Shown here in pieces: positions 1-64,000 of a DNA stretch of 64,000 bases; within the stretch, counting starts at the first letter, position 1; each line of letters opens with the position of its first letter. A program made the translations under genes and the position numbers. Under the pieces are notes generated by a model. That model did no database searches and was not told the origin of the DNA. It saw only the letters and a list, made by a program, of their open reading frames with translations. Source of the DNA: Hyphomonas beringensis. GTDB lineage: Bacteria > Pseudomonadota > Alphaproteobacteria > Caulobacterales > Hyphomonadaceae. Where the stretch lies: positions 1-64,000 of the forward strand of contig NZ_AWFF01000028.1 of NCBI RefSeq assembly GCF_000682755.1, read 5' to 3'.

Positions 1-37
1 GAGGAGCCATGCGCCAGATATGGTGCAGGGGGGGGGA

Positions 38-397
38 TTATGCCAGACGCAATTCCTCAGCCCGCGACAACGCCCGTTTATAAAGGAGTTCGACCAGGTC
101 GTTCTTCTTCATGCCCTTCATATCTGTGGCAGTCGCCAAGTCGTTCTCTTTGAGAGTTGCCTTCAATTCGCCAACCTTTGCGGCGCCCCAAATTCGGCAG
201 AAGGCATCCTTGGACCAGCGCGCTGCCTGTACAGCCGGGTTCGCGCCTTGAAACTGTTCCTGACCCTCATAGAGAACCGTGACCTGCATGGCTTCGATGA
301 GTCTTGCCCTGAATGCCGGGCTCTCTGCCGCTGCGTCGCGAATGGCTGCGAGGAAGCCATTAATTGCCTTCTGGGCGTCGATTTCATTTTCCGTCAT
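38..397 (-). CDS. Small helical protein with a SAP-like C-terminal segment; third gene of a ParA operon
   Basis: 119 aa, function not recognised. The C-terminal third contains the segment LKATLKENDLATATDMKG followed by MKKNDLVELL. This resembles the helix-extended loop-helix of SAP/HeH nucleic acid binding domains (a leucine-rich helix, a short loop, then a Lys-rich helix ending in LVELL). The N-terminal part is predicted helical, with no signal peptide or membrane segment. The start has a good ribosome site (GGAG, 7 bases upstream), and the gene lies 17 bases after the ParA gene, so the two are probably cotranscribed. By analogy with ParA partners it could be the DNA-binding or adaptor component. 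That role is inference; only the operon and the motif resemblance are visible. Confidence 0.6.
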   Translation of the reverse strand: MTENEIDAQKAINGFLAAIRDAAAESPAFRARLIEAMQVTVLYEGQEQFQGANPAVQAARWSKDAFCRIWGAAKVGELKATLKENDLATATDMKGMKKNDLVELLYKRALSRAEELRLA

Positions 398-414
398 GTG
401 TGATCTCCATATCT

Positions 415-1320
415 TCAGTAGACCAAGTTCAGAACTTCATTGCCGAAACTCTCTACTGTCTTTCTGATGCCGCCATATTTGTGGTTGAATGTGGTGTAGG
501 ATTGCTCATCTACGCGCCGGACAAATCGTAGGGCCTGCACCGAAAATGGAATTTCGGTCTCCAGCACGGATGTGCCTGCAAAACGTCTGAGGTCTTCTCT
601 CAGTTTCAGTTTCTCTCGCTTCGCGCCATTGCCGCCTGCAACCATCGTCAGGAAGGCGTACCTGCGGGTGACGCCAAGTGAGAGGGTTTCTTCCAAGCCT
701 TGCTTCCAGAAATTCATCAGGCTCCAGAGCGATACCCTATCAACATTGAGGGGTGACAAGATCAAGTCAGCCTGCAGAAGGGCCGATTGGCTCAAAGTGG
801 AGAAGCCAGGCGGGCAGTCGAAGATGGCGTAATCAAATTGTACCTCGACAGAGGAGAGAGCGTCTTTCAATAGGCCGTTCAGCATATTGCGAGGAGAGGC
901 TCGATCACCTGCTACGAAGTAGAGGTGATCGAAGGCCAACTCTGCGAAGCGAAGATCGGGTGTTGCTGCCCAAAGTGAGATTTGTCCGTTTCTACGGCGC
1001 GGGTTGTTCATTCTAAGGCTTTCCAACCCAGACACATTGGATTGGATCGTTCTGGCTGCATCGATATCAGGACTGGGGTTGTGCCCCAGCATTGTTCCAT
1101 TGCCAAAGCTCTCGATCCAGTTGGTGATCGTGCAGCCCGCTGCTTTCGCACTCTTCAATCCTGGAAAACTCAAGATCATCTGGCTTAGATTAGATTGCGG
1201 ATCACAATCGATGAGCAGAACGCGTTTTTCGTATTGGTGTGATAGTACGTCTGCCAACATCATTGCGGAGGTGGACTTGCCCACCCCGCCTTTCATATTG
1301 GCGATGGCGATTTTCTTCAA
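415..1320 (-). CDS. ParA/Soj-family ATPase without a ParB neighbour
   Basis: 301 aa P-loop ATPase of the ParA/MinD superfamily. The deviant Walker A motif MKGGVGKST is at about residue 9, VLLIDCDPQSNLS (Walker A' region) follows, and DYAIFDCPPGFS (Walker B) is near the middle. ParA proteins dimerise on ATP and bind DNA non-specifically to position cargo. I place the start at a TTG codon that begins KKIAIANMKGG. It has GGGAGG 7 bases upstream and overlaps the TGA of the preceding gene by four bases (TTGA), implying translational coupling. An ATG 48 bases further upstream exists but lies inside the preceding gene. No parB or parS-like repeat is seen. The neighbours (a nuclease-like protein and a SAP-like protein) suggest something other than plain plasmid partition. 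Confidence 0.85.
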   Translation of the reverse strand: MKKIAIANMKGGVGKSTSAMMLADVLSHQYEKRVLLIDCDPQSNLSQMILSFPGLKSAKAAGCTITNWIESFGNGTMLGHNPSPDIDAARTIQSNVSGLESLRMNNPRRRNGQISLWAATPDLRFAELAFDHLYFVAGDRASPRNMLNGLLKDALSSVEVQFDYAIFDCPPGFSTLSQSALLQADLILSPLNVDRVSLWSLMNFWKQGLEETLSLGVTRRYAFLTMVAGGNGAKREKLKLREDLRRFAGTSVLETEIPFSVQALRFVRRVDEQSYTTFNHKYGGIRKTVESFGNEVLNLVY

Positions 1321-1901
1321 ATGATGCCCTCCCGGGGTATGGCTTTCCAGCCCATCTCCTGGAGCCACTTTTCCATATTCATGCGTGCTTCCCGTGGGAA
1401 ACGACGGTCCACAAATTGATCAATGACAAACGGATCAACTTCGGCGCGTTCTGCAGCGACATGTACTATATAGTCGTGCGGATTTGATGGGTCTTCGGCG
1501 GTGACGGCGCCCACACCATGGTATTTGCATAACTCGAAGATGCCGTTGTTTCTCGTGTCCTTCGGTTCGGCCTGCCAAACAAGTGCAGAGTAATTTGCGT
1601 AGCGTTTGTGAGCTATCGCCTCGTATACGGAAGAGTCTGATATGCCGTCCCAGGTCTTGATCTCAAATGTATAGAGAGATGCTGCTAGAGTTGGGACGAA
1701 CCGTGCACGGGAATATAGCATCGCTGCCAAGTCTGGTCTCGACCAGTAGCCGCCATCAATTGCGGGGGCTTGAGATGTATTGGACGTGAAAATCTGAGCC
1801 ATTCCCGGGAAACTGGGAACCAGTTCCGAATGCGAGAACTGCGAGTTGAGCCAGCGCCATACCAATGGGTATAGCGCACTTTCCGGCTTGATAATTTTCA
1901 T
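1317..1901 (-). CDS. PD-(D/E)XK nuclease-like protein, first gene of the ParA operon
   Basis: 194 aa, family not recognised with certainty. Residues about 55-80 contain RPDLAAM followed by YTFEIKTW, spaced like the D...ExK core of PD-(D/E)XK endonucleases. The helix after it, SVYEAIAHKRYANYSALVW, fits the helix that packs on that fold. The N-terminus (LYPLVWRWLNSQF) is helical and could be a winged helix. The last 50 residues look like a separate small helical region. The start has AGGGG 7 bases upstream. The stop overlaps the ParA start. The gene points away from the NTF2-like gene at 2042, so the operon promoter should lie in the 140-base gap. Nuclease activity is inference from the motif; a DNA-binding role without catalysis is possible. 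Confidence 0.6.
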   Translation of the reverse strand: MKIIKPESALYPLVWRWLNSQFSHSELVPSFPGMAQIFTSNTSQAPAIDGGYWSRPDLAAMLYSRARFVPTLAASLYTFEIKTWDGISDSSVYEAIAHKRYANYSALVWQAEPKDTRNNGIFELCKYHGVGAVTAEDPSNPHDYIVHVAAERAEVDPFVIDQFVDRRFPREARMNMEKWLQEMGWKAIPREGII

Positions 1902-2041
1902 GACGCGCCCCTGTTAACCACAGAAAATCCCGTTTACATGGAAAAGGCAAGACCGCAGATTGATATAGCGTGTCTGACCCAAGCGCGATTGAGGCAGCAG
2001 ATGCTGTCACGGGATATTTTTACCCGACTGAAGGAAACACC

Positions 2042-2479
2042 ATGACCCCCCTCACCGAAGCCCGCATTGCAAACGTCCGCAACCACATGGCCCTTGAGGT
2101 CACGCATGATTGGGATGCGGTGATCGCGACGTTTGAGCATCCGCGCTATGAGATGCATGGCGGCGGGCAGGTGTTTGATGGGGAAGAGGCGGTGCGGCGC
2201 TATTTCGAGCTATCGCGCACGCCGTTCCCGGACCAGGACAATGAGATCATCTCCATCGCGGTCGATGAAGCGGCCGACACGCTGTTGGTCGAGTTCTGGC
2301 TGACTGGCACGCATACTGGCCCCTTGAGGGTAGGGGACAAGATAATCGAGCCGACGGGGCGGAGTTTCCGTGTGCGCATGGCCGCGACATTCGAGTTCGC
2401 GCCGGGCAGCGACCGGATTATCTGCGAACGACCCTATTTTGACCAGGGCGCAGTGCTGCGCGCGCTGGACCTCGCCTGA
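2042..2479 (+). CDS. SnoaL/NTF2-like domain protein
   Basis: 145 aa single-domain protein of the NTF2-like/SnoaL-type cone fold. It has an N-terminal helix (EARIANVRNHMALEVTHDW), then a polyketide-cyclase style stretch with YEMHGGGQVFDGEEAVRRYF, and beta strands to the end. Members include small cyclases, hydrolases and ligand-binding proteins of very varied function, so no substrate can be named. I chose the ATG preceded by AAGGAA rather than the upstream GTG at 1970, which lies in non-coding sequence. It is monocistronic, flanked by the divergent ParA operon and the GGDEF-EAL gene. Confidence 0.75.
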   Translation: MTPLTEARIANVRNHMALEVTHDWDAVIATFEHPRYEMHGGGQVFDGEEAVRRYFELSRTPFPDQDNEIISIAVDEAADTLLVEFWLTGTHTGPLRVGDKIIEPTGRSFRVRMAATFEFAPGSDRIICERPYFDQGAVLRALDLA

Positions 2480-2591
2480 GCCGGCTTCTGCAGTCGGGGC
2501 CTGATTTACAAGCAATTTCCAAAGCGTGACTAACGCCGGATTCACCCTTCTCTCTTACTTTACCGCATTAGTTACGGAAGGGTGCCCCTCC

Positions 2592-4199
2592 ATGCCGCAG
2601 CGCGTGAAAGAGAAGATCGAAAGCGCCAGCAAGCATGCGCGCCGCGATGCTGTCATCATTGCGGTCTGTTCCCTAGTGCTGTTCGCGGCCGCAGTCGCGA
2701 CCGAAGCCTTCGAATATATTGTGTATTTCTCCGACACGCATGAAACGTGGGAGATCGACGAGATCCTCGTCGTCATGATGATCCTGCCGGTCGCCATGCT
2801 GATATTCATGATACGGCGGGCCAAGGAGCTGCGTGGGGTGATCAAGGCCCGCAAGGCGGCTGAAGCGGCTGTTGAAAAGATTGCGCTGCATGACCCGCTC
2901 ACCGGCCTGGCCAATCGCCGTAAGGGCATGGCGCATCTGAAGCGGTTGCTGCAGAACGCGTCCACAATGCCGGTCACGATCATCGGGGTGGACCTCAACC
3001 GCTTCAAAGGCGTGAATGACCTGCATGGTCACAATGCGGGGGATATGCTGCTGGTGGCGGTCAGTGAGCGGCTGGTCGATCTTGTGGGCGATCTGGGCAT
3101 GGTTTGCCGCATGGGTGGGGATGAGTTCGTGGTGATCTTCAAGGGCTCTGCCTACCACCCTCCGATCAGCGATGTGATCAATCAATTGCCAGGCATTTTC
3201 CGGACGCCCTTTGAACTGGACCACGTGGTTTGTTCTGTCGGCGCCAGCATCGGCGTGTCGCAGACCGATGATGAACACATCGGCGTGGAAGGCTTCCTCA
3301 GCCGCGCCGACATCGCCATGTATCGCGACAAGGACAAGGGCGGCGTTTCGATCTCATTCTACGAGCCAGGCATGGAAGAGGCCGCCAAGCGGCGGGCCAT
3401 GATCGAGAGTGAGCTGCGCAGCGCGCTGATCGATGAACGTGTCGAACCGTATTTCCAGCCGATCATCGACCTGGAAACCGGCGAAGTCATTGGCTTTGAG
3501 GCGCTGGCGCGCTGCCGCGCTTCGGATGGCAGCCTGCTGATGCCGGATGAATTCATTCCAATCGCCGAACAGTCCGGCCTGATTTCGCGCCTCTTCCTGC
3601 AGGTGCTGAAAAAGGGCTGTCTGGTGCTGCGCCACAAGCCGCCGCACATGACGATGGCGATCAATCTGTCATCCTTGCAGCTGAGCGATGACTGGCTGGC
3701 CGAACAGATTCTGGCGATCCTGACCGAGACGGGCGTCGCGCCGGGGCGACTGGAGGTAGAAATCACCGAAACCGCGCTGGTGGCGAATTTCGAGGCCGCA
3801 CACGCCATGGTGACCAAGCTGAAGCGCCAGGGCATCCGCATCTCGCTGGATGATTTCGGAACGGGCTATTCCAGCTTGCGGCATCTCAGCGAGCTGCCCT
3901 TTGACAAGCTGAAGATCGACAAGAGTTTCGTCGCCCGGCTGGGCAATGACGAGGCCTCTGACACGATTGTGCGGACGGTGACGACGCTGGCGCACAATCT
4001 GGGTCTGAAGGTGACGGCGGAGGGCATCGAGGATGATGCGCATGTCAGTTTCCTGCAGGGAATTGGCTGTGAGTATGGCCAGGGATTCCTGTATGGCCGA
4101 CCGGCCGAAGCATCGCGCCGGCGCGTCACGGAAGACGCGGCAAATGAGGATTATGAGGAGGCGGAAGCCTTCCCGACCTCGTCTCGTGGAACCGCCTGA
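2592..4199 (+). CDS. Membrane-anchored GGDEF-EAL c-di-GMP enzyme
   Basis: 535 aa. Two membrane helices (about residues 20-42 and 58-75) are followed by a GGDEF domain (about 95-260) and an EAL domain (about 275-515). The diguanylate cyclase motif GGDEF (about 175-179) is intact. In the phosphodiesterase domain the EAL triad (about 303), DDFGTGYSS and an EGIED motif are all present, so both activities could be real. The product or substrate is cyclic di-GMP, which controls motility, adhesion and cell cycle in this group. The short periplasmic loop between the helices is too small for a known sensor domain. The ATG has GGAAGG 9 bases upstream. A PilZ gene lies directly downstream. Confidence 0.93.
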   Translation: MPQRVKEKIESASKHARRDAVIIAVCSLVLFAAAVATEAFEYIVYFSDTHETWEIDEILVVMMILPVAMLIFMIRRAKELRGVIKARKAAEAAVEKIALHDPLTGLANRRKGMAHLKRLLQNASTMPVTIIGVDLNRFKGVNDLHGHNAGDMLLVAVSERLVDLVGDLGMVCRMGGDEFVVIFKGSAYHPPISDVINQLPGIFRTPFELDHVVCSVGASIGVSQTDDEHIGVEGFLSRADIAMYRDKDKGGVSISFYEPGMEEAAKRRAMIESELRSALIDERVEPYFQPIIDLETGEVIGFEALARCRASDGSLLMPDEFIPIAEQSGLISRLFLQVLKKGCLVLRHKPPHMTMAINLSSLQLSDDWLAEQILAILTETGVAPGRLEVEITETALVANFEAAHAMVTKLKRQGIRISLDDFGTGYSSLRHLSELPFDKLKIDKSFVARLGNDEASDTIVRTVTTLAHNLGLKVTAEGIEDDAHVSFLQGIGCEYGQGFLYGRPAEASRRRVTEDAANEDYEEAEAFPTSSRGTA

Positions 4200-4297
4200 T
4201 CTGTAGTATTTGCAACGATACGCGCGTTCATCCGCGGACCCGAAAAGTTTTTTTCGTTTTTTTTGAACGATTTGGCTGACTCCTGCATAGGCTGGAT

Positions 4298-4666
4298 ATG
4301 GACAAGGATGCGCCCTTCGAACTCAACCAGGATGGCAGCCCCGTCGACCTGCGCCGCAGCCTGCGGGTTCACCGGCAGGTGGCGGGCCGTGTCGTGCTGG
4401 AAGACATGAGCCAGGCGCGCAGTGTTTTGATCCGCAACATATCCATGACCGGCGCAGCCCTGACGATTGGTGAATGGCCAGGGCTTGCCGATACGTTTTA
4501 CCTTCTGGTGCGCACGAGCCCTGGCGGCGCGGCGTCCAGGCTGCACTGCACGGTGCGGTGGAGAGTGGGCCCGGTGGTGGGTGTCGTCTTCTCCGACGCG
4601 CTGTCTGCGGACATGCTGCGAAGCCTCACAGGTGTCAGCGAGGTAACCCTTTCCAGGGCTGGCTGA
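4298..4666 (+). CDS. PilZ-domain protein, probable c-di-GMP effector
   Basis: 122 aa single PilZ domain. The N-terminal arginine motif RRSLRVHRQ matches the RxxxR ligand-binding arm, and NISMTGA matches the (D/N)xSxxG motif, so c-di-GMP binding is plausible. The rest is beta-barrel-like sequence, and no other domain is present. The gene lies 98 bases after the GGDEF-EAL gene, separated by an AT-rich stretch, and may be a functional partner rather than part of the same transcript. A rho-independent terminator follows at 4718. Confidence 0.8.
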   Translation: MDKDAPFELNQDGSPVDLRRSLRVHRQVAGRVVLEDMSQARSVLIRNISMTGAALTIGEWPGLADTFYLLVRTSPGGAASRLHCTVRWRVGPVVGVVFSDALSADMLRSLTGVSEVTLSRAG

Positions 4667-4717
4667 CAGGCCAGCTTGGAACTTCCGTCCAGCACTTGCT
4701 GGAGGATCATGCAGGAA

Positions 4718-4758
4718 CCGTCGGGCCGGGATATTTTATGTCCGGTTCGGCGGTTTTT
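4718..4758 (+). terminator. Rho-independent terminator after the PilZ gene
   Basis: A GC-rich stem of about 13 pairs including G-U pairs (CCGTCGGGCCGGGA with TCCGGTTCGGCGG) around the loop TATTTTATG, followed by five T. It lies between the converging PilZ and NepR-like genes. Confidence 0.75.
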
Positions 4759-4785
4759 CTGTTTTGGGAAGGGAGGCGAGAGGAC

Positions 4786-4980
4786 TCAGTCGCTCTTGTC
4801 GCTTTTATTTTCCTGCTCTTTTTTCTTGAGGGCGTCCATAAGGTCGCTGAGGCGTTTGGGCAGGGGCTCTTGGGAAAGTCGGTCGAAAGTTTCGCGCATG
4901 GCCTGTCCCACAATGTCAGCCTTTTGGGTCGGCTTTCCTTTGCCGGAGACAGGTCGTTTGCCTTTTCTGTCCTGCATCAT
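4786..4980 (-). CDS. nepR: NepR-like anti-sigma factor
   Basis: About 64 aa. The sequence VGQAMRETFDRL, then EPLPKRLSDLMDAL, matches the NepR pattern of two short helices joined by an E-P-x-P turn. NepR binds the general stress sigma factor EcfG and is released by phosphorylated PhyR in alphaproteobacteria. The N-terminus is basic and disordered, and the C-terminus ends in a Lys-rich tail, both usual for the family. Two adjacent ATG codons (4980, 4977) are possible starts; a TTG at 4992 is less likely because AGGAA abuts it. Unusually, neither phyR nor an ecfG sigma gene is in the neighbourhood. It converges on the PilZ gene. Confidence 0.65.
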   Translation of the reverse strand: MMQDRKGKRPVSGKGKPTQKADIVGQAMRETFDRLSQEPLPKRLSDLMDALKKKEQENKSDKSD

Positions 4981-5617
4981 ACCGGGTCCCAATTCCTAAG
5001 GGGACGTGGCCCAAATCTGGACCCTGACCCCCAGCCAGATGTGGCCCTTTAGGCGTAAATACTGGCTCTGTCGATACCGTCCGCATCAAAAGATTTTCAC
5101 TCCAAAATGGAGTAGATGAGACGCATTCGCGGAATTGAAATCCTCTGAATCAACCTCTGGGGCAGGTCATTCTGGCAGCGAAAGTGAAAATACCAGACGT
5201 GATGGGCACTTTTGAGGACCCGGATTCTGTAGTCATGACTACAGAATCCGGGATTCATTGGTGAGTTCCATGGTGGCTTGGTGCAATTTAAAATTTATGG
5301 CTTGCTGCCTGTCGTAACGGTAGTCTTGCTGCCGGAGCAGCTCAGCAAAATTCCAATGTCTGACGCAGAATTAATTTTGATTATGAATCAATTAGCCCGG
5401 CTTATGGGCGCTGCCGACGGTTTGCGGGCCCGTCAGCACGCGCTCTAACCGAAGGATTTGATTGAAATTTCATCCTTCCATTCAACCGTAACTCCACACC
5501 CATGTGTCAGAACGGGGCGTAACGATACGGGACGGGGGTGTTTCGTATTGCGTCAAGAAATACACAAGTCCGGCCAGCGTCCCGCCTGCTCCGGATACGG
5601 AAAGGGTGATACTGAAC
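4981..5617. other. 637-base intergenic region between nepR-like gene and response regulator
   Basis: I see no convincing gene here. It is poorer in GC than its surroundings. The first 50 bases (about 4994-5045) are GC-rich and imperfectly symmetric (GGGGACGTGGCCC, then GGACCCTGACCCCC, then ATCTGG and CCAGAT), reminiscent of a solitary REP-type or IS200-like end. A long perfect palindrome lies at 5219-5252. The 3' end should hold the promoter of the response regulator. A frame open from 5504 exists, but it lacks a ribosome site and family-like sequence before the ATG at 5618. Confidence 0.5.
5219..5252. repeat. 34-base perfect palindrome
   Basis: The 17-base half CCCGGATTCTGTAGTCA is followed at once by its exact reverse complement, with no spacer. 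It has no T-run on either side, so it is not an ordinary terminator, and it is much longer than a typical repressor operator. It stands alone in non-coding sequence about 370 bases upstream of the response regulator start. Confidence 0.9.
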
Positions 5618-7096
5618 ATGGCCAAGACGGTTCTGGTAATCGATGACGATCCGACACAGCGCCGCCTGTTGCAGGCTGCTGTGGAGAAGGCGGGCTTTGC
5701 CTGCCGCACCGCGCCGGATGGCGAAGCTGGTGTTGCCCTTGCATCTGACCCGAGGGACGGCATCGATGTCGTTCTGCTGGACCTGACCATGCCCGGCCTG
5801 TCCGGCATGGACACGCTGGAGCGTCTGGCGTCCAAGCGTCCGGATCTGCCGGTGATCATGCTGACGGCGACCAGTGGTATTGATACGATCGTACAGAGCA
5901 TGCGCCGCGGTGCCATCGACTTCATCGTGAAGCCGGCCAATCCTGAGCGCGTGGTCGTCTCCATTCGCAATGCCCTGAAGATGCAGTCCCTGTCCGGAGA
6001 AGTGAAGCGCCTGGCCCGAAAGGCTGAAGGGGGCATGGCCTTTGACGACATGATCGCAGCCGCCCCGCCCATGCGCCAGGTGCTGCGCCTGGCAGAGCGC
6101 GCGGCGACGTCTGACATTCCGGTTCTGATTCTGGGCGAAAGTGGTGTGGGTAAGGAAGTTGTTGCCCGTTGCATTCAGGGCGCCTCAGGCCGTGCCGGCA
6201 AACCCTTTGTTACCGTTAACTGCGGCGCGATCCCGGAAAACCTGGTCGAGTCCATTCTGTTTGGTCACGAGAAGGGGGCGTTCACCGGTGCTGTGACCAA
6301 GTCCCTCGGTAAATTCGTTGAGGCAGATGGCGGCACCCTGTTCCTGGACGAAGTGGGTGAACTGCCGCTCGACGCGCAGGTCAAATTGCTCCGTGCCCTT
6401 CAGGAAGGTGAGGTGGATGCTGTTGGCTCCCGCCGTCCGACCAAGGTGGATGTACGAATCATCTCTGCCACCAATAGAGACCTTGCCCAGCAGGTGAAGG
6501 AAGGCACGTTCCGGGAAGACCTGTTCTACCGCCTTAATGTTTATCCGGTGGACATGCCGAGCCTGCGCGAACGCCGCGAGGATATTCCGGCCCTGGTGGA
6601 TCACTTCATTACACGCTTCAATGCCAGCGAGGGGGCCAAGGTCACCGGCGCGGAAGACGATACGCTGAAGCTGCTCTATTCTTATGACTGGCCGGGCAAT
6701 GTGCGCCAGTTGGAGAACGCTGTGTTCCGCGCGGTTGTGCTGTGCGAAGGCGACATGCTTCGCCCGCAGGATTTCCCGCAGATCTCCGGTCAGATGCCGG
6801 ATCTGGCAAGCTTGCCAGAGGCTCCGGCCATGCCGACAGCCACACCGGCTGCACCACAGGACGCGCCGCAAATGGCGCCGTCATCCGATGGCGAAGGCCC
6901 GATTCCGATCAAGGATGAGAATGGCGAGCTGCGCGCCCTGCAGGATATTGAACGCGATATTCTGCAGTATGCGATCGAGTTCTATGACGGCCATATGAGC
7001 GAAGTCTCGCGCCGTCTGGGTATTGGCCGCTCGACCCTGTACCGCAAGGTGCGCGAATACGAACTTGAAGTCCGAGACGAAAGAAAAGCTGGCTGA
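5618..7096 (+). CDS. NtrC-family sigma-54-dependent response regulator
   Basis: 492 aa. The receiver domain (about 1-120) has the acidic pair DDD near the start, phospho-acceptor D55 in [10 protein letters not shown] and a conserved K in VKPAN. The AAA+ sigma-54 activator domain (about 145-375) has Walker A GESGVGKE and an intact GAFTGA loop, so it should contact sigma-54. A Pro/Ala-rich linker leads to a Fis-type helix-turn-helix ([18 protein letters not shown], about 460-480). No partner histidine kinase is adjacent. The start is ATG 5618, where family sequence begins ([11 protein letters not shown]). The last 200 bases (6897-7096) recur in diverged form at 8073-8272, downstream of the next two genes. 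Confidence 0.92.
6897..7096 (+). repeat. Copy A of a 200-base duplication: regulator linker end plus Fis-type HTH
   Basis: Aligned with copy B (8073-8272, offset 1176), about seven of eight bases match over the first 175. Most differences fall in third codon positions, and similarity drops over the last 25. Copy A encodes the C-terminus of the response regulator. Confidence 0.9.
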
Positions 7097-7119
7097 TCCC
7101 CGGTACGGGAGGAAATGGG

Positions 7120-7150
7120 AAGGCGGTTCCTCCGGGAGCCGCCTTTTCTT
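7120..7150 (+). terminator. Rho-independent terminator after the response regulator
   Basis: Stem AAGGCGGTTCC with GGAGCCGCCTT, loop TCCG, then TTCTTT. It separates the regulator from the SRPBCC/ArsR unit. Confidence 0.8.
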
Positions 7151-7157
7151 TAATATG

Positions 7158-7218
7158 ATACTAAAGTTTGCGCTTGACTATTCTTTGCGCCGAAATACAA
7201 AAGTGAAAACTTTAGTAT
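7158..7218 (+). promoter_or_regulatory. Promoter flanked by a 12-base inverted repeat, probable ArsR operator
   Basis: ATACTAAAGTTT (7158-7169) and its exact reverse complement AAACTTTAGTAT (7207-7218) flank a promoter-like TTGACT (7174) with TACAAA 16 bases further on. The right arm ends just before the ribosome site of the SRPBCC gene. The arrangement fits autoregulation by the ArsR protein encoded in the same unit. The identity of the binding protein is inferred. Confidence 0.65.
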
Positions 7219-7231
7219 TATGGAGCCTCAA

Positions 7232-7708
7232 ATGAACCCCATGTCAGTCACGCACGGCAACTTCACCATCGAGCGGGTTTTTCGCTCTGCCCCGGCCAGG
7301 GTATTCGATGCCTTCGCCGATCCGAAGAAGAAGAGACGCTGGTTTGCGGAGGGGCCGGGTTTCCATCTCGATTCCTTCGCCATGGATTTCCGGGTTGGCG
7401 GAGAGGAAAAGTCCCGCTTCCGCTTTGTTGCAGACAAGCCCATTGAGGAAGGAACGCCGTGCGCGAATGATACCGTCTATATGGACATCGTGCCGGACAA
7501 GCGGATCGTGATTGCCTATTCGATGAGTCTAGCGGGGTCTCCTTTCTCTGTGTCGCTTGCCACCATGGAATTCCACCCGGAAGGGGAGGGTACCCGGCTT
7601 GTATTTACGGAGCAGGCGGCGTTCTTTGAGAATGCTGACGGCATCGAGATGCGAGAGCAGGGGACGCGCGAACTGCTGTCCCAGCTGGCCGCGGAACTTG
7701 GGGAGTAG
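7232..7708 (+). CDS. SRPBCC (AHSA1-like) protein paired with ArsR
   Basis: 158 aa of the START/SRPBCC superfamily, AHSA1-like group. It begins with the typical strand IERVFRSAPARVFDAFADP and has the characteristic W (RRWFAEGPG) and a C-terminal amphipathic helix. Such proteins bind hydrophobic ligands; the ligand is unknown. They very often sit next to an ArsR-type regulator, as here (17 bases apart, so one operon). The start is ATG 7232 with GGAG 6 bases upstream. The ATG at 7220 falls next to the operator arm and has no ribosome site. Confidence 0.85.
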   Translation: MNPMSVTHGNFTIERVFRSAPARVFDAFADPKKKRRWFAEGPGFHLDSFAMDFRVGGEEKSRFRFVADKPIEEGTPCANDTVYMDIVPDKRIVIAYSMSLAGSPFSVSLATMEFHPEGEGTRLVFTEQAAFFENADGIEMREQGTRELLSQLAAELGE

Positions 7709-7725
7709 AAGGAAAGGACCGATCC

Positions 7726-8073
7726 ATGAGCGCTCCTGCCGCCCCGTCCGATACCGATGCGGTCTTCCAAGCCCTCGGAGACGCCACCCGCCGCGCCATA
7801 CTGGAACGGTTGAGCCGGCGTCCCGCCTCGATCTCGGATATTGCTGCCCCGTTCGACATGTCCCTGGCTGCGGTCGTGCAGCATGTGCAGGTGCTTGAGC
7901 GCAGCGGGCTCGTCCGGTCCAATAAGATCGGACGGGTCCGCACATGCGAGATAAACCCCCAAGGGCTTGCACTCGCCCGGCAATGGCTGGATGAACGCCG
8001 CCAGCTCTGGGAAGACCGCTTCCACCGGCTGGCGGAATTTCTGGATGAAGAGGAAGACGGTGGAGGCGATTAG
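7726..8073 (+). CDS. ArsR-family transcriptional regulator
   Basis: 115 aa winged-helix protein with the ArsR signature: FQALGDATRRAILERLS, then ISDIAAPFDMSLAAVVQHVQVLERSGLV, then the wing. It has no cysteine metal site (no ELCVCDL-type motif), so it belongs to the non-metal group that accompanies SRPBCC proteins. AAGGA precedes the ATG. It probably represses its own operon from the inverted repeat at 7158-7218. Its stop codon coincides with the beginning of copy B of the 200-base duplication, so the gene's 3' end sits exactly at a recombination junction. Confidence 0.88.
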   Translation: MSAPAAPSDTDAVFQALGDATRRAILERLSRRPASISDIAAPFDMSLAAVVQHVQVLERSGLVRSNKIGRVRTCEINPQGLALARQWLDERRQLWEDRFHRLAEFLDEEEDGGGD

Positions 8074-8272
8074 CCCGATTCCAATCAAGGATGAGAGTGG
8101 CGAGCTACGCGCCCTGCAGGATGTTGAACGCGATATTCTGCAGTATGCGATTGATTTCTATGATGGACATATGAGTGAAGTATCCCGCAGACTGGGAATC
8201 GGTCGATCGACCCTGTACCGCAAGGTACGCGAATATGACCTGGACGTCCGCGCAGAGCGCGAGGCCAGCTAG
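8045..8272 (+). CDS. Possible stand-alone Fis-type HTH protein (duplicated tail of the response regulator)
   Basis: 75 aa if started at ATG 8045, which overlaps the end of arsR by 29 bases in another frame. From residue 11 on it repeats the response regulator's C-terminus (PIPIKDESGELRAL, then the helix-turn-helix [18 protein letters not shown]), with almost only conservative changes (N/S, I/V, E/D). Most nucleotide changes are silent, which suggests selection on the protein rather than decay. It lacks receiver and ATPase domains. It could compete with the full regulator for its DNA sites or be the displaced original gene end. The ribosome site is weak (GGA about 10 bases upstream), so translation may rely on coupling to arsR. 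A pseudogene fragment is the alternative. Confidence 0.55.
   Translation: MKRKTVEAISPIPIKDESGELRALQDVERDILQYAIDFYDGHMSEVSRRLGIGRSTLYRKVREYDLDVRAEREAS
8073..8272 (+). repeat. Copy B of the 200-base duplication
   Basis: Direct repeat partner of 6897-7096. It begins at the last base of the arsR stop codon and ends at the stop of the HTH reading frame. It has its own terminator downstream at 8315. Confidence 0.9.
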
Positions 8273-8314
8273 GCACACACCGAGGTGACAAGCCGAGGTT
8301 AAAGGGAAAAAAGG

Positions 8315-8343
8315 AAAGCGGCCTTTCGGGGCCGCTTTTTTTT
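8315..8343 (+). terminator. Rho-independent terminator after copy B
   Basis: Stem AAAGCGGCC with GGCCGCTTT around a short TTTCG-containing loop, followed by a run of T. It ends the SRPBCC/ArsR/HTH unit. Confidence 0.85.
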
Positions 8344-8356
8344 ATGGGTAAAGGTC

Positions 8357-9325
8357 TCAAGTCTTCGGCATGGCGTATGACATGGTCACGTCGCAGCGCT
8401 CATACCGGTGTCCGTAGCGGCGCATGATGTCTTCATCATGCCTGAAGCCGTATTTCTCATAGAGCCGGATGGCGGGGCCGCATTTTGCGTTGGTCAGCAA
8501 GAAGAGTTCGCGCAGTTTCATCTCGCGGGCTCGGCGCAGGATCTGCTTCATCAGGAAGTCGCCCGCCTTGCGCCCGCGCGCGGATTTCAAAACGCCCATT
8601 TTGGTCAGTTCGAACGCGCCATCCTCTGCGGGCATCAGGGCGCAGGTGCCGATGATGCCCAGCTCCGGGTCCTCCACGAACAGGATGGTGCCGCCGCGGT
8701 CGATGACCTTGCTGCGGGGATTCTCAATCATGGCGATGTCTTCCGGTTCCAGCCGGAACATGTCTTCCACCCATTCGCGGGAAATGGTGTCGAAGTGAGG
8801 CGCCAGGGCGTCGGTATACTCGACGATGTGCAGGCCGGATGGATTGGCGGTCTGCTCGATACGTGTCGCAAGGCTTTGCTCAGCCAGGCGATCCTCGACG
8901 CGTGCGACTTCAGCCAGCAGGTCATGTTGGGGATACTGACAAAGTTGCTGGGCTGCCTCACGCACGACGGGCCAGAAGCTGGCGCGCATTTCGGTAACCA
9001 GCGCTTCGCCTGCCGGCGTCAGGAAGATTTCCTTTTGCCGGTTGTCGCCCTCGATCGGGCGCGTATCGGTCAGGCCCATTTTCTGCAACGCATTGTGGAT
9101 GCGTGTGATGGCAGGCTGACTGACGCCGGTCGCCTCAACGGCGGCATTGACGCTGAGGGGGCCGTTGGCCTCCAGGGCGGCAATGAGGGGGAAGTGCGTC
9201 GTCTGAATGGGATAGCCGCGTGTATCGAATACGCTGACAGCATCGGCCTGCAGCTTGTCGGCAAGGCGTTTCAGGCGGCTGGCGAGGCCGAGATAGCCAA
9301 CATCGCGGAGAATATCCTGTGCCAT
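8357..9325 (-). CDS. MarR-GNAT fusion: winged-helix regulator with acetyltransferase domain
   Basis: 322 aa. The N-terminal MarR-type domain (about 10-145) has the recognition segment VEATGVSQPAITRIHNALQKMGL and a wing (RPIEGDNRQKEIFLT). The C-terminal GNAT domain (about 175-315) has an acetyl-CoA loop region (KSARGRKAGDFLMKQILRRA) and the NAKCGPAIRLYEKYGF motif. Family members of this architecture acetylate small molecules or amino acid derivatives; the substrate here is unknown. The start is uncertain: ATG 9325 (chosen, family-like beginning) or ATG 9340. A palindrome just upstream probably serves for autoregulation. Confidence 0.85.
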   Translation of the reverse strand: MAQDILRDVGYLGLASRLKRLADKLQADAVSVFDTRGYPIQTTHFPLIAALEANGPLSVNAAVEATGVSQPAITRIHNALQKMGLTDTRPIEGDNRQKEIFLTPAGEALVTEMRASFWPVVREAAQQLCQYPQHDLLAEVARVEDRLAEQSLATRIEQTANPSGLHIVEYTDALAPHFDTISREWVEDMFRLEPEDIAMIENPRSKVIDRGGTILFVEDPELGIIGTCALMPAEDGAFELTKMGVLKSARGRKAGDFLMKQILRRAREMKLRELFLLTNAKCGPAIRLYEKYGFRHDEDIMRRYGHRYERCDVTMSYAMPKT

Positions 9326-9350
9326 GAAGGGAGAATCCATAATCAGTTAT

Positions 9351-9362
9351 ATAACATGTTAT
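9351..9362. promoter_or_regulatory. Palindrome upstream of the MarR-GNAT gene
   Basis: The perfect 12-base palindrome ATAACATGTTAT lies 11 bases upstream of the alternative start at 9340, in AT-rich sequence. Its size and place fit a MarR-type operator. Assignment to this regulator is inference. Confidence 0.5.
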
Positions 9363-9448
9363 GCAATTAGGCTTTGGTCATGCCTTCGTCAAGCCGGGCC
9401 GTGCGGTGGTATAGGGTTTTTGAATAGGGCAGGGCCGTGTTGGTCTCT

Positions 9449-10348
9449 TTAGTGCCGGACAGCGGTCTTGACGATCTCGCCAATCTTGCGGGCATCAGCC
9501 TCGCGCGGGCTGCCGGTGCGCCAGGCAATACCGATCTGGCGGCCGATGACCGGGCGGACGAATTCCCGCAAGGCTACATCCGGCCCCGTTGCGAGGCCAT
9601 TATCCGTTGCGAGCTTCGGCAGCAGGGATACGCCCAGGCCGCCGGCAATCATGTTGACCAGCGTGCCAAGCGAGGTCGCGGCAACCTGGCCCTTGTTCTC
9701 GCCGGTCTTCATCCGGCAGATCGACAGGGCGTGATCGCGCAGGCAATGCCCGTCTTCCAGCAGCAGAATGTCTTCATTTGCCAGATCTTCCGGAGACAGG
9801 CCGTTCTTCTTTGCGAGCGGGTGGTTGATCGGCGCAGCGAAAAGGAACTCGTCGTCAAACAGGGGCAGGGTCTCAACGCCGTGCACATCCCAGGGCAGGG
9901 CGATCAGGGCCGCGTCCAGCGTGCGAGTGCGCAGCTGGTCTATCAGGCGGGACGTCTTGTCTTCGTGCAGGTAGAGCTTCAGGTTCGGATAGGTCTCGCT
10001 GAGGGCGCGAACGGCAGCGGGCAGCACGAAAGGGGCAATTGTCGGGATGGCCCCCAGATGGAACGGCCCGGTCAGCAGGGCCCCGGCGCTCTGTACGGTC
10101 TGTACCAGGGCGTGGGCATCATTGATCAGCGCGGTCGCGCGTGTGACGGCCAGTTGTCCGGCATGGGTCAGCTTGGCGCCGCGGGCTTCGCGCTCTGCCA
10201 GCTTGACGCCCAGCATCTCCTCCAATTCCTTGATGCCGGCAGACAGCGTTGGCTGCGTGACATGGCACGCTTCTGCTGCGCGGGAGAAGGACCCCGTCTC
10301 TCCAAGGGCCACCAGATACTGCAATTGTCGAAGGGTCGGGATAATCAT
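9449..10348 (-). CDS. oxyR: OxyR, hydrogen peroxide-sensing LysR-type regulator
   Basis: 299 aa. An N-terminal LysR helix-turn-helix (RQLQYLVALGETGSFSRAAE, about 7-65) precedes a two-lobed sensor domain. The redox motif GHCLRDHALSIC carries C202 and C211, at the spacing of C199/C208 in E. coli OxyR, which form a disulfide on peroxide exposure and switch on antioxidant genes. It is divergent from the peroxiredoxin gene ahpC, with an OxyR-like site over its own start region, consistent with autorepression and activation of ahpC. Confidence 0.93.
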   Translation of the reverse strand: MIIPTLRQLQYLVALGETGSFSRAAEACHVTQPTLSAGIKELEEMLGVKLAEREARGAKLTHAGQLAVTRATALINDAHALVQTVQSAGALLTGPFHLGAIPTIAPFVLPAAVRALSETYPNLKLYLHEDKTSRLIDQLRTRTLDAALIALPWDVHGVETLPLFDDEFLFAAPINHPLAKKNGLSPEDLANEDILLLEDGHCLRDHALSICRMKTGENKGQVAATSLGTLVNMIAGGLGVSLLPKLATDNGLATGPDVALREFVRPVIGRQIGIAWRTGSPREADARKIGEIVKTAVRH

Positions 10349-10380
10349 AGATTCCTTCTATATCTGTTTCTGGGATTATC
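10340..10380. promoter_or_regulatory. Probable OxyR binding site between oxyR and ahpC
   Basis: ATAG-N7-CTAT (10347-10361) matches the OxyR half-site pattern and overlaps the oxyR start codon. The arms GATAATC (10340-10346) and GATTATC (10374-10380) add an outer inverted repeat, giving about 41 bases of dyad sequence, close to an OxyR tetramer footprint. Binding is inferred. Confidence 0.6.
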
Positions 10381-10465
10381 AATTTTTCTTTTTCGCCGAA
10401 CTGCGCAAGTGAAGGGGTGACCGGCCCCACCGTGCCGGCAGCACAACACAACCCAGGAGATTTAC

Positions 10466-11014
10466 ATGCTCGGTATTGGCCAGAAGCTTCCCGAATTCAC
10501 TGTCACAGGTGTGAAACCGAAATTCATGCAGCACGAGCAAAACGGCGAGAGCGCTTTCGAGCCGATCACCCAGGACTCCTTCGAAGGCAAATGGAAGGTA
10601 ATCTTCTTCTACCCGAAAGACTTCACCTTCGTCTGCCCAACCGAAATCGCTGAATTTGCCCGTCTGGCGGGTGATTTCGAAGACCGTGACGCCGTTGTCA
10701 TGGGCGGTTCCACCGACAACGAGTTCGTGAAACTCGCATGGCGCCGTGATCATGCGGACCTCAACGAACTGCCGATCTGGCAATTCGCTGATACGCGCGG
10801 CGAACTGGTTGACGGTCTCGGTATCCGTGAGCCGGAAGAAGGCGTTGCCTATCGTGCAACCTATGTCGTGGACCCGCACAATGTGGTTCAGCACGTCTAT
10901 GTCACGAACCTGAATGTGGGCCGTAATCCGTCCGACACGCTGCGTGTTCTTGACGCCCTGCAGACCGACGAGCTGTGCCCGTGTAACCGTCCTCTCGGCG
11001 GCGACACATTGTAA
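10466..11014 (+). CDS. ahpC: AhpC peroxiredoxin, AhpD-dependent type
   Basis: 182 aa 2-Cys peroxiredoxin that reduces hydrogen peroxide, organic peroxides and peroxynitrite. The peroxidatic cysteine is C57 in DFTFVCPTEI. The C-terminus ELCPCNRPLGGDTL has two cysteines (C171, C173), like C174 and C176 of Mycobacterium tuberculosis AhpC, which is reduced by AhpD rather than by AhpF. The presence of ahpD downstream and the absence of ahpF agree with this. AGGAG lies 7 bases before the ATG. It is divergent from oxyR. Confidence 0.95.
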   Translation: MLGIGQKLPEFTVTGVKPKFMQHEQNGESAFEPITQDSFEGKWKVIFFYPKDFTFVCPTEIAEFARLAGDFEDRDAVVMGGSTDNEFVKLAWRRDHADLNELPIWQFADTRGELVDGLGIREPEEGVAYRATYVVDPHNVVQHVYVTNLNVGRNPSDTLRVLDALQTDELCPCNRPLGGDTL

Positions 11015-11132
11015 GCAAACTATTTTGGAACCGTTTTTCCGGTTCACGCGTATACCCCTCGCACGCAGATAAAAAGACGGTGTCTCTCTCCCTCCCCCAC
11101 CCCAAGGGGCATCGTCTCAAAGCGTCGCGATA

Positions 11133-11206
11133 GGCCCGGCAAGCCTAATGTCCTACCCCATGGACATAGGCCTCGTCCCCCACCCAAGCCTCTGGCTTGT
11201 CGGGCC
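11133..11206 (+). other. Structured RNA element between ahpC and ahpD
   Basis: GGCCCGGCAAGCC (11133-11145) pairs with GGCTTGTCGGGCC (11194-11206) over 13 positions, including one G-U pair. Inside it, ATGTCC (11148-11153) pairs with GGACAT (11162-11167), and the stem extends by CCT/AGG across a bulge. The inner stem competes for bases of the outer one, so two folds are possible. There is no T-run, so it is not a classical terminator. It lies in the 241-base gap before ahpD and could be a leader, a processing stem or a small mobile repeat. Confidence 0.5.
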
Positions 11207-11255
11207 AATACGCTCCCCCAGTAAAACCTGCACATTCCTATCGAAAGGATGATTC

Positions 11256-11786
11256 ATGTCTGTTGAATCCCTGAAATCTGCGCTGCCCGATTATGCCAAG
11301 GATCTGAAACTCAATCTTGGCTCCCTGCTGAACGAGACGATCCTCTCGGATCAGCAAAAGCTCGGGACGTTCCTGGCCTGTGCACATGCTGTGGGAGAGC
11401 CGGCTACGCTGGCTGCCATTGAGGCAGAAGTGTCGCCGAAGCTTAGCCCCGAGGCTCTGAAAGCGGCCAAGGCCGCCAGTGCCATCATGGGCATGAACAA
11501 TGTCTATTACCGCACGGTCCACCTGCTGAAGAATGACGTCTACAAGACGCTGCCAGCCAAGCTGCGGATGAATGTCATTGGGGCGCCTGGCATCGAGAAG
11601 GCGGATTTCGAGCTTTATTCCCTCGGCGTCTCAGCCGTGAACGGTTGCGGCATGTGCCTCGACGCGCACGAGGCCGAGCTGCGCAAGCACGGCATGACCA
11701 GCGAGCAAATCCAGGCTGCCGTCCGCATCGGCGCGGTTGTGAATGCCGTTTCCCGCGTCATGGCAACAGAATCCCAGGGCGCCTGA
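11256..11786 (+). CDS. ahpD: AhpD, alkylhydroperoxidase/AhpC reductant
   Basis: 176 aa all-helical AhpD-family protein. The active-site motif [11 protein letters not shown] supplies the CxxC pair (C131, C134) and the histidine (H138) of the proton relay. In M. tuberculosis AhpD uses these cysteines to pass electrons from dihydrolipoamide (via Lpd and SucB) to oxidised AhpC. Length and motif position match the family. GAAAGGA precedes the ATG. It is 241 bases after ahpC, with a structured gap between, and is followed by a strong terminator. Confidence 0.95.
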
Positions 11787-11812
11787 TACGGTTCTGACGC
11801 TCCCAAGGTTTC

Positions 11813-11849
11813 AAAGGCCTCGAAGCATTGCTTCGGGGCCTTTTCTTTT
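11813..11849 (+). terminator. Rho-independent terminator after ahpD
   Basis: Long stem AAAGGCCTCGAAGC with GCTTCGGGGCCTTTT, loop ATT, followed by CTTTT. Confidence 0.88.
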
Positions 11850-12204
11850 GCTGCGAAGCATTCGTGAAGTTCTGTTGCCGCTGTTTTGGGTGATTTCTCA
11901 GCGGGCTGTGGGCAAGCTGTGAAAAACCGGAAAAAAGGCAGGCTTTTTTCATCTCGGTCCATGTTCCAGCCAACCGGCAGGCAGCCAGCTGATTCAGAAA
12001 GGAAATTTTCACGCGTCCCAAATAGGGTAGGGGAAGGGTTCGCGTTTGTTCGTGTAATATTCCCTGTTTATTTCGGGCTTCTGGGTGTGTGGATATTTGG
12101 ATTCATCTGCGGCGCCCATTGAGGCCCATCCTGTCCCATGGTACTCCAAATTAAGACATGGTTTACCCATGCGGGGTTTAGGCAGAATAAGTCAGGGTTG
12201 GCGG
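11850..12204 (+). promoter_or_regulatory. Upstream region of the mra/mur/fts cluster
   Basis: 355 bases without a convincing gene. It holds a symmetric A6G...CT6 hairpin at 11931-11949, which may act as a terminator in both directions, and AT-rich sequence around 12045-12075 (TAATAT) where the promoter of the cluster probably lies. I looked for a clean MraZ box array (spaced TGGGN repeats) and could not support one. Confidence 0.4.
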
Positions 12205-12717
12205 GTGTTTGTTTCCACCTATGAAAGCGCTATTGATGCAAAAGGACGGGTCTCGATCCCCGCCTCCTTTCGCGCTGCGCTGGGCGGTGGAAACCGGATT
12301 TTCCTCTGGCCTGCGCTGGACGGCTCCGGCTGCCTCGAAGGGGGCGGCGAAGCACTGATGGCCATGTACCGCGCCACACTCACTCGTCTTGCGCCGCAAT
12401 CGCCGGCTCGCAAGGCGCTTGTCACGCGCATCATCGCAGGCTCTGCCGACCTGAAAATGGATGATACCGGCCGCATCAAGCTGACAGACGAGCTTATGCA
12501 GGCAGCGGATCTTGAGGGCCGCGTGAAATTCGCGGGCAATATGGACAGCTTCCAGATCTGGAACCCCGAACGCCATGCCGCCCATTTCGATGCCATGGCG
12601 GCAGAGGCGGCGAAGGAAGACACGCTGGAAGCGCTTGGCCAGGCTTATAATGAAGTGCTGCGCCAACAGGTTGGTGGCGCGCCCGGTCTCACAATCATTG
12701 ACGGAGGGGAGGGCTGA
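12205..12717 (+). CDS. mraZ: MraZ, DNA-binding regulator of the division cluster
   Basis: 170 aa with two AbrB-like swapped-hairpin repeats. The first starts at the N-terminus (FVSTYESAIDAKGRVSIP) and the second follows about 75 residues later (LKMDDTGRIKLTDELMQAADL). MraZ binds repeats upstream of its own gene and represses the dcw operon. I chose the GTG at 12205, with AGGG upstream, because the family begins exactly at FVSTYE. Upstream ATG and other codons in the same frame (12085, 12166) would add sequence foreign to the family. Its stop overlaps the rsmH start by one base. Confidence 0.92.
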   Translation: MFVSTYESAIDAKGRVSIPASFRAALGGGNRIFLWPALDGSGCLEGGGEALMAMYRATLTRLAPQSPARKALVTRIIAGSADLKMDDTGRIKLTDELMQAADLEGRVKFAGNMDSFQIWNPERHAAHFDAMAAEAAKEDTLEALGQAYNEVLRQQVGGAPGLTIIDGGEG

Positions 12718-13748
12718 TGACGCAAGACACTGCAACCCCAACTGTAGGCGAGCCCGCCGGACACAAACCGGTCATGCTGGATGAAGTGCTGGAATGGCTG
12801 GCCGTGAAGGATGGCGATGTCATTGTTGACGGCACATTTGGCGGCGGTGGCTACAGCCGCGCCATCCTGCAGGCGGCCAAGTGCACGCTTGTCGGGATTG
12901 ACCGCGATCTGGACGCCATATTGCGCGCCGAGAAGATGGCGGAAGATATGGAGCGCCTCGTTCCGTTGCTTGGGCGCTTTGGCGAAATGGACGAAATCGT
13001 CCCGCAAGCCGGCTTTGAGCAGGTGGATGGCGTCGTGCTGGATATTGGTGTCTCCAGCTTTCAGATTGACCAGGCCGCGCGCGGCTTTTCCTTCATGAAA
13101 CATGGGCCCCTGGACATGCGCATGGGCGCGGTCGGGCCGACGGCGGCGGATGTCGTCAACTATATGAGCGAGCGCGACCTCGCCAATGTCATCTTCCGGC
13201 TGGGCGAAGAAAAGCAGGCGCGCCGAATCGCCAAGGCCATCGTGCGCCGCCGCGAGGAAGCGAAATTCGAAACCACGACTGAACTGGCCGAGACCGTCGA
13301 GAACGCTGTCGGCGGCCGCAAGGGTGCGCGCATCCACCCCGCGACACTGACCTTCCAGGCCATCCGCATGTATGTGAATGACGAGCTGGGAGAGCTGGCC
13401 CGCGCGCTGCACGCGGCAGAGCGTCTGCTACGTCCGGGTGGTCGCCTGGTGATTGTGGCGTTCCATTCCCTGGAAGATCGCATGGTCAAGCAATGGCTGC
13501 GAGACCGGTCCGGAAAGACGGGTGGGGGGTCTCGCCACATGCCCTTGGCGCAAAAAGGCCCTGATTCCACATTCGAACTCGCTGTTTCTAAAGCGGTTCT
13601 GCCGTCTGCTAACGAAGTGGAAGGCAATCCACGGGCACGCTCAGCCAAGTTGCGGGCGGCCATCCGGACGGAAGCCCCCGTCATTATGGAAGACGCGAGT
13701 GACGGTATGAACCTGCCGCCACTCTCAGCGCTGGAGGATGCTGTATGA
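12717..13748 (+). CDS. rsmH: RsmH, 16S rRNA m4C1402 methyltransferase
   Basis: 343 aa class I methyltransferase (formerly MraW) that N4-methylates C1402 of 16S rRNA with S-adenosylmethionine. The SAM-binding loop DGTFGGGGYSRAIL is near residue 37. The family motifs VDGVVLDIGVSSFQID and RGFSFMKHGPLDMRM are intact, as is the C-terminal IVAFHSLEDRMVK. It overlaps mraZ by one base and ftsL by four. Confidence 0.96.
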   Translation: MTQDTATPTVGEPAGHKPVMLDEVLEWLAVKDGDVIVDGTFGGGGYSRAILQAAKCTLVGIDRDLDAILRAEKMAEDMERLVPLLGRFGEMDEIVPQAGFEQVDGVVLDIGVSSFQIDQAARGFSFMKHGPLDMRMGAVGPTAADVVNYMSERDLANVIFRLGEEKQARRIAKAIVRRREEAKFETTTELAETVENAVGGRKGARIHPATLTFQAIRMYVNDELGELARALHAAERLLRPGGRLVIVAFHSLEDRMVKQWLRDRSGKTGGGSRHMPLAQKGPDSTFELAVSKAVLPSANEVEGNPRARSAKLRAAIRTEAPVIMEDASDGMNLPPLSALEDAV

Positions 13749-14086
13749 GCCGCCGAGCGTTCCTGTTTGGACTTGTCGTCATTGGCTTGCTGATTGTGAG
13801 CCTGTACCGCGCGAAATATGGCGCGAAGGATACGGCTGCGGAACTGATGGCTGTTGAAGCCCAGATCGAGGAGGCCCTTCACGAAAAGGCGCTGCTCGAA
13901 ACCGAGCTGTCGCATATGAGCCGCCGTGAATGGATCGAGGAATATGCCCGCAAGGAGCTGGGCATGGGCCCGCCAAAGCCGGAGCAGATGGCCTCTGAAG
14001 ATGATCTGGATGTCATGGTTGGCGTGCCGGTGACCGAACTGGGCCAGGTCCCGGCAGCGGAAACCAAAGGGGAGGCGCCAGAGTGA
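13745..14086 (+). CDS. ftsL: FtsL-like division protein
   Basis: 113 aa bitopic membrane protein: a short cytoplasmic start, one membrane helix (about 5-22), then a heptad-like coiled coil (AAELMAVEAQIEEALHEKAL) and an acidic, Pro-rich tail. FtsL recruits and activates the FtsW-FtsI septal peptidoglycan synthase together with FtsB and FtsQ. Identification rests on topology and on position between rsmH and ftsI, since FtsL sequences are poorly conserved. It overlaps rsmH (ATGA) and ftsI (GTGA). Confidence 0.85.
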   Translation: MSRRAFLFGLVVIGLLIVSLYRAKYGAKDTAAELMAVEAQIEEALHEKALLETELSHMSRREWIEEYARKELGMGPPKPEQMASEDDLDVMVGVPVTELGQVPAAETKGEAPE

Positions 14087-15711
14087 GCGAAGCCTCCCGC
14101 AACCGGACACGGATCGCTGGCCTTGGGGTTGGCGCGCTGTTTGTCGTCCTGGCGGGAAAAGCCGGCTATCTGGCGTTGGCCGGTGGCGCGGCACCTGTGC
14201 ATCACTCTGCGAAAGAGGCGCCGCGTGTCGCGCGCGCCGATATTGTCGACCGCAATGGCGAATTGCTGGCCACATCTGTCAGCGCCTATTCACTGGTCGC
14301 GAACCCGAAACTGATCTGGGATGGCGGTGATGTCGCTGCGGCGCTCGCCACCGTACTGCCTGAGATTGATGTCGAGAGTTTGAGCGAGCGCCTGTCTGAC
14401 CAGACGCGGGAATTCGTCTGGGTGAAGCGCGGTCTCACCCCGCGCCAGCGCAAGGCGGTGTTCGATCTTGGGCTTGAGGGCCTGCGCTTTGAAGAGGAAA
14501 GCCGCCGGGCCTATCCCCGTGGCACACTGGCCGGGCATGTTCTGGGCTTCACCAATATTGATGGCGTCGGGGCAGGGGGCGTCGAGTACAGCCAGAATGA
14601 CCGCCTGGCGAAAGGCGGCGAGGCCGTTCGCCTGACCATCGATAATGGGGTGCAGGCCGCCGTCGAGGCTGAACTTGCTGCCACTGCGGCAGAGCATGAC
14701 ATACAAGGCGGCGCCGCGATCCTGATGGATGCGCAGACCGGTGAAGTGCGCGCCATGGCCAGCTGGCCGCCTTTTGACCCGAACCGCTCACTGGACATCG
14801 AGGTGAGCGACCCCTCCCGCCTGAATCGCGCTGTGGGAGCCGTTTATGAGCTGGGATCGGTGTTCAAGCCGTTCACCGTGGCAGCGGCCATCGAGAGCGG
14901 CGTTGTGCATCCGAAAGACCTGTTCGATGTGCGCAAGCCGCTGGAGATCAAGGGCTACACCATCAAGGACGACCATCCCTTCCATGGCGATGCGGACGTC
15001 ACCCACATTATCTCCGAAAGTTCCAATATCGGCACGGTGCGGATCAATGAGAAACTTGGCACGCGGCGCCAGCAGGCCTTCCTGAAACAGGCCGGGCTGA
15101 TGGACCGCGCACATATCGAGCTGTCCGGCAGCGCGGCGCCGATCCTGCCCGAGCGGTTCGATGACCTCTATTCCGCGACTATTTCCTACGGCCATGGCAT
15201 CGCCGTCACGCCGATGGCGTATCTGGAGGCCTTTTCGGCCTTTGCGAATGGCGGCGAGCGGGTTCAGCCGACCCTGATCATGAACCATCGCGAGCGGCCT
15301 CAGCCCGTGCGCGTGATGTCTGCCCTGACGGCGGAGATCGTCAATGTGATGATGCGCGAAGCGGTTGTGACCGGCACGGGCAAGAATGCCGAAGTGGCAG
15401 GCTACCGCGTGGCAGGTAAGACTGGCACGGCGGAGAAGCCGGTCGTCGGGGGCTACTCCGATACGGAAAACGTCACCAGCTTTGCGGCGATCTTTCCCTA
15501 TGATCGTCCTCAATATGCCCTGATCGTGACTCTGGATGATCCGCAGGCCGGAAACGAGATTGGCGTCACCGCAGCATATAATGCGGCCCCCACAGCCGGA
15601 CGGATCATTGAGCGGGTCGCGCCATTGCTCGGCCTGGCCCCGCGCTTTGAGGATATCCGTCCGGCTGGCGCGCCCCTCGGCTCCGCCCAGGAGAAGAGGA
15701 GTTCGCTGTGA
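14083..15711 (+). CDS. ftsI: FtsI (PBP3), septal peptidoglycan transpeptidase
   Basis: 542 aa class B penicillin-binding protein. It has an N-terminal membrane anchor (about 10-30), a dimerisation domain and a transpeptidase domain. The catalytic motifs are S259-x-x-K262 in GSVFKP, SSN (about 312) and KTG (about 446, AGKTGTAEK). It crosslinks septal peptidoglycan with FtsW as glycosyltransferase partner. The start is a GTG overlapping the ftsL stop (GTGA). The 3' end overlaps murE in the same manner. Confidence 0.96.
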   Translation: MSEASRNRTRIAGLGVGALFVVLAGKAGYLALAGGAAPVHHSAKEAPRVARADIVDRNGELLATSVSAYSLVANPKLIWDGGDVAAALATVLPEIDVESLSERLSDQTREFVWVKRGLTPRQRKAVFDLGLEGLRFEEESRRAYPRGTLAGHVLGFTNIDGVGAGGVEYSQNDRLAKGGEAVRLTIDNGVQAAVEAELAATAAEHDIQGGAAILMDAQTGEVRAMASWPPFDPNRSLDIEVSDPSRLNRAVGAVYELGSVFKPFTVAAAIESGVVHPKDLFDVRKPLEIKGYTIKDDHPFHGDADVTHIISESSNIGTVRINEKLGTRRQQAFLKQAGLMDRAHIELSGSAAPILPERFDDLYSATISYGHGIAVTPMAYLEAFSAFANGGERVQPTLIMNHRERPQPVRVMSALTAEIVNVMMREAVVTGTGKNAEVAGYRVAGKTGTAEKPVVGGYSDTENVTSFAAIFPYDRPQYALIVTLDDPQAGNEIGVTAAYNAAPTAGRIIERVAPLLGLAPRFEDIRPAGAPLGSAQEKRSSL

Positions 15712-17147
15712 CCAAACTGAAAGACCTGTTCCCCCTCGTCGAGGATGGAGAGACCGAGATCACCGGCATGACGGCCGATAGCCGCCGGGTGCAGCCGGGC
15801 TATCTGTTTGCTGCCCTGAAAGGTACGGTCTCTGACGGCCGGGACTATATTCCGCAGGCGATTGAAAAAGGCGCGGTTGCAATCCTGTCCGATAGCGGTG
15901 TGGATGTGACGACTGCGGCCCATGTCATTGCGGATGAGCCGCGCCGGGCGCTGGCGCTGGCCGCAAAGTATTTCTACAATTCGCAGCCGAAGACGATTGC
16001 GGCCATTACCGGTACGAATGGCAAATCTTCGACTGTGGATTTCTGCCGCCAGATCTGGACCGGCGCAGGCCTCTCGGCGGCCTCCATGGGCACGCTTGGC
16101 GCGATTGGTCCAAAGGGCAAGATTGATGTCGGCCACACGACCCCGGATCCGGTGACAATCCACGAAACCTTGCGGGAACTTGCAGGGCAGGGTGTCACGC
16201 ATTGCGCGATGGAAGCTTCCAGCCATGGCCTGGAACAGCACCGCCTGGACGGGGTGGATCTGGCTGCTGTCGCCTTCCTGAACTTCACGCAGGACCATCT
16301 CGATTATCATGCGACGATGGAAGAATATCTGAATGCCAAGCTGCGCCTGTTCCGCGACCTTGGCAGGCAGGGCATGCCGGCCATCGTGAACGCTGATAGT
16401 GACCATCGCGACGTGTTCGAAAAGGCCGCTGCGGAGCATGGCCTGAACGTCGTGTCCTTTGGCTGGCGCGGCGAAGACCTCTGGATTGACGAGATCATGC
16501 CGCGCGCGACTGGCCAGGTGCTGAACCTGTTCTGGCGCGATGTGGAACAGAAGCCGTTCGAACTGCCCCTGATCGGAGAGTTCCAGGCTCTGAACGCGCT
16601 GGCTGCAGCGGCGATCTGCCTGTCGCTGGGCATGGAGTTCGAAGAGGTGGCGAAAGGGCTGCAAAATCTCAAGCCGGTCAAAGGCCGTCTGGAACTGGTT
16701 GGCAAGACTGAAGCGGGCGCAGGTGTGTTCGTGGATTATGCCCACACCCCGGATGGGCTGGACGTCCTTCTGCGCGCTGTCCGTCCGCACACGGCAGGGC
16801 GGCTGAAGGTGATCTTTGGCTGCGGCGGTGACCGGGATGCCAAGAAGCGCCCGTTAATGGGTGAGATCGCGGCGCGTCAGGCTGATGATGTGATCGTAAC
16901 TGATGACAATCCGCGCTCTGAAGACCCGGCCCTGATCCGCAAGGCCATCATGGCTGCTGCGCCGGAGGCACGCGAGATTGGCGATCGCGGTGAAGCGATC
17001 CGCACCCTCATTGCCGAGCTTCAAAAAGGTGACACGCTGGTCATCGCAGGCAAGGGGCATGAGACCGGCCAGATTATCGGCAAGGAGATTATTCCCTTCT
17101 CCGATCAGGACACAGCGCTGGCTGCGCTGGAAGGCGGTGCCGGATGA
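15708..17147 (+). CDS. murE: MurE, UDP-MurNAc-L-Ala-D-Glu:meso-DAP ligase
   Basis: 479 aa Mur ligase that adds the third stem residue. The P-loop TGTNGKSS is at about 101. The DDNPRSED motif (about 399-406) is the meso-diaminopimelate specificity loop, so the wall is DAP type. Three Mur ligase domains are complete. The start is GTG 15708, overlapping the ftsI stop. It is followed by murF with an ATGA overlap. Confidence 0.96.
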   Translation: MTKLKDLFPLVEDGETEITGMTADSRRVQPGYLFAALKGTVSDGRDYIPQAIEKGAVAILSDSGVDVTTAAHVIADEPRRALALAAKYFYNSQPKTIAAITGTNGKSSTVDFCRQIWTGAGLSAASMGTLGAIGPKGKIDVGHTTPDPVTIHETLRELAGQGVTHCAMEASSHGLEQHRLDGVDLAAVAFLNFTQDHLDYHATMEEYLNAKLRLFRDLGRQGMPAIVNADSDHRDVFEKAAAEHGLNVVSFGWRGEDLWIDEIMPRATGQVLNLFWRDVEQKPFELPLIGEFQALNALAAAAICLSLGMEFEEVAKGLQNLKPVKGRLELVGKTEAGAGVFVDYAHTPDGLDVLLRAVRPHTAGRLKVIFGCGGDRDAKKRPLMGEIAARQADDVIVTDDNPRSEDPALIRKAIMAAAPEAREIGDRGEAIRTLIAELQKGDTLVIAGKGHETGQIIGKEIIPFSDQDTALAALEGGAG

Positions 17148-18577
17148 CCGCGCCGCTTTGGACCTCTGCGGATATTGCGCTCGCCACAGGCGGCGTCGCG
17201 ACGGCTGACTTTAACGTTACCGGCGGTGTCTCCATTGATACGCGCACGCTGAAGCCCGGTGATCTGTTCGTGGCGTTGACCGACCAGCGCGACGGGCATG
17301 ACTTTGTCGCGGCGGCCTTTGCGGCGGGTGCGGCGGGCGCGCTCGTTTCCCGCAAGGTGGGCGATAGCCCGCAAATTGTGGTCGAGGATGTGCTGAAGGC
17401 GCTGGAGCAGATGGGTATTGCGGCCCGCATCCGCTGCGCCGCGCACCGCACGGCTGTCACTGGGTCTGTCGGCAAGACAAGTGTGAAGGAAATGCTGGCG
17501 CAGATTTATCGCGCCTTCGGCCCGGCGCACTGGAATGTCAAAAGCTTCAATAATCACTGGGGCGTGCCGCTGACGCTGGCGCGCATGCCGGAAGAGACAG
17601 CCCGCGCAGTGTTCGAGATCGGCATGTCCACGCCGGGCGAGATTGCGCCGCGCAGCCAGATGGTCCGTCCACATACGGGCATCGTCACCTGTATTGGCGG
17701 CGCGCATCTGGAAGGGCTCGGCTCTCTCAGTGCGGTTGCCCATGAAAAGGCTGACATTTTTGCCGGAATGGAAGCGGGCGGCACCTTCATCCTGCCGGCA
17801 GATGATGAGTTCTTCGAATACCTCGCAGGCCGGGCGCGGCGTTTCTGCCCGACCGGGAACCTGGAAAGCTTCGGCCATGCCGCGAATGCGACGGCCCGCA
17901 TTGTCGGCTACGAGACGGACGGAACGGAAAGCCGCATCCAGCTGGATGTCGTCGGCAAGCCCGTGCTGGTAAAGCTGAATGCCGTAGGCGAACATTGGGC
18001 GCTGAACGCCGCCGCTGCCGTGCTGGCGGCCAGCCAGTCAGGACTGGCCGTGGAAGATTGCGCTGAGGCGCTGGCAGGTTACACCCCGCCGCCCGGACGC
18101 GGCACGTCTGAGCGGCTCGCCTTGCCGGGCGGCGGCCATATCACGCTGATTGATGACGCCTACAATGCCAACCCCGCCAGCATGCGCGCCTCCCTTGCGG
18201 CGCTGATCCGCCGGCCCGAAGGCCGCCGCCTGATTGCCTTGGGTGAGATGCTGGAAATTGGTGCGACCTCTGACGAGGAACATGCGGCGCTGGCAGGCCC
18301 TGTTGCCGATACGGGCGCAGCCGGAGTCTTCCTGGTTGGTGACAAAATGACTCACCTTGCGGACTCACTTCCGCCTCAGTTGCAGCAGATCTGGGCCCCC
18401 AATTGGGAAGAGCTGTGGAATCAGCTCGAAAAAGCCCTGCAGGACGGTGATGTGCTCTTGATCAAGGGCTCGAATGCGTCCGGGATGGGCAAATTAGCAG
18501 ACCGGCTACGTCAATGGAGCGAGCCGGCGTTGGGCAAGATGGATAGCGGTGCAGAAAGTACCGCAGAGGTCGGGTGA
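17144..18577 (+). CDS. murF: MurF, UDP-MurNAc-tripeptide:D-Ala-D-Ala ligase
   Basis: 477 aa Mur ligase that completes the UDP-MurNAc pentapeptide. The P-loop [13 protein letters not shown] is at about 106. The conserved [12 protein letters not shown] segment and the late motif [17 protein letters not shown] are intact. It overlaps murE by four bases and mraY by one. Confidence 0.96.
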
Positions 18578-19770
18578 TGCTGTATGAATGGCTGGCCGCT
18601 GACAGCGGTATATTCAATCTATTGAATTACATCACCTTCCGGTCGGGAGCCGCCGTTGTGACGGCTTTCCTGGTGACCGTGATCTTCGGTGATGCAATTA
18701 TCAATTTCCTCCGGGCCCGGCAGGGCAAGGGACAGCCGATCCGCGACCTGTCGCTGGAGGCGCAGCTGTCAAAGCAGGGCACGCCCACCATGGGCGGCTT
18801 CCTGATCTGGCTTGGCCTGGTCGTCGGCGTCCTGTTGTGGGGTAATCTGCATAACCCGTATGTCTGGGTCACCCTGTTCGTGACCCTGTCCTATGCCTTC
18901 CTTGGGTTTCTGGATGATCTGGCAAAAGTTTCGAAGCAGAGCGCAGATGGCGTGTCTGCAGGTGTGCGCCTGATCGTCGGTTTCGGCATTGCTGCCCTGG
19001 CGTGCGCATTCATCATGGGCCTGCAGGGCGCGCATACTCCGGCTGGCCATGCCGAATGGGGCCCGCTGAACGGCCTTGCTGAAATGATTGCAGGCCTGGC
19101 GCCCGAGACGAGTGTGAAGCCGGCAGACCCGTCCTTCTCCGGCGGTGTCGCTGTGCCCTTCGTGAATGACTATTTCCTGCCGCTGGGTGGCTTCTTCATC
19201 CTGTTCGGCATGATCGTGGTGGTTGGCAGCGCCAATGCCGTGAACTTCACTGATGGGTTGGACGGCCTGGCCATTGTGCCGATGACGTTCGCCGCCGCGG
19301 CCTATGCGTTGATCGCCTATCTGACAGGTAACTTCGTCTTCGCCAATTATCTTGGCATCCAGTTTACGCCCGGCACCGGAGAGCTGACGGTTTTGCTGTC
19401 GGCCATGATCGGCGCGGGCATGGGGTTCCTCTGGTACAATGCCTATCCGGCAAAAGTCTTCATGGGCGATACCGGCTCGCTGGGCCTTGGCGGCATGCTG
19501 GGCGTCGTGGCCGTGGCCGCAAAGCACGAGTTCGCCCTTGTCATCATTGGCGGCCTGTTCGTGATCGAAGCCCTGTCCGTGATGATGCAGGTCGGCTGGT
19601 TCAAGATCACGCGCAAGCTGACCGGTCAGGGCAAGCGTATCTTCCTGATGGCCCCGCTGCACCACCATTTCCAGAAAAAGAACTGGCCAGAAACCCGGGT
19701 TGTCGCCCGCTTCTGGATCCTGTCCGTCCTGTTCGCCCTCGCGGGCCTCGCAACACTGAAGCTGAGGTAG
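18577..19770 (+). CDS. mraY: MraY, phospho-MurNAc-pentapeptide translocase
   Basis: 397 aa polytopic enzyme that transfers phospho-MurNAc-pentapeptide to undecaprenyl phosphate, making lipid I. About ten membrane helices are visible. Catalytic signatures are present: [11 protein letters not shown] (Asp pair), [14 protein letters not shown] and the histidine-rich PLHHHFQKK loop. I chose ATG 18577 with AGAGG 7 bases upstream; the GTG directly before it (18574) is the alternative. Ten bases separate it from murD, the only non-overlapping junction in this run. Confidence 0.96.
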
Positions 19771-19780
19771 TCCGAGACTT

Positions 19781-21196
19781 ATGATTCCGATCAATGAATA
19801 TGCGGGAAGAGATGTTGCAGTGTTCGGCCTTGGCCGGACAGGCCTCTCGGCTGCCAAGGCCCTGAGGGCAGGCGGCGCGCGTGTTCATGCGTGGGATGAC
19901 AATGAGGAAACCCGCGCCAAGGCAGAGGCCGCAGGCCTGCCCTTGTCTGACATCAACAAGCGTGACTGGCAGACCTTTGCCGCGCTCGTCCTGTCGCCCG
20001 GCGTGCCCTACAAATTCCCTCAGCCGCACCGCATCGTGCGCATGGCCGAGATGACCGGCGTGCCGATTGTCGGCGACATGGAATTGTTTGCCCGCGCCGT
20101 GCAGTCCCTGCCGGAACGTGGCCGCCCGAAAATCATCGGCATCACCGGCACCAATGGAAAATCCACGACGACAGCGCTGATCGGGCACATCCTGAAGCAG
20201 GCTGGCCGGGATGTGCGCATCGGCGGTAATATCGGCACGGGCGTGCTGGACCTCGCCCCGCTGCACGCCAATGCGATCTATGTGCTGGAACTGTCTTCCT
20301 ACCAGTTGGACCTGGTGAAGAGCCTGCATTGCGATGTGGCCGTACTGCTGAACATCACGCCGGACCATCTGGACCGGCATGGCGGCATGGAAGGCTATCA
20401 GGCCGCGAAGATGCGCATCTTCCAGAACCAGACCGCAAAGGATGTTGCGGTTATCGGTTTTGATGATGTGATCACCCAATCCATTGCGATCGGCCTGTCG
20501 GCCAATGGCCCGGCCCGTATCGTTCAGGCCTCGTCCACCTATGCGCTTGGCCGTGGGGTCAGCGCCGTGGACGGACGGCTTTATGACAGCACGACCGGGC
20601 AGGCGAACTTTGTCGGCAAGCTCGCTGACTGCACCGCGCTGCCGGGACGTCACAATCATCAGAACGCATCGGCGGCCTATGCGGCCTGCCGCTCTCTGGG
20701 TCTTGATTCTCAAACCATCATGGATGGTCTGAAATCCTTCCCCGGCCTGGCGCACCGCCTGGAAACGGTGGGAGAGATTGACGGTGTCAAATTCGTCAAC
20801 GACTCCAAGGCGACCAATGCCGAGGCGGCCGAACAGGCGCTGAAGGCCTACAAGAATGCCTACTGGATCGCTGGCGGCGTGCCCAAGGCGGACGGGATCA
20901 AATCCCTGGCGCCGCATTTTCCGAATGTTGCCAAGGCCTATCTGATCGGCGATGCCGAAGAGGCCTTTGCCGATACGCTCAAAGGGAAGGTGGCGCTGCA
21001 GAAATGCGGCACGCTGGAACATGCCATTCAAGCTGCATTTAAAGATGCAAGTGCTGCAGGCGATGAGCATCCGGTCATTCTTCTTTCACCTGCTTGTGCG
21101 AGTTTCGACCAGTTCCGCGATTTTGAACATCGCGGGGATGTGTTTCGGAGCATCGTCCAATCGATGATGCCGCAGGAGTTGAAGGAGTTGGCTTGA
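19781..21196 (+). CDS. murD: MurD, UDP-MurNAc-L-Ala:D-Glu ligase
   Basis: 471 aa Mur ligase that adds D-glutamate. The N-terminal Rossmann-like domain (VAVFGLGRTGLSAAKAL) binds the UDP substrate. The P-loop GITGTNGKSTTTALIG is at about 120. NDSKATNAEAAEQAL lies in the C-terminal domain. It overlaps ftsW by four bases. Confidence 0.96.
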   Translation: MIPINEYAGRDVAVFGLGRTGLSAAKALRAGGARVHAWDDNEETRAKAEAAGLPLSDINKRDWQTFAALVLSPGVPYKFPQPHRIVRMAEMTGVPIVGDMELFARAVQSLPERGRPKIIGITGTNGKSTTTALIGHILKQAGRDVRIGGNIGTGVLDLAPLHANAIYVLELSSYQLDLVKSLHCDVAVLLNITPDHLDRHGGMEGYQAAKMRIFQNQTAKDVAVIGFDDVITQSIAIGLSANGPARIVQASSTYALGRGVSAVDGRLYDSTTGQANFVGKLADCTALPGRHNHQNASAAYAACRSLGLDSQTIMDGLKSFPGLAHRLETVGEIDGVKFVNDSKATNAEAAEQALKAYKNAYWIAGGVPKADGIKSLAPHFPNVAKAYLIGDAEEAFADTLKGKVALQKCGTLEHAIQAAFKDASAAGDEHPVILLSPACASFDQFRDFEHRGDVFRSIVQSMMPQELKELA

Positions 21197-22344
21197 CCTA
21201 CGTATCGTCCGCCCCATTGCTCGCACGCTCGGATACATCCTGGCTGACCGAGTGGAGGCGGACGCTTGATTGGGGTCTGGTCGGCGGCGCCTTGTTTCTC
21301 ATGGCCATTGGCATGTTGCTGTCGCTCGCTGCCGGGCCCAGCGCGGCTGCGCGCATCGGTTATGACAATGAATATTATTTCGTCTTCCGCCAAGCGATCT
21401 TCGTGGCCGCCAGCGGCGTGATCATGATCGGCGTCAGCATGCTGGACCGGTCCTGGGCGCGGCGCTTTGCAACGCTGGTCTTCATCGGCGGACTGGCGAT
21501 GATGTTCTACATCCTTCTGTGGGGCCATGAAGCGAAGGGCGCGCAGCGTTGGGTGCAGGTCGCCGGCTTCACCGCGCAACCGAGCGAAGTGGTCAAACCG
21601 GCACTGATCGTTTTGAGCGGTTGGCTGTTGGCGCAGCGCGAGCTGTATCCCACCGGGCCCTGGGCGATCATTGCCTTCCTGTTCTATGCGGTGACGCTGG
21701 GCCTTTTGCTGTTGCAGCCAGATGTCGGTCAGTCGGTGCTGTTGACGGCGGCCTTTGTTGTCACCTTCTTTGTCAGCGGGCTGCCCTGGCGCTGGGCGGC
21801 CGGGTTCGGTGTTGGCGGCATCAGCCTGTCGGCGCTGCTCTACGCGCTGCTGCCGCATGTGCGCGTGCGCATTAACAGCTTCATCGATCCGTCTTCGGCG
21901 GACACCTATCAGATCGACAAGGCGGCCGAGGCGATTGGCCGGGGCGGCCTGTTCGGCGTCGGCCCGGGGGAGGGGCAGGTCAAGCTGCACCTGCCGGATG
22001 CGCATACCGATTTCATCTTTGCTGTCATGGCAGAGGAATATGGCCTGATCGCCGCGCTGGTACTGATGAGCATCTTCGTGTTGGTGATCATCCGCGGCTT
22101 CCGCGCGAGTGCGCGCGTGGATGATGGCTATGCCCGGGCTGCGAGTGCCGGACTCTTCACGCTTTTTGGTCTTCAGGCTGCCATAAATATAGCCGTTAAT
22201 CTGGCCTTGATCCCGCCAAAGGGGATGACACTGCCATTTGTTTCCAGCGGCGGCTCATCCATGATCGGCACGGGATTGACACTCGGCCTTGCCCTGGCAC
22301 TTGTGCGCGGACAAGGTACGCGCACAAGGGGCCGGTATGGTTGA
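21193..22344 (+). CDS. ftsW: FtsW, septal peptidoglycan glycosyltransferase
   Basis: 383 aa SEDS-family protein with about ten membrane helices. It polymerises lipid II at the septum with FtsI. Family hallmarks are [17 protein letters not shown], the [11 protein letters not shown] segment with the catalytic Asp, and the C-terminal [12 protein letters not shown]. The start is a TTG (TTGA overlap with the murD stop) with GGAG 6 bases upstream. Translation is therefore probably coupled to murD. It overlaps murG by eight bases. Confidence 0.95.
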
Positions 22345-23434
22345 AGGCAGAGACAAGCTCGTCATCATTGCAGCAGGCGGCACTGGGGGGCATTTGTTCC
22401 CGGCCCGGGCCTTTGCCGATGAGATGCGCGACCGCGGCTGGAAGGTCGGCCTGATCTCTGACAAGCGCGGCGTGAAATATGCCGAAGGCTTTCCCGCTGA
22501 ATGGATGGAGCAGGTGCAGGCCGCGTCCCCCAATTTCCGCAAGCCGTGGACCGTTCCGGGCGCTGCTTTGAAGATCAATGCAGGCATTTCCCGCGCAGTG
22601 ACGCTGATCCGCGAAACGCAGCCCTTGCTGGTGGCCGGCTTTGGCGGCTATCCGGCCTTTCCGGCTTTGGCGGCAGCGCGGCGTCAGAAAGTGCCGATCA
22701 TAATACATGAGCAGAACGCCGTGCTGGGCCGGGTGAACCGCCAGTTCGCCAAACATGCCAAACTGGTCGCCAGCGGATTTGACCGGCTGGACCGCCTGCC
22801 GAACTGGAGCGCGCATATGGCGGTCGGCAATCCGGTGCGGGCGCCCATTCTGGCCCGCCGGGAAGACCCGTATCCTTCCACGGATGGCAAGCTGACTATC
22901 CTGATTACGGGCGGCAGCCAGGGCTCCAAGATCATTGGAGATATCATCCCTTCGGCCATTGCCGATCATGTGCCGCCGCCGCTTCAATCTCGCCTCAAGG
23001 TGATCCAGCAGGTGCGCAAGGAACAATATGCCTTTGTCGACAATATGTACCGCCGGATGAAGATCGAGGCTGAGCTGGCGCCCTTCTTCTCCGACATGCC
23101 GGAAAAGCTGTCCGAGGCGCATCTTGTGATTGCGCGGTCTGGCGCAGGCACTGTGTCAGAGATCGCGGCGGTTGGCCGGCCTTCCATCCTCATCCCGCTG
23201 GCAATTGCGATGGATGATCATCAGGCCGCCAATGCGGAAGCGTTGGTCGATGTCGGCGCGGCGGACATGGTTCTGGAAAGCAATCTCTACCCGAAACTGC
23301 TAGGGGCCCTGATTACAGCACGCCTGCAGGATACGGATGATTTGAGAGCCCGCGCCGCCGCCGCAAAGGCCTCAGCGAAAATCAACGCCACCCGTGATCT
23401 CGCTGACATGGCCGAGCGCGTGGCTGAGCTTTAG
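22337..23434 (+). CDS. murG: MurG, lipid II synthase
   Basis: 365 aa GT28 glycosyltransferase that adds GlcNAc to lipid I on the cytoplasmic membrane face. The N-terminal glycine loop [12 protein letters not shown] (about 13-24), [12 protein letters not shown] and a second glycine-rich loop [10 protein letters not shown] are intact. I chose ATG 22337 with AAGGGG 6 bases upstream; the longer frame from 22289 lies inside ftsW. Its stop overlaps the stop of the convergent DUF3291 gene by four bases. Confidence 0.95.
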
Positions 23435-23937
23435 GCTGCAGAGGGCCGACAAGAATGCGTGCGGTGCATTTTCGCATCGCGTAGCCAGTCCCAGCCAAAG
23501 GCGAAGTCTGAGTCCCCGTCGCGTTCACGCGCGGCCAGTCTTTCCAGCGCTTCGTCCAGCGTCGGCTGGTGACCGGGCTCTACCCACCACATCACGAAAT
23601 GCATGCCGCCCAGGATTTCGAACCATTCCGCGCGGCGTTCATAGAATTTGCGGTGCACCGTGCCCCACACAAAGCGCTCAAGACTTTCCACATCTTCCCA
23701 GACGGTGAGGTTGGACACGAATTGCGGGTCGCCGCCGATCTTGTTTTCGGTATTGCCTTTGCCCGGCTCGCCAGAGCCTTCCATCATCCAGACAAAGCCC
23801 GGCATCTGCTTGCCAAGGCCGTTGATGACATCGAGATTGTCCATGAATTCCTTGACGCGGGGATCATCGGTTGCCGCGATGAGGCGGCCAACATTCAATT
23901 CTGCCAGATGCATTTCCGTTTTCGTCTCAAGCGTCAT
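23431..23937 (-). CDS. DUF3291-family protein inserted between murG and murC
   Basis: 168 aa. Trp-rich segments such as [31 protein letters not shown] and [22 protein letters not shown] match the DUF3291 family, whose biochemical function is not known; some relatives are predicted monooxygenase-like ferredoxin-fold proteins. The start is ATG 23937 behind a perfect AGGAGG; an upstream ATG at 23970 has none. It is read against the surrounding cell wall genes and splits murC from murG. Confidence 0.78.
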
Positions 23938-24117
23938 GAACAACCTCCTGTTGTGCCAATGAATAGCCACGATTCAAAAGGATGCTCAACGCAATGAGGC
24001 AGGCCGGACTGTCGCAGCAGAGATGGCTGAGTTTGAATCGCCCCGAACGCTTGCCTCTCCAATGTGCAGCAAGGTAACGCTGTTTCTCGTGTTTTCTCTG
24101 ATTGAGCGGATTTCTTC

Positions 24118-25542
24118 ATGACATCTCCCACACCTTTTGATCTCGGCCCTGCACATATTGTCGGTATTGGCGGCATCGGCATGTCTGGCATTGCCGATGT
24201 GATGATCACGATGGGCTATGAAGTGCAGGGCTCCGACATCAAGGAGTCCGACAATATCCAGCGCCTGCGGGATCGCGGGGCGAAGATCTTCATCGGCCAT
24301 TCCGGAGAGAATGTGAAAGGGGCGGGCACCGTCATCATTTCCTCCGCCATCAAGGGCGACAATCCGGAAGTTGCGACCGCGCGGGCCACCGGGATCCCCG
24401 TGGTGCGCCGGGCCAACATGCTGGCAGAGATCACACGTCTGAAATACACAGTCTGCATTGCCGGCACGCATGGCAAGACGACAACGACCTCCATGGTCGC
24501 GGCGCTTCTGGATGGCTCTGGCATCGACCCCACCGTCATCAATGGCGGGATCATTCATGCCTATGGCTCCAACTACAAGGCGGGCGAAAGCGACTGGATG
24601 GTCGTGGAAAGCGATGAGAGCGACGGTACGTTCGCAAAGCTGCACCCGACCTGCGCCGTGGTCACGAATATCGACCCCGAGCACATGGACCATTACGGCT
24701 CCATGGAGAAACTGCGCGAGGCGTTTGATGTCTTCGTCGAGAATTTGCCCTTCTATGGCTTTGCTGTGCTGTGCACAGACCACCCCGAAGTGCAGGGCCT
24801 TGCCTCCCGCGTGACAGACCGCCGGCGCATTACCTATGGCTTTAACCGTCAGGCCGATGTGCGGGCCGTAAACCTCACAACAGATCTGTCCGGTGCGCAT
24901 TTTGATGTGGCGCTCCGCCGCCCGGGCTCTGCCCAGCCGCGCATGATTGAAGGGCTGACCCTGCCCATGGCGGGGGAGCATAATGTCCAGAACGCGCTGG
25001 CCGCCATCGCTGTGGCGCTGGAGCTGGGCGCGAGTGACGAACAGATCCGAACCTCCCTCAACCAGTTTGGTGGCGTGAAGCGCCGGTTCACGCCGGTGGG
25101 AGAGTGGACGCCTATCGAAGGCGAGGCGCCTGTGCGCATTATTGATGATTATGGCCATCACCCGGTCGAGATCGAGGCTGTGCTGAAAGCAGCCCGCGCC
25201 ATGCTGGGCCAAGGCCAGTTGATCGCTGTGTGCCAGCCGCACCGCTACACCCGCCTGCGGGACCTGTTCGAGGATTTCTCACGCTGCTTTGACCAGGCCG
25301 ACAATGTGCTTGTCGCGCCGGTCTATGAGGCCGGGGAGAGCCCCATTGAGGGCTTTACGCATGAAAGCCTCGTCACCAGCATTGCGCGCAATGGTCACCG
25401 CGGGGCACAGACCCTGTCATCGCTGGATGAGCTGCCTGATGTACTGAAATCCCTGGCTCAGCCGGGCGCGATGGTGGTCTGTCTGGGCGCCGGAGATATC
25501 ACCCGCTATGCAGGCGAACTGGCGGAAAAGCTACAGTCCTGA
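24118..25542 (+). CDS. murC: MurC, UDP-MurNAc:L-alanine ligase
   Basis: 474 aa Mur ligase that adds the first stem residue. The N-terminal nucleotide-binding motif HIVGIGGIGMSGIADVM, the P-loop GTHGKTTTTSM (about 118), the mid-domain ESDESDGTF and the late DDYGHHPVEIEAVL are all present. It is separated from murG by the inverted DUF3291 gene, so it must have its own promoter in the 180-base gap. No murB or ddl follows. A hairpin at 25576 probably ends the transcript. Confidence 0.96.
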   Translation: MTSPTPFDLGPAHIVGIGGIGMSGIADVMITMGYEVQGSDIKESDNIQRLRDRGAKIFIGHSGENVKGAGTVIISSAIKGDNPEVATARATGIPVVRRANMLAEITRLKYTVCIAGTHGKTTTTSMVAALLDGSGIDPTVINGGIIHAYGSNYKAGESDWMVVESDESDGTFAKLHPTCAVVTNIDPEHMDHYGSMEKLREAFDVFVENLPFYGFAVLCTDHPEVQGLASRVTDRRRITYGFNRQADVRAVNLTTDLSGAHFDVALRRPGSAQPRMIEGLTLPMAGEHNVQNALAAIAVALELGASDEQIRTSLNQFGGVKRRFTPVGEWTPIEGEAPVRIIDDYGHHPVEIEAVLKAARAMLGQGQLIAVCQPHRYTRLRDLFEDFSRCFDQADNVLVAPVYEAGESPIEGFTHESLVTSIARNGHRGAQTLSSLDELPDVLKSLAQPGAMVVCLGAGDITRYAGELAEKLQS

Positions 25543-25575
25543 CGCTGCGACAAGGCTAAAACGCCTTTCCCTTTG

Positions 25576-25599
25576 CCTGCGAATGTCGCAGGTTCTTCT
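25576..25599 (+). terminator. Hairpin terminator after murC
   Basis: Perfect 7-base stem CCTGCGA / TCGCAGG with loop ATG, followed by TTCTTCT. The T-run is weak. Confidence 0.55.
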
Positions 25600-25634
25600 C
25601 CAGCGCCCGGTAGAGGTGAAGTGGAGGAAATCGA

Positions 25635-27140
25635 ATGACTGAGACATCATTGTCACCAGGTCAGGATGAAGAGGCGGCGATTGTCGCCGCCGAGCAGGGC
25701 GTTGTGCCAGGTGGGGAAGGCGGCGTTTTCGGCAAGACGGGCTTTGCCTGGGCCTGGTTCGAATGGGCGCGCAATCCCTACTATATTCTCATCATTATCT
25801 ACGTATTCGCGCCATATTTCGCGCGCGACATTATCGGCGCAGACATTCTGGCCAGCGGAGAGCTGGACGGCATGGACGCGGACACGGCTGCTCAGGTGGC
25901 CGGGGCGAAAGGGCAGGCAGTGGTTGCCTCCCTGTCAAAATGGGCAGGCGCGATTGCCGCGCTGACGGCGCCCTTCCTGGGCGCGGCGTTTGACCGGGGC
26001 CTGCGCCGCAAGCCGCTGCTCCTACTTTTCCTTGGGGCGCTTTCGGTGCTCAGCTTCCTGCTCTGGTGGGCCATTCCCGGTGAGGCGGGCCTGCCCACAG
26101 GTGCGATCATTGGCATCCTGATTGCGGCTTATGTCTGCTACACATTCAGCGAAGTGACGCACAATTCCATGTTGCCGGATGCCGCGCGCCCCGCAGCCTT
26201 GCCTGCGGTGTCGGGCATGGGGCTCGCGCTTGGCAATGCGGCGTCGACCCTCTTGTTCGTTGCCATCGTCTTCATGTTTGCCTTGCCGGACATGATGCAC
26301 TGGCCATTCGCTGAGCCGCTTTTCGGTATTGATACGTCGAAATATGAGCATTTCCGGATTGCCGGGCCGATCTGTGCCGTCTGGCTGATCGTGATGATGC
26401 TGCCATTCTTCCTGTATGCGAAAGATACCGGCCGAAAAGGCACGAAATTGTTTCCGTCGGTCAAGCAAGGCGCTCAGAATGTCATTCGCACGGTACGAAA
26501 GGCCAGCCAGCACCGTGAAGCGTTCAAATTTCTGATCGCGCGGACAATCTATGCCGATGGCATGTTTGCCCTGCTGGCGCTGTCTGCGGTCTATGTCAGC
26601 CTGTTTCTTGGCTGGGGCATTGTCGAGCTGACCGTCTATGCGATCTGGGCCTCGATCTGGGCTGCCGTTGGAGGTGTGGCCGGGGGCTGGTTTGACTCAA
26701 AGCTCGGCCCCAAGAATGCCCTTCTGATGGAATTGATGGCGATCGTGCTGATCTTGTTCCTCAGCCTCTCGGTCACGCGGGACTCCATTCTCTACGGGCT
26801 GATCGATAACCGAGACTTGTGGAATACCCCTGTCTTCTCCAGCCTGTCAGATGTCTCCTATCTGCTTACCGGGGCGCTGATCGGTGTCTTCGCGACAGCG
26901 AACATATCGTCCAGCCGTTCCATGCTGGTGCATGTTGCGCCCAAGCATATGCGGGGAGAGTTCTTTGGCCTCTACGCCATTGCCGGCACGGTAACAGTCT
27001 GGATCGGGCCGCTGTTGATCGAGTTGTTCACGACCTGGTCAAACAGCCAGCGCGTCGGCATGTCTGCGATCGCGCTTCTGTTCTTCTGCGGCTTTGCCGT
27101 TCTGACCCGGGTGAATGTCAGCAAGGCGCCTGCGGAATAG
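25635..27140 (+). CDS. MFS transporter, UMF1/Atg22-like
   Basis: 501 aa with about 12 membrane helices. The N-terminal FAWAWFEWARNPYYILIIIYVFAPYF is typical of the UMF1 (YxiO/Atg22-like) branch of the major facilitator superfamily. It has the motif FDRGLRRKP after helix 2 and a long acidic N-terminal tail. Substrates of bacterial members are mostly unknown; amino acid or peptide efflux is a guess from the yeast relative. GTGGAGGAAA precedes the ATG. It is probably a single-gene unit, since murC ends in a hairpin before it. Confidence 0.82.
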   Translation: MTETSLSPGQDEEAAIVAAEQGVVPGGEGGVFGKTGFAWAWFEWARNPYYILIIIYVFAPYFARDIIGADILASGELDGMDADTAAQVAGAKGQAVVASLSKWAGAIAALTAPFLGAAFDRGLRRKPLLLLFLGALSVLSFLLWWAIPGEAGLPTGAIIGILIAAYVCYTFSEVTHNSMLPDAARPAALPAVSGMGLALGNAASTLLFVAIVFMFALPDMMHWPFAEPLFGIDTSKYEHFRIAGPICAVWLIVMMLPFFLYAKDTGRKGTKLFPSVKQGAQNVIRTVRKASQHREAFKFLIARTIYADGMFALLALSAVYVSLFLGWGIVELTVYAIWASIWAAVGGVAGGWFDSKLGPKNALLMELMAIVLILFLSLSVTRDSILYGLIDNRDLWNTPVFSSLSDVSYLLTGALIGVFATANISSSRSMLVHVAPKHMRGEFFGLYAIAGTVTVWIGPLLIELFTTWSNSQRVGMSAIALLFFCGFAVLTRVNVSKAPAE

Positions 27141-27162
27141 GGCAGGCGGGGCCCTGTCTGAC

Positions 27163-27771
27163 TTAGCTGGTCGGGCCGAAAACTGCCCCGCCACCTGAGA
27201 CACGCTCGATCTCGCGAACCCGGCGTGGACGCAGATAGAACTGGCTGCGCAACTTCTGGTCATTGGTCAGGAAGCCCCCAAGGGCGCCGTCATAATTATA
27301 CTCGACCTCTGAAAAGATTACCGAGCCAGGAGACGAAATGATGCCCTCTGGAACACTCAGGATTGTGCCCTTGGAATAGGGGGTCATCAGGTAGGCATCT
27401 GACCAGGCCACGCGGGCATTACCGTCGCCATTGTCCACGATGCTCGTGATCCGCATGCGGGCGGTCCGGGCGCTATAGGGTTGCATCATCACGTCAGCAG
27501 CTGCGAACATCTCGCGCATGTCATCATCGGTGACTTTGGCAAGACGGGCTGTCAGGTCACCCAGGCTGGAACTGGTTGACGTTACGCGCCGGTCCACTCT
27601 CATCAGCAGGCTGAGTTCAACCGCGCCGAGATAAAGCAGAATGAGGATGGGGGCAATCAGGGCAAACTCAACAGCCGAGACGCCCTTTTCATTATAGCGG
27701 ATGCCCCGCACACCGCGCCATTTCAGACGCGGGTTCAGCCGGGAAAGAAGGGATTTCTTTGCCATGTCCAT
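27163..27771 (-). CDS. TadE/TadG-like pilus assembly protein (second of two)
   Basis: 202 aa. A basic N-terminus is followed by the pseudopilin-like segment KGVSAVEFALIAPILILLYLG (TadE-like N-terminal helix with the E at +5) and a large extracytoplasmic domain. Such minor pseudopilins are processed by the prepilin peptidase and needed for Tad pilus assembly. The start overlaps the stop of the preceding TadE-like gene by one base, with GGAG 4 bases upstream; the ATG at 27765 is an alternative. It belongs to the arm of the Tad locus that reads away from the pilin gene. Confidence 0.82.
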   Translation of the reverse strand: MDMAKKSLLSRLNPRLKWRGVRGIRYNEKGVSAVEFALIAPILILLYLGAVELSLLMRVDRRVTSTSSSLGDLTARLAKVTDDDMREMFAAADVMMQPYSARTARMRITSIVDNGDGNARVAWSDAYLMTPYSKGTILSVPEGIISSPGSVIFSEVEYNYDGALGGFLTNDQKLRSQFYLRPRRVREIERVSGGGAVFGPTS

Positions 27772-28328
27772 CAGTCTCCGAAAGGCTCGTTGCGGAATAC
27801 GGCATTGGCCTGAAGCAGGTGCCGATTGTCGGGAAGGTTTGCCAGGGGGGCAGAAATGATCGGCGTAATTAGTGGCCATTCATAATAAACCCGAACTGCC
27901 ACGATTTCATTGGCCTCGCCCGGATCATAGATGAAGCCGACATCATCCAGATTGCCATCTGCATCCTTGGGGGTGCTCATGTCTGCCGCGCTGAATTTGG
28001 TCATGGAGCGGACGTCAATGTGAAGCTTGTTGTCACAGCTCAGCAGGTTGAAGAACTCATTGCAGATGTCGCGCCGGAATTCGACTTCCGTATACCCGCT
28101 TTCCTGAGCCTGCCCTGTACGGACTTTGCGGGCAGCCTCACTGACCGAGTTCTCGAGGACGGTCGACATGATGAAGATCAGGCAGACCTCAAGAATGCCG
28201 AAGATCAGGAAGAAGAACGGGATAGCCACCAGCGCAAACTCGACGGCTGCGGCCCCTTTTCGGTCCTGGCACCAGGCTTCCGCCTTGCGCTGCAGGCGAG
28301 CGGTCAGAATTGTAAACGGAATTGTCAT
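27771..28328 (-). CDS. TadE-like pilus assembly protein (first of two)
   Basis: 185 aa. KGAAAVEFALVAIPFFFLIFG is the TadE-type pseudopilin helix, preceded by a basic region with the processing-like context DRKGAAAVEF. The rest is a soluble periplasmic domain with a cysteine pair (DICNEFFNLLSCD) that may form a disulfide. The start is ATG 28328 with GGGGAAG upstream; ATG 28391 and 28352 would add residues unlike the family. It is cotranscribed with the second TadE-like gene. Confidence 0.82.
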   Translation of the reverse strand: MTIPFTILTARLQRKAEAWCQDRKGAAAVEFALVAIPFFFLIFGILEVCLIFIMSTVLENSVSEAARKVRTGQAQESGYTEVEFRRDICNEFFNLLSCDNKLHIDVRSMTKFSAADMSTPKDADGNLDDVGFIYDPGEANEIVAVRVYYEWPLITPIISAPLANLPDNRHLLQANAVFRNEPFGD

Positions 28329-28461
28329 CGCGCGGCTTCCCCAAAAGGACATGCAGGTCCAATTGGGACTGTAGCAAAGCACAGTTTTCATGCCGTTGCA
28401 GACTTAGGTGAAATTTCACAAATCCCAGCAGACCGCCATGATGTTGGGGCAGGGAAGGGCG

Positions 28462-28905
28462 CTATTTGCCCTGTGCGCGCCGATCGAGACTGTTTTCCTG
28501 GCCAATCACTGAGGAGAAGAAGCTGCGCTCATCTCCCAGGGAAGGCGTTGGTACGCATTCTGGTGCGCAATCATATGTATAGTCTTCGCCGGAGCGATTA
28601 ACCGTGACGAGATTGCTCGTATCCACCGTGACAATGATGTCGGCGGCATAGACCTGGTCACCGTTTTCATTGAAGGCCATGACATTCGTCGTGCCTGCCG
28701 AGCGACCTGTAATGAAGATCAGATTTTCATTATGAACTGCAACATCGGCAACTCTCTGATTGCCGAGCACGACGCTGTCTACTGTCCCATTCAGCTTTAC
28801 GGGAACCGTTGTGTTTGCTTGTACAGTCAAGGGCTCCGCTATAGCAATTTGCGTCAAAAAGGCGCCCGCCAGCGGCAATGCGCAAAGTTTCCCCGCGAAC
28901 TTCAT
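28462..28905 (-). CDS. Secreted pilus assembly protein related to the CpaC N-terminal domain
   Basis: 147 aa with a signal peptide (about 1-23, ending near AIAEPL). One domain follows (about 24-100): VPVKLNGTVDSVVLGNQRVADVAVHNENLIFITGR in segments, like the N-terminal domain of the CpaC/RcpA secretin encoded at 30971, where the same LGN...IADAVV pattern occurs. Stand-alone copies are found in other Tad loci. It probably interacts with the secretin channel in the periplasm. The C-terminal 40 residues, with a CAPEC motif, are unassigned. Confidence 0.72.
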   Translation of the reverse strand: MKFAGKLCALPLAGAFLTQIAIAEPLTVQANTTVPVKLNGTVDSVVLGNQRVADVAVHNENLIFITGRSAGTTNVMAFNENGDQVYAADIIVTVDTSNLVTVNRSGEDYTYDCAPECVPTPSLGDERSFFSSVIGQENSLDRRAQGK

Positions 28906-29215
28906 GTCTGCCGTCTCCAGAGTAAATCAGCCCGCCAACATTCGCTGAATAAGGTTGCGCCTTTCCTAATAGGGTTCCCAGAAGGTCATCAGGAAACTAG
29001 GGGTATACTTTATAATTATACTCAGGCATGGAGGCGGCGAATCAAAAAGCCCAGTGTTTGCAGGGCGTCAAATGGTAAACGAATCACTCATCCGCCTTTA
29101 TGGATTTTCTGTTTTCTTTCACCTGATATTGAGACTGATACCCTAAGGTCATCACTGTTCCGGGCAGAGAAATCCAAAACCGGGGCAGTTAGAAATGCAT
29201 GATGGGAGTTTCCAA
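28906..29215. promoter_or_regulatory. Divergent control region of the Tad pilus locus
   Basis: 310 AT-rich bases between the minus-strand pilus genes and the pilin gene. They include GTATA-N9-TATAC around a perfect TATAAT near 29010-29030, a candidate promoter core, and GGGAG before the pilin start. I looked for a full CtrA site (TTAA-N7-TTAA), as found before Caulobacter pilA, and did not find one. Confidence 0.45.
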
Positions 29216-29371
29216 ATGTTTGCACGTTTTCTTAAAGACGAGTCTGGCGCCACGGCTATCGAATACGGCCTGATCGCTGCTCTTATTGCTGTTGCTATCA
29301 TCGGCGGTGTTACCGCTCTTGGTACGGCTACGAACGCTAAGTTCATCGCAGTGAAAGACGCTATCGCCTAA
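29216..29371 (+). CDS. pilA: Flp/PilA major pilin of the Tad system
   Basis: 51 aa. The short basic leader FARFLKDESG is followed by [20 protein letters not shown], the Flp-type pilin core with the conserved Glu-Tyr pair. Cleavage is expected after a Gly in the leader (ESG/ATA), by the prepilin peptidase encoded downstream. The pilin polymerises into the adhesive Tad pilus. GGGAG lies 7 bases upstream. It is followed directly by a strong terminator, which allows the pilin mRNA to exceed that of the assembly genes. Codons are rich in GCT/GTT, unlike the neighbours, as expected for high expression. Confidence 0.93.
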   Translation: MFARFLKDESGATAIEYGLIAALIAVAIIGGVTALGTATNAKFIAVKDAIA

Positions 29372-29397
29372 GCTAGGCGAAACCGTCAACGGTTTGG

Positions 29398-29428
29398 AAG
29401 CCGCCGGGGGAACCTGGCGGCTTTTTTC
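29398..29428 (+). terminator. Terminator after the pilin gene
   Basis: Stem GCCGCC / GGCGGC with a 10-base loop, then six T. A smaller hairpin AAACCGTC/AACGGTTT precedes it. Confidence 0.85.
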
Positions 29429-29504
29429 ATGTCTGCTCGGATAAAACTTCCTTCAACCTTTTTCGGCATGGTTCGGGAAAATCAAAGCTTGGGGAAGCGA
29501 GATC

Positions 29505-30020
29505 ATGATCCTGACAATTCTTGGCGGCCTGTTTCTGGCACTGTGTGTGTTTGCCGCGCTTCATGATGTAAACCGCCTGACCATACCGAACTGGCTGAAC
29601 CTTACACTGGCGGTGTTGTTCATTCCGGCCGCGTTCGTTTCCGGCCTGCCCCTGGAAATTCTTGGGGGGCATCTTCTTGCTGCTCTGTGTGCATTCGTCA
29701 TCGCCTTTGCCCTCTTCGCCTTCAATGTTTTCGGGGGAGGGGATGCCAAGATGATCCCTGCCGTGATGTTATGGCTTGGCCCCAACGTGGCCTTTGAATT
29801 CCTGTTCGCAATGGCGATCGCGGGAGGGGCCTGCGCCCTGCTGATCCTGCTCGTGCGCAAGACCATGCCGGTGGAAGTGTTGCCGGGCGCTGTCCGCGCA
29901 CCTTTTGAGGAAAAGGCGGGTGTTCCGTATGGGGTGGCGATTGCCATCGGTGTTTTCGTTGCCGGTGCCGGGTCTCCATTCCTTAGCGGAGTCTTAAGAC
30001 AGATCAGTTTTTTCGGTTAA
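29505..30020 (+). CDS. cpaA: CpaA/TadV prepilin peptidase
   Basis: 171 aa A24-family aspartic peptidase with about five membrane helices. The two catalytic aspartates are visible in LHDVNRLTIPN (about residue 21) and in the GxGD-type FGGGDAK (about 84). It lacks the N-methylation domain of larger PilD enzymes, as usual for CpaA/TadV. It processes the Flp pilin and the TadE-like pseudopilins. Confidence 0.93.
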   Translation: MILTILGGLFLALCVFAALHDVNRLTIPNWLNLTLAVLFIPAAFVSGLPLEILGGHLLAALCAFVIAFALFAFNVFGGGDAKMIPAVMLWLGPNVAFEFLFAMAIAGGACALLILLVRKTMPVEVLPGAVRAPFEEKAGVPYGVAIAIGVFVAGAGSPFLSGVLRQISFFG

Positions 30021-30119
30021 CGATGCTTTAGGCCCGGTGTGAAATTGTCGGGGCAAATCGGGTGGGTACATGCCGCAAGTGTGTCTACTCGGACCATGTA
30101 TCTAGGGGAGTGACATCTG

Positions 30120-30968
30120 ATGTCGCCGATACGTTTGATCATTCTTGTTGGTGCCGCTATCGCAGCCATTGCCGCGGCTTTTCTAGTGCGCAACATGGCG
30201 CAAGCTCCCGCGCCGCAAGCGCCTGCGCCGGTCGTTGAGACACAGGAAATTTCCCAGACGCGGGTCCTGGTTGCCAAGCGAAACCTGCAGGTTGGCGAGA
30301 TGATCGTGCCGGAAGATATGCGCTGGGCCGACTGGCCGGAGAGCAATGTTCTCAATACATACAGCACGGAGGCCGCTGACCCGGACGCCATGGAGAAATT
30401 GTCCGGCAGTATTGTGCGTATTCCGATCTATGAAAAAGAGCCGATCATGGACACCAAGCTGGTCATGAAAGGTGATACAGGCACCATGGCTGCGCTGCTG
30501 ACGCCTGGCATGCGCGCCATCGCCGTAGAAATTTCGGTGGAATCCGCAACGGGTGGCTTCATCCTGCCCAATGACCATGTTGATGTCATCCTCACTTATG
30601 AGGTGGCTTCAGGTTCAAGTGGTGGGTCTGGTGATGACAAGATGCCGATCACCAAGACCATACTTCAGAACGTGCGTGTTCTGGCAATCGACCAGGTTTA
30701 CACCACGGACGAGTTTGGCGGCGCGACGCAGATTGGCAGTACCGCGACGCTGGAAGTTACCGGGGAAGAGGCAGAACTGATTGCCTATTCAGAGCGCCGG
30801 GGCCTCCTGTCCCTCTCGCTTCGCTCCTGGTCCGATGTGGGAGAAGGGGAAAGCCGCAAGGCGCGGTCAGATTTGCTCAACTCTGCCGGCGATACGCTAA
30901 TGGAGAGTGGGGTGGTTGTTTACAAGAATGGACAGCCGGATACGCCGAGTCGGCCTTGGGGACGCTGA
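30120..30968 (+). CDS. cpaB: CpaB/RcpC pilus assembly protein
   Basis: 282 aa. One N-terminal membrane helix (about 5-22) is followed by a Pro/Ala stretch, an SAF-like domain (TRVLVAKRNLQVGEMIVPEDMRW in two segments) and the RcpC domain (GMRAIAVEISVESATGGFI, PNDHVDVILT). It is anchored in the inner membrane and reaches into the periplasm, where it is thought to stabilise the secretin. AGGGGAG precedes the ATG. It is three bases from cpaC. Confidence 0.92.
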   Translation: MSPIRLIILVGAAIAAIAAAFLVRNMAQAPAPQAPAPVVETQEISQTRVLVAKRNLQVGEMIVPEDMRWADWPESNVLNTYSTEAADPDAMEKLSGSIVRIPIYEKEPIMDTKLVMKGDTGTMAALLTPGMRAIAVEISVESATGGFILPNDHVDVILTYEVASGSSGGSGDDKMPITKTILQNVRVLAIDQVYTTDEFGGATQIGSTATLEVTGEEAELIAYSERRGLLSLSLRSWSDVGEGESRKARSDLLNSAGDTLMESGVVVYKNGQPDTPSRPWGR

Positions 30969-30970
30969 AC

Positions 30971-32536
30971 ATGAAACCACGCAACAGCATTACGGGCCTC
31001 TTCGTCTTGGCCATGGCGGCATCCACGCCGTCCTTTGCGCATGCCGAACCGGGTACGCAGGGCACACGGATTACCTATCCAGGGGAGTCTGAGTCCAGCC
31101 AGCGCGTCACGCTGGGCCTCAACAAATCCATGGTGATTGATCTGGACCAGCCGGCTGCTGATGTCGTGATCACGAATCCCAAGATTGCCGATGCTGTTGT
31201 GCAGACGGCGCAGCGGATCATTTTCCGCGGGGTCAGCTATGGTCAGACGAATGCGTTCGTCTTTGACCAGTATGGCAAACAGCTGCTGAATCTCGAAATT
31301 GGCGTCGAAATGGATATGGCCAATCTGCATTCAACCATCGCGCGTCTGGTGCCCGGCGCCCGCGTCAAGGTCGAAGGCATGAATGGCAATATCGTCATTA
31401 CCGGGAATGCCAGCAATCTGACGGAATTCGATACGGTTGAGCGCCTCGTCAAGGCCTATGTCGGCTCTGGCAACAATGCCGACATTGTCAATATGATGAG
31501 CATCTCCGCCAAGGATCAGGTGCTACTGGAAGTGCGCATCGTGGAGATGCAGCGTAATGCGGTAAAACAGCTGGGCGTCAATCTGAGCGGCAGCCCGACC
31601 TTTGGGGATTTGGGAAAGCTTGTTGAGAAACAGCTTTTTCTTCCCGACGCGAATGGTGTTCCGGTAAATGCTGAAACAACCACACTGGAGCCCGGTCTAC
31701 CCTTCGATTATTCGGGCAACATTGATACCGGCCTGAGTTTTCCTGTGCAGGGAAGAAGCATTGGCGGTCTGAATACAGCTTTCAATTATGCGAACTATGT
31801 CGGAGGCGACCTTCAGTCTGCGGTTGGTGTGACGATCAACGCGCTGGAGCGGATTGGCGTGGTCAAGACGCTGGCCGAACCGAACATGGTTGCCATGTCC
31901 GGAGAGAGTGCGAAATTCCTGGCGGGCGGCGAGTTCCCTGTGCCTATCGGCCAGGACAATAATGGCCGCATCACGATTGAGTTCAAACCTTACGGTGTCG
32001 GTCTCGGCTTCACGCCTGTCGTGCTGTCAGAGGGACGTATCTCTCTCAAGGTGTCCACCGAAGTTTCCGAACTGAGCTCGCAAGGCGCCTATCAGGCTGC
32101 CAGCACAACAACGGTCGACAGTGATGGCAATGTCGTCACGCAGGAGGGGGTGACCCTGCCAGCGCTGACGGTGCGGCGCGCAGAATCCACGATCGAGCTG
32201 CCGTCTGGTGGCTCCATGATGATGGCCGGCCTGATCCAGTCCCGGTCCCGTCAGAATCTGGATCAGCTGCCCGGTCTGAAGAAACTGCCGGTTCTGGGCG
32301 CGCTGTTCCAGTCGCGGGATTTCCTGCAGGAGGAAACAGAGCTGGTCGTGATCGTAACGCCGTATCTGGTTGATCCGACTGCCAAGAACCAGCTGCGTAC
32401 GCCGGCAGATGGCTATGCGAACGCATCGGACGCGAAGACGATTTTCTTCGGAAAGCTGAACGAACAATATGGCAAGGATGGCGCGCCGGTGGACGCCTCC
32501 GATTATCGCAGCCCTGTTGGCTTCATTGAGGAGTAG
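30971..32536 (+). CDS. cpaC: CpaC/RcpA outer membrane secretin of the Tad pilus
   Basis: 521 aa with a signal peptide (cleavage near AHA-EPG). An N-terminal pilus domain (about 40-110, LGLNKSMVIDL) is followed by a BON-like domain (MNGNIVITGNASNLTEF) and the secretin barrel domain (about 260-480), with VVKTLAEPNMVAMSGESAKFL and the late PVLGALFQSRDF-EETELVVIVTPYLV signature. It forms the multimeric pore for the pilus. The start is ATG 30971, two bases after the cpaB stop; the ribosome site is weak, so coupling to cpaB is likely. Confidence 0.94.
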   Translation: MKPRNSITGLFVLAMAASTPSFAHAEPGTQGTRITYPGESESSQRVTLGLNKSMVIDLDQPAADVVITNPKIADAVVQTAQRIIFRGVSYGQTNAFVFDQYGKQLLNLEIGVEMDMANLHSTIARLVPGARVKVEGMNGNIVITGNASNLTEFDTVERLVKAYVGSGNNADIVNMMSISAKDQVLLEVRIVEMQRNAVKQLGVNLSGSPTFGDLGKLVEKQLFLPDANGVPVNAETTTLEPGLPFDYSGNIDTGLSFPVQGRSIGGLNTAFNYANYVGGDLQSAVGVTINALERIGVVKTLAEPNMVAMSGESAKFLAGGEFPVPIGQDNNGRITIEFKPYGVGLGFTPVVLSEGRISLKVSTEVSELSSQGAYQAASTTTVDSDGNVVTQEGVTLPALTVRRAESTIELPSGGSMMMAGLIQSRSRQNLDQLPGLKKLPVLGALFQSRDFLQEETELVVIVTPYLVDPTAKNQLRTPADGYANASDAKTIFFGKLNEQYGKDGAPVDASDYRSPVGFIEE

Positions 32537-32546
32537 GGGACGAGGA

Positions 32547-33257
32547 ATGAGCAGATTGAAGACACTATCTTTTGGTCTGGCCGCTGTGACGGCACTGGGC
32601 ACGTTGGCGGCCTGTTCCAATTACGCGCCGACCGCGGTGCCGAAATCCTATCTTCAGGGGACGGCGCTCGACCGTAACCCGATCGGCGTTGCCAAGCGCA
32701 CTGAATTTCTCGAAATTGATCTGGACACTTCCGGTAGCGAACTGAGCCTGGCCGACAAGGCGCGGATCAACAATTTCGTGGTCGACTATCGCCAGAAGGG
32801 GCATGGTCCGCTGGTCATGTCGCTGCCGACCTCATCGGCCAATCCGCAACTGGCTGTCGCTGCAATCTCCGAGGCACGGACCATCGCCTGGGAAAACGGC
32901 GTTCAATATGAAGAGATTTCGGATAGTCATCATGGCACTGAAGAAGACCTGACAGAGCCGCTGATCCTGGCCTATCAGACATATGACGCGATCGCACCGG
33001 ACTGCCCGTCCATGGCCAGCATGGATTTTGCCGATATCAAATCCAATAATGAGCAGCCGACGCTTGGCTGCGCGGTTCGCACGAATTTGGCTGCCATGAT
33101 TGCCGATCCGGCCGACCTGCTGGGGCAGCGGGCCCTGGACCCGGCAGATCCGCTGCGCCGCAGCGTTATTCTTGAGAAATTCCGCCAAGGTGAAGCTACA
33201 GGCGCGGAGCGGTCCGACAATGAATCCGGGACTGTTTCCACCGCGGTTGGAAACTAG
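32547..33257 (+). CDS. cpaD: CpaD pilus assembly lipoprotein
   Basis: 236 aa with a lipobox (LGTLAACSNY, lipidated Cys about residue 24). The mature domain follows the CpaD family: DYRQKGHGPLVMSLPTSS and the late LGCAVRTNLAAMIADPADLL. It is a periplasmic lipoprotein of the Tad machine that assists secretin assembly. The start is ATG 32547 with GAGG just upstream, 10 bases after cpaC. Confidence 0.9.
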   Translation: MSRLKTLSFGLAAVTALGTLAACSNYAPTAVPKSYLQGTALDRNPIGVAKRTEFLEIDLDTSGSELSLADKARINNFVVDYRQKGHGPLVMSLPTSSANPQLAVAAISEARTIAWENGVQYEEISDSHHGTEEDLTEPLILAYQTYDAIAPDCPSMASMDFADIKSNNEQPTLGCAVRTNLAAMIADPADLLGQRALDPADPLRRSVILEKFRQGEATGAERSDNESGTVSTAVGN

Positions 33258-33284
33258 GCCGGGCGAGAGAGGATTGGGCTGAAC

Positions 33285-34673
33285 ATGTCACATGACAAAG
33301 CACTTTTCGACGACGAGATCGATCCCGATTTCGAGGACGTCTTTGCAGAAGATCCGCTGGCGGATCTGGTCAAACCGTCTGCGGAGCCTGCGGCTGAGAC
33401 AGGCGCCATGGCCGATGAAGCGGTAACGCCGCCGACTGCAGACAATGACGCTTTCCGGTTCAGCACCGTTGATCGTGCGGGCGGCGACAGCATGTTGCCT
33501 GCCATCTCCATCAAGCTGTTCTATGAGCGCGATGAGACTCGCCAATTGCTGGAAACCTGCGCCAATGATCGCCGTATGGGCCGGGCCACAGTGGAGTCCA
33601 TTCCCGGCGGCATCCCGGCTGCGATTGCCTATATGAGCGAGAATCCGACGCCAAACCTGTTGCTGATCGAATCGTCTGATTCTGCCGGACAGGTGCTTCG
33701 GGAGATCGATCAGCTGGCAGAGCATTGCGATGAGACCGTGAAGGTCATGGTCATCGGCAGCGTCAATGACATTACGCTCTACCGCCAGCTGATTGCGCGC
33801 GGTGTCAGCGAGTATCTCGTGCCGCCATTCGAGCCGCTTCAGGTCATCCGTTCCATTGGAGAGCTGTTTCACAACCCGGATGCGCCATTTGTCGGTAAGC
33901 AGATTTCCGTGGTTGGCGCCAAGGGCGGGGTAGGGTCCTCCACGATTGCACACAATCTGGCCTGGGCCCTGGCAGAGAATGTGAAGGTCAACACCACGCT
34001 GGTGGATCTGGACCTCTCCTTCGGCACAACAGCGCTGGACTTCAACCAGGAGACGCCGCAGACCATCGCCGATGCCCTGCTGGCACCGGAACGGGCCGAC
34101 GACACCGTTGTCGAGCGCCTGTTGGCCAAGCCGACGGAGCGCCTGTCACTGTTCACCGCGCCCGCCACGATCAATCAGATCATGGATATTCCCGACGAGT
34201 CCTATTCCATGGTGATCGACGTCGTTCGCCGTAATGTGCCCTATGTGGTGCTGGACCTGCCGCATGTCTGGTCCGCCTGGATGCTGGAGACGCTGGTCGC
34301 GTCTGATGAGGTGATCGTTGTCTGCCAGCCAGACCTCGCCTCCCTGCGCAACGGCAAGAATTTTATCGACCAGCTGAAGGCCAAACGGCCGAACGACAAT
34401 CCGCCCCGCCTTGTCTTGAACATGAGCGGTGTGCCGAAGCGTCCCGAAATTCCGGTAAAGGACTTCGCCGCCGCCATCGGCGTGGAGCCAGAAATCATCC
34501 TTCCCTTCGAGCCAGAACTGTTCGGCACGGCGGCCAATAATGGCCAGATGATTTCCGAAACGGACGCGGCCTCGAAATCCTCGCAAGCCATTGACCATCT
34601 GGCCTGTGCCATGTCTGGCCGGACAATCGAGCCGGTCGAGAAATCCTTCTTCAAGAAACTGCTTGGCAAATAG
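33285..34673 (+). CDS. cpaE: CpaE/TadZ, polar-localising ATPase of the Tad system
   Basis: 462 aa. An acidic disordered N-terminus (about 1-65) leads to an atypical receiver domain (about 75-190) and a MinD/ParA-like ATPase domain (about 200-440). The P-loop reads GAKGGVGSST: the canonical lysine before S/T is replaced by Ser, while the deviant signature lysine remains, as in many CpaE proteins. It localises the pilus machinery at the pole. It is cotranscribed with cpaF, 17 bases downstream. Confidence 0.92.
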   Translation: MSHDKALFDDEIDPDFEDVFAEDPLADLVKPSAEPAAETGAMADEAVTPPTADNDAFRFSTVDRAGGDSMLPAISIKLFYERDETRQLLETCANDRRMGRATVESIPGGIPAAIAYMSENPTPNLLLIESSDSAGQVLREIDQLAEHCDETVKVMVIGSVNDITLYRQLIARGVSEYLVPPFEPLQVIRSIGELFHNPDAPFVGKQISVVGAKGGVGSSTIAHNLAWALAENVKVNTTLVDLDLSFGTTALDFNQETPQTIADALLAPERADDTVVERLLAKPTERLSLFTAPATINQIMDIPDESYSMVIDVVRRNVPYVVLDLPHVWSAWMLETLVASDEVIVVCQPDLASLRNGKNFIDQLKAKRPNDNPPRLVLNMSGVPKRPEIPVKDFAAAIGVEPEIILPFEPELFGTAANNGQMISETDAASKSSQAIDHLACAMSGRTIEPVEKSFFKKLLGK

Positions 34674-34690
34674 CCCTTAGGGAGCCCTGA

Positions 34691-36193
34691 ATGGCCTTCG
34701 GCAAACGATCAGCATCCAGCACACCTGAGCCGGCGCCAGTTGCGCCGAAGCCCAAGGCTGTGCCTGCTGCTGTGCCGCGTCCTCAGGCGCAAAAGCCGAA
34801 AACCCCGGCCCCGGTTGCCGTAAAGGGCGCGCCCAAACCACCATCCGCGCAAGGAAAGCCCGTTCAGGTCAAGGCGCCGGAGCCAAAGCCGGAACCTGTG
34901 CGTCAGGTGAACCAGCAGTCCGAGCAATACTACGCCACCAAGACGACGATCTTCAACGCGCTGATCGATACGATCGACCTGTCACAGCTGGCACAGCTGG
35001 ACGCGGAAAGCGCCCGCGAAGAGATTCGCGATATTGTTGTCGAGATCATCAGCATCAAGAATGTGGTGATGTCGATTTCCGAGCAGGAACAGCTGCTCGA
35101 TGATATCTGTAACGACGTGCTCGGCTATGGCCCGCTGGAGCCACTGCTCGCACGGGATGACATTGCCGATATCATGGTGAACGGTGCCGACACGACCTAT
35201 ATCGAGGTCAATGGCAAGATCGAGCGGACGAATATCCGCTTCCGGGACAATGCCCAGCTGATGAATATCTGTCAGCGCATCGTGAGCCAGGTTGGCCGCC
35301 GCGTCGATGACTCCTCACCTATCTGTGACGCGCGTCTTCTGGATGGCTCCCGTGTCAACGTCATCGCGCCGCCACTGGCGATTGATGGCCCGACCCTGAC
35401 CATTCGTAAGTTCAAGAAGGACAAGCTGAAGCTGCAGGACCTCGTGAACTTCGGCTCGATTTCCGAGCCGGGGGCGGAGATTCTCCGCATCATCGGTCGC
35501 GCCCGCTGTAACATCCTGATCTCCGGTGGTACCGGTTCAGGCAAGACGACACTGCTGAACTGTCTGACGGGATTCATTGACCCGACCGAGCGCGTCATCA
35601 CCTGCGAAGACTCCGCCGAACTTCAACTCCAGCAGCCGCATGTGGTGCGTCTCGAAACCCGCCCGCCGAACATTGAAGGCTCTGGCGAAATCACGATGCG
35701 CGACCTTGTAAAGAACTGTCTGCGTATGCGTCCTGAGCGGATCATCGTGGGCGAGGTGCGTGGGCCCGAGGCATTTGACCTGTTGCAGGCCATGAACACC
35801 GGCCATGACGGCTCCATGGGAACGTTGCACGCCAACAGTCCGCGCGAAGCCTTGTCCCGTGTGGAGTCCATGATCACGATGGGCGGCTTCTCCCTGCCAG
35901 CAAAAACGATCCGTGAGATGATTGTTGGTTCGATTGATGTTGTCGTGCAGGCCTCCCGCCTGCGGGATGGCTCTCGCCGCATCATGAACATCACCGAGGT
36001 GATGGGTCTGGAAGGGGATACAATCGTGCTTCAGGATGTGCTGAAGTTCGAGATCGAAGGCGAAGACGAGGATAGCCGGGTTGTCGGGTCGCACCGTGGC
36101 ACAGGCGTTGGCCGCCCGCGCTTCTGGGAGCGCGCTTCCTATTACAGTCTTGAACGAGAGCTGGGCGCCGCGCTGGACGCCCTGGGGAACTGA
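34691..36193 (+). CDS. cpaF: CpaF/TadA pilus motor ATPase
   Basis: 500 aa type II/IV secretion ATPase. A Pro/Lys-rich N-terminus (about 1-75) precedes the N-terminal helical domain and the RecA-like motor. Walker A is [12 protein letters not shown] (about 278), the Walker B region is [13 protein letters not shown], and a His box is visible in [16 protein letters not shown]. As a hexamer it powers Flp pilus extension and probably retraction. Confidence 0.95.
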
Positions 36194-36196
36194 GGC

Positions 36197-37231
36197 ATGG
36201 CAGGTAACATGATCATCTACATGGTCGCCGCTCTGGCCTTCCTGGCGATTGCCGGCATCGGTATTGCCATGACTTCGGAAAAGAACGAAGCGGCCCGCAA
36301 GCGTGTGAAGGCCATCGGGTCTGGGCAGACCATCAATGGCAAGGGCCGCGACACACGCATTCTGGATGAGAATGCAAAGCGCCGCCAGAAGACACAGGAA
36401 ATGCTGGACAAGCTGCGCAAGCAGGACCAGGAGCGCCGCAAATCCGTTCGTCCGCAAGACCTGAAAACCAAGCTGACGCAGGCTGGCCTTGATATCTCGC
36501 CCACCATGTTCTGGCTGTTCTCGCTGGTGTCGGGCATTTTTCTCGGTGGCTTTCTCTACATCACCGGCTTTGATGGCCTGACGATCAGCGGGATTGTCCT
36601 GAAAAGTCAGCCGGTCATCGTAGGCGGGGCCTTCTTTGCCGGCATGTTCGGCTTCCCGCGCTTTATGGTCAATATGCTGACCACCCGGCGCAACAAGAAG
36701 ATGATCAACCAGTTCGCGGATGCGCTCGACATCATCGTGCGGGGTGTGAAATCCGGCCTGCCGTTGAACGAATGTGTGCGGATCATTGCCAAGGAAAGCC
36801 CTGAGCCGTTGCGCGCCGAGTTTGCTATCCTGGCAGATAATCTTGCCATGGGTGCAGGCATGGAGCGCTCGCTGAACAGTTTCTACAAGCGTGTGCCGCT
36901 TCAGGAAGTGAACTTCTTTGTCATCGTGCTGCTGATCCAGTCCAAGGCCGGGGGTAACCTCTCCGAGGCCCTGAACAACCTTTCCAATGTGATCCGCTCC
37001 CGGAAAATGATGCGGGAGAAAGTCAAGGCGATGTCTTCCGAGGCGAAGGCGTCCGCCATGATTATCGGGTCCTTGCCCTTCGTGGTCGGCTTCCTCGTCT
37101 ATCTGACGACCCCCGCTTATATCATGCTGCTCTTCACGGAAGAGGCTGGGCACTTGTTTATAGCCATCGGTGTTGTGCTGATGACCTTGGGCGTCCTGAC
37201 GATGCGCAAGATGATCAATTTCGACATGTAG
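36197..37231 (+). CDS. tadB: TadB inner membrane platform protein
   Basis: 344 aa T2SSF-domain protein. It has an N-terminal helix (about 5-24), a long basic cytoplasmic linker, two helices near 105-160, the conserved cytoplasmic F domain (FADALDIIVRGVKSGLPLNE) and two C-terminal helices. With TadC it forms the platform driven by CpaF. It lies three bases after cpaF. Confidence 0.92.
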   Translation: MAGNMIIYMVAALAFLAIAGIGIAMTSEKNEAARKRVKAIGSGQTINGKGRDTRILDENAKRRQKTQEMLDKLRKQDQERRKSVRPQDLKTKLTQAGLDISPTMFWLFSLVSGIFLGGFLYITGFDGLTISGIVLKSQPVIVGGAFFAGMFGFPRFMVNMLTTRRNKKMINQFADALDIIVRGVKSGLPLNECVRIIAKESPEPLRAEFAILADNLAMGAGMERSLNSFYKRVPLQEVNFFVIVLLIQSKAGGNLSEALNNLSNVIRSRKMMREKVKAMSSEAKASAMIIGSLPFVVGFLVYLTTPAYIMLLFTEEAGHLFIAIGVVLMTLGVLTMRKMINFDM

Positions 37232-37243
37232 GGGAGGGGCCGG

Positions 37244-38245
37244 ATGTACAATACGCTTGTTTCGCTGGCTCGCCCTGAGGCGATCGCGTCAATTCTGGTG
37301 GCACTGGCCGTGTTCGGTACAGTCCTGTCCATCATGCTGCCCTATCTGAAGACGGATAAACTCGAAACGCGTCTCAAGGCGGTGACGGAGCAGCGCGAGA
37401 AACTGCGCAAGCAGAACCGCGCCGAGCTGGAAAATCGCGGGCTTCGCCGCACCGATGATTCCATGGTCGGAAACATTTCGTCCAAGCTGAATCTCGCAAA
37501 GGCTCTGGAAGATCCGAACGTCGCCGCAACGCTGAGCAAGGCCGGCCTGCGGGGGCCCGGCCCGCTGTCCGCCTTCTATTTTGCACGGATGACGCTGCCC
37601 TTTGTCGGCGCATTTCTGATGTTCCTCTACATCTTCTATGTGAATGATCACGGCCTGCAGGGGCCGATGCGCTATGGCTCGTTGCTGTTTGGTGCGGCGG
37701 CGGGGTTCTATGCGCCGAATATCTACATCTCAAACCTGGCTCAGAAGCGTCAGAAGTCGATCATGCGTGCCTTTCCCGATGCGCTGGACATGCTGCTGAT
37801 CTGTGTCGAATCCGGCATGTCGATCGAGGTGGGCTTTTCCAAGGTCAGCCAGGAAATCGGCTCTGCCTCTCCGGAACTGGCCGAAGAGTTCGGCTTGACG
37901 GTGGCGGAACTCGCCTATCTGCCGGAACGCCGCCAGGCCTATGAGAACCTTGCCAAGCGGACAGGGCATGAAGGCGTGAAGGCTGTCTGTATGGCCCTGG
38001 GCCAGGCAGAGCGCTACGGGACGCCGCTGGGCGATGCCCTGCGCGTCATGGCCAAGGAAAACCGCGACATGCGTATGGCGCAGGCCGAGAAGAAGGCCGC
38101 TGCGCTGCCAGCCCAGCTGACCGTACCGATGATCATGTTCTTTCTGCCGGTTCTGTTCCTTGTGGTGCTGGGCCCGGCCTATCTCACCTTCAAGAAATCG
38201 CAGATGAATGAAGAACCGCCGGCGCCCGTGACGCGCCAGTCCTGA
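37244..38245 (+). CDS. tadC: TadC inner membrane platform protein
   Basis: 333 aa, second T2SSF-domain platform protein. Topology resembles TadB: an N-terminal helix, a basic linker, two helices near 105-165, the F domain (AFPDALDMLLICVESGMSIE) and a C-terminal helix (MIMFFLPVLFLVVLGPAYL). It is 12 bases after tadB, with a GGGGAGGGG ribosome site, and is the last plus-strand gene of the pilus operon. Confidence 0.92.
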   Translation: MYNTLVSLARPEAIASILVALAVFGTVLSIMLPYLKTDKLETRLKAVTEQREKLRKQNRAELENRGLRRTDDSMVGNISSKLNLAKALEDPNVAATLSKAGLRGPGPLSAFYFARMTLPFVGAFLMFLYIFYVNDHGLQGPMRYGSLLFGAAAGFYAPNIYISNLAQKRQKSIMRAFPDALDMLLICVESGMSIEVGFSKVSQEIGSASPELAEEFGLTVAELAYLPERRQAYENLAKRTGHEGVKAVCMALGQAERYGTPLGDALRVMAKENRDMRMAQAEKKAAALPAQLTVPMIMFFLPVLFLVVLGPAYLTFKKSQMNEEPPAPVTRQS

Positions 38246-38273
38246 TCTTCTGCTGCTCTTGATGTTCTAAAAT

Positions 38274-39209
38274 CTATTCGCCGGACCGGCGCAGGCGCAA
38301 ACCTGTCGAGCTGGCCTCCGGCGCGCTGTCTTCCGCATTCGTGGCAACAGGCGGTGTGGCCGGTGTGGGTTTGGTCTTCTCTACGGGCGGGGCAGACCGT
38401 TTCGCTGCTGGTGCCTCGGCCTCCAGCGCTTCCCAAGAGCGGACCGGCTGAATCATGTCCTGAAGCAGTTTTGCATTCTGTTCCACCACGCCTTGCGGGG
38501 CGTGCCGGCTGCTAATCTCTGCCATCTCGTCATACTTGCCCTGCAGCCCCAGGATCAGGGCCAGATTTTCCGTCACACGCACGTCCGCGTCCGGCTGAGC
38601 GGCGGCCAGCCGCAGCTTTTCCTCCGCAGCGATCAGGTTTCCGCTGAGGGCCAGGGACAGACCGTAATTCGTCAGTGTGGAGGTTCGGGTCGGCTCCAGC
38701 AGCAGGGCCTGCGTATAGGCCCGCTGCGCATCTTCGTGACGGTCCAGCTTGTCCAGAGACGTGCCGAGCGCAGCCCAGCCCTCGGCCCGGTCAGGCGCGG
38801 TGCGCGTTGCCTGCTCGAAGGCGCGGGCGGAGGCGACAATGTCATTCTGCGTAGACAGGGCCTTGCCCAGTGCAATCAGCAGGTCTGGATCCCCGGGATG
38901 CACGACCAGAACCTGGGAGAGAACTTCAATCGCCCGTTCATCGGAGCCAATGCCGCGGAGCGCGCTGGCAAAACTCAGCGCCTTATCCAGATTGTCCGGA
39001 TCCTTGGCATGTTCTTTGGCCCAGAAATTGGCCTTGGTCAGAGGGTCTGCGCGGTTGGCAGCAGCAACTTCTTCGGGGGTTGCGGGCTGCATGGCCGCCT
39101 CAACCGCTTGCGCATAGTCCTGCTCTACCTGTTCAGCCGGGTCCGGACTTGTCGCGCAGGCGCTCAGCACAACAGCGAGTGCAGCCAGTGACGTTTTGGC
39201 TCTGGACAT
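38274..39209 (-). CDS. tadD: TadD-like TPR lipoprotein
   Basis: 311 aa with a lipobox (AVVLSACATS, Cys about 18). At least four tetratricopeptide repeats follow (about 70-235), including LSQVLVVHPGDPDLLIALGKA, AWEQATRTAPDRAEGWAALG-like and YTQALLLEPTRTSTLTNYGL units. The tail is Pro/Ala/Lys-rich. TadD is the lipoprotein that helps the Tad secretin reach the outer membrane. It converges on tadC, so it must have its own promoter near 39210-39300. Confidence 0.85.
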   Translation of the reverse strand: MSRAKTSLAALAVVLSACATSPDPAEQVEQDYAQAVEAAMQPATPEEVAAANRADPLTKANFWAKEHAKDPDNLDKALSFASALRGIGSDERAIEVLSQVLVVHPGDPDLLIALGKALSTQNDIVASARAFEQATRTAPDRAEGWAALGTSLDKLDRHEDAQRAYTQALLLEPTRTSTLTNYGLSLALSGNLIAAEEKLRLAAAQPDADVRVTENLALILGLQGKYDEMAEISSRHAPQGVVEQNAKLLQDMIQPVRSWEALEAEAPAAKRSAPPVEKTKPTPATPPVATNAEDSAPEASSTGLRLRRSGE

Positions 39210-39327
39210 GGACAGGCTCCGGGTTTGTATCAGTTATAGCCAAAAGGGACTCTGGCGGCATGGCGTCAAGGATCAGTTAACGCCCCGGCAGTTTCCATTA
39301 ACTCTCGCCGCTGAAAGGCCTGTTTGA

Positions 39328-40692
39328 ATGCATAAGAGTTTCACCGCCGACCCCACGGGCGCCGTTGACGTCTTCCTCTACACATCTGCTGCCTTCAAGG
39401 GACTGGAGAACGATCCCTTCCCATCCGCGCGGGCGACGGCCAAGGCGCTGGGCTTTACCGCGGCGGCCGGGCAGGTCGCGATGATCCCCGGGGAAGGGGG
39501 CACGCTGGGAAAAGTGCTGTTCGGCCTGGGCAAGGGCAAGGATGCGCTGGCGGTCGCGGCCCTCTCAGGCAAGCTGCCCAAGGGCAGCTACAGCATCGCC
39601 GAGAATGGCGGTCTTCCTTTCGAGCAGATCGCTGCAGGCTGGGCAGACGGCGCGTATCGTTTTGATCGCTACCTGAAAGACAAGGCCAAGCCGCCGCAAC
39701 TCGTCATTCCGGAAGATGAGGATGCCGACGCGCTGAGCCGTGAAGCCGATGCCTGCGCGCTTGTGCGCGATCTGGTCAACACGCCCGCCCAGGATATGGG
39801 GCCACAGCATGTCGAAGGCGCGATTGCCGAGATTGCCGGAAAGTTCGGCGCCAAGCTGACGACCATTGTGGGTGACGATCTGCTGAAAGAGAACTACCCC
39901 ATGGTCCACGCTGTGGGCCGCGCCGCGACCTATGCGCCGCGCTTCATGGAGCTGGAATGGGGTGACCCGACCAATACGCGCATCGCGCTGGTGGGCAAGG
40001 GCGTGACGTTTGACTCCGGTGGCCTGGACCTGAAGCCCGGCTCCGGCATGCGGATCATGAAGAAGGATATGGGCGGCTCGGCCCATGTCATCGCACTGGC
40101 GCAGCTGATCATGAGCGCCAATTTGCCGGTGCATCTGAAGCTGTATGTGCCCTCGGTCGAGAATGCCGTGGCGGGGGATTCCTTCCGTCCGGGAGACGTG
40201 CTGACCAGCCGCAAGGGCCTGACGGTCGAGATCGACAATACAGATGCCGAGGGTCGGCTCATCCTGGCCGATGCGCTGACGCGGGCCTGCGAGGAAAAGC
40301 CGGACGTTCTGATCGATTTCGCCACGCTGACCGGCGCGGCGCGGGTCGCTCTGGGGCAGGAGCTTGCGCCTTATTACACCGATGACGAAGCCATGGCAGA
40401 GGCCATTCAGGCGGGGTCTGAAGTGTCCGGCGATCCGGTCTGGCGTATGCCGCTATGGGACCCGTATCTGGCCGATCTGCAAAGCCCGATCGCAGACCTC
40501 GTCAATTCCGGCGGACGCTTTGCAGGCTCCATCACGGCAGGCCTGTTCCTGAAACAGTTCGTGGACGCGCCCAGCTGGACGCATCTGGATGTCTGGGCAT
40601 GGCGTCTTGGCAAGTATGGGCGCCCGGAAGGCGCCGCCGCTTGCGGTCTGCGCGCGATCTGGAAGACTTTGCAGAACCGTTACTCGGCCTGA
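39328..40692 (+). CDS. Leucyl aminopeptidase family protein (M17)
   Basis: 454 aa M17 metallopeptidase that removes N-terminal residues from peptides. The metal and catalytic motifs are VGKGVTFDSGGLDLKPG and NTDAEGRLILADAL, with the lysine/aspartate ligands in place. Next comes the LTGAA-x-ALG region (ATLTGAARVALG). The N-terminal domain is shorter and less conserved than in PepA, so it is closer to the PepB/PepA-like short forms. Its TGA directly abuts the stop of the convergent TPR gene (TGATCA). Confidence 0.92.
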   Translation: MHKSFTADPTGAVDVFLYTSAAFKGLENDPFPSARATAKALGFTAAAGQVAMIPGEGGTLGKVLFGLGKGKDALAVAALSGKLPKGSYSIAENGGLPFEQIAAGWADGAYRFDRYLKDKAKPPQLVIPEDEDADALSREADACALVRDLVNTPAQDMGPQHVEGAIAEIAGKFGAKLTTIVGDDLLKENYPMVHAVGRAATYAPRFMELEWGDPTNTRIALVGKGVTFDSGGLDLKPGSGMRIMKKDMGGSAHVIALAQLIMSANLPVHLKLYVPSVENAVAGDSFRPGDVLTSRKGLTVEIDNTDAEGRLILADALTRACEEKPDVLIDFATLTGAARVALGQELAPYYTDDEAMAEAIQAGSEVSGDPVWRMPLWDPYLADLQSPIADLVNSGGRFAGSITAGLFLKQFVDAPSWTHLDVWAWRLGKYGRPEGAAACGLRAIWKTLQNRYSA

Positions 40693-41370
40693 TCAGTCGA
40701 CAATCTGGGGGCTAAGCACCTGAACTTTTGACAGGCGCTTGGCTTCCCGGACGCGTCCGCGCAGCACCAGCGTGTCAATATTTTCCGGGTCTGCCGCCAT
40801 GGCGTCTTCCACATCGGCCATGGCCGGGTCCAGCTTGTCGAGATTCAGGCGAGCCTCCGCGCGGAACTGGTGCGCAGTGGCAAGGCCGGGCTGCAGAGAG
40901 ATGGCCTTGTCGAGATCAGCTTCCGCCTCGTCCCATTTTTCCTGCATCAGATAGGCGCTGGCCCGGTCAATCAGCAGGTCCGGTACATTCGGCTTCAGCT
41001 TCAGCGCATTGGTCAGCGTCAGTTCGGCCGCTTCCGGCGCGCCGGCCTGCAGCCAGGCATTGCCGGCCTGGGTCAGGTATTCTGCGCGTTGTTCCAGCGT
41101 GCCGCCATCAACGGCATTGGCCAGGTTTTCCAGCCGGGCTGCGCCTTCATCGGGGCGGCCAAGGGCGATCAGGGCGAGCGCCGTGCACTGGCGCGCGCCG
41201 GGACGGTTGCCCTGATAGGTCCAGGCGAGGCCGTCTTCATAGGCCTCTTCCGCATCCACTTCGATCTTGGCCACGCAGGCTTCGAGGCGTTCAGCTTCAC
41301 GTGTATCGAAACTGGCCGTCGCACTTTGCGACAGGAAGAGAGAGGCTGTGGCCAGGGCAAGGAGGGACAT
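40693..41370 (-). CDS. Exported TPR-repeat protein
   Basis: 225 aa with a signal peptide (about 1-19, ATASFDTREA after it). About four TPR units follow (about 60-200), with DKAISLQPGLATAHQFRAEA and LTNALKLKPNVPDLLIDRAS as clear repeats, plus two cysteines (C32, C61) that may be bonded. It is probably periplasmic, and its partner is unknown. The upstream intergenic space to the divergent SDR gene is only 62 bases. Confidence 0.75.
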   Translation of the reverse strand: MSLLALATASLFLSQSATASFDTREAERLEACVAKIEVDAEEAYEDGLAWTYQGNRPGARQCTALALIALGRPDEGAARLENLANAVDGGTLEQRAEYLTQAGNAWLQAGAPEAAELTLTNALKLKPNVPDLLIDRASAYLMQEKWDEAEADLDKAISLQPGLATAHQFRAEARLNLDKLDPAMADVEDAMAADPENIDTLVLRGRVREAKRLSKVQVLSPQIVD

Positions 41371-41432
41371 GGATCATGGGCTCCGGAGGACTATATGACT
41401 GATCTTAGACCCGACGGGAAAGGCCAGCGCAA

Positions 41433-42290
41433 ATGACAGATCAGCCATCTCTGCTTTTTGTCTTCGGACTTGGCTATAGCGCATTACAGCTGGCAGAGCG
41501 GCTGAAACCGCTGGGCTGGCAGGTGCATGGCACAGTGCGCACAGGCGAAAAAGCCGAGACATTACAGGCAAAAGGCATCCGTGCGCAGGTTTGGGAAGGG
41601 CAGGGCGTGCCGGAAATTCCAGATGGGGCGCACTGGCTGGTGACGTTGCCGCCGGACGCAGATGGCTGCCCCGCTGCACGGGCCGCCAGCCATGCCGAAG
41701 CAAAGCCCGCATCGGTGACGTATCTTTCGACAACCGGGGTCTATGGAGACCTGAAGGGCGGTTGGGCGATGGAGTGGAGCCCCCTCAATCCGGGCTCTGA
41801 CCGGGCGGCGGCGCGGGTGAAGGCCGAACAGCAATGGCTGGAGGCGGCAGATGGCGCTCTGCGGTCTGTGCGGCTGCCGGGCATTTATGGGCCGGGCCGC
41901 TCTCCCTTCGACAAGTTGCGAAAAGGCAAGGCTACCCGCACTGTGAAACCGGGACAGGTTTTTTCCCGCGTGCATGTTGATGACATTGCGGCGGGCCTTG
42001 AGGCCCTGATGCTGCGCCCGCAAATAAGTGGCGTGTTCCATCTGTGTGATGATGAACCTGCTCCGCCGCAGGATGTGACCGCCTATGCGGCTGAACTGCT
42101 GGGCATCGCGCCGCCACCGGAAGTGCCTTTCAAGGACGCAGACCTCAGCCCCATGGCGCGCAGTTTCTATGCCGAGTGCAAGCGGGTTTCCAATGCGCGG
42201 GCAAAGGCTGCTCTTGGCTGGCAGCCAGCCTATCGCACGTATCGCGAAGGTCTGGCGGCTGTGCTGCAGGCAGAAGAGGGCGCCCCATAA
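41433..42290 (+). CDS. NAD(P)-dependent epimerase/dehydratase-like SDR protein
   Basis: 285 aa extended SDR of the YeeZ/YbjT-like group. The dinucleotide loop is FVFGLGYSALQLAERL (GxGxxA-type), then LSTTGVYGDLKGG, with the YG of the usual YxxxK region altered, and RLPGIYGPGRSPFDKL and VHVDDIAAGL follow. The substrate is unknown. The catalytic Tyr-x-x-x-Lys is not obvious, so it may bind NAD(P) without classic SDR catalysis. A terminator at 42289 is oriented for the opposite gene. Confidence 0.78.
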   Translation: MTDQPSLLFVFGLGYSALQLAERLKPLGWQVHGTVRTGEKAETLQAKGIRAQVWEGQGVPEIPDGAHWLVTLPPDADGCPAARAASHAEAKPASVTYLSTTGVYGDLKGGWAMEWSPLNPGSDRAAARVKAEQQWLEAADGALRSVRLPGIYGPGRSPFDKLRKGKATRTVKPGQVFSRVHVDDIAAGLEALMLRPQISGVFHLCDDEPAPPQDVTAYAAELLGIAPPPEVPFKDADLSPMARSFYAECKRVSNARAKAALGWQPAYRTYREGLAAVLQAEEGAP

Positions 42291-42318
42291 AAAAGCCCCC
42301 TCCGTAATCGGAAGGGGC
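42289..42318 (-). terminator. Rho-independent terminator of the DJ-1/PfpI gene
   Basis: On the minus strand GCCCCTTCCG pairs with CGGAGGGGGC around ATTA, followed by six T. It overlaps the stop codon of the SDR gene on the plus strand. Confidence 0.85.
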
Positions 42319-42351
42319 AGGTATAGAGGGGTATTTTTATTGGGGGTGAAA

Positions 42352-42930
42352 TTAGGCGGTCACAGACTCGAGCTGGCGAGCGTGTTTGCCTTCACAGATT
42401 TCCTCAACAATCTTGGCGTTGAAGTCTCCGAGGTCATCCGGGGAGCGTGAGGTGACAAGGCCACCATCAACGACCACGGACTGGTCTTTCACTTTACCGC
42501 CGGCATTGCGCAGATCCTGCTGGATGGCCGGGAAACCGGTAACTTCGCGTCCGTCCACCAGATTGGCAGAAATCAGGACCTGTGGGCCGTGACAGATGGC
42601 GAAGACGGGTTTCTTCTGTTCAAAGAACTTTGAAACGAAATCCTTGGCGCGGTCATTGGTGCGCAGGGCGTCCGGGCTGAACAGACCGCCGGGGATCAGC
42701 AAGGCGTCGAAATCATCTGCCTTTGCCTCTTCCAGAGACATGTCGACATGGAAGCTGTCACCATGCTCACGGTGCTTGTTCGCGTGGATGAAGCCTTTTT
42801 CGATGGAAACGATTTTCGTTTCACCGCCTGCGGCTTCGATGGCTTCTTTAGGAGATGTCAGTTCGATCTGCTCAAATCCGTCAGCAGCCAGAATTGCGAG
42901 TTTACGACCTTCAGCGCGTTGGTTTGACAT
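42352..42930 (-). CDS. DJ-1/PfpI-family protein (YhbO-like)
   Basis: 192 aa of the class I glutamine amidotransferase-like DJ-1/PfpI superfamily. The nucleophile elbow is VFAICHGPQ (Cys with the following His), the acidic partner lies in the ILAADGFEQIEL segment, and LLIPGGLFSPD is conserved. Bacterial relatives (YhbO, PfpI) are described as proteases, deglycases or general stress proteins; the real activity is debated. It is probably monocistronic. Confidence 0.9.
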   Translation of the reverse strand: MSNQRAEGRKLAILAADGFEQIELTSPKEAIEAAGGETKIVSIEKGFIHANKHREHGDSFHVDMSLEEAKADDFDALLIPGGLFSPDALRTNDRAKDFVSKFFEQKKPVFAICHGPQVLISANLVDGREVTGFPAIQQDLRNAGGKVKDQSVVVDGGLVTSRSPDDLGDFNAKIVEEICEGKHARQLESVTA

Positions 42931-43072
42931 GGAATATGCCTCCTTGCTTCGTGTTATCCGCGCTGCGACCCTGTTGGGGGAGCGCGGCGGACAGGATCAT
43001 CCCGTCCATCACACAATCAATGGGTGAGGCCCGTGTGTTGTTCCGATTAAATAGCGGAAAGGTCAGCGCTGC

Positions 43073-43828
43073 TCAGCGGGCCGCTTCTGCTATGTCGGCG
43101 CAGGTGGCCTTCAGGCGCGCAATATCCTGTTCGCGGGAGAGGCGGTGATCACCATCCTTAATCAGGGTAAAGACGAGATCTTCGCTGGTAATCGCCTCGA
43201 CCAGGCGCTCTGCGTGCTGCCATGGCACATCCGCGTCCTGCATGCCCTGAAGAATGCGGACCGGCACTCCGAGATCAATCGGCGCGTCAAGAATCTGCCA
43301 GGTCCGGCCATCTTCGATCAGCGCGCGCGTGATCGTGTAGGGCTCTCCATAATCGGAGGGGCGCAGCGTGAAGCCCTTGTCCATGATCTCTGCCTGCGCC
43401 TCTGCGGAAAATTCCGGCCACATCAACTTCTCGGTAAAGTCCGGTGCAGGCGCAATCAGGACGAGGCCGGCGATGCGTTCGCGGCGGGCGAGGGCAGACA
43501 GGAGTGCCATCCAGCCGCCCATGCTGGAGCCGACCAGGACCAGCGGGCCTGTCGTATGCGCGTCAATTGCGGCGAGGGCATCTTCGCGCCAGGCGGAAAT
43601 CGTCCCGTCTTCAAACGCGCCATCGGATTCGCCGTGACCGGAATAATCGAACGCCAGGAAGCCATGGCCCTCGGCGCTGGCCCAGTTCTCCAGCTCCGTC
43701 ACTTTTGTGCCGCTCATGTCGGATTTGAAACCGGACAGCCAGACAAAGGTCAGGTCCGAACGAGACGGGGACGACGCCCGGTAAGCGAGGCGACGTCCCT
43801 CAGGGGAGGTGAAATAGGTCGTTGTCAT
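43073..43828 (-). CDS. Alpha/beta hydrolase
   Basis: 251 aa alpha/beta hydrolase. The nucleophile elbow is LVGSSMGGWMAL (GxSxG, Ser about 96). An oxyanion-region motif TFVWLSGFKSDMSGTK and FDYSGHGESDG are upstream. The acid is probably in QDADVPWQHAE, and the catalytic His in KDGDHRLSRE. It resembles the human ABHD10/palmitoyl thioesterase-like group, but the substrate cannot be named. It is divergent from the GT4 gene. Confidence 0.87.
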   Translation of the reverse strand: MTTTYFTSPEGRRLAYRASSPSRSDLTFVWLSGFKSDMSGTKVTELENWASAEGHGFLAFDYSGHGESDGAFEDGTISAWREDALAAIDAHTTGPLVLVGSSMGGWMALLSALARRERIAGLVLIAPAPDFTEKLMWPEFSAEAQAEIMDKGFTLRPSDYGEPYTITRALIEDGRTWQILDAPIDLGVPVRILQGMQDADVPWQHAERLVEAITSEDLVFTLIKDGDHRLSREQDIARLKATCADIAEAAR

Positions 43829-43884
43829 TCCTCTCCCGTTCCTCCATCTCTCTCGCCTGTCAAGCGAGTGGGAGGTAGCGCGCT

Positions 43885-45045
43885 GTGGACGAATTCCCGG
43901 ATCTGACCGGAAAGACCATTCTTCAGGTGGCCCCGGAGCTCTCTGCGGGCGGGGTTGAGCGCACCGTGCTGGAAGTCACCGAAGCGATTGTCAGCGCTGG
44001 CGGGCGGGCCTTGCTGGCCAGCAAGGGCGGACGGCTGGAGAAGGACTTCGAATCGCTTGGCGGCGAATTGTTTCGCATGGATGCCAAGACCAAGAACCCC
44101 GTCACGATCAAGCTGAATGAAGGCAAGCTGAAGCGCCTGATTGAGCGGGAAGGGGTGGACCTTGTGCATGCCCGCTCCCGTGCGCCGGCCTGGAGCGCCT
44201 ACAAGGCTGCCCGCGCCATGGGTGTGCCATTCGTGACGACCTATCATGGCGCGTATTCCGGCACATCCTCTCTCAAGAAGACATACAATTCGGTGATGGC
44301 GAAGGGCGATATCGTGATCGCCAATTCGCAATGGATCGCCGAACATGTGAAGGAAGAGCATGGCGTGCCGGATGAAAAGATCGTCACCATTCCGCGCGGT
44401 GTGGATCTGGAGGTGTTTCACCCGATTGCCGTTGCCCCGTCCCGCGTGACCGCCATCCGCCAGTCCATGGGCCTGGAGAATGATGATCGTCTCGTTTTGT
44501 TGCTGCCGGGCCGCCTGACAGAGTGGAAAGGCCAACTGGTCGCGATTGAGGCGCTGGGCCTGCTGGCGCCGGAAGAGCGCGAGAAGCTGGTGCTCGTGCT
44601 GGCCGGGGATGCACAGGGCCGCAAGAATTATGTCACGCGGCTGGAAGAGGCGGTGGTCGCCAATGGGCTCGACCGCGGCGTGGTCATGTCAGAGCACATC
44701 ACCGATATGCCGGCGGCCTATATGGCGAGCGACATCGTGCTCGCCCCGTCGATCCGCCCGGAAGCCTTTGGCCGTGTGGCCGCAGAGGCCTCTGCCATGT
44801 GCCGACCTGTTGTCGTGACAGATCATGGCGGCGGACGGGAAACCGTGATCGAGGGCGAAACAGGCGCGCGCGTCGAGCCGGGCAATGCGCAGTCGCTGGC
44901 CGGGGCCATTCGCGCCTTGATTTCCATCGGAGAAGAGGCCCGCAGCGGCATGGGACGGGCCGGTCAACTGCATGTTCGCAAGCATTTCTCCAAGCGGGGG
45001 CTTCAGGCGGCGACGCTCGGCGTCTATAAGACCCTGCTTGAATAG
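43885..45045 (+). CDS. GT4-family glycosyltransferase
   Basis: 386 aa GT-B fold enzyme. The N-terminal acceptor half begins ILQVAPELSAGGVERTVLEV. The C-terminal donor half has LLLPGRLTEWKGQLVAIEAL and the donor-binding signature PSIRPEAFGRVAAEASAM (EAFG-x7-E). It is probably an inverting or retaining sugar transferase in lipopolysaccharide or another envelope glycan. The start is GTG 43885 with GGGAGG-like sequence upstream. Its partner, a GT9 gene, follows 17 bases later, so they form an operon. Confidence 0.87.
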   Translation: MDEFPDLTGKTILQVAPELSAGGVERTVLEVTEAIVSAGGRALLASKGGRLEKDFESLGGELFRMDAKTKNPVTIKLNEGKLKRLIEREGVDLVHARSRAPAWSAYKAARAMGVPFVTTYHGAYSGTSSLKKTYNSVMAKGDIVIANSQWIAEHVKEEHGVPDEKIVTIPRGVDLEVFHPIAVAPSRVTAIRQSMGLENDDRLVLLLPGRLTEWKGQLVAIEALGLLAPEEREKLVLVLAGDAQGRKNYVTRLEEAVVANGLDRGVVMSEHITDMPAAYMASDIVLAPSIRPEAFGRVAAEASAMCRPVVVTDHGGGRETVIEGETGARVEPGNAQSLAGAIRALISIGEEARSGMGRAGQLHVRKHFSKRGLQAATLGVYKTLLE

Positions 45046-45062
45046 GGAAAACTGAGGCAAGC

Positions 45063-46097
45063 ATGACAAAACCGGGCAGGTCTGCCAGTCCCGTTAATCC
45101 GGGGGAGAGTGCGCGCAAGGTGCTGGTGATCAAACTCAGCGCCCTGGGCGACTTCGTGCTTTCGCTGGGCGCGATGAAAGCCGTGCGTGAAGCCCACCCC
45201 AAGGCGCGGATCACCCTGCTGACCACGCCGCCCTACAAGGAGTTTGCTGAGCTATGCCCCTATGTGGACGAGGTGGAAACCGATGGCCGCCCGGAAGGGA
45301 TGAAGGCCACCGCCGCGCTGATCCAGCGTATCCGCAAGGCGAAGTATGACATCATCTATGATTTCCAGACGAGCGGCCGCACAAAGAATTACTACACCGC
45401 GCTGAATCGTACTGGCCGCCCGCCGCTCTGGTCCGGCCATCATGAGAAGGCCGCTTTCTTCCACGACAATGCCGACCGCAAGACAATGCACTCCATCGAC
45501 CGGCTGGCAGAGCAGCTGGAAGTGGCCGGCGTCGCACCGGGGGGCCGTTGGCTGGGCAATAGCTCGCCGAAGCCGGACCTCTCATGGGTGCGCCCGAAGC
45601 TGCGGGATGCGCCGCGTCTGCAGCCGGCCTATTTCAGCCTGGAGCAGCCTTATATGCTGCTGATCCCCGGTGCCTCGGCGCACCGAGAGGCCAAGCGCTG
45701 GCCGGTGGAGAATTATGCCGAACTGGCAAAACGTGTTGCAGAGCGGGGCATTACGCCGGTCATCATTGGCGGCAAGGCGGAAGGCCAGCTGGCGCAGGAG
45801 ATCGTGCGCAAGGAGCCGCGCGCGAAAAGCCTGACCACGCGGACGGATCTGTTCCAGATCGTCACCCTGGCCGAGAAGGCGCTGTTCGTTGTGGGCAATG
45901 ATACCGGTCCGATGCACATGGCCGCGATTGCTGGCGCGCCGGGCATCGCCCTGTTTGCCCTGAATGAGAGCAATCCGGACCATGCCGCCCCGCGCGGGGC
46001 GAAGACGATCATCATAAATTCCGCCCCGACACTGGCGGAACTCAGCGTGGATGATGTCTGGCAATCGGTCAGGGCGCTAGGTGTGCTGCCGTCTTGA
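45063..46097 (+). CDS. GT9-family (heptosyltransferase-like) glycosyltransferase
   Basis: 344 aa GT-B enzyme of the ADP-heptose:LPS family. It starts VLVIKLSALGDFVLSLGAM, and the central PGASAHREAKRWPVENYAEL and the C-terminal VGNDTGPMHMAAIAGAPG signatures are clear. It probably adds a heptose-like or related sugar to the lipid A core. The donor sugar is not determined by sequence. With the GT4 gene upstream it suggests a small core oligosaccharide locus. Confidence 0.88.
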   Translation: MTKPGRSASPVNPGESARKVLVIKLSALGDFVLSLGAMKAVREAHPKARITLLTTPPYKEFAELCPYVDEVETDGRPEGMKATAALIQRIRKAKYDIIYDFQTSGRTKNYYTALNRTGRPPLWSGHHEKAAFFHDNADRKTMHSIDRLAEQLEVAGVAPGGRWLGNSSPKPDLSWVRPKLRDAPRLQPAYFSLEQPYMLLIPGASAHREAKRWPVENYAELAKRVAERGITPVIIGGKAEGQLAQEIVRKEPRAKSLTTRTDLFQIVTLAEKALFVVGNDTGPMHMAAIAGAPGIALFALNESNPDHAAPRGAKTIIINSAPTLAELSVDDVWQSVRALGVLPS

Positions 46098-46131
46098 CGT
46101 GGCCGTCGAAGTGTAGAATTGCCGACCGCCT

Positions 46132-46161
46132 TGAATATGCCTGCATTTACACGCATATTCA
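46132..46161 (+). promoter_or_regulatory. Stem-loop in the infC leader
   Basis: TGAATATGC (46132-46140) and its exact reverse complement GCATATTCA (46153-46161) enclose 12 bases, about 20 bases before the ribosome site AAAGGAG of infC. It could be a leader stem or an operator. Confidence 0.5.
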
Positions 46162-46195
46162 GGCATTCTTGAAATAGCGACAAAGGAGATTCGCC

Positions 46196-46735
46196 ATAGC
46201 TCGCAGACCAGACATGGGTGGACCGCAGAAAACCGCCGGCCCACGTATCAATGATGACATCCGCGCCGCCAAAGTTCTCTTGATTGATGAGAACGGGGAA
46301 AAACAGGGCGTGATGCCCCTCTCGGCTGCACTGGATGCAGCACGTGAAGCCTCAATGGACCTTGTGGAGGTGTCTCCAAATCAGGAGGTGCCCGTCGTCA
46401 AGATTCTCGACTATGGCAAGCTTCGGTTCGAGGAGCGCAAGAAGAAGGCTGCTGCGAAGAAAAAGCAGAAGTCTTCCGAGCTCAAAGAGATCAAGATGCG
46501 CCCCAATATCGACGTGCATGACTATGGCGTGAAGTCCAAGGCCATGGCGCGCTTCTTTGAGGCAGGCGACAAGGTGAAAGTCACGCTGCGCTTCCGCGGT
46601 CGTGAAATGGCGCACCAGCATCTCGGCATGGAACTGCTTCAGCGCGTCAAGGAAGACTTCGATGAAGTTGCCAAGGTTGAGCTGGAGCCGAAACTCGAAG
46701 GCCGCCAGATGACCATGGTCCTGGCGCCGCGATGA
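46196..46735 (+). CDS. infC: Translation initiation factor IF-3 with a probable AUA start
   Basis: 179 aa. The N-terminal domain ([17 protein letters not shown]), the basic helix linker ([12 protein letters not shown]) and the C-terminal domain ([30 protein letters not shown]) are complete. IF-3 binds the 30S subunit, checks the start codon and initiator tRNA, and prevents subunit joining. The perfect AAAGGAG lies 8 bases before an ATA, in frame six codons before the first ATG (46214), which itself has no ribosome site. Because IF-3 discriminates against non-standard starts and infC classically uses one (AUU in E. coli) for autoregulation, I place the start at the ATA. The stop overlaps the next gene (ATGA). 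Confidence 0.9.
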
Positions 46736-47121
46736 AGATGCGTACTTTCCTTCTGGCCAGCTCTGCAGCGCTGCTGCTGGCCGCTTGTGGCGGAGAAAGC
46801 TCCGCACCGGCCGACGATGAGGTGTTGGTTACAGAGCCCCCGGTCGTTGTTACGCCGGATGAAACGCCCGCCGAGGACATGGCCTCTGATGAGAGCGTGA
46901 CCCCGGAAATGGACCCGTTGGACCAGGTGGAAGATACTTGCGGCATGACGGACCTTGAAAGCTATATCGGACAGGTCGCCAGCGAGATTCCGGAAGATGA
47001 GCTGCCGGAGTCCGCGCGTATCGTCGCGCCGGATACCCAGGTGACCGAGGATTACAGGCCGACGCGCCTGAATGTGCTGACCGATGAGGATGGCATCATC
47101 CTCAGCATGAAGTGCGGGTGA
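46732..47121 (+). CDS. Lipoprotein with peptidase inhibitor I78-like domain
   Basis: 129 aa. The signal peptide has lipobox [10 protein letters not shown] (Cys about 19), then an acidic, Pro-rich linker (about 20-65), then an I78-type domain: [20 protein letters not shown], the [20 protein letters not shown] segment and a second cysteine near the end (SMKCG), so a disulfide is likely. The family is named for fungal elastase inhibitors; bacterial members are mostly uncharacterised. The start overlaps the infC stop by four bases, so it is translated from the infC mRNA, an unusual neighbour for a translation factor. Confidence 0.75.
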
Positions 47122-47178
47122 GGGTTTGGTCTTTACTACCAACCTTAAGTGTTGCGGTTCGCGCTAATGTATTATCAG

Positions 47179-47211
47179 GAGAGGGAGGCGTATTTGAACG
47201 CCTCCACTCTC
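47179..47211 (+). other. Strong stem-loop between the two lipoprotein genes
   Basis: GAGAG-GGAGGCG pairs with CGCCTCC-A-CTCTC (12 pairs, one bulged A) around TATTTGAA. There is no T-run, so it is an RNA stem of unknown role, about 25 bases before the GTG start of the next gene. Confidence 0.55.
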
Positions 47212-47236
47212 AACTAGCTGCGGGGGCAGAACTATC

Positions 47237-47827
47237 GTGTTTCATAAGAAACTTTATGCGTCTTTAGTCGCTGGAGTAGTGCTGACTGGTTGCGCTACGT
47301 CCGGGATTGGCGATTTTTCCTCTCAAGACATTCAAAAAATGATGCAGGAATTTGAAGGGCGCGTCTCAGCACAACGAGACGCTTATCCCGGTTATCCGAG
47401 GGTCGGGACAACTTACATGTCGTTTTCCCCAGACCATGGATTTCAAGTGACGTATTATGAGAGCGAGAGCCGCTCTTGGTTGTGGTATGGAGGTAACGAC
47501 ATAGCGCTTCCTGCGGAGTGGAAGCTTGAGAAAAAGGATGTCGACGAAACTGGCGCACATCAATTGGCTGGTGATCAAACCCTGATTTGTTGGAAGTATG
47601 GGGCAAACACTTACAATTCTTCCACTGTAACAACAGGCGGCAAGTTTCAATGTACCGCCTTGGTAAATGCACTGCAGGTGACCGTGAGTTCGTTGGATGG
47701 CGATCCATTCAACCTCTCCAGCGGAGCGGTGCCTTACGTTAGAGAGAAGTGCGATGCCCCCGATGAATTCGTGATCCAGACCGACACGACGCTCTACAGT
47801 AATGTGGGCATAGAAGACTGTATGTAG
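47237..47827 (+). CDS. Lipoprotein of unknown function
   Basis: 196 aa, not recognised. It has a signal peptide with lipobox VVLTGCATSG (Cys about 19). The mature part has four cysteines (LICWKYG, KFQCTAL, REKCDAP, IEDCM) that probably form disulfides, and aromatic beta-rich sequence (VTYYESESRSWLWYGGNDI). The start is a GTG with no strong ribosome site visible (GGGGGCAG about 10 bases upstream). Base composition is clearly lower in GC, with codons unlike its neighbours, suggesting recent acquisition. It separates infC from rpmI. Confidence 0.65.
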   Translation: MFHKKLYASLVAGVVLTGCATSGIGDFSSQDIQKMMQEFEGRVSAQRDAYPGYPRVGTTYMSFSPDHGFQVTYYESESRSWLWYGGNDIALPAEWKLEKKDVDETGAHQLAGDQTLICWKYGANTYNSSTVTTGGKFQCTALVNALQVTVSSLDGDPFNLSSGAVPYVREKCDAPDEFVIQTDTTLYSNVGIEDCM

Positions 47828-47904
47828 GGTGAACTGACTGTGCAGGGGTGGCTCGCCCGAATTGCCCCGATCAGCTTAGGCCGCCGCCATTTCAGGCAAC
47901 ACGA

Positions 47905-47938
47905 AAAGCCGGACGGGCCCACAGCCCTCCGGTTTTTT
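47905..47938 (+). terminator. Rho-independent terminator before the rpmI leader
   Basis: CCGGACGGGC pairs with GCCCTCCGG around CCACA, then six T. It ends the infC-lipoprotein transcript. Confidence 0.82.
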
Positions 47939-48339
47939 GTTTGTAACACGCGGAGAGCACAAAAGGCCGCGTATCGATACAGAGGTAGGAGGGATCAGGT
48001 TGCGACCCTGTCTCTCCGCGCGCCGGGGCCATGGAAACCCCCATTCCGGCATGTCACCACCGAAATGACAGGATTGAGATTACAGGCAGGGGCTTTGCGC
48101 CGGATTGGCGAAGGCCGATCCCTTGCGATAAAGGGGGTGTCAGACCCGTCAGGGCAGGGGAGTGGCTGGGTGCCTTTCCCCAGTAGTGACGCTGCTTTTA
48201 AAGGATTCACCCCCTTGATTCCTGTGCGCCGATCCGTCATAAGCCGCCACTTCCGAGCAATGCGGGCGAACGGCATGCCCCTTTGACTCATGAACCCTGG
48301 GCCGCCGCAAGGTGTGAGCTCAACTAGAGGAGAGATGAA
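47939..48339 (+). promoter_or_regulatory. Long leader and promoter region of rpmI-rplT
   Basis: 401 bases without a credible gene. CGCGGAGAG (47949-47957) is exactly complementary to CTCTCCGCG (48012-48020), enclosing 54 bases with weaker internal pairing. A promoter-like TTGATT (48215) with TCATAA (48237) at 16 bases spacing would give a leader of about 90 bases, ending in GAGGAGAG before the rpmI ATG. Ribosomal protein L20 represses its own operon in E. coli and Bacillus through such leaders; whether that applies here is inference. Open frames here cross the terminator and are not gene-like. Confidence 0.45.
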
Positions 48340-48543
48340 ATGCCGAAGATGAAGACGAAAAAGGCCGCTGCAAAGCGGTTCAAGATCACGGCAACCGGAA
48401 AGCTGAAGCACGGCGTCGCTGGCAAGCGTCACCGCCTGATCAGCCACAATGCGAAGTACATCCGTCAGAACCGCGGCACCAAGCTGGCCGCAAAAGCTGA
48501 CGTTGCCCGCGTTGTGAAGAAATTCCTGCCCTACGGCCTCTAG
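48340..48543 (+). CDS. rpmI: 50S ribosomal protein L35
   Basis: 67 aa. MPKMKTKKAAAKRFKITATG is the L35 N-terminus, and HRLISHNAKYIRQNRG follows. It is highly basic and of normal length. AGAGGAGAG precedes the ATG. It is 38 bases from rplT, so both are cotranscribed. Confidence 0.97.
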   Translation: MPKMKTKKAAAKRFKITATGKLKHGVAGKRHRLISHNAKYIRQNRGTKLAAKADVARVVKKFLPYGL

Positions 48544-48581
48544 GCCCGTATCCGTTCAAGATCTTGACCAAGGAGGCCTAG

Positions 48582-48944
48582 ATGCCCCGTTCACGTAATA
48601 AAGTTCCCGCCCACGCCCGCCACAAGAAGATTCTGAAGCAGGCAAAGGGTTTCCGTAACCGCCGCAAGAATACGTTCCGCATCGCGCACCAGTCTGTCTG
48701 GGAAGCCGGTCAGTACGCCTATGTTGGCCGCAAGGTGAAGAAGCGGAAATTCCGCTCCCTGTGGATCCAGCGTATCAACGCTGCTGTGCGCATTCACGAT
48801 GACGAGATGAACTATTCGCAGTTCATCAACGGCCTGACCAAAGCCGGCGTCGAAGTCGACCGTAAGGTCATGGCTGACATCGCCGTGCGCGAGCCGGAAG
48901 CATTTGGTGCCCTGGTCAAACAGGCCAAGGCTGCCCTCGCTTAA
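48582..48944 (+). CDS. rplT: 50S ribosomal protein L20
   Basis: 120 aa. [20 protein letters not shown] and the C-terminal globular part ([20 protein letters not shown]) match L20, a 23S rRNA-binding assembly protein that also acts as translational repressor of its operon in several bacteria. AGGAGG precedes the ATG. A strong terminator follows, so pheS-pheT is a separate or read-through unit. Confidence 0.97.
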
Positions 48945-48967
48945 CTTGCCATCAAGGCACAAGTGAC

Positions 48968-49000
48968 AAAGCCCGGCCCTTAAAGCCGGGCTTTTTCTTT
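48968..49000 (+). terminator. Rho-independent terminator after rplT
   Basis: Stem AAAGCCCGGC / GCCGGGCTTT with a 7-base loop CCTTAAA and a T-rich tail. Confidence 0.9.
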
Positions 49001-49067
49001 AAGGGCGTTTGCAACCTGCTTCGAAGCGCCTAAAAAGCCCGCGCGAACAGAAAAGGGAATTTCCCCC

Positions 49068-50144
49068 GTGTCCGATATCAATACGATTGAAACAGAAGCC
49101 CTCGCGTCAATTGAGTCTGCCGGTGATCTTGGCGCGCTTGAAGACATCCGCGTGGCAGAGCTGGGCAAGAAGGGCCGCGTATCCGGCCTGATGAAGCAGC
49201 TGGGCGGCATGAGCCCGGAAGAGCGCAAGGAAATGGGGCCGAAGCTCAATGCGCTGAAGACGCGCGTTGATGACGCCATCCGCACCCGCAAGGAGATGCT
49301 GGAAGCGGCCGCGCTGGAGGCTCAGCTGGCCAGCGAAAAGGTCGACCTGTCCCTGCCGCCGGCGCCAGGCCCAAAGGCTGGCGCGCTGCACCCCGTCATG
49401 CAGGTATTTGAAGAAATCGCCGCGATCTTTGGCGATATGGGCTTCACCGTGGCCGAAGGCCCGGACATGGAAGATGACTGGCACAATTTCACGGCGCTGA
49501 ACTTCCCCGAAGGCCACCCGGCGCGCGAGACGCACGACACCTTCTTTATGAAGGCGCAGGAAGGGGACGACCCCAAGGTTCTGCGCACGCATACATCGCC
49601 GGTACAGATCCGCAGCATGATGACCCAGCAGCCGCCGATCCGCATCATCGTGCCGGGCCGGGTTTACCGGAATGACTGGGACGCGACGCACACGCCGATG
49701 TTCCACCAGGTCGAAGGCCTCGTGATCGAGAAGAACACGCATATGGGCCACCTCAAAGGCTGCCTGATCGACTTTGTGAAAGCCTTCTTCGAGGTCGACG
49801 AAGTCGAGGCGCGGTTCCGCCCGCACTTCTTCCCGTTCACTGAGCCGTCTGCCGAGATGGATGTGAAATACACCCGCAAGGGCGAGACGATCGAGATCGG
49901 TGCTGGCGACAGCTGGATGGAGATTCTTGGCTCCGGCATGGTGCATCCGAACGTTCTGCGCAATTGTGGCATCGATCCGAAAGAGTATCAGGGCTTTGCC
50001 TTCGGAATGGGCGTCGACCGCCTGGCCATGCTGAAATACGGCATGCCGGACCTGCGCCCGTATTTCGAAGCGGACCCGCAATGGACGCGCCATTACGGCT
50101 TTGCGCCGTGGGCAACGCCCAGCGTCAGCGGTGGGCTGTCGTGA
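49068..50144 (+). CDS. pheS: Phenylalanyl-tRNA synthetase alpha subunit
   Basis: 358 aa class II synthetase subunit. An N-terminal coiled coil (about 1-95) binds tRNA, followed by the catalytic core with [24 protein letters not shown] (motif 2 region), [20 protein letters not shown] and the motif 3 [14 protein letters not shown]. With PheT it forms the heterotetramer that charges tRNA-Phe. The start is GTG 49068. Its stop overlaps the start of the ASCH gene (GTGA). Confidence 0.97.
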
Positions 50145-50590
50145 CAGACAGCGCCGTATCATCTGACCTGCCGAAATGGACCTTCGGGGACGGCCCCGAA
50201 CTGGCCGACCGGCTGGCGGCTCTGATCGTGGCGGGCGTGAAAACGGCGTCCTGCAGCGATATGAGCATCGACCCGCCGCCGGTTGAAGGCGAGCGCGGCT
50301 ATCTGATGTGCGGCGATGGCAGACCGGTGGCGATCCTGGAAACCCAGACCATCACGCCGATGAAGTTTGCGGATATGACGCAGGAGCTGGCAGCGCTGGA
50401 GGGGGAGGGCGACCTCAGCCTGGACTACTGGCAGCGCGCCCACCGGACATATTTCACCCGTAATGGCGTGTTCGCTGAAGACATGGACATTCTGTTCGAG
50501 ACGTTTCGGCTCGTGGAAATCCTCGACGATGACTTCGCGGCTCAGGCGCCCAACCACCTTGCGCAGGAACGCGCCGGGGCGACGCTTTAG
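50141..50590 (+). CDS. ASCH-domain protein inserted between pheS and pheT
   Basis: 149 aa. [29 protein letters not shown] matches in segments the ASCH fold (PUA-like RNA-binding barrel). The typical acidic tail follows: [16 protein letters not shown] and [13 protein letters not shown]. Some ASCH proteins are N4-acetylcytidine amidohydrolases or RNA-binding regulators. The GTG start overlaps the pheS stop by four bases, so translation is coupled. Position in a tRNA synthetase operon makes an RNA- or nucleoside-linked role attractive, but this is inference. Confidence 0.82.
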
Positions 50591-50599
50591 GGGGCAGGC

Positions 50600-51205
50600 A
50601 TGGGTAATGGTAACAAAGCGGAAATGCTGATCGCGATCTGCGCGGTACTGACCAGCGTGATTGCCCTGTTCGTTGCATGGGATCAGGGCCGCGTCATGCG
50701 GGCCCAGCAGCATGGTTCGGTTTACCCTGTGCTGCAGGTGGATGGCTTTGTGTCCAGTACATCGACAAGACGTTCCCTTGGCCTCCGCCTCAGCAATAGT
50801 GGTGTGGGGCCTGCGCTGATCGAGTCTGTGACGCTGCTGGAAGGTGGTGAGCCGATTGACGGGTTTGAGAGCCATCGCGAAAGCCTGCCGCCAGGCTATG
50901 ATCTGTCCTGGAGCGGAGCAACGGGACGGGCGCTGGCGCCTGACCAGATGATCACACCCGTTGAGGTGGCCTGGCCGGTTGAGGCATTGTCCCAGGACGA
51001 TTTTTACGAAGTTGCCGGGGAGTGGGACGATCTGGCGCTTGAGATTTGTTATTGCTCTGTTTTTGAGCGGTGCTGGAAACTGCGCGGCATCGGCACGGCG
51101 AGAGCCGAACGCGTCAACCGCTGTGAACGCAGCGACCGAGATATATTTGAAGAACTCCGTACACCTGCACCTTCTGCAGGTATTGAGACTCCCGAAGTGG
51201 AATAG
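50600..51205 (+). CDS. Single-pass membrane protein of unknown function
   Basis: 201 aa, not recognised. One N-terminal membrane helix (MLIAICAVLTSVIALFVAWD, about 9-28) is followed by a domain with beta-rich sequence (LGLRLSNSGVGPALIESVTL) and four cysteines clustered near 155-180 (EICYCSVFERCWKL, NRCERS). GGGGGCAGG precedes the ATG, nine bases after the ASCH gene, and the gene ends three bases before pheT, so it is certainly part of this operon. Confidence 0.6.
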   Translation: MGNGNKAEMLIAICAVLTSVIALFVAWDQGRVMRAQQHGSVYPVLQVDGFVSSTSTRRSLGLRLSNSGVGPALIESVTLLEGGEPIDGFESHRESLPPGYDLSWSGATGRALAPDQMITPVEVAWPVEALSQDDFYEVAGEWDDLALEICYCSVFERCWKLRGIGTARAERVNRCERSDRDIFEELRTPAPSAGIETPEVE

Positions 51206-51208
51206 ACC

Positions 51209-53602
51209 ATGAAATTCACCCTGTCCTGGCTGAACGACCACCTCGCCACCAAGGCGACGCTGGATGATATTCTCGCCCTCATGCTGAAAGCCGGCCTTGA
51301 GGTTGAGGAGGTGGAAGACCCGCGTGAGAAGCTGGCCGCCTTCACGGTCTGCAAGGTGAAAGAGGCCAAGCCTCATCCGGATGCGGACAAGCTGCGCGTG
51401 TGCGCCGTGGATACGGTGGATGGCGAAAAACAGATCGTCTGCGGCGCGCCGAATGCCCGCACCGGTATGACGGCCATCTATGCGCCGCTGGGCGCCTATA
51501 TCCCGGGGCTGGACTTTGCGCTGGACAAGAAGGCCCGCAAGATCCGCGGCGTGGAAAGCTATGGCATGATGTGCTCCACGCGAGAGCTGGAAGCTGGCGA
51601 AGACCATGACGGCATTGCCGATCTGGACGCCTCCATACCGCTCGGCACACCGGCCGCAGAGGCGCTGGGCCTGAATGATCCGGTGATCGATTTCGAAGTG
51701 ACGCCAAACCGCCCCGACTGGCTGGGCGTGCAGGGCATTGCGCGTGACATCGCCGCCGCTGGCGGGGGCCGTTTCGTGCAGGTGGACATCAAGAAGGTCA
51801 GCGGCAATGCCGAATGCCCGGTAGAGATTCAGCTGGACGCGCCGGAAGCCTGCCCGGTCTTCGCTGGGGCGGTGATTGTTGGCGTCAAGAATGGTCCGTC
51901 ACCGGACTGGATGCAGCAGCGCCTGAAGGCCGTTGGCATTCAGCCGAAAAGCCTTCTGGTGGATGTCACGAACTATATCTCTCTGGATCGCGCACGCCCG
52001 CTGCATGTGTATGACGCGCAGAAATTGTCCGGCCCTGTTGTGGCCCGTCTGGGCAAGGCAGGGGAGACGCTGGAAGCGCTAGACGGCAAGACCTACAAAC
52101 TAAGCGAAGACATGTGTGTCATTGCTGATGACAGCGGCGTGATTGGCCTTGGCGGCGTGATGGGCGGCCAGTCCACGGCGGTATCGGATGAGACGACAGA
52201 GGTCTTCATCGAGAGCGCCTGGTTTGATCCGCTACGCACCGCGCGTACAGGCCGCGCCACAGGTATCCATTCTGATGCGCGCTATCGCTTTGAGCGCGGC
52301 GTGGACCCGCACAGCTGCCTGGACGGCCTGAACATGGCGCTGGCGCTGATCGTGGAGTATGGCGGCGGCACCGTCTCCAAGCCGAGTGTCGTGGGCGAGC
52401 CGCCGGTGAACCCGCGCAAGGTGACGTTCTATCCGGCCGATGTCGAGCGCCTGACCGGCCTGACGGTCAAGCAGACCGAGATGCGCCGCATCCTGAAGGA
52501 TCTGGAGTTCGTGATCGAGGATGCCGGGGATGCCTGGTATCTGACGCCGCCAACCTTCCGCTTCGATATGGAACAATCGGCCGATATCGTGGAAGAGATT
52601 GCCCGCCTGATCGGCTATGACCAGCTGCCGACAACGTCCTTGCCCGCACCGGAAGGGGGCGTGCGCGCCATCACGACGCCGATGCAGGCGCGTGTGCGCA
52701 CGACCCGCCGCGTCATGGCATCTCGCGGCTTTCTGGAAACGGTCAGCTGGAGCTTCATGTCGAAAGCCCATGCGGCGCTGTTCGGCAAGATCGATGAGTC
52801 CCTGACCGTCGCCAATCCTGTGGCGAGCGATCTCGACTATATGCGCCCGTCCATTCTGGGCAATCTGGCGCAGGCGGCTCAACGCGCGGCCAATCATGGT
52901 GAGCGCGGTGTGCGTCTGTTCGAGGCCGGGCCGATCTATCTGGGCGATGGCCCGAAAGATCAGCGTACGGTCGTGGCCGGTCTGGTGCGCCCCTATAATG
53001 AGCGTCACTGGCAGGGCGCCCCGCATACCTATGATTCCTATGCTGCGAAAGCGGACCTGTTTGCCGTTCTGGAATCTCTTGGCCAGCCGGGGGATCGTTT
53101 CCAGGTGGCTGACCCAGTGCTGCCGCAATGGCATCCGGGTCAGGCAGCGGCGCTGAAGCTCGGCCCGAAGGTTACGGTGGCTCATTTCGGCCAGCTGCAC
53201 CCCGGCGTGCTGAAAGCGCTGGGCGTAGATGGCCCGATGTTCGGCTTTGAGCTGAACCTCAATGCCTTGCCGCAGATGAAGGCCAAGGCGACGAAGACCA
53301 AGCCGGTTCTGGAGCGTATCGACCTGACGCCGATCCGCCGTGACCTGGCCTTTGTGGTGGATCAGGCCGTTCCGGCAGGCGATCTGGTGCGCTTTGCGCA
53401 GGGCGCTGACAAGAAGCTGATCAGCCAGGCGGAAGTCTTCGATGTCTATGAGGGCACCGGTGTGCCGGAAGGCCAGAAATCGGTCGCGTTTGAGCTGACC
53501 CTCCAGCCGCGCGAAAAGATGAAGGATGAAGACATCCAGGCCCTGATGGACAAGGTTGTGGCCGCGGTCGCCAAGGGCACAGGCGGTGTGCTAAGGGGAT
53601 AA
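51209..53602 (+). CDS. pheT: Phenylalanyl-tRNA synthetase beta subunit
   Basis: 797 aa. An N-terminal OB-fold tRNA-binding domain (about 40-150, VKEAKPHPDADKLRVC) is followed by the B3/B4 editing region (about 200-400), the B5 domain (about 400-475) and a catalytic-like class II fold. The C-terminal ferredoxin-fold anticodon-binding domain (about 700-797) carries RRDLAFVVDQAVPAGDL. B3/B4 hydrolyses mischarged Tyr-tRNA-Phe. It lies three bases after the membrane protein gene. Confidence 0.97.
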   Translation: MKFTLSWLNDHLATKATLDDILALMLKAGLEVEEVEDPREKLAAFTVCKVKEAKPHPDADKLRVCAVDTVDGEKQIVCGAPNARTGMTAIYAPLGAYIPGLDFALDKKARKIRGVESYGMMCSTRELEAGEDHDGIADLDASIPLGTPAAEALGLNDPVIDFEVTPNRPDWLGVQGIARDIAAAGGGRFVQVDIKKVSGNAECPVEIQLDAPEACPVFAGAVIVGVKNGPSPDWMQQRLKAVGIQPKSLLVDVTNYISLDRARPLHVYDAQKLSGPVVARLGKAGETLEALDGKTYKLSEDMCVIADDSGVIGLGGVMGGQSTAVSDETTEVFIESAWFDPLRTARTGRATGIHSDARYRFERGVDPHSCLDGLNMALALIVEYGGGTVSKPSVVGEPPVNPRKVTFYPADVERLTGLTVKQTEMRRILKDLEFVIEDAGDAWYLTPPTFRFDMEQSADIVEEIARLIGYDQLPTTSLPAPEGGVRAITTPMQARVRTTRRVMASRGFLETVSWSFMSKAHAALFGKIDESLTVANPVASDLDYMRPSILGNLAQAAQRAANHGERGVRLFEAGPIYLGDGPKDQRTVVAGLVRPYNERHWQGAPHTYDSYAAKADLFAVLESLGQPGDRFQVADPVLPQWHPGQAAALKLGPKVTVAHFGQLHPGVLKALGVDGPMFGFELNLNALPQMKAKATKTKPVLERIDLTPIRRDLAFVVDQAVPAGDLVRFAQGADKKLISQAEVFDVYEGTGVPEGQKSVAFELTLQPREKMKDEDIQALMDKVVAAVAKGTGGVLRG

Positions 53603-53633
53603 GAGAGGGTGAACCTGTTCGCGGAGGGGACGC

Positions 53634-54458
53634 ATGGGGCTGTATCGGTGGTTGCACAATCAGCTGGTTCCCGAAGCCCGGGAGTCCGGTATCTCCCTGA
53701 CGAACTGGTTCATCATCAGCCTGGTCCTGGCCAGCTTCCTGTTCCTGGCGCTTGAGACCGAGCCGACGCTGCTGGCCGTTCCCGAATGGCGGGTGGCATT
53801 CCGATGGTTCAACGTCACAGTCGTCATCATTTTTGCCATCGAATATGTGCTGCGCGTAGCGATTGCCGGCATGCGGCCGGAATATGCCGGCTTTGTCGGG
53901 CGGCTACGCTACATTACGCGCTTCTATTCTATCGCAGACCTGTTGGCTTTCCTGCCGGAATTGATTGTCATGGTGATTGGCGGCGGCATTCCGCTGATCG
54001 CGCTGCGCGTTTTCCGCCTGTTCCGTCTGATCAAGATTGCGCGTTTTGTGCCGGCCTTTGATGTGCTGGGCGCGGCGATGAAGCGGGCAGGTTCTCAGCT
54101 TCTCACAACGCTCGCCATGGCCATGGCGCTGGTCTATGTCGCGGCTGTGCTGCTCTATTTCATTGAAGGCGTGGGGCAGGGGCGTCCGGAGTTCAACTCC
54201 ATCCCGCGGGCCATCTGGTGGTCCATCGCGACGCTGACAACGGTCGGCTATGGCGATGTATATCCGGTGACGACGCTGGGCCGGATCGCGGCCTCAGTCA
54301 TTGCAATTGCAGGGATCGGGGTGGTGGCCCTGCCGGCGGGCGTATTTGCCAGCGCCTTCTCTGATGAGCTGCGCGAGCGCCAGCTTCAGAAGCTGCAGGA
54401 CCGGGTGGAGGAGGCCGAAGCCAAAAAAGGCGCCGCCCCCGAAGAGAGCGGCGCCTGA
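53634..54458 (+). CDS. Voltage-gated-like potassium channel (six-helix ion transporter)
   Basis: 274 aa. Six membrane helices: S1 about 22-42, S4-like RVFRLFRLIKIARF (basic every third residue, about 121-134), then S5, pore and S6. The selectivity filter is TLTTVGYGDVYP, the canonical K+ filter TVGYGD. A C-terminal cytoplasmic coiled coil (LRERQLQKLQDRVEEAEAK) probably tetramerises. The domain order matches Kv/KvAP-type channels. It is probably monocistronic. Confidence 0.9.
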   Translation: MGLYRWLHNQLVPEARESGISLTNWFIISLVLASFLFLALETEPTLLAVPEWRVAFRWFNVTVVIIFAIEYVLRVAIAGMRPEYAGFVGRLRYITRFYSIADLLAFLPELIVMVIGGGIPLIALRVFRLFRLIKIARFVPAFDVLGAAMKRAGSQLLTTLAMAMALVYVAAVLLYFIEGVGQGRPEFNSIPRAIWWSIATLTTVGYGDVYPVTTLGRIAASVIAIAGIGVVALPAGVFASAFSDELRERQLQKLQDRVEEAEAKKGAAPEESGA

Positions 54459-54478
54459 GAACAGCCTGATCTTGCAGC

Positions 54479-54970
54479 CTAGTCCTGGCTTTTTGAGCCG
54501 TTGGCTTCGGATTGCAGCATTGTGTAGCGCTCGATGCCGATACGCTCGATCAGGTCGAACTGGGTTTCCAGATAGTCGACATGTTCTTCCTCATTGGTGA
54601 GGATCTTGCCGAACAGGTCGCGGCTGCCATAGTCGCGGACGCTTTCGCAGTATTCCATGGCGTCGCGCAGCATCGGAATCGCATCATTCTCAAGCTTCAG
54701 GTCGCATTCGAGAATTTCCTGCACAGATTCGCCAATGCGCAGCTTGCCCAGATCCTGCAGGTTCGGCAGGCCGCCGAGGAACAGGATGCGTTCGATCAGC
54801 CAGTCGGCATGTTCCATCTCTTCGATGGATTCCTTGTACTCATAGTCGCCAAGCTTGCTGACGCCCCAATCGTGCAGCATGCGAGAGTGCAGGAAGTACT
54901 GGTTGATGGCTGTCAGCTCGTTTTTCAGACACTTGTTCAGAAATTCGATGACCTTTGGATCGCCTTTCAT
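54479..54970 (-). CDS. bfr: Bacterioferritin
   Basis: 163 aa four-helix-bundle ferritin that forms 24-mers and stores iron. The ferroxidase residues are in NELTAINQYFLHSRM (Glu), EEMEHADW (Glu, His) and NEEEHVDYLETQ (Glu, His). The Met of EEMEHADW is at the heme-ligand position (Met52 of E. coli Bfr). AGGAGC precedes the ATG. The bfd gene lies 182 bases upstream on the same strand, reading toward bfr. Confidence 0.96.
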   Translation of the reverse strand: MKGDPKVIEFLNKCLKNELTAINQYFLHSRMLHDWGVSKLGDYEYKESIEEMEHADWLIERILFLGGLPNLQDLGKLRIGESVQEILECDLKLENDAIPMLRDAMEYCESVRDYGSRDLFGKILTNEEEHVDYLETQFDLIERIGIERYTMLQSEANGSKSQD

Positions 54971-55152
54971 GGGGGGGCTCCTGTTTGATTACGTGAATAT
55001 ACCTAGCAGATAGGTTGATTGTCTCGCGCACGCAAGAAAAAATCCAATAAAATCAATTGCATATGAAAGTGCGACACAGTTGCAGACGGGTATGCAAATG
55101 CGTCGCGCGCGCAAGGCGGCGGAAAAAACCAGTCAAGGCAAAGGGCTAGCGT

Positions 55153-55353
55153 CTACTCTGCAGCAATCAGGGCAGGGGACGGCATACGGCGATCCATTTC
55201 CTCGGCGATGATTTCGCCCATGGAGCAGCTGCATTTTCCGCACTGGAATTTGCAGCCATGATGCGCCTGCACGGCTTTGGGGCTACGCGCCCCGGCATCC
55301 ACGGCGTTGCGGACGCTCTTGCAGTTAATGCGGTTGCAGACACAAACGATCAT
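55153..55353 (-). CDS. bfd: Bacterioferritin-associated ferredoxin
   Basis: 66 aa [2Fe-2S] protein. IVCVCNRINCKSVRNAV supplies C4 and C6, and CKFQCGKCSCSMGEII supplies C38 and C41, the four cluster ligands of Bfd. Bfd donates electrons to bacterioferritin heme to release stored iron under starvation. I chose ATG 55353, which matches the family N-terminus (MxVC); ATG 55362 and 55389 are possible but have no better ribosome site. A Fur-like box overlaps its promoter, matching iron-starvation control. Confidence 0.93.
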   Translation of the reverse strand: MIVCVCNRINCKSVRNAVDAGARSPKAVQAHHGCKFQCGKCSCSMGEIIAEEMDRRMPSPALIAAE

Positions 55354-55373
55354 GAGAACCATTTGCAACAACG

Positions 55374-55388
55374 TGCGAATGATTGTCA
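55374..55388 (-). promoter_or_regulatory. Fur-box-like site upstream of bfd
   Basis: On the minus strand TGACAATCATTCGCA matches the 7-1-7 Fur consensus TGAGAATNATTCTCA at all but two positions. It overlaps a TTGACA -35-like hexamer, 21 bases before the bfd start. Confidence 0.65.
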
Positions 55389-55407
55389 ATACGGTTTTTC
55401 ACGCTTC

Positions 55408-56106
55408 TTAACACTTTTCCCCGCGCCAGACAGACCAGCTGACCCCGCTGCCGATATTCAGCGTGGTTGTCTCATAATGTCCTGCCGGGTCGCTGACATA
55501 ATCGACAAAGGGTTTGAGCGTTTTTCGGAAGCTGAAGATATTGTCGGCCATGATGGTGGCGCCGGGGGACAGTTTCGGCTCCAGCAGTTTCAGGATCGGG
55601 ATATAGAGATCCTTCCAGCCATCGAGAAAGACGAAATCAATGGGGCCCTGCAGGGGCGCAAGGCTCTCCCGCGCGTCGCCTTCGCGGATGTCTGACCAGC
55701 GGCTGAGCCCGGCTTCTTCCAGATTTCTAAGGGCGATCTGCGCTTTCCGTGTGTCTTTCTCCGTTCCGATAAACTGGCCGCCGGTCTCACGGGCCGCGGC
55801 GGCCAGATAGATGGCGGAGATCCCAAAGGACGAGCCGAACTCCACGATGTTGCGCGCCCGTGAAGACAGGGCGGCAAGATACATCAGCCGGCCGAAGTCC
55901 GGCGAGACAGGTATGTAGGCGTCTTTCAGATAGGGCTCTGCCGATTCAAAGGTGGAACGGCCTTTCAGATAGCCTGTCAGGATGGCGGGCAGGGCCCGCA
56001 GCAGCACATTGCGATCCTGGCGGGCCTCCTGATGCAGGCGGGCGAGCGTGGCGGAGACCTGCGGTGCGTTGAGGCCGTGGGCAGGCGGGGGCATGTCAAA
56101 GGGCAT
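55408..56106 (-). CDS. Class I SAM-dependent methyltransferase, O-methyltransferase-like
   Basis: 232 aa Rossmann-fold methyltransferase. Motif I reads NIVEFGSSFGISAIYLA (ExG-x-G type), then FIGTEKD, EGDARESL and DFVFLDGWKDLYIPILKLL, as in the catechol/caffeoyl-CoA O-methyltransferase family. The substrate is unknown. The start is ATG 56106; longer starts add sequence lying in the operator region. It is divergent from a TetR gene, which probably controls it. Confidence 0.85.
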   Translation of the reverse strand: MPFDMPPPAHGLNAPQVSATLARLHQEARQDRNVLLRALPAILTGYLKGRSTFESAEPYLKDAYIPVSPDFGRLMYLAALSSRARNIVEFGSSFGISAIYLAAAARETGGQFIGTEKDTRKAQIALRNLEEAGLSRWSDIREGDARESLAPLQGPIDFVFLDGWKDLYIPILKLLEPKLSPGATIMADNIFSFRKTLKPFVDYVSDPAGHYETTTLNIGSGVSWSVWRGEKC

Positions 56107-56144
56107 GGCGCAAATCCTTGGTTGCGGTGGCGGTGTGATGCGAT

Positions 56145-56168
56145 AAATATGAGCTATTGCTCGTATTT
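56145..56168. promoter_or_regulatory. Probable TetR operator between methyltransferase and tetR
   Basis: AAATATGAGC (56145-56154) and GCTCGTATTT (56159-56168) form an inverted repeat with one mismatch and a four-base centre, located between the divergent genes. Binding by the adjacent TetR protein is inferred from position. Confidence 0.6.
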
Positions 56169-56197
56169 TGAAACTCGCATTCGCAAGGCCTTTCCCG

Positions 56198-56815
56198 ATG
56201 ACCTCCGCAGAGACACCCACCCCCAGAAAACGGCCAGTTCAGGCGCGGTCCGCGATCACGGTCGACGCAATCCTGACGGCGGCAGCTCACATTCTCGAAG
56301 GGGAGGGGATGGAGGGATACACGACGAACGCGATTGCGGCGCGTGCGGGCGTGTCGATCGGGTCTCTCTATCAATACTTCCCGAACAAGGAGGCGATCAC
56401 CGCGGCGCTGGTGCTGGCGGATGCCGAACGCCTGTATGAAGGGCTGCAGGCCGCGTCAGATGCGTCGGCGGGCGCGCCCTTCCTGTCGCGGCTGGAGGCC
56501 TTGCTGGATGTCGTAATTGCGCACCAGATGGACCGCCCGGCGCTGGCGCGCATGATCGACATGGAAGAGCGGCGTTTGGCGCATGACCCGGCCCTGCAGG
56601 CCGTGCATGAGGCAGGCTTTGCCCTTGTGCGCCAGGAGTTGCAGCAAAGCGGCCTCAGCCTGCCCTTCGGGCTGGAGGCCTGCACTGTGGATGTCTTCGC
56701 CATCGTGCTGGGCATTTGTGACACGGCGGGGGAGCGTGGCGAGACCGATGGCGACAGCCTCAAGGCGCGCATTCGCCATGCTGTGCTCAGCTATCTTGGG
56801 GGTCGTCCCAGCTGA
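56198..56815 (+). CDS. TetR-family transcriptional regulator
   Basis: 205 aa. The N-terminal helix-turn-helix (about 30-70) reads NAIAARAGVSIGSLYQYFPN with EAITAAL after it, the classic TetR signature. The C-terminal ligand-binding helices (about 75-200) resemble the AcrR/TetR C-terminal-like group. It is divergent from the methyltransferase gene. Its 3' end overlaps the convergent Xre gene by 29 bases. The start is ATG 56198, with AAGG upstream. Confidence 0.88.
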   Translation: MTSAETPTPRKRPVQARSAITVDAILTAAAHILEGEGMEGYTTNAIAARAGVSIGSLYQYFPNKEAITAALVLADAERLYEGLQAASDASAGAPFLSRLEALLDVVIAHQMDRPALARMIDMEERRLAHDPALQAVHEAGFALVRQELQQSGLSLPFGLEACTVDVFAIVLGICDTAGERGETDGDSLKARIRHAVLSYLGGRPS

Positions 56816-57014
56816 ACACGTCTTCCAGCCCCACGCCGAAGACGCGGGCGATGCGAAAGGCGCTTTCGAGGGAAGGGGAATAGCGGCCCTGTTCGATGGC
56901 GATCACGGTTTGCCGCGTGACGCCGATCTCCTTGGCGAGGGCGGCCTGGCTCATCCCGTCATGAGTCTCGCGCAGCTGCTTTACGCGGTTCGAGATAGGC
57001 GGGCGTTTGGCCAT
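56787..57014 (-). CDS. Xre-family HTH regulator
   Basis: 75 aa single Xre/Cro helix-turn-helix: MSQAALAKEIGVTRQTVIAI then EQGRYSPSLESAFRIARVFG, followed by the typical short LEDVFSWDD tail. This small form, paired with a membrane protein, is common (YozG-like). It is translated three bases after the DUF2178-like gene, and probably binds the three repeated sites at 57455-57516. Confidence 0.9.
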   Translation of the reverse strand: MAKRPPISNRVKQLRETHDGMSQAALAKEIGVTRQTVIAIEQGRYSPSLESAFRIARVFGVGLEDVFSWDDPQDS

Positions 57015-57017
57015 CGC

Positions 57018-57440
57018 TTACACGCCCCGGCGGTAATAGAAGATGGTCAGCGCATATTCCGCCACCTGTGACGCAATCAAACTGCCCACACAGATATGGA
57101 ATAGCAGATTGCCGTCGCGCAGGAAGTAATACTGCCACAGGCCCGCAAAGATGCCGAAGCCGAGCACATAACCGGACACATTGCCCGCCTGGCGCAGCAC
57201 CTGTTTGTCGCGTTCATCCTCTTCGGCCTCTGCCTCCTCGGGATTGCTCACCGCGATAATGATGTGACTGATTACGGCCCCGGCGACCAGCATGACCGTC
57301 GCAAAAGCGATCAGGCCGATGACGGGCGGCGCGGTCTCTCCCATCGCCTCAGACATGGCCCAGACCCTTGAGAGATACCAATATCCGGTAAGCGAAAGCA
57401 GCAGCCCCATGATCCAGGCGGATTTTTCGTGAAAGGACAT
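57018..57440 (-). CDS. Four-helix membrane protein, DUF2178-like, paired with an Xre regulator
   Basis: 140 aa. Four membrane helices (about 10-27, 37-62, 90-107, 112-132), with an acidic cytoplasmic loop between 2 and 3 (NPEEAEAEEDERDKQVLR). The topology and the Asp/Glu-Arg-rich loop followed by a helix fit DUF2178-type proteins, which commonly precede small Xre regulators. Function unknown. It is the first gene of a two-gene operon with the Xre gene. Confidence 0.7.
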   Translation of the reverse strand: MSFHEKSAWIMGLLLSLTGYWYLSRVWAMSEAMGETAPPVIGLIAFATVMLVAGAVISHIIIAVSNPEEAEAEEDERDKQVLRQAGNVSGYVLGFGIFAGLWQYYFLRDGNLLFHICVGSLIASQVAEYALTIFYYRRGV

Positions 57441-57454
57441 TCGCGTCTCTCCAT

Positions 57455-57516
57455 GTCAAAAATTTCTTACATGGCTCATCTAGTCAAAGATTTTTGACAT
57501 GTCAAATATCTTTAAC
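57455..57516. promoter_or_regulatory. Three repeated 16-base operator-like sites
   Basis: GTCAAAGATTTTTGAC (57483-57498) is a perfect 6-4-6 palindrome. GTCAAATATCTTTAAC (57501-57516) is the same with one arm mismatch, and GTCAAAAATTTCTTAC (57455-57470) shares the left arm with a weaker right arm. They lie between the Xre/DUF2178-like operon and the lysyl-tRNA synthetase gene, 15-76 bases upstream of the former. Confidence 0.7.
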
Positions 57517-57603
57517 AAGGAATGATCGCCCAGCTTGACCGGAGGGGCTGTGGCCTCTACCTCCGGCGCACCTGTTTTTACTTAGCAATGACTGACATTC
57601 CTG

Positions 57604-59196
57604 ATGACCGATCTCTCTACGCTCGCCCACTCCGCAAAGGCCTGGCCGTTCGAGCTTGCCCGCAAGCTGGAACAACGCGTGGAGCAGCAGATAAAGGCCG
57701 GCCAGCGCAGCGCCGATGACCCGGTCACGTTCGAGACCGGCTATGGCCCGTCCGGCCTGCCGCATATCGGCACGTTCGGCGAAGTTGTGCGCACAACCAT
57801 GGTGCGCCACGCCTTTGAAGTGCTGACGGCGGGCAAGTACAAAACGCGCCTGATCTGTGTGTCAGATGATATGGATGGTATGCGGAAAGTTCCGCCCACC
57901 GTGCCGAACCCGGAAAAGCTGGAGCCCTATCTGCAACAGCCGCTGACGGCGGTGCCGGACCCGTTCGGCACGCATGACAGCTATGGCGCCCACATGAATG
58001 CGCGCCTCTGCGCGTTCCTGGACCAGTTCGGTTTCGAGTATGAATTCCTGTCGGCGACGGAATGCTACAAGTCCGGACGCTTTGACGACATGTTGCTGCG
58101 CGCGGCGCAGAAGTATAAAGACATCATGGATGTCATGCTGCCTACGCTGGGCGAGGAACGCCAGGCGACCTACAGCCCGTTCCTGCCGATCCATCCGGAA
58201 ACCGGCGAAGTGCTCTATGTGCCGATGAAGGCCGTAGACGGAGAGGCCGGTACGGTCACGTTCGAGGACGAGACCGGCAAGGAATTCACCGTGCCCGTGA
58301 AGGGCGGCCATGTGAAGATGCAGTGGAAGCCGGATTTCGGCATGCGCTGGGCGGCGCTGGGCGTGGACTTTGAAATGTTCGGCAAGGACCACCAGGCCAA
58401 TGCGCCAATCTATTCCAAGATCACGAGAATTCTCGGCAAGCGTCCGCCGGAACAGTACGTGTACGAAATGTTCCTGGACGACAAGGGCGAGAAGATCTCC
58501 AAGACCAAGGGTAATGGCATCTCGGTGGAAGACTGGCTGAAATATGCCCCGGATGAGAGCCTCAGCCTGTTCCAGTTCCAGAAGCCGCGTGTGGCGAAGA
58601 AGCTGTATTTCGATGTCATCCCGAAAGCGGTGGACGAGTATCTGACCTTCCTGGAAAAGTATCCGGAGGAGGAGCCTGCGCGTCAGATCGAGAATCCGGT
58701 CTGGCACATCCACTCTGGCAACCCGCCGCAAGTGAAGACGCCGGTCAGCTTTGCGCTGTTGCTCAATCTGGTCGCCGTGGCGAACCCGGAAGACAAGAGC
58801 CAGCTCTGGGGCTTCATCTCGCAATATGCGCCGGAGGCCTCGCCCGAAACGCATCCGATGCTCGACAAGCTCGCCGGCTATGCGATGAGCTATTATACGG
58901 ACTTCGTTCTGCCGGAGAAAACCTATCGTGCGCCTACGGACAAGGAACGCGCGGCGATGAAAGACCTGTCCGCGCGCTTTAAGGCATTCGATGATGAGCC
59001 GACGTCTGAAAACCTGCAGACGCTGACTTTCTCTGTTGGAAAGGAACATGAGTTCGAGAATCTGCGCGAATGGTTCAAGGCGCTGTATGAAGTGCTGCTC
59101 GGCCAGAGCCAGGGCCCGCGCTTCGGCAGCTTCGCTGCGCTCTATGGCGTTGCGAACACGGCCCGCCTGATCGATGAGGCACTGGCGCGGGATTAG
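57604..59196 (+). CDS. lysK: Lysyl-tRNA synthetase, class I
   Basis: 530 aa class I synthetase that charges tRNA-Lys, of the archaeal-type family found in many alphaproteobacteria in place of the class II enzyme. The HIGH-type motif is [13 protein letters not shown] (PHIG about 53-56). The KMSKS-type motif is [10 protein letters not shown] (about 296). A long insertion (about 200-245) and an alpha-helical anticodon domain follow. The start is ATG 57604; an out-of-frame ATG precedes it by 16 bases and overlaps it. Confidence 0.95.
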
Positions 59197-59282
59197 GGGC
59201 AGGGGGCATGCTGCGGTAATTGTAATCAGCCCTAAACACTTCCCTGATTAGGTGGCCCCTGAACAGGGGAGGCTTTCCGCAC

Positions 59283-59609
59283 ATGACCATTCTACGTACC
59301 GCGCTGCTTGCAGGCGCGCTCATCACTCTGCCCGCTTGCATGGCCAGCAAGATCGTTACCGTACCGGTAAGTGTGGCGGGGGATGTTGTCGAGGGCACGG
59401 CCAAGGGCGCCTATGCGGTCGGTTCCGGCGCGGTGCGCGTAACCGGCGACGCGCTGGACGGGCCGGACGAGCATGTCCGCATCGATGTGACCTACAGAAA
59501 TGGCAAGCACATCCGGAAGACGATCAAGAAGAAATATCTTGAGCGCGAGCTGAAAAAGCTCGGCAAGAAGGGCCGGATTGTGGACGTCGATGTGAGCGCG
59601 GCGAAGTAG
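59283..59609 (+). CDS. Small lipoprotein-like protein of unknown function
   Basis: 108 aa. The signal peptide ends in LPACMASK, a lipobox-like site (Cys about 19). The mature part has a glycine/alanine-rich helix (VAGDVVEGTAKGAYAVGSGA) and a basic C-terminus (NGKHIRKTIKKKYLERELKK). It is probably outer-membrane attached, and no family is recognised. Its stop lies three bases from the stop of the convergent oxidoreductase gene. Confidence 0.65.
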   Translation: MTILRTALLAGALITLPACMASKIVTVPVSVAGDVVEGTAKGAYAVGSGAVRVTGDALDGPDEHVRIDVTYRNGKHIRKTIKKKYLERELKKLGKKGRIVDVDVSAAK

Positions 59610-59612
59610 AGA

Positions 59613-62600
59613 CTACTTCGCCGAGATCAGGGTCGTCTTCTCGGTCGGCAGTTTGCCCTCCGGCCAGTTGGCCCAAAGCTCCGCTTCCTTCGCCTTGGCG
59701 GTTTCGACTGCCGCATCCTTCACATGGCCATATCCGCGGATATCGTCCGGAATTTCGGCGAGTGAGATGGCCAGCTCATGGTTCTTTGCCGTCAGTTCCT
59801 GCGCGATGCGGGCGAGGCCGGTGAGATAGTCATCGCGGATCTGGCGTTCCATCTTGCGTTCTTCGGTATAGCCAAACGGGTCGAACTTGGTACCGCGCAG
59901 CCCCTTGAACTTCGCCATCAGCTTGAAGACCGTCAGCATCCAGGCACCGAAATGCTTTTTCTGCAGGTGGCCTTGGGCATCCTTCTTGGCGAGGATCGGA
60001 GGGGCCAGCATCAGGCGCATCTTGCCGCCCTTGAATTGTTTCGCCACATAGTCGGCAAAGCTGCCATCCGTGTAGAGACGGGCGACTTCGTACTCATCCT
60101 TGTAGGCCATCACCTTGTAGGCATAGGTGGCCGCGGCCCGGGTCAGCTTGTCGCCAAGGCCTGCGCCATGCTCCGCCGCGCGGACTTGCGAAACGATGCT
60201 GCGATATTTTTCGGCATAAGCCGCATCCTGATATTTCGTCAGGCGCTCTGCGCGGTCGTCGATCAGCTCGTCCAGCGTCTTTGGCTCAAGATGGCCGCGC
60301 GGGTCATGCTGTTGTTCCAGACGCTGCGGGTCTGCGGCGGCAATCCGGCCAATATTGAAGGCGGACATGTTATCCTGCACCTTCGTACCATTCAGACGAA
60401 TGGCGCGGTAAAGCGCGCGCAGGCTGACCGGCACCTGGCCCTTTTGCCAGGAATAGCCGACCATGATCATGTTGGTGTAGATCGCGTCATGCAGGTATCC
60501 GACGGCCAGCGCCTCGGCATCAAAAGCGGCAAAGTCACGTGCCTGACGCTTCACGCGGGAGGCCAGAAGATCGCTCTCGAACCGCTTTGACCGGTCACGG
60601 ATGAATTCGCTGGTCGGCGTGACATCGGAATTGGCATAGGCAGCTGTGCGGCCGGCATCCATCATGTTGATGGCATCGCCGCCTGCGGCCACAACCAAGT
60701 CGCACGCAATGATCAGGTCTGCGCTGGCCGGCGGGACGCGGCCGGTGGAGATCATCTCCGGCTCGCGGGCAAATCGGATATGGCTCAGCACCGGGCCACC
60801 TTTCTGGGCAAGACCGGTCATGTCCAGGCTGGACGCGGCATGGCCATCCACATGTGCGGCCATGGCCAGCACGGCCGCCACCGTCGTGACACCTGTGCCA
60901 CCGACGCCTGTGAACAGCACGTTCCAGGGCTCAGCCAGGCTGGGCGTTTCGGGCAGGGGCAGGCCGGCATCGTCAAATACCGGGCGCGGCTGGTCTTCCC
61001 AGGCCGGTTCGCCATCCTGAATGGTCACAAAGCTGGGGCAGAACCCGCGCAGGCAGGACAGGTCTGTATTGCAGGTGGACTGATTGATCCGGCGCTTGCG
61101 GCCCAGTTCCGTCTCGACCGGCTCAACCGAGAGACAGTTCGACTTGATGGAGCAATCGCCACAGCCTTCGCAGACTTCGGTATTGATAACGACGCGCGTG
61201 CGGTCCGGCGCGCGCAGGCCGCGCTTGGAGCGGCGGCGCTTTTCGGTGGCGCAGATCTGGTCATAGATCATGACCGAGACGCCCTTGGTCTTGCGCAGCA
61301 TGTCCTGAACGTTGTCCAGATCTTCGCGGTCATAGATTTTTACGCGGCGGGGCAGGTCAGCCACATTGGCATAACGGGTCGGGTCTTCGGTGACGATGAC
61401 GATCTTCTCGACGCCTTCGGCCTCTACCTGTTGCGCAATCTGGGCCGGGGTCTGGCCGGATTCGACATGCTGGCCGCCCGTCATCGCGACGGCGTCATTA
61501 TACAGGATCTTGTAGGTCATGTTTGCGCCGGAGGTGACCGCGGCGCGGATGGCAAGGCTGCCGGAGTGGGAATAGGTGCCATCGCCAAGGTTCACGAAGA
61601 CGTGGCCCTCATCGGTCGCCCAGTGCTGGCCGACCCAGGCAATGCCTTCGCCGCCCATCTGGCTGGTCATGTCGGTTTTCCGGTCCGGCATGAAGTTCGC
61701 CATATAGTGGCAGCCAATGCCTGCCATGGCGCGGGAGCCTTCCGGCACCACGGTAGACGTATTGTGCGGGCAGCCCGAGCAATAGTGCGGTGTGCGGATC
61801 GTTTCGGAGGCATTGGTACGGGCCGCTTCGCCCGCCCGGCCGACGCGGTCGAAATAGGCGTCGGCGCGGCTCGTATCCCAGCCTTCCGGCATGATCTTCA
61901 TCAGCGCGCCCGCCATTTCCGGGATGGAGATGGAGGCGATGTCTGACAGCAGGGGCTTGCCCTCGCGGTCGCGCTTGCCTTCGATATAGGGGCGCTGGCC
62001 ATCCGGCAGGTCGTAGAGGGCAGAGCGCAGCTGATCCTCGATCAGGGGGCGCTTGTGTTCAATGACGACGACGCGCTCAAGCCCCCGGCAGAACGCCCGA
62101 ACCCCTTCCGGCTCCAGAGGCCATGGCATTGCGACCTTGTAGATGGAGAGGCCCAGGCGTCCCGCATCCTGCGGAGAGAGGCCAAGCGCCGCGAGCGCCT
62201 CGAACACGTCGCGGGCGGCCTGGCCTGTCACAATGACGCCGATACGGGGCTTCGGCGACGGCAGGATGACCTGATCAAGCTGGTTTGCGCGCACATAGGC
62301 CTGCGCAGCGGGAAGCTTCACCTGGCGCAGGCGGCGTTCCTTATCCAGCGGGCTGTCACCGCGGCGCATGTGGACGCCGTCTTCCGGAAGCACAAAGTCC
62401 GGGGTGACAAAGTTGAAGCGGCTGAGGTCCACGCTGACCACGGCGCCGGAATCCATTGTATCCGCCAGCGCGACAAGGCCGGTCCACGCGCCGGAGAAAC
62501 GGCTCATCGCCCAGCCATGGATGCCATAGTCCAGCACATCCTGAATGGAGGCCGGGTTCAGCACAGGGATTTCGGCATCCTGCATCGCGAATTCGGATTG

Positions 62601-63071
62601 CGAGGGCAGGGTGGAGGATTTGCAATTATGGTCGTCGCCAATAATCGAAACGACGCCGCCATGCTTTGAGGCGCCAGCGGCATTGGCGTGCTTGAACACG
62701 TCACCTGTCCGGTCAACGCCGGGGGCCTTGCCATACCAGATACCGAACAGGCCATCATATCGGGCGCCTGGAAACAGGCCGAGTTGCTGACTGCCCCAGA
62801 CGGCGGTTGCGCCGAGGTCTTCGTTCAGGCCTTCCCAGAACTTGATGTCATAGGTGTCGAGCCATTTCTGGGCAGCCCGCAATTGCTGGTCATATCCGCC
62901 AAGGGGAGAGCCACGATAGCCGGATATGAAGCCGGCCGTGTTCAGCCCCATGCCAATATCCAGTCGTTTGCGATCAAGCGGCAGGCGCACGAGGGCCTGA
63001 ATACCCGTCATAAAAGCTTTGCCCTCGACAAGGTCGTATTTGTCGTCCAGCGTAACTTCGCGATGTTGCAT
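59613..63071 (-). CDS. Fused indolepyruvate ferredoxin oxidoreductase (IorA-IorB type)
   Basis: 1152 aa single-chain 2-oxoacid:acceptor oxidoreductase that oxidatively decarboxylates arylpyruvates to acyl-CoA, with thiamine diphosphate and iron-sulfur clusters. The N-terminal pyrimidine-binding half (about 1-260) is followed by an iron-sulfur/TPP half with HYCSGCPHNTS (about 429) and the TPP motif GDGTYSHSG (about 496). The ferredoxin-like CEGCGDC-x5-C site is about 634-646. The gamma-type domain starts near 715 (LFTGVGGTGVTTVAAV). The archaeal enzyme is two proteins; the fused form is usual in proteobacteria. An Lrp/AsnC regulator is divergent from it, which suggests amino acid-dependent control. 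Confidence 0.93.
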   Translation of the reverse strand: MQHREVTLDDKYDLVEGKAFMTGIQALVRLPLDRKRLDIGMGLNTAGFISGYRGSPLGGYDQQLRAAQKWLDTYDIKFWEGLNEDLGATAVWGSQQLGLFPGARYDGLFGIWYGKAPGVDRTGDVFKHANAAGASKHGGVVSIIGDDHNCKSSTLPSQSEFAMQDAEIPVLNPASIQDVLDYGIHGWAMSRFSGAWTGLVALADTMDSGAVVSVDLSRFNFVTPDFVLPEDGVHMRRGDSPLDKERRLRQVKLPAAQAYVRANQLDQVILPSPKPRIGVIVTGQAARDVFEALAALGLSPQDAGRLGLSIYKVAMPWPLEPEGVRAFCRGLERVVVIEHKRPLIEDQLRSALYDLPDGQRPYIEGKRDREGKPLLSDIASISIPEMAGALMKIMPEGWDTSRADAYFDRVGRAGEAARTNASETIRTPHYCSGCPHNTSTVVPEGSRAMAGIGCHYMANFMPDRKTDMTSQMGGEGIAWVGQHWATDEGHVFVNLGDGTYSHSGSLAIRAAVTSGANMTYKILYNDAVAMTGGQHVESGQTPAQIAQQVEAEGVEKIVIVTEDPTRYANVADLPRRVKIYDREDLDNVQDMLRKTKGVSVMIYDQICATEKRRRSKRGLRAPDRTRVVINTEVCEGCGDCSIKSNCLSVEPVETELGRKRRINQSTCNTDLSCLRGFCPSFVTIQDGEPAWEDQPRPVFDDAGLPLPETPSLAEPWNVLFTGVGGTGVTTVAAVLAMAAHVDGHAASSLDMTGLAQKGGPVLSHIRFAREPEMISTGRVPPASADLIIACDLVVAAGGDAINMMDAGRTAAYANSDVTPTSEFIRDRSKRFESDLLASRVKRQARDFAAFDAEALAVGYLHDAIYTNMIMVGYSWQKGQVPVSLRALYRAIRLNGTKVQDNMSAFNIGRIAAADPQRLEQQHDPRGHLEPKTLDELIDDRAERLTKYQDAAYAEKYRSIVSQVRAAEHGAGLGDKLTRAAATYAYKVMAYKDEYEVARLYTDGSFADYVAKQFKGGKMRLMLAPPILAKKDAQGHLQKKHFGAWMLTVFKLMAKFKGLRGTKFDPFGYTEERKMERQIRDDYLTGLARIAQELTAKNHELAISLAEIPDDIRGYGHVKDAAVETAKAKEAELWANWPEGKLPTEKTTLISAK

Positions 63072-63159
63072 GATATGCCTATCCCAAGGGTTTGTGGCAT
63101 ATTATTGGGTAAATCGCACGAAATTGCTTGCCTTTCTTGCGCGGTTTTTGTTATTCCGG

Positions 63160-63172
63160 GGTAAAATTTACC
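63160..63172. promoter_or_regulatory. Palindrome between the oxidoreductase and lrp genes
   Basis: GGTAAAATTTACC is a perfect 13-base palindrome about A. A related half GGGTAAAT lies near 63111. Lrp-type proteins bind AT-rich sites of about 15 bases. It is 26 bases before the lrp-like start. Confidence 0.5.
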
Positions 63173-63197
63173 GGAATTTGCAGGAGTTTAAGCAAAA

Positions 63198-63698
63198 TTG
63201 GCCCAAGAACTAGATGCAGTTGATGCGCGGATCCTGGACATCATCCAGCATGATGCCGGACTATCCGTTGCCGAGATCGCTGACCGTGTTGGTCTGTCCT
63301 CTTCACCCTGCTGGCGGCGTATCAAACGCATGGAAGAGGCCGGGTTCATTACCGGGCGCGTCACCCTGCTGGACAATAAATCGCTCGGACTCAACTTCGA
63401 AGTTCTGGCAAGCGTCAAATTGGCGCTGCCGAGCCGGGAAAACCTCGAAGCGTTTGAGCGCATGGTGCGCGATTGGCAGGAAGTCGTCGAATGCATGACG
63501 GTGACAGGCGCAGTGGACTACATGATCCACATCGTGACGACCGACATGCATGCCTATGACAATTTCCTGCGTGACAAGCTGCTGGGGTCTGCCCTTGTCT
63601 CGGATGTTCAGTCTCGCATCGTCATCCGTGTGGCCAAGCGCACGACGGCGCTGCCGCTGGATCTGGTGGAAGATGTAAGAAAGTCCTCGTCCACCTGA
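63198..63698 (+). CDS. Lrp/AsnC-family regulator
   Basis: 166 aa. The N-terminal winged helix (LDAVDARILDIIQHDAGLSV, then VGLSSSPCWRRIKRMEEAG) is followed by the RAM ligand-binding domain (about 70-155, with MTVTGAVDYMIHIVTTD). It forms oligomers that respond to amino acids. The start is TTG 63198 with AGGAG upstream. It is divergent from the arylpyruvate oxidoreductase gene, its probable target. Confidence 0.88.
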   Translation: MAQELDAVDARILDIIQHDAGLSVAEIADRVGLSSSPCWRRIKRMEEAGFITGRVTLLDNKSLGLNFEVLASVKLALPSRENLEAFERMVRDWQEVVECMTVTGAVDYMIHIVTTDMHAYDNFLRDKLLGSALVSDVQSRIVIRVAKRTTALPLDLVEDVRKSSST

Positions 63699-63730
63699 CT
63701 ATACCTCTAAAGGATAGCAGGAGATATGTG

Positions 63731-64000
63731 ATGTTTCGTTCAATGATTGCGGCCGCCACTTTGGGTCTGACGGGGCTTGCCGCCATGGCGGCGCCGCTGA
63801 CCGAGGCTGAACTTCAGGAAAAAGTGGAGTCTGTTCGCCAGGATGCGGGGCTTGTCGCGCTGGGCGCTGTGGTGGTGGACACGGACGGCGACGTGCTGGG
63901 ACTTGCGGTTTCAGGTGAACGGCGCAAAGGCAGCGCAGACGCGGTCCAGCCGGACGATGCATGGCATATCGGCTCCAACACCAAGATGCTCACAGCCTTG
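63731..64000 (+). CDS. Beta-lactamase-family serine hydrolase, N-terminal part (runs off the window)
   Basis: The first 90 codons only. A signal peptide (MFRSMIAAATLGLTGLAAMA) precedes the mature protein, which contains HIGSNTKMLTAL near the end of the window. This is the S-x-x-K motif region (SNTK) of the class C/S12 beta-lactamase-like family (carboxypeptidases, esterases). AGGAG lies 7 bases before the ATG. The rest, including the Tyr-x-Asn motif, is outside the window, so the activity cannot be assigned. Confidence 0.72.
   Translation, partial: MFRSMIAAATLGLTGLAAMAAPLTEAELQEKVESVRQDAGLVALGAVVVDTDGDVLGLAVSGERRKGSADAVQPDDAWHIGSNTKMLTAL

Follow-up and report, generated by a model that had tools for sequence, protein, structure and literature searches.

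The window analysed here comprises 64,000 nucleotides, the first 64 kb of the 107-kb contig C28 in the 3.8-Mb draft assembly (119 contigs) of Hyphomonas beringensis (genome G000). Its left edge carries three minus-strand genes, and the ORF coordinates confirm the layout given in a preliminary description of this DNA, namely a 4-nt overlap between the first two genes (1317-1320) and a 17-nt gap between the last two (398-414). The operon encodes a PD-(D/E)XK nuclease-like protein of 194 aa (N194, 1317..1901), a ParA/MinD-type ATPase of 301 aa (415..1320), whose TTG start is also kept in the congener G053, and a small all-helical protein of 119 aa (S119, 38..397). The window starts at the contig end, and bases 1-10 hold the first codons of uvrB, also on the minus strand (ATG at 10-8), the remainder of this gene lying on contig C50. 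In C50, 16 bp 5' of uvrB remain before the contig ends, and 26 bp are shared with the opening bases of the window, a match which indicates that the window genome has the same order as G053, where a divergent SnoaL-like gene is followed by N194, ParA, S119, and uvrB; the S119 stop is thus separated by 27 nt from the uvrB ATG. These 27 nt (11..37) are a uvrB leader of reduced length, in which nine consecutive G at the contig edge appear on the coding strand as nine C behind the S119 stop. The SnoaL-like gene (2042..2479, plus strand) is the other border of a variable site, and the trio occupies the gap between it and uvrB. A promoter scan of positions 1-2200 returned no sites, and neither Rfam nor tRNA searches of the window gave a match.

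The identification of the first protein as a nuclease had been based on its RPDL and FEIK stretches, which are indeed present at residues 55-58 and 79-82 (P56-D57 encoded at 1731-1736 and E80 to K82 at 1656-1664, minus strand). Residues E7, P56, D57, E80, K82, and G131 (numbered as in the window protein) occur without exception in all 12 aligned relatives. E...PD...ExK is the pattern expected of a PD-(D/E)XK enzyme, and on the strength of these invariant residues N194 is likely to be a nuclease of this type. This support comes from the active-site residues; the AlphaFold model, built from four sequences, reached a pLDDT of 46.6 and is too poor for use, and no PDB sequence profile was matched. 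Searches of Pfam at thresholds as permissive as E 10 assigned N194 to no family, and no PADLOC family matched either N194 or S119 at E values up to 1.

Relatives of N194 extend well beyond the trio. Among the ParA-coupled forms of the family, three are longer (254-284 aa), and the distant relatives span 208-340 aa, most of them being longer as well (the match in G574 is split over two short frames). The N-terminus of these longer proteins resembles, by eye, a HARE-HTH domain, and we take the type to be COG2958/HrgA. N194 shares with such winged-helix restriction endonuclease (REase)-like proteins the nuclease core, over which it aligns with the longer relatives, and differs from them in lacking the N-terminal extension and in being coupled to a ParA. 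The window protein may have lost this N-terminal part or may never have possessed it. Matches to N194 were found in 3/385 genomes of the class sample (its own and two in which no ParA is a neighbour) and in 20/398 of the phylum sample. A ParA profile detected no matching frame at any of 18 distant N194 loci outside the family (4.7-12.7 kb each, several of these stretches reaching a contig end near the gene); besides the window there were 20 such places, of which the weak matches in G565 and G728 were left out. Likewise, three distant N194 matches on plasmids show no ParA gene within ~16 kb around them, and no relatives were found in phage records or viral contigs. N194 would thus represent a more widely spread nuclease type that has been joined to a ParA in this family. 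As a side observation, the distant relative in G152 (L054:1820-4296) adjoins two genes that resemble, by eye, Mrr-type restriction enzymes.

The second protein is a ParA with the deviant Walker A motif KGGVGKS, as had been described (Pfam AAA_31, E 6.9e-27; P-loop codons at 1270-1293, minus strand), and it also contains a DCPPG motif. In the PDB, ParA/Soj chains are closest to it in sequence, its only PADLOC match is a P-loop, and the P-loop is intact in all seven nuclease-linked ParAs. Nine plasmid records match the protein, none of them covering 80% of it, and no phage record does. Elsewhere in the window genome, another ParA lies beside a ParB-like gene (by eye); this ordinary-looking pair argues that the ParA of the operon is not the chromosomal partition ATPase. 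The reported absence of parB and of parS-like repeats was also borne out, since no ParB family match was obtained for the proteins of the trio or for the third-gene relatives scanned, and positions 1-2100 contain no inverted repeats and only two two-copy pairs of direct repeats.

S119 is the least readily classified of the three. Its C-terminal SAP/LEM-like stretch (codons 74-103, 89-178, minus strand) gives a SAP match in Pfam at E 0.1 (12.7 bits), and the G053 orthologue one at E 0.01 (15.9 bits), both under the cut-off of 23.9 bits, with no SAP match in the G088 orthologue. The AlphaFold model is all-helical, with a mean pLDDT of 80; residues 71-110 reach block means of 90-95 and the last nine residues 82, with helices at 75-84, 90-93, and 98-118. 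The sub-threshold matches leave the SAP-like label weakly supported. Nor do the sub-threshold SAP match and the net charge of S119, which is 0 and thus not basic, demonstrate the proposed positioning of the module on DNA. The best PDB sequence profile matched S119 at E 0.49 only. S119 occurs in four genomes, the window's own and three others in the genome collection, and in the class sample its only match (1/385) is the window itself; no relatives were found on plasmids or in viral contigs.

A search for co-occurrence of the three genes, as suggested in the preliminary description, found N194 in six of the 105 family genomes, its own included, at seven places. At all seven, N194 is followed by a coupled ParA, the two genes overlapping in G000, G053, G088, G082, and one of the G086 loci (G086b), abutting in G100, and lying within 13 nt of each other at the second G086 locus (G086a), the spacing depending on the start chosen. 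A third frame lies directly behind ParA at each place, overlapping it or at no more than 17 nt, although that of G100 leaves the contig after ~60 codons. A recognisable homology to S119 is seen in only four of these seven third proteins, and homologous trios are present in four genomes (G000, G053, G088, and G086). The third proteins of G086b and G082 are basic (+13), and searching their loci with an S119 profile gave no match. Separately, a protein with TIR and subtilase domains (L019:5775-7505) is encoded ~0.9 kb past the third gene of a nuclease-ParA operon in G086.

The trio of G053 is 94, 94, and 93% identical to that of the window (N194, ParA, and S119, respectively), and the corresponding dN/dS values of 0.096, 0.035, and 0.046 show that it is under strong purifying selection. 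These low values, together with the recurrence of the genes side by side, indicate that the trio is more than a chance arrangement. In the comparison of window positions 38-1901 with G053 (L016), dS is 0.28 for N194 and 0.89 for both ParA and S119. This unequal divergence, with N194 at about one third of the others, suggests recombination inside the cassette and thus a mosaic operon.

The position of the trio was compared with the upstream side of uvrB in 37/42 genomes of the genus (its own, G053, 14 with the SnoaL-like gene nearby, G038, and 20 more; G051, G065, G066, G068, and G071 were left out of the tally). The stretch GAACACCCTAGACA is common to all 16 loci compared and lies within ~45 bases of the start of uvrB; beyond this promoter stretch, on its upstream side, the 16 loci diverge abruptly. 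At the promoter stretch, 14/16 loci have an exact GAACN7GAAC (absent in G062 and G038), a box which we take to be of the alphaproteobacterial LexA type; in the 20 further congeners, it was found within 300 bp of uvrB in only two. The window genome lacks this box, which G053 has at the corresponding place, and its absence could reflect a deletion or an artefact of sequencing or assembly. Inspection by eye revealed no integrase in the gaps at the uvrB site, and this, together with the absence of a tRNA from the window, makes it likely that cassettes are exchanged by recombination in the conserved flanks.

Restriction or defence-type genes are found at this site in 9/37 genomes (six scanned, three by eye). 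G055 encodes an MmeI type IIG enzyme (1144 bits); G039, G043, G052, and G059 carry a methylase-Vsr-EcoRII set (scanned in G039, by eye in the other three); G076 has a methylase and an HNH protein (scanned) with a Vsr-like gene (by eye); G062 has an HNH protein that is not defence-specific; G048 combines GmrSD with Schlafen; and G040 holds an AAA_15 protein of the AriA-OLD-like kind. A DruM2-like methylase accompanied by HNH is among the congener modules. The restriction, GmrSD, Schlafen, HNH, and AAA_15 matches exceed the Pfam cut-offs, and PADLOC matches by themselves are no proof, since 3/10 ordinary neighbours in the window also match its generic domains. The trio itself is present in 2/37 genomes, a ParA of hydrophobic N-terminus together with a small basic protein in 4/37 (G037, G038, G054, and G074), an IrrE-type gene with that of a 393-397-aa protein in 2/37 (one scanned), a TPR protein in 1/37, and GGDEF/EAL genes in 1/37. 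In 16/37 there is no cassette and apparently, by eye, only ordinary chromosomal genes; these cassette-free sites and the one with GGDEF/EAL genes count against a defence reading of the site. G088, which belongs to another genus, also carries the trio immediately 5' of uvrB, in the opposite (divergent) orientation, and in G086 the trio adjoins a dxs-like gene instead (by eye).

According to these data, the trio is predicted to be a hitherto undescribed chromosomal system that defends the cell against incoming phage or plasmid DNA, in which ParA would be the switch and the nuclease the effector, a reading that we hold with slightly more confidence than doubt. It draws on the tight packing of the genes, their purifying selection, the ParA coupling at all seven places, the invariant nuclease residues, and the uvrB-linked slot, which in relatives often holds restriction or anti-virus genes: restriction-modification, GmrSD, OLD/AriA-like, and other modules at the uvrB sites of congeners lend support to the defence role that had been listed among the possibilities. 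The earlier reading is upheld in part: the location speaks for defence and the invariant residues for a nuclease, with no such backing for the positioning on DNA or for the maintenance of a mobile element. ParA ATPases are able to place cargo along DNA. In the proposed mechanism, N194 would act as a PD-(D/E)XK DNase effector with no evident DNA-binding domain of its own, and ATP-bound ParA on DNA would be the switch that holds, restrains, recruits, or licenses it. S119 would be the partner of ParA, in a role like that of ParB without being a ParB by descent, and might sense foreign DNA or trigger ATP hydrolysis, upon which the nuclease would be released or directed. The lack of a ParA gene in the stretches compared around N194 relatives, at 18/18 distant loci, suggests that the nuclease can act without it, which counts against such a switch.

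This last observation favours a different explanation, that N194 is a winged-helix-type REase, restriction-like and possibly modification-dependent, which works on its own; ParA and S119 would then regulate its expression or act as an antitoxin-like brake. Those relatives, mostly longer N-terminally, do without a ParA neighbour, and REase-HARE-HTH fusions beside phosphorothioate systems are reported, in the available part of PMC10853773, to recognise modified DNA. The coupling of ParA to the nuclease at 7/7 places of the family, every time with an intact P-loop, points the other way, and we consider this explanation unlikely. A role in repair, as an accessory of UvrB, appears slightly less credible still; the operon would then be co-expressed with uvrB, and its nuclease would act on damaged DNA where ParA positions it. 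The trio is co-oriented with uvrB, which begins 27 nt (G000) or 62 nt (G053) past the third gene, it adjoins uvrB in a second genus as well, and the GAACN7GAAC box precedes uvrB in 14/16 loci, though in few of the further congeners. However, unrelated restriction or defence-type cassettes occupy the same site in other genomes, the G086 trio lies elsewhere, and the nuclease is unmatched in 40/42 genomes of the genus, uvrB being found in 40/42.

The least probable of the readings, in our judgement, is a partition or maintenance module left behind by a mobile element, with S119 as a diverged ParB-like protein. The ATPase does belong to the same deviant Walker A superfamily as the type I partition ATPases of ParABS systems (Soj, ParA), which are its closest PDB sequences, and a small partner is encoded behind it, as is the case in type Ib partition loci. 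On the other hand, the trio has no ParB match and no parS-like repeats, its third gene is unrelated in sequence, and it sits, with a coupled nuclease, at a chromosomal defence-type site in whose gap no integrase was seen by eye. The maintenance of a mobile element, which had also been proposed, finds no backing in the plasmid records: S119 has no match there, the nine ParA-matching plasmids stay below 80% coverage, and the three that match N194 show no ParA within ~16 kb. Given in addition the lack of phage matches for ParA and N194, the partition module was rejected.

Within the defence reading, what such modules share may be ParA and its small partner, with an effector that can be exchanged, as suggested by two other arrangements of ParA. 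The ParAs found at the uvrB sites of G037, G038, G054, and G074 have an N-terminal segment whose hydropathy over 19 residues is 1.8-2.1, the values for the nuclease-linked ParAs being 0.4-1.4, and searching with their small protein detected such pairs in 12/105 family genomes, of which the four weakest matches lie in 671-689-aa frames and are doubtful. Eight pair loci were read; two of them, those of G091 and G102, have a small gene that points towards ParA instead of lying behind it. No match to these small proteins was obtained in the 385 class genomes, a sample that holds no known positive and so shows little, and the G037 ParA matched no plasmid record at E 1e-20. The second arrangement is a TIR-ParA fusion in the window genome itself (contig C87; L133:4439-5737, minus strand), a protein of 432 aa with Pfam TIR_2 and AAA_31 domains. 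It resembles the trio in that an effector-type domain is joined to a ParA, and differs in being a single gene with no nuclease or small partner beside it (by eye). Both arrangements suggest ParA as a common switch with different effectors. More tentatively, since this is a possibility to which we give rather low weight, ParA and a small helical DNA-binding partner could constitute an immune switch of general use; the alarm would be raised by ParA patterning or dimerising on the DNA of an invader, and the effector would be exchangeable, being a PD-(D/E)XK nuclease in the trio, a membrane anchor or effector in the same-site pairs, and TIR in the fusion. S119 shows no detectable relation to the small proteins of the other pairs (hhalign probability 1.5%), and a single clade uniting both kinds of ParA was not supported by the ParA tree; common descent of these systems is thus not proven by either.

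As the nearest precedent found among known systems, the VMAP ternary conflict systems also include a MinD/ParA-type domain within a predicted conflict system. As presented in the available part of PMC7159879, this domain is predicted to be inactive and to serve as an effector, whereas the ParA of the trio has intact motifs and is encoded by a separate gene between the nuclease and S119. Searches of the literature found no description of a ParA-nuclease defence operon or a uvrB hot spot, as judged by titles and abstract openings, and the term ParA gave no match in the available parts of PMC12839542 and PMC9519451. The new fact is the location of the trio at a uvrB-linked site. If the predicted defence role is true, the pairing of an active ParA with a nuclease at such a hot spot would represent a novel means of distinguishing invading DNA from the chromosome.

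The uvrB site also provides a short list of further candidates, made up of the hydrophobic-N-terminus ParA with its small protein, the IrrE pair with its 393-aa protein, and a 633-aa membrane-type protein. The IrrE-type peptidase pairs are located at L056:636-2352 (G075) and in L137 (G036); the larger IrrE partner of G075 matches nothing in Pfam or PADLOC and shows by eye an N-terminal nucleotide-cyclase-like stretch. The 633-aa protein, which has no PADLOC match, stands alone at the site in 2/37 genomes (L060:8991-10892 and L066:6383-8284). The far side of uvrB is variable as well, with a 487-aa protein in G053 that gives a weak PDC-M36A match (L016:13315-14778), and a RelA/SpoT-domain gene in G038 accompanied by that of a 342-aa partner (L089:403-2051).
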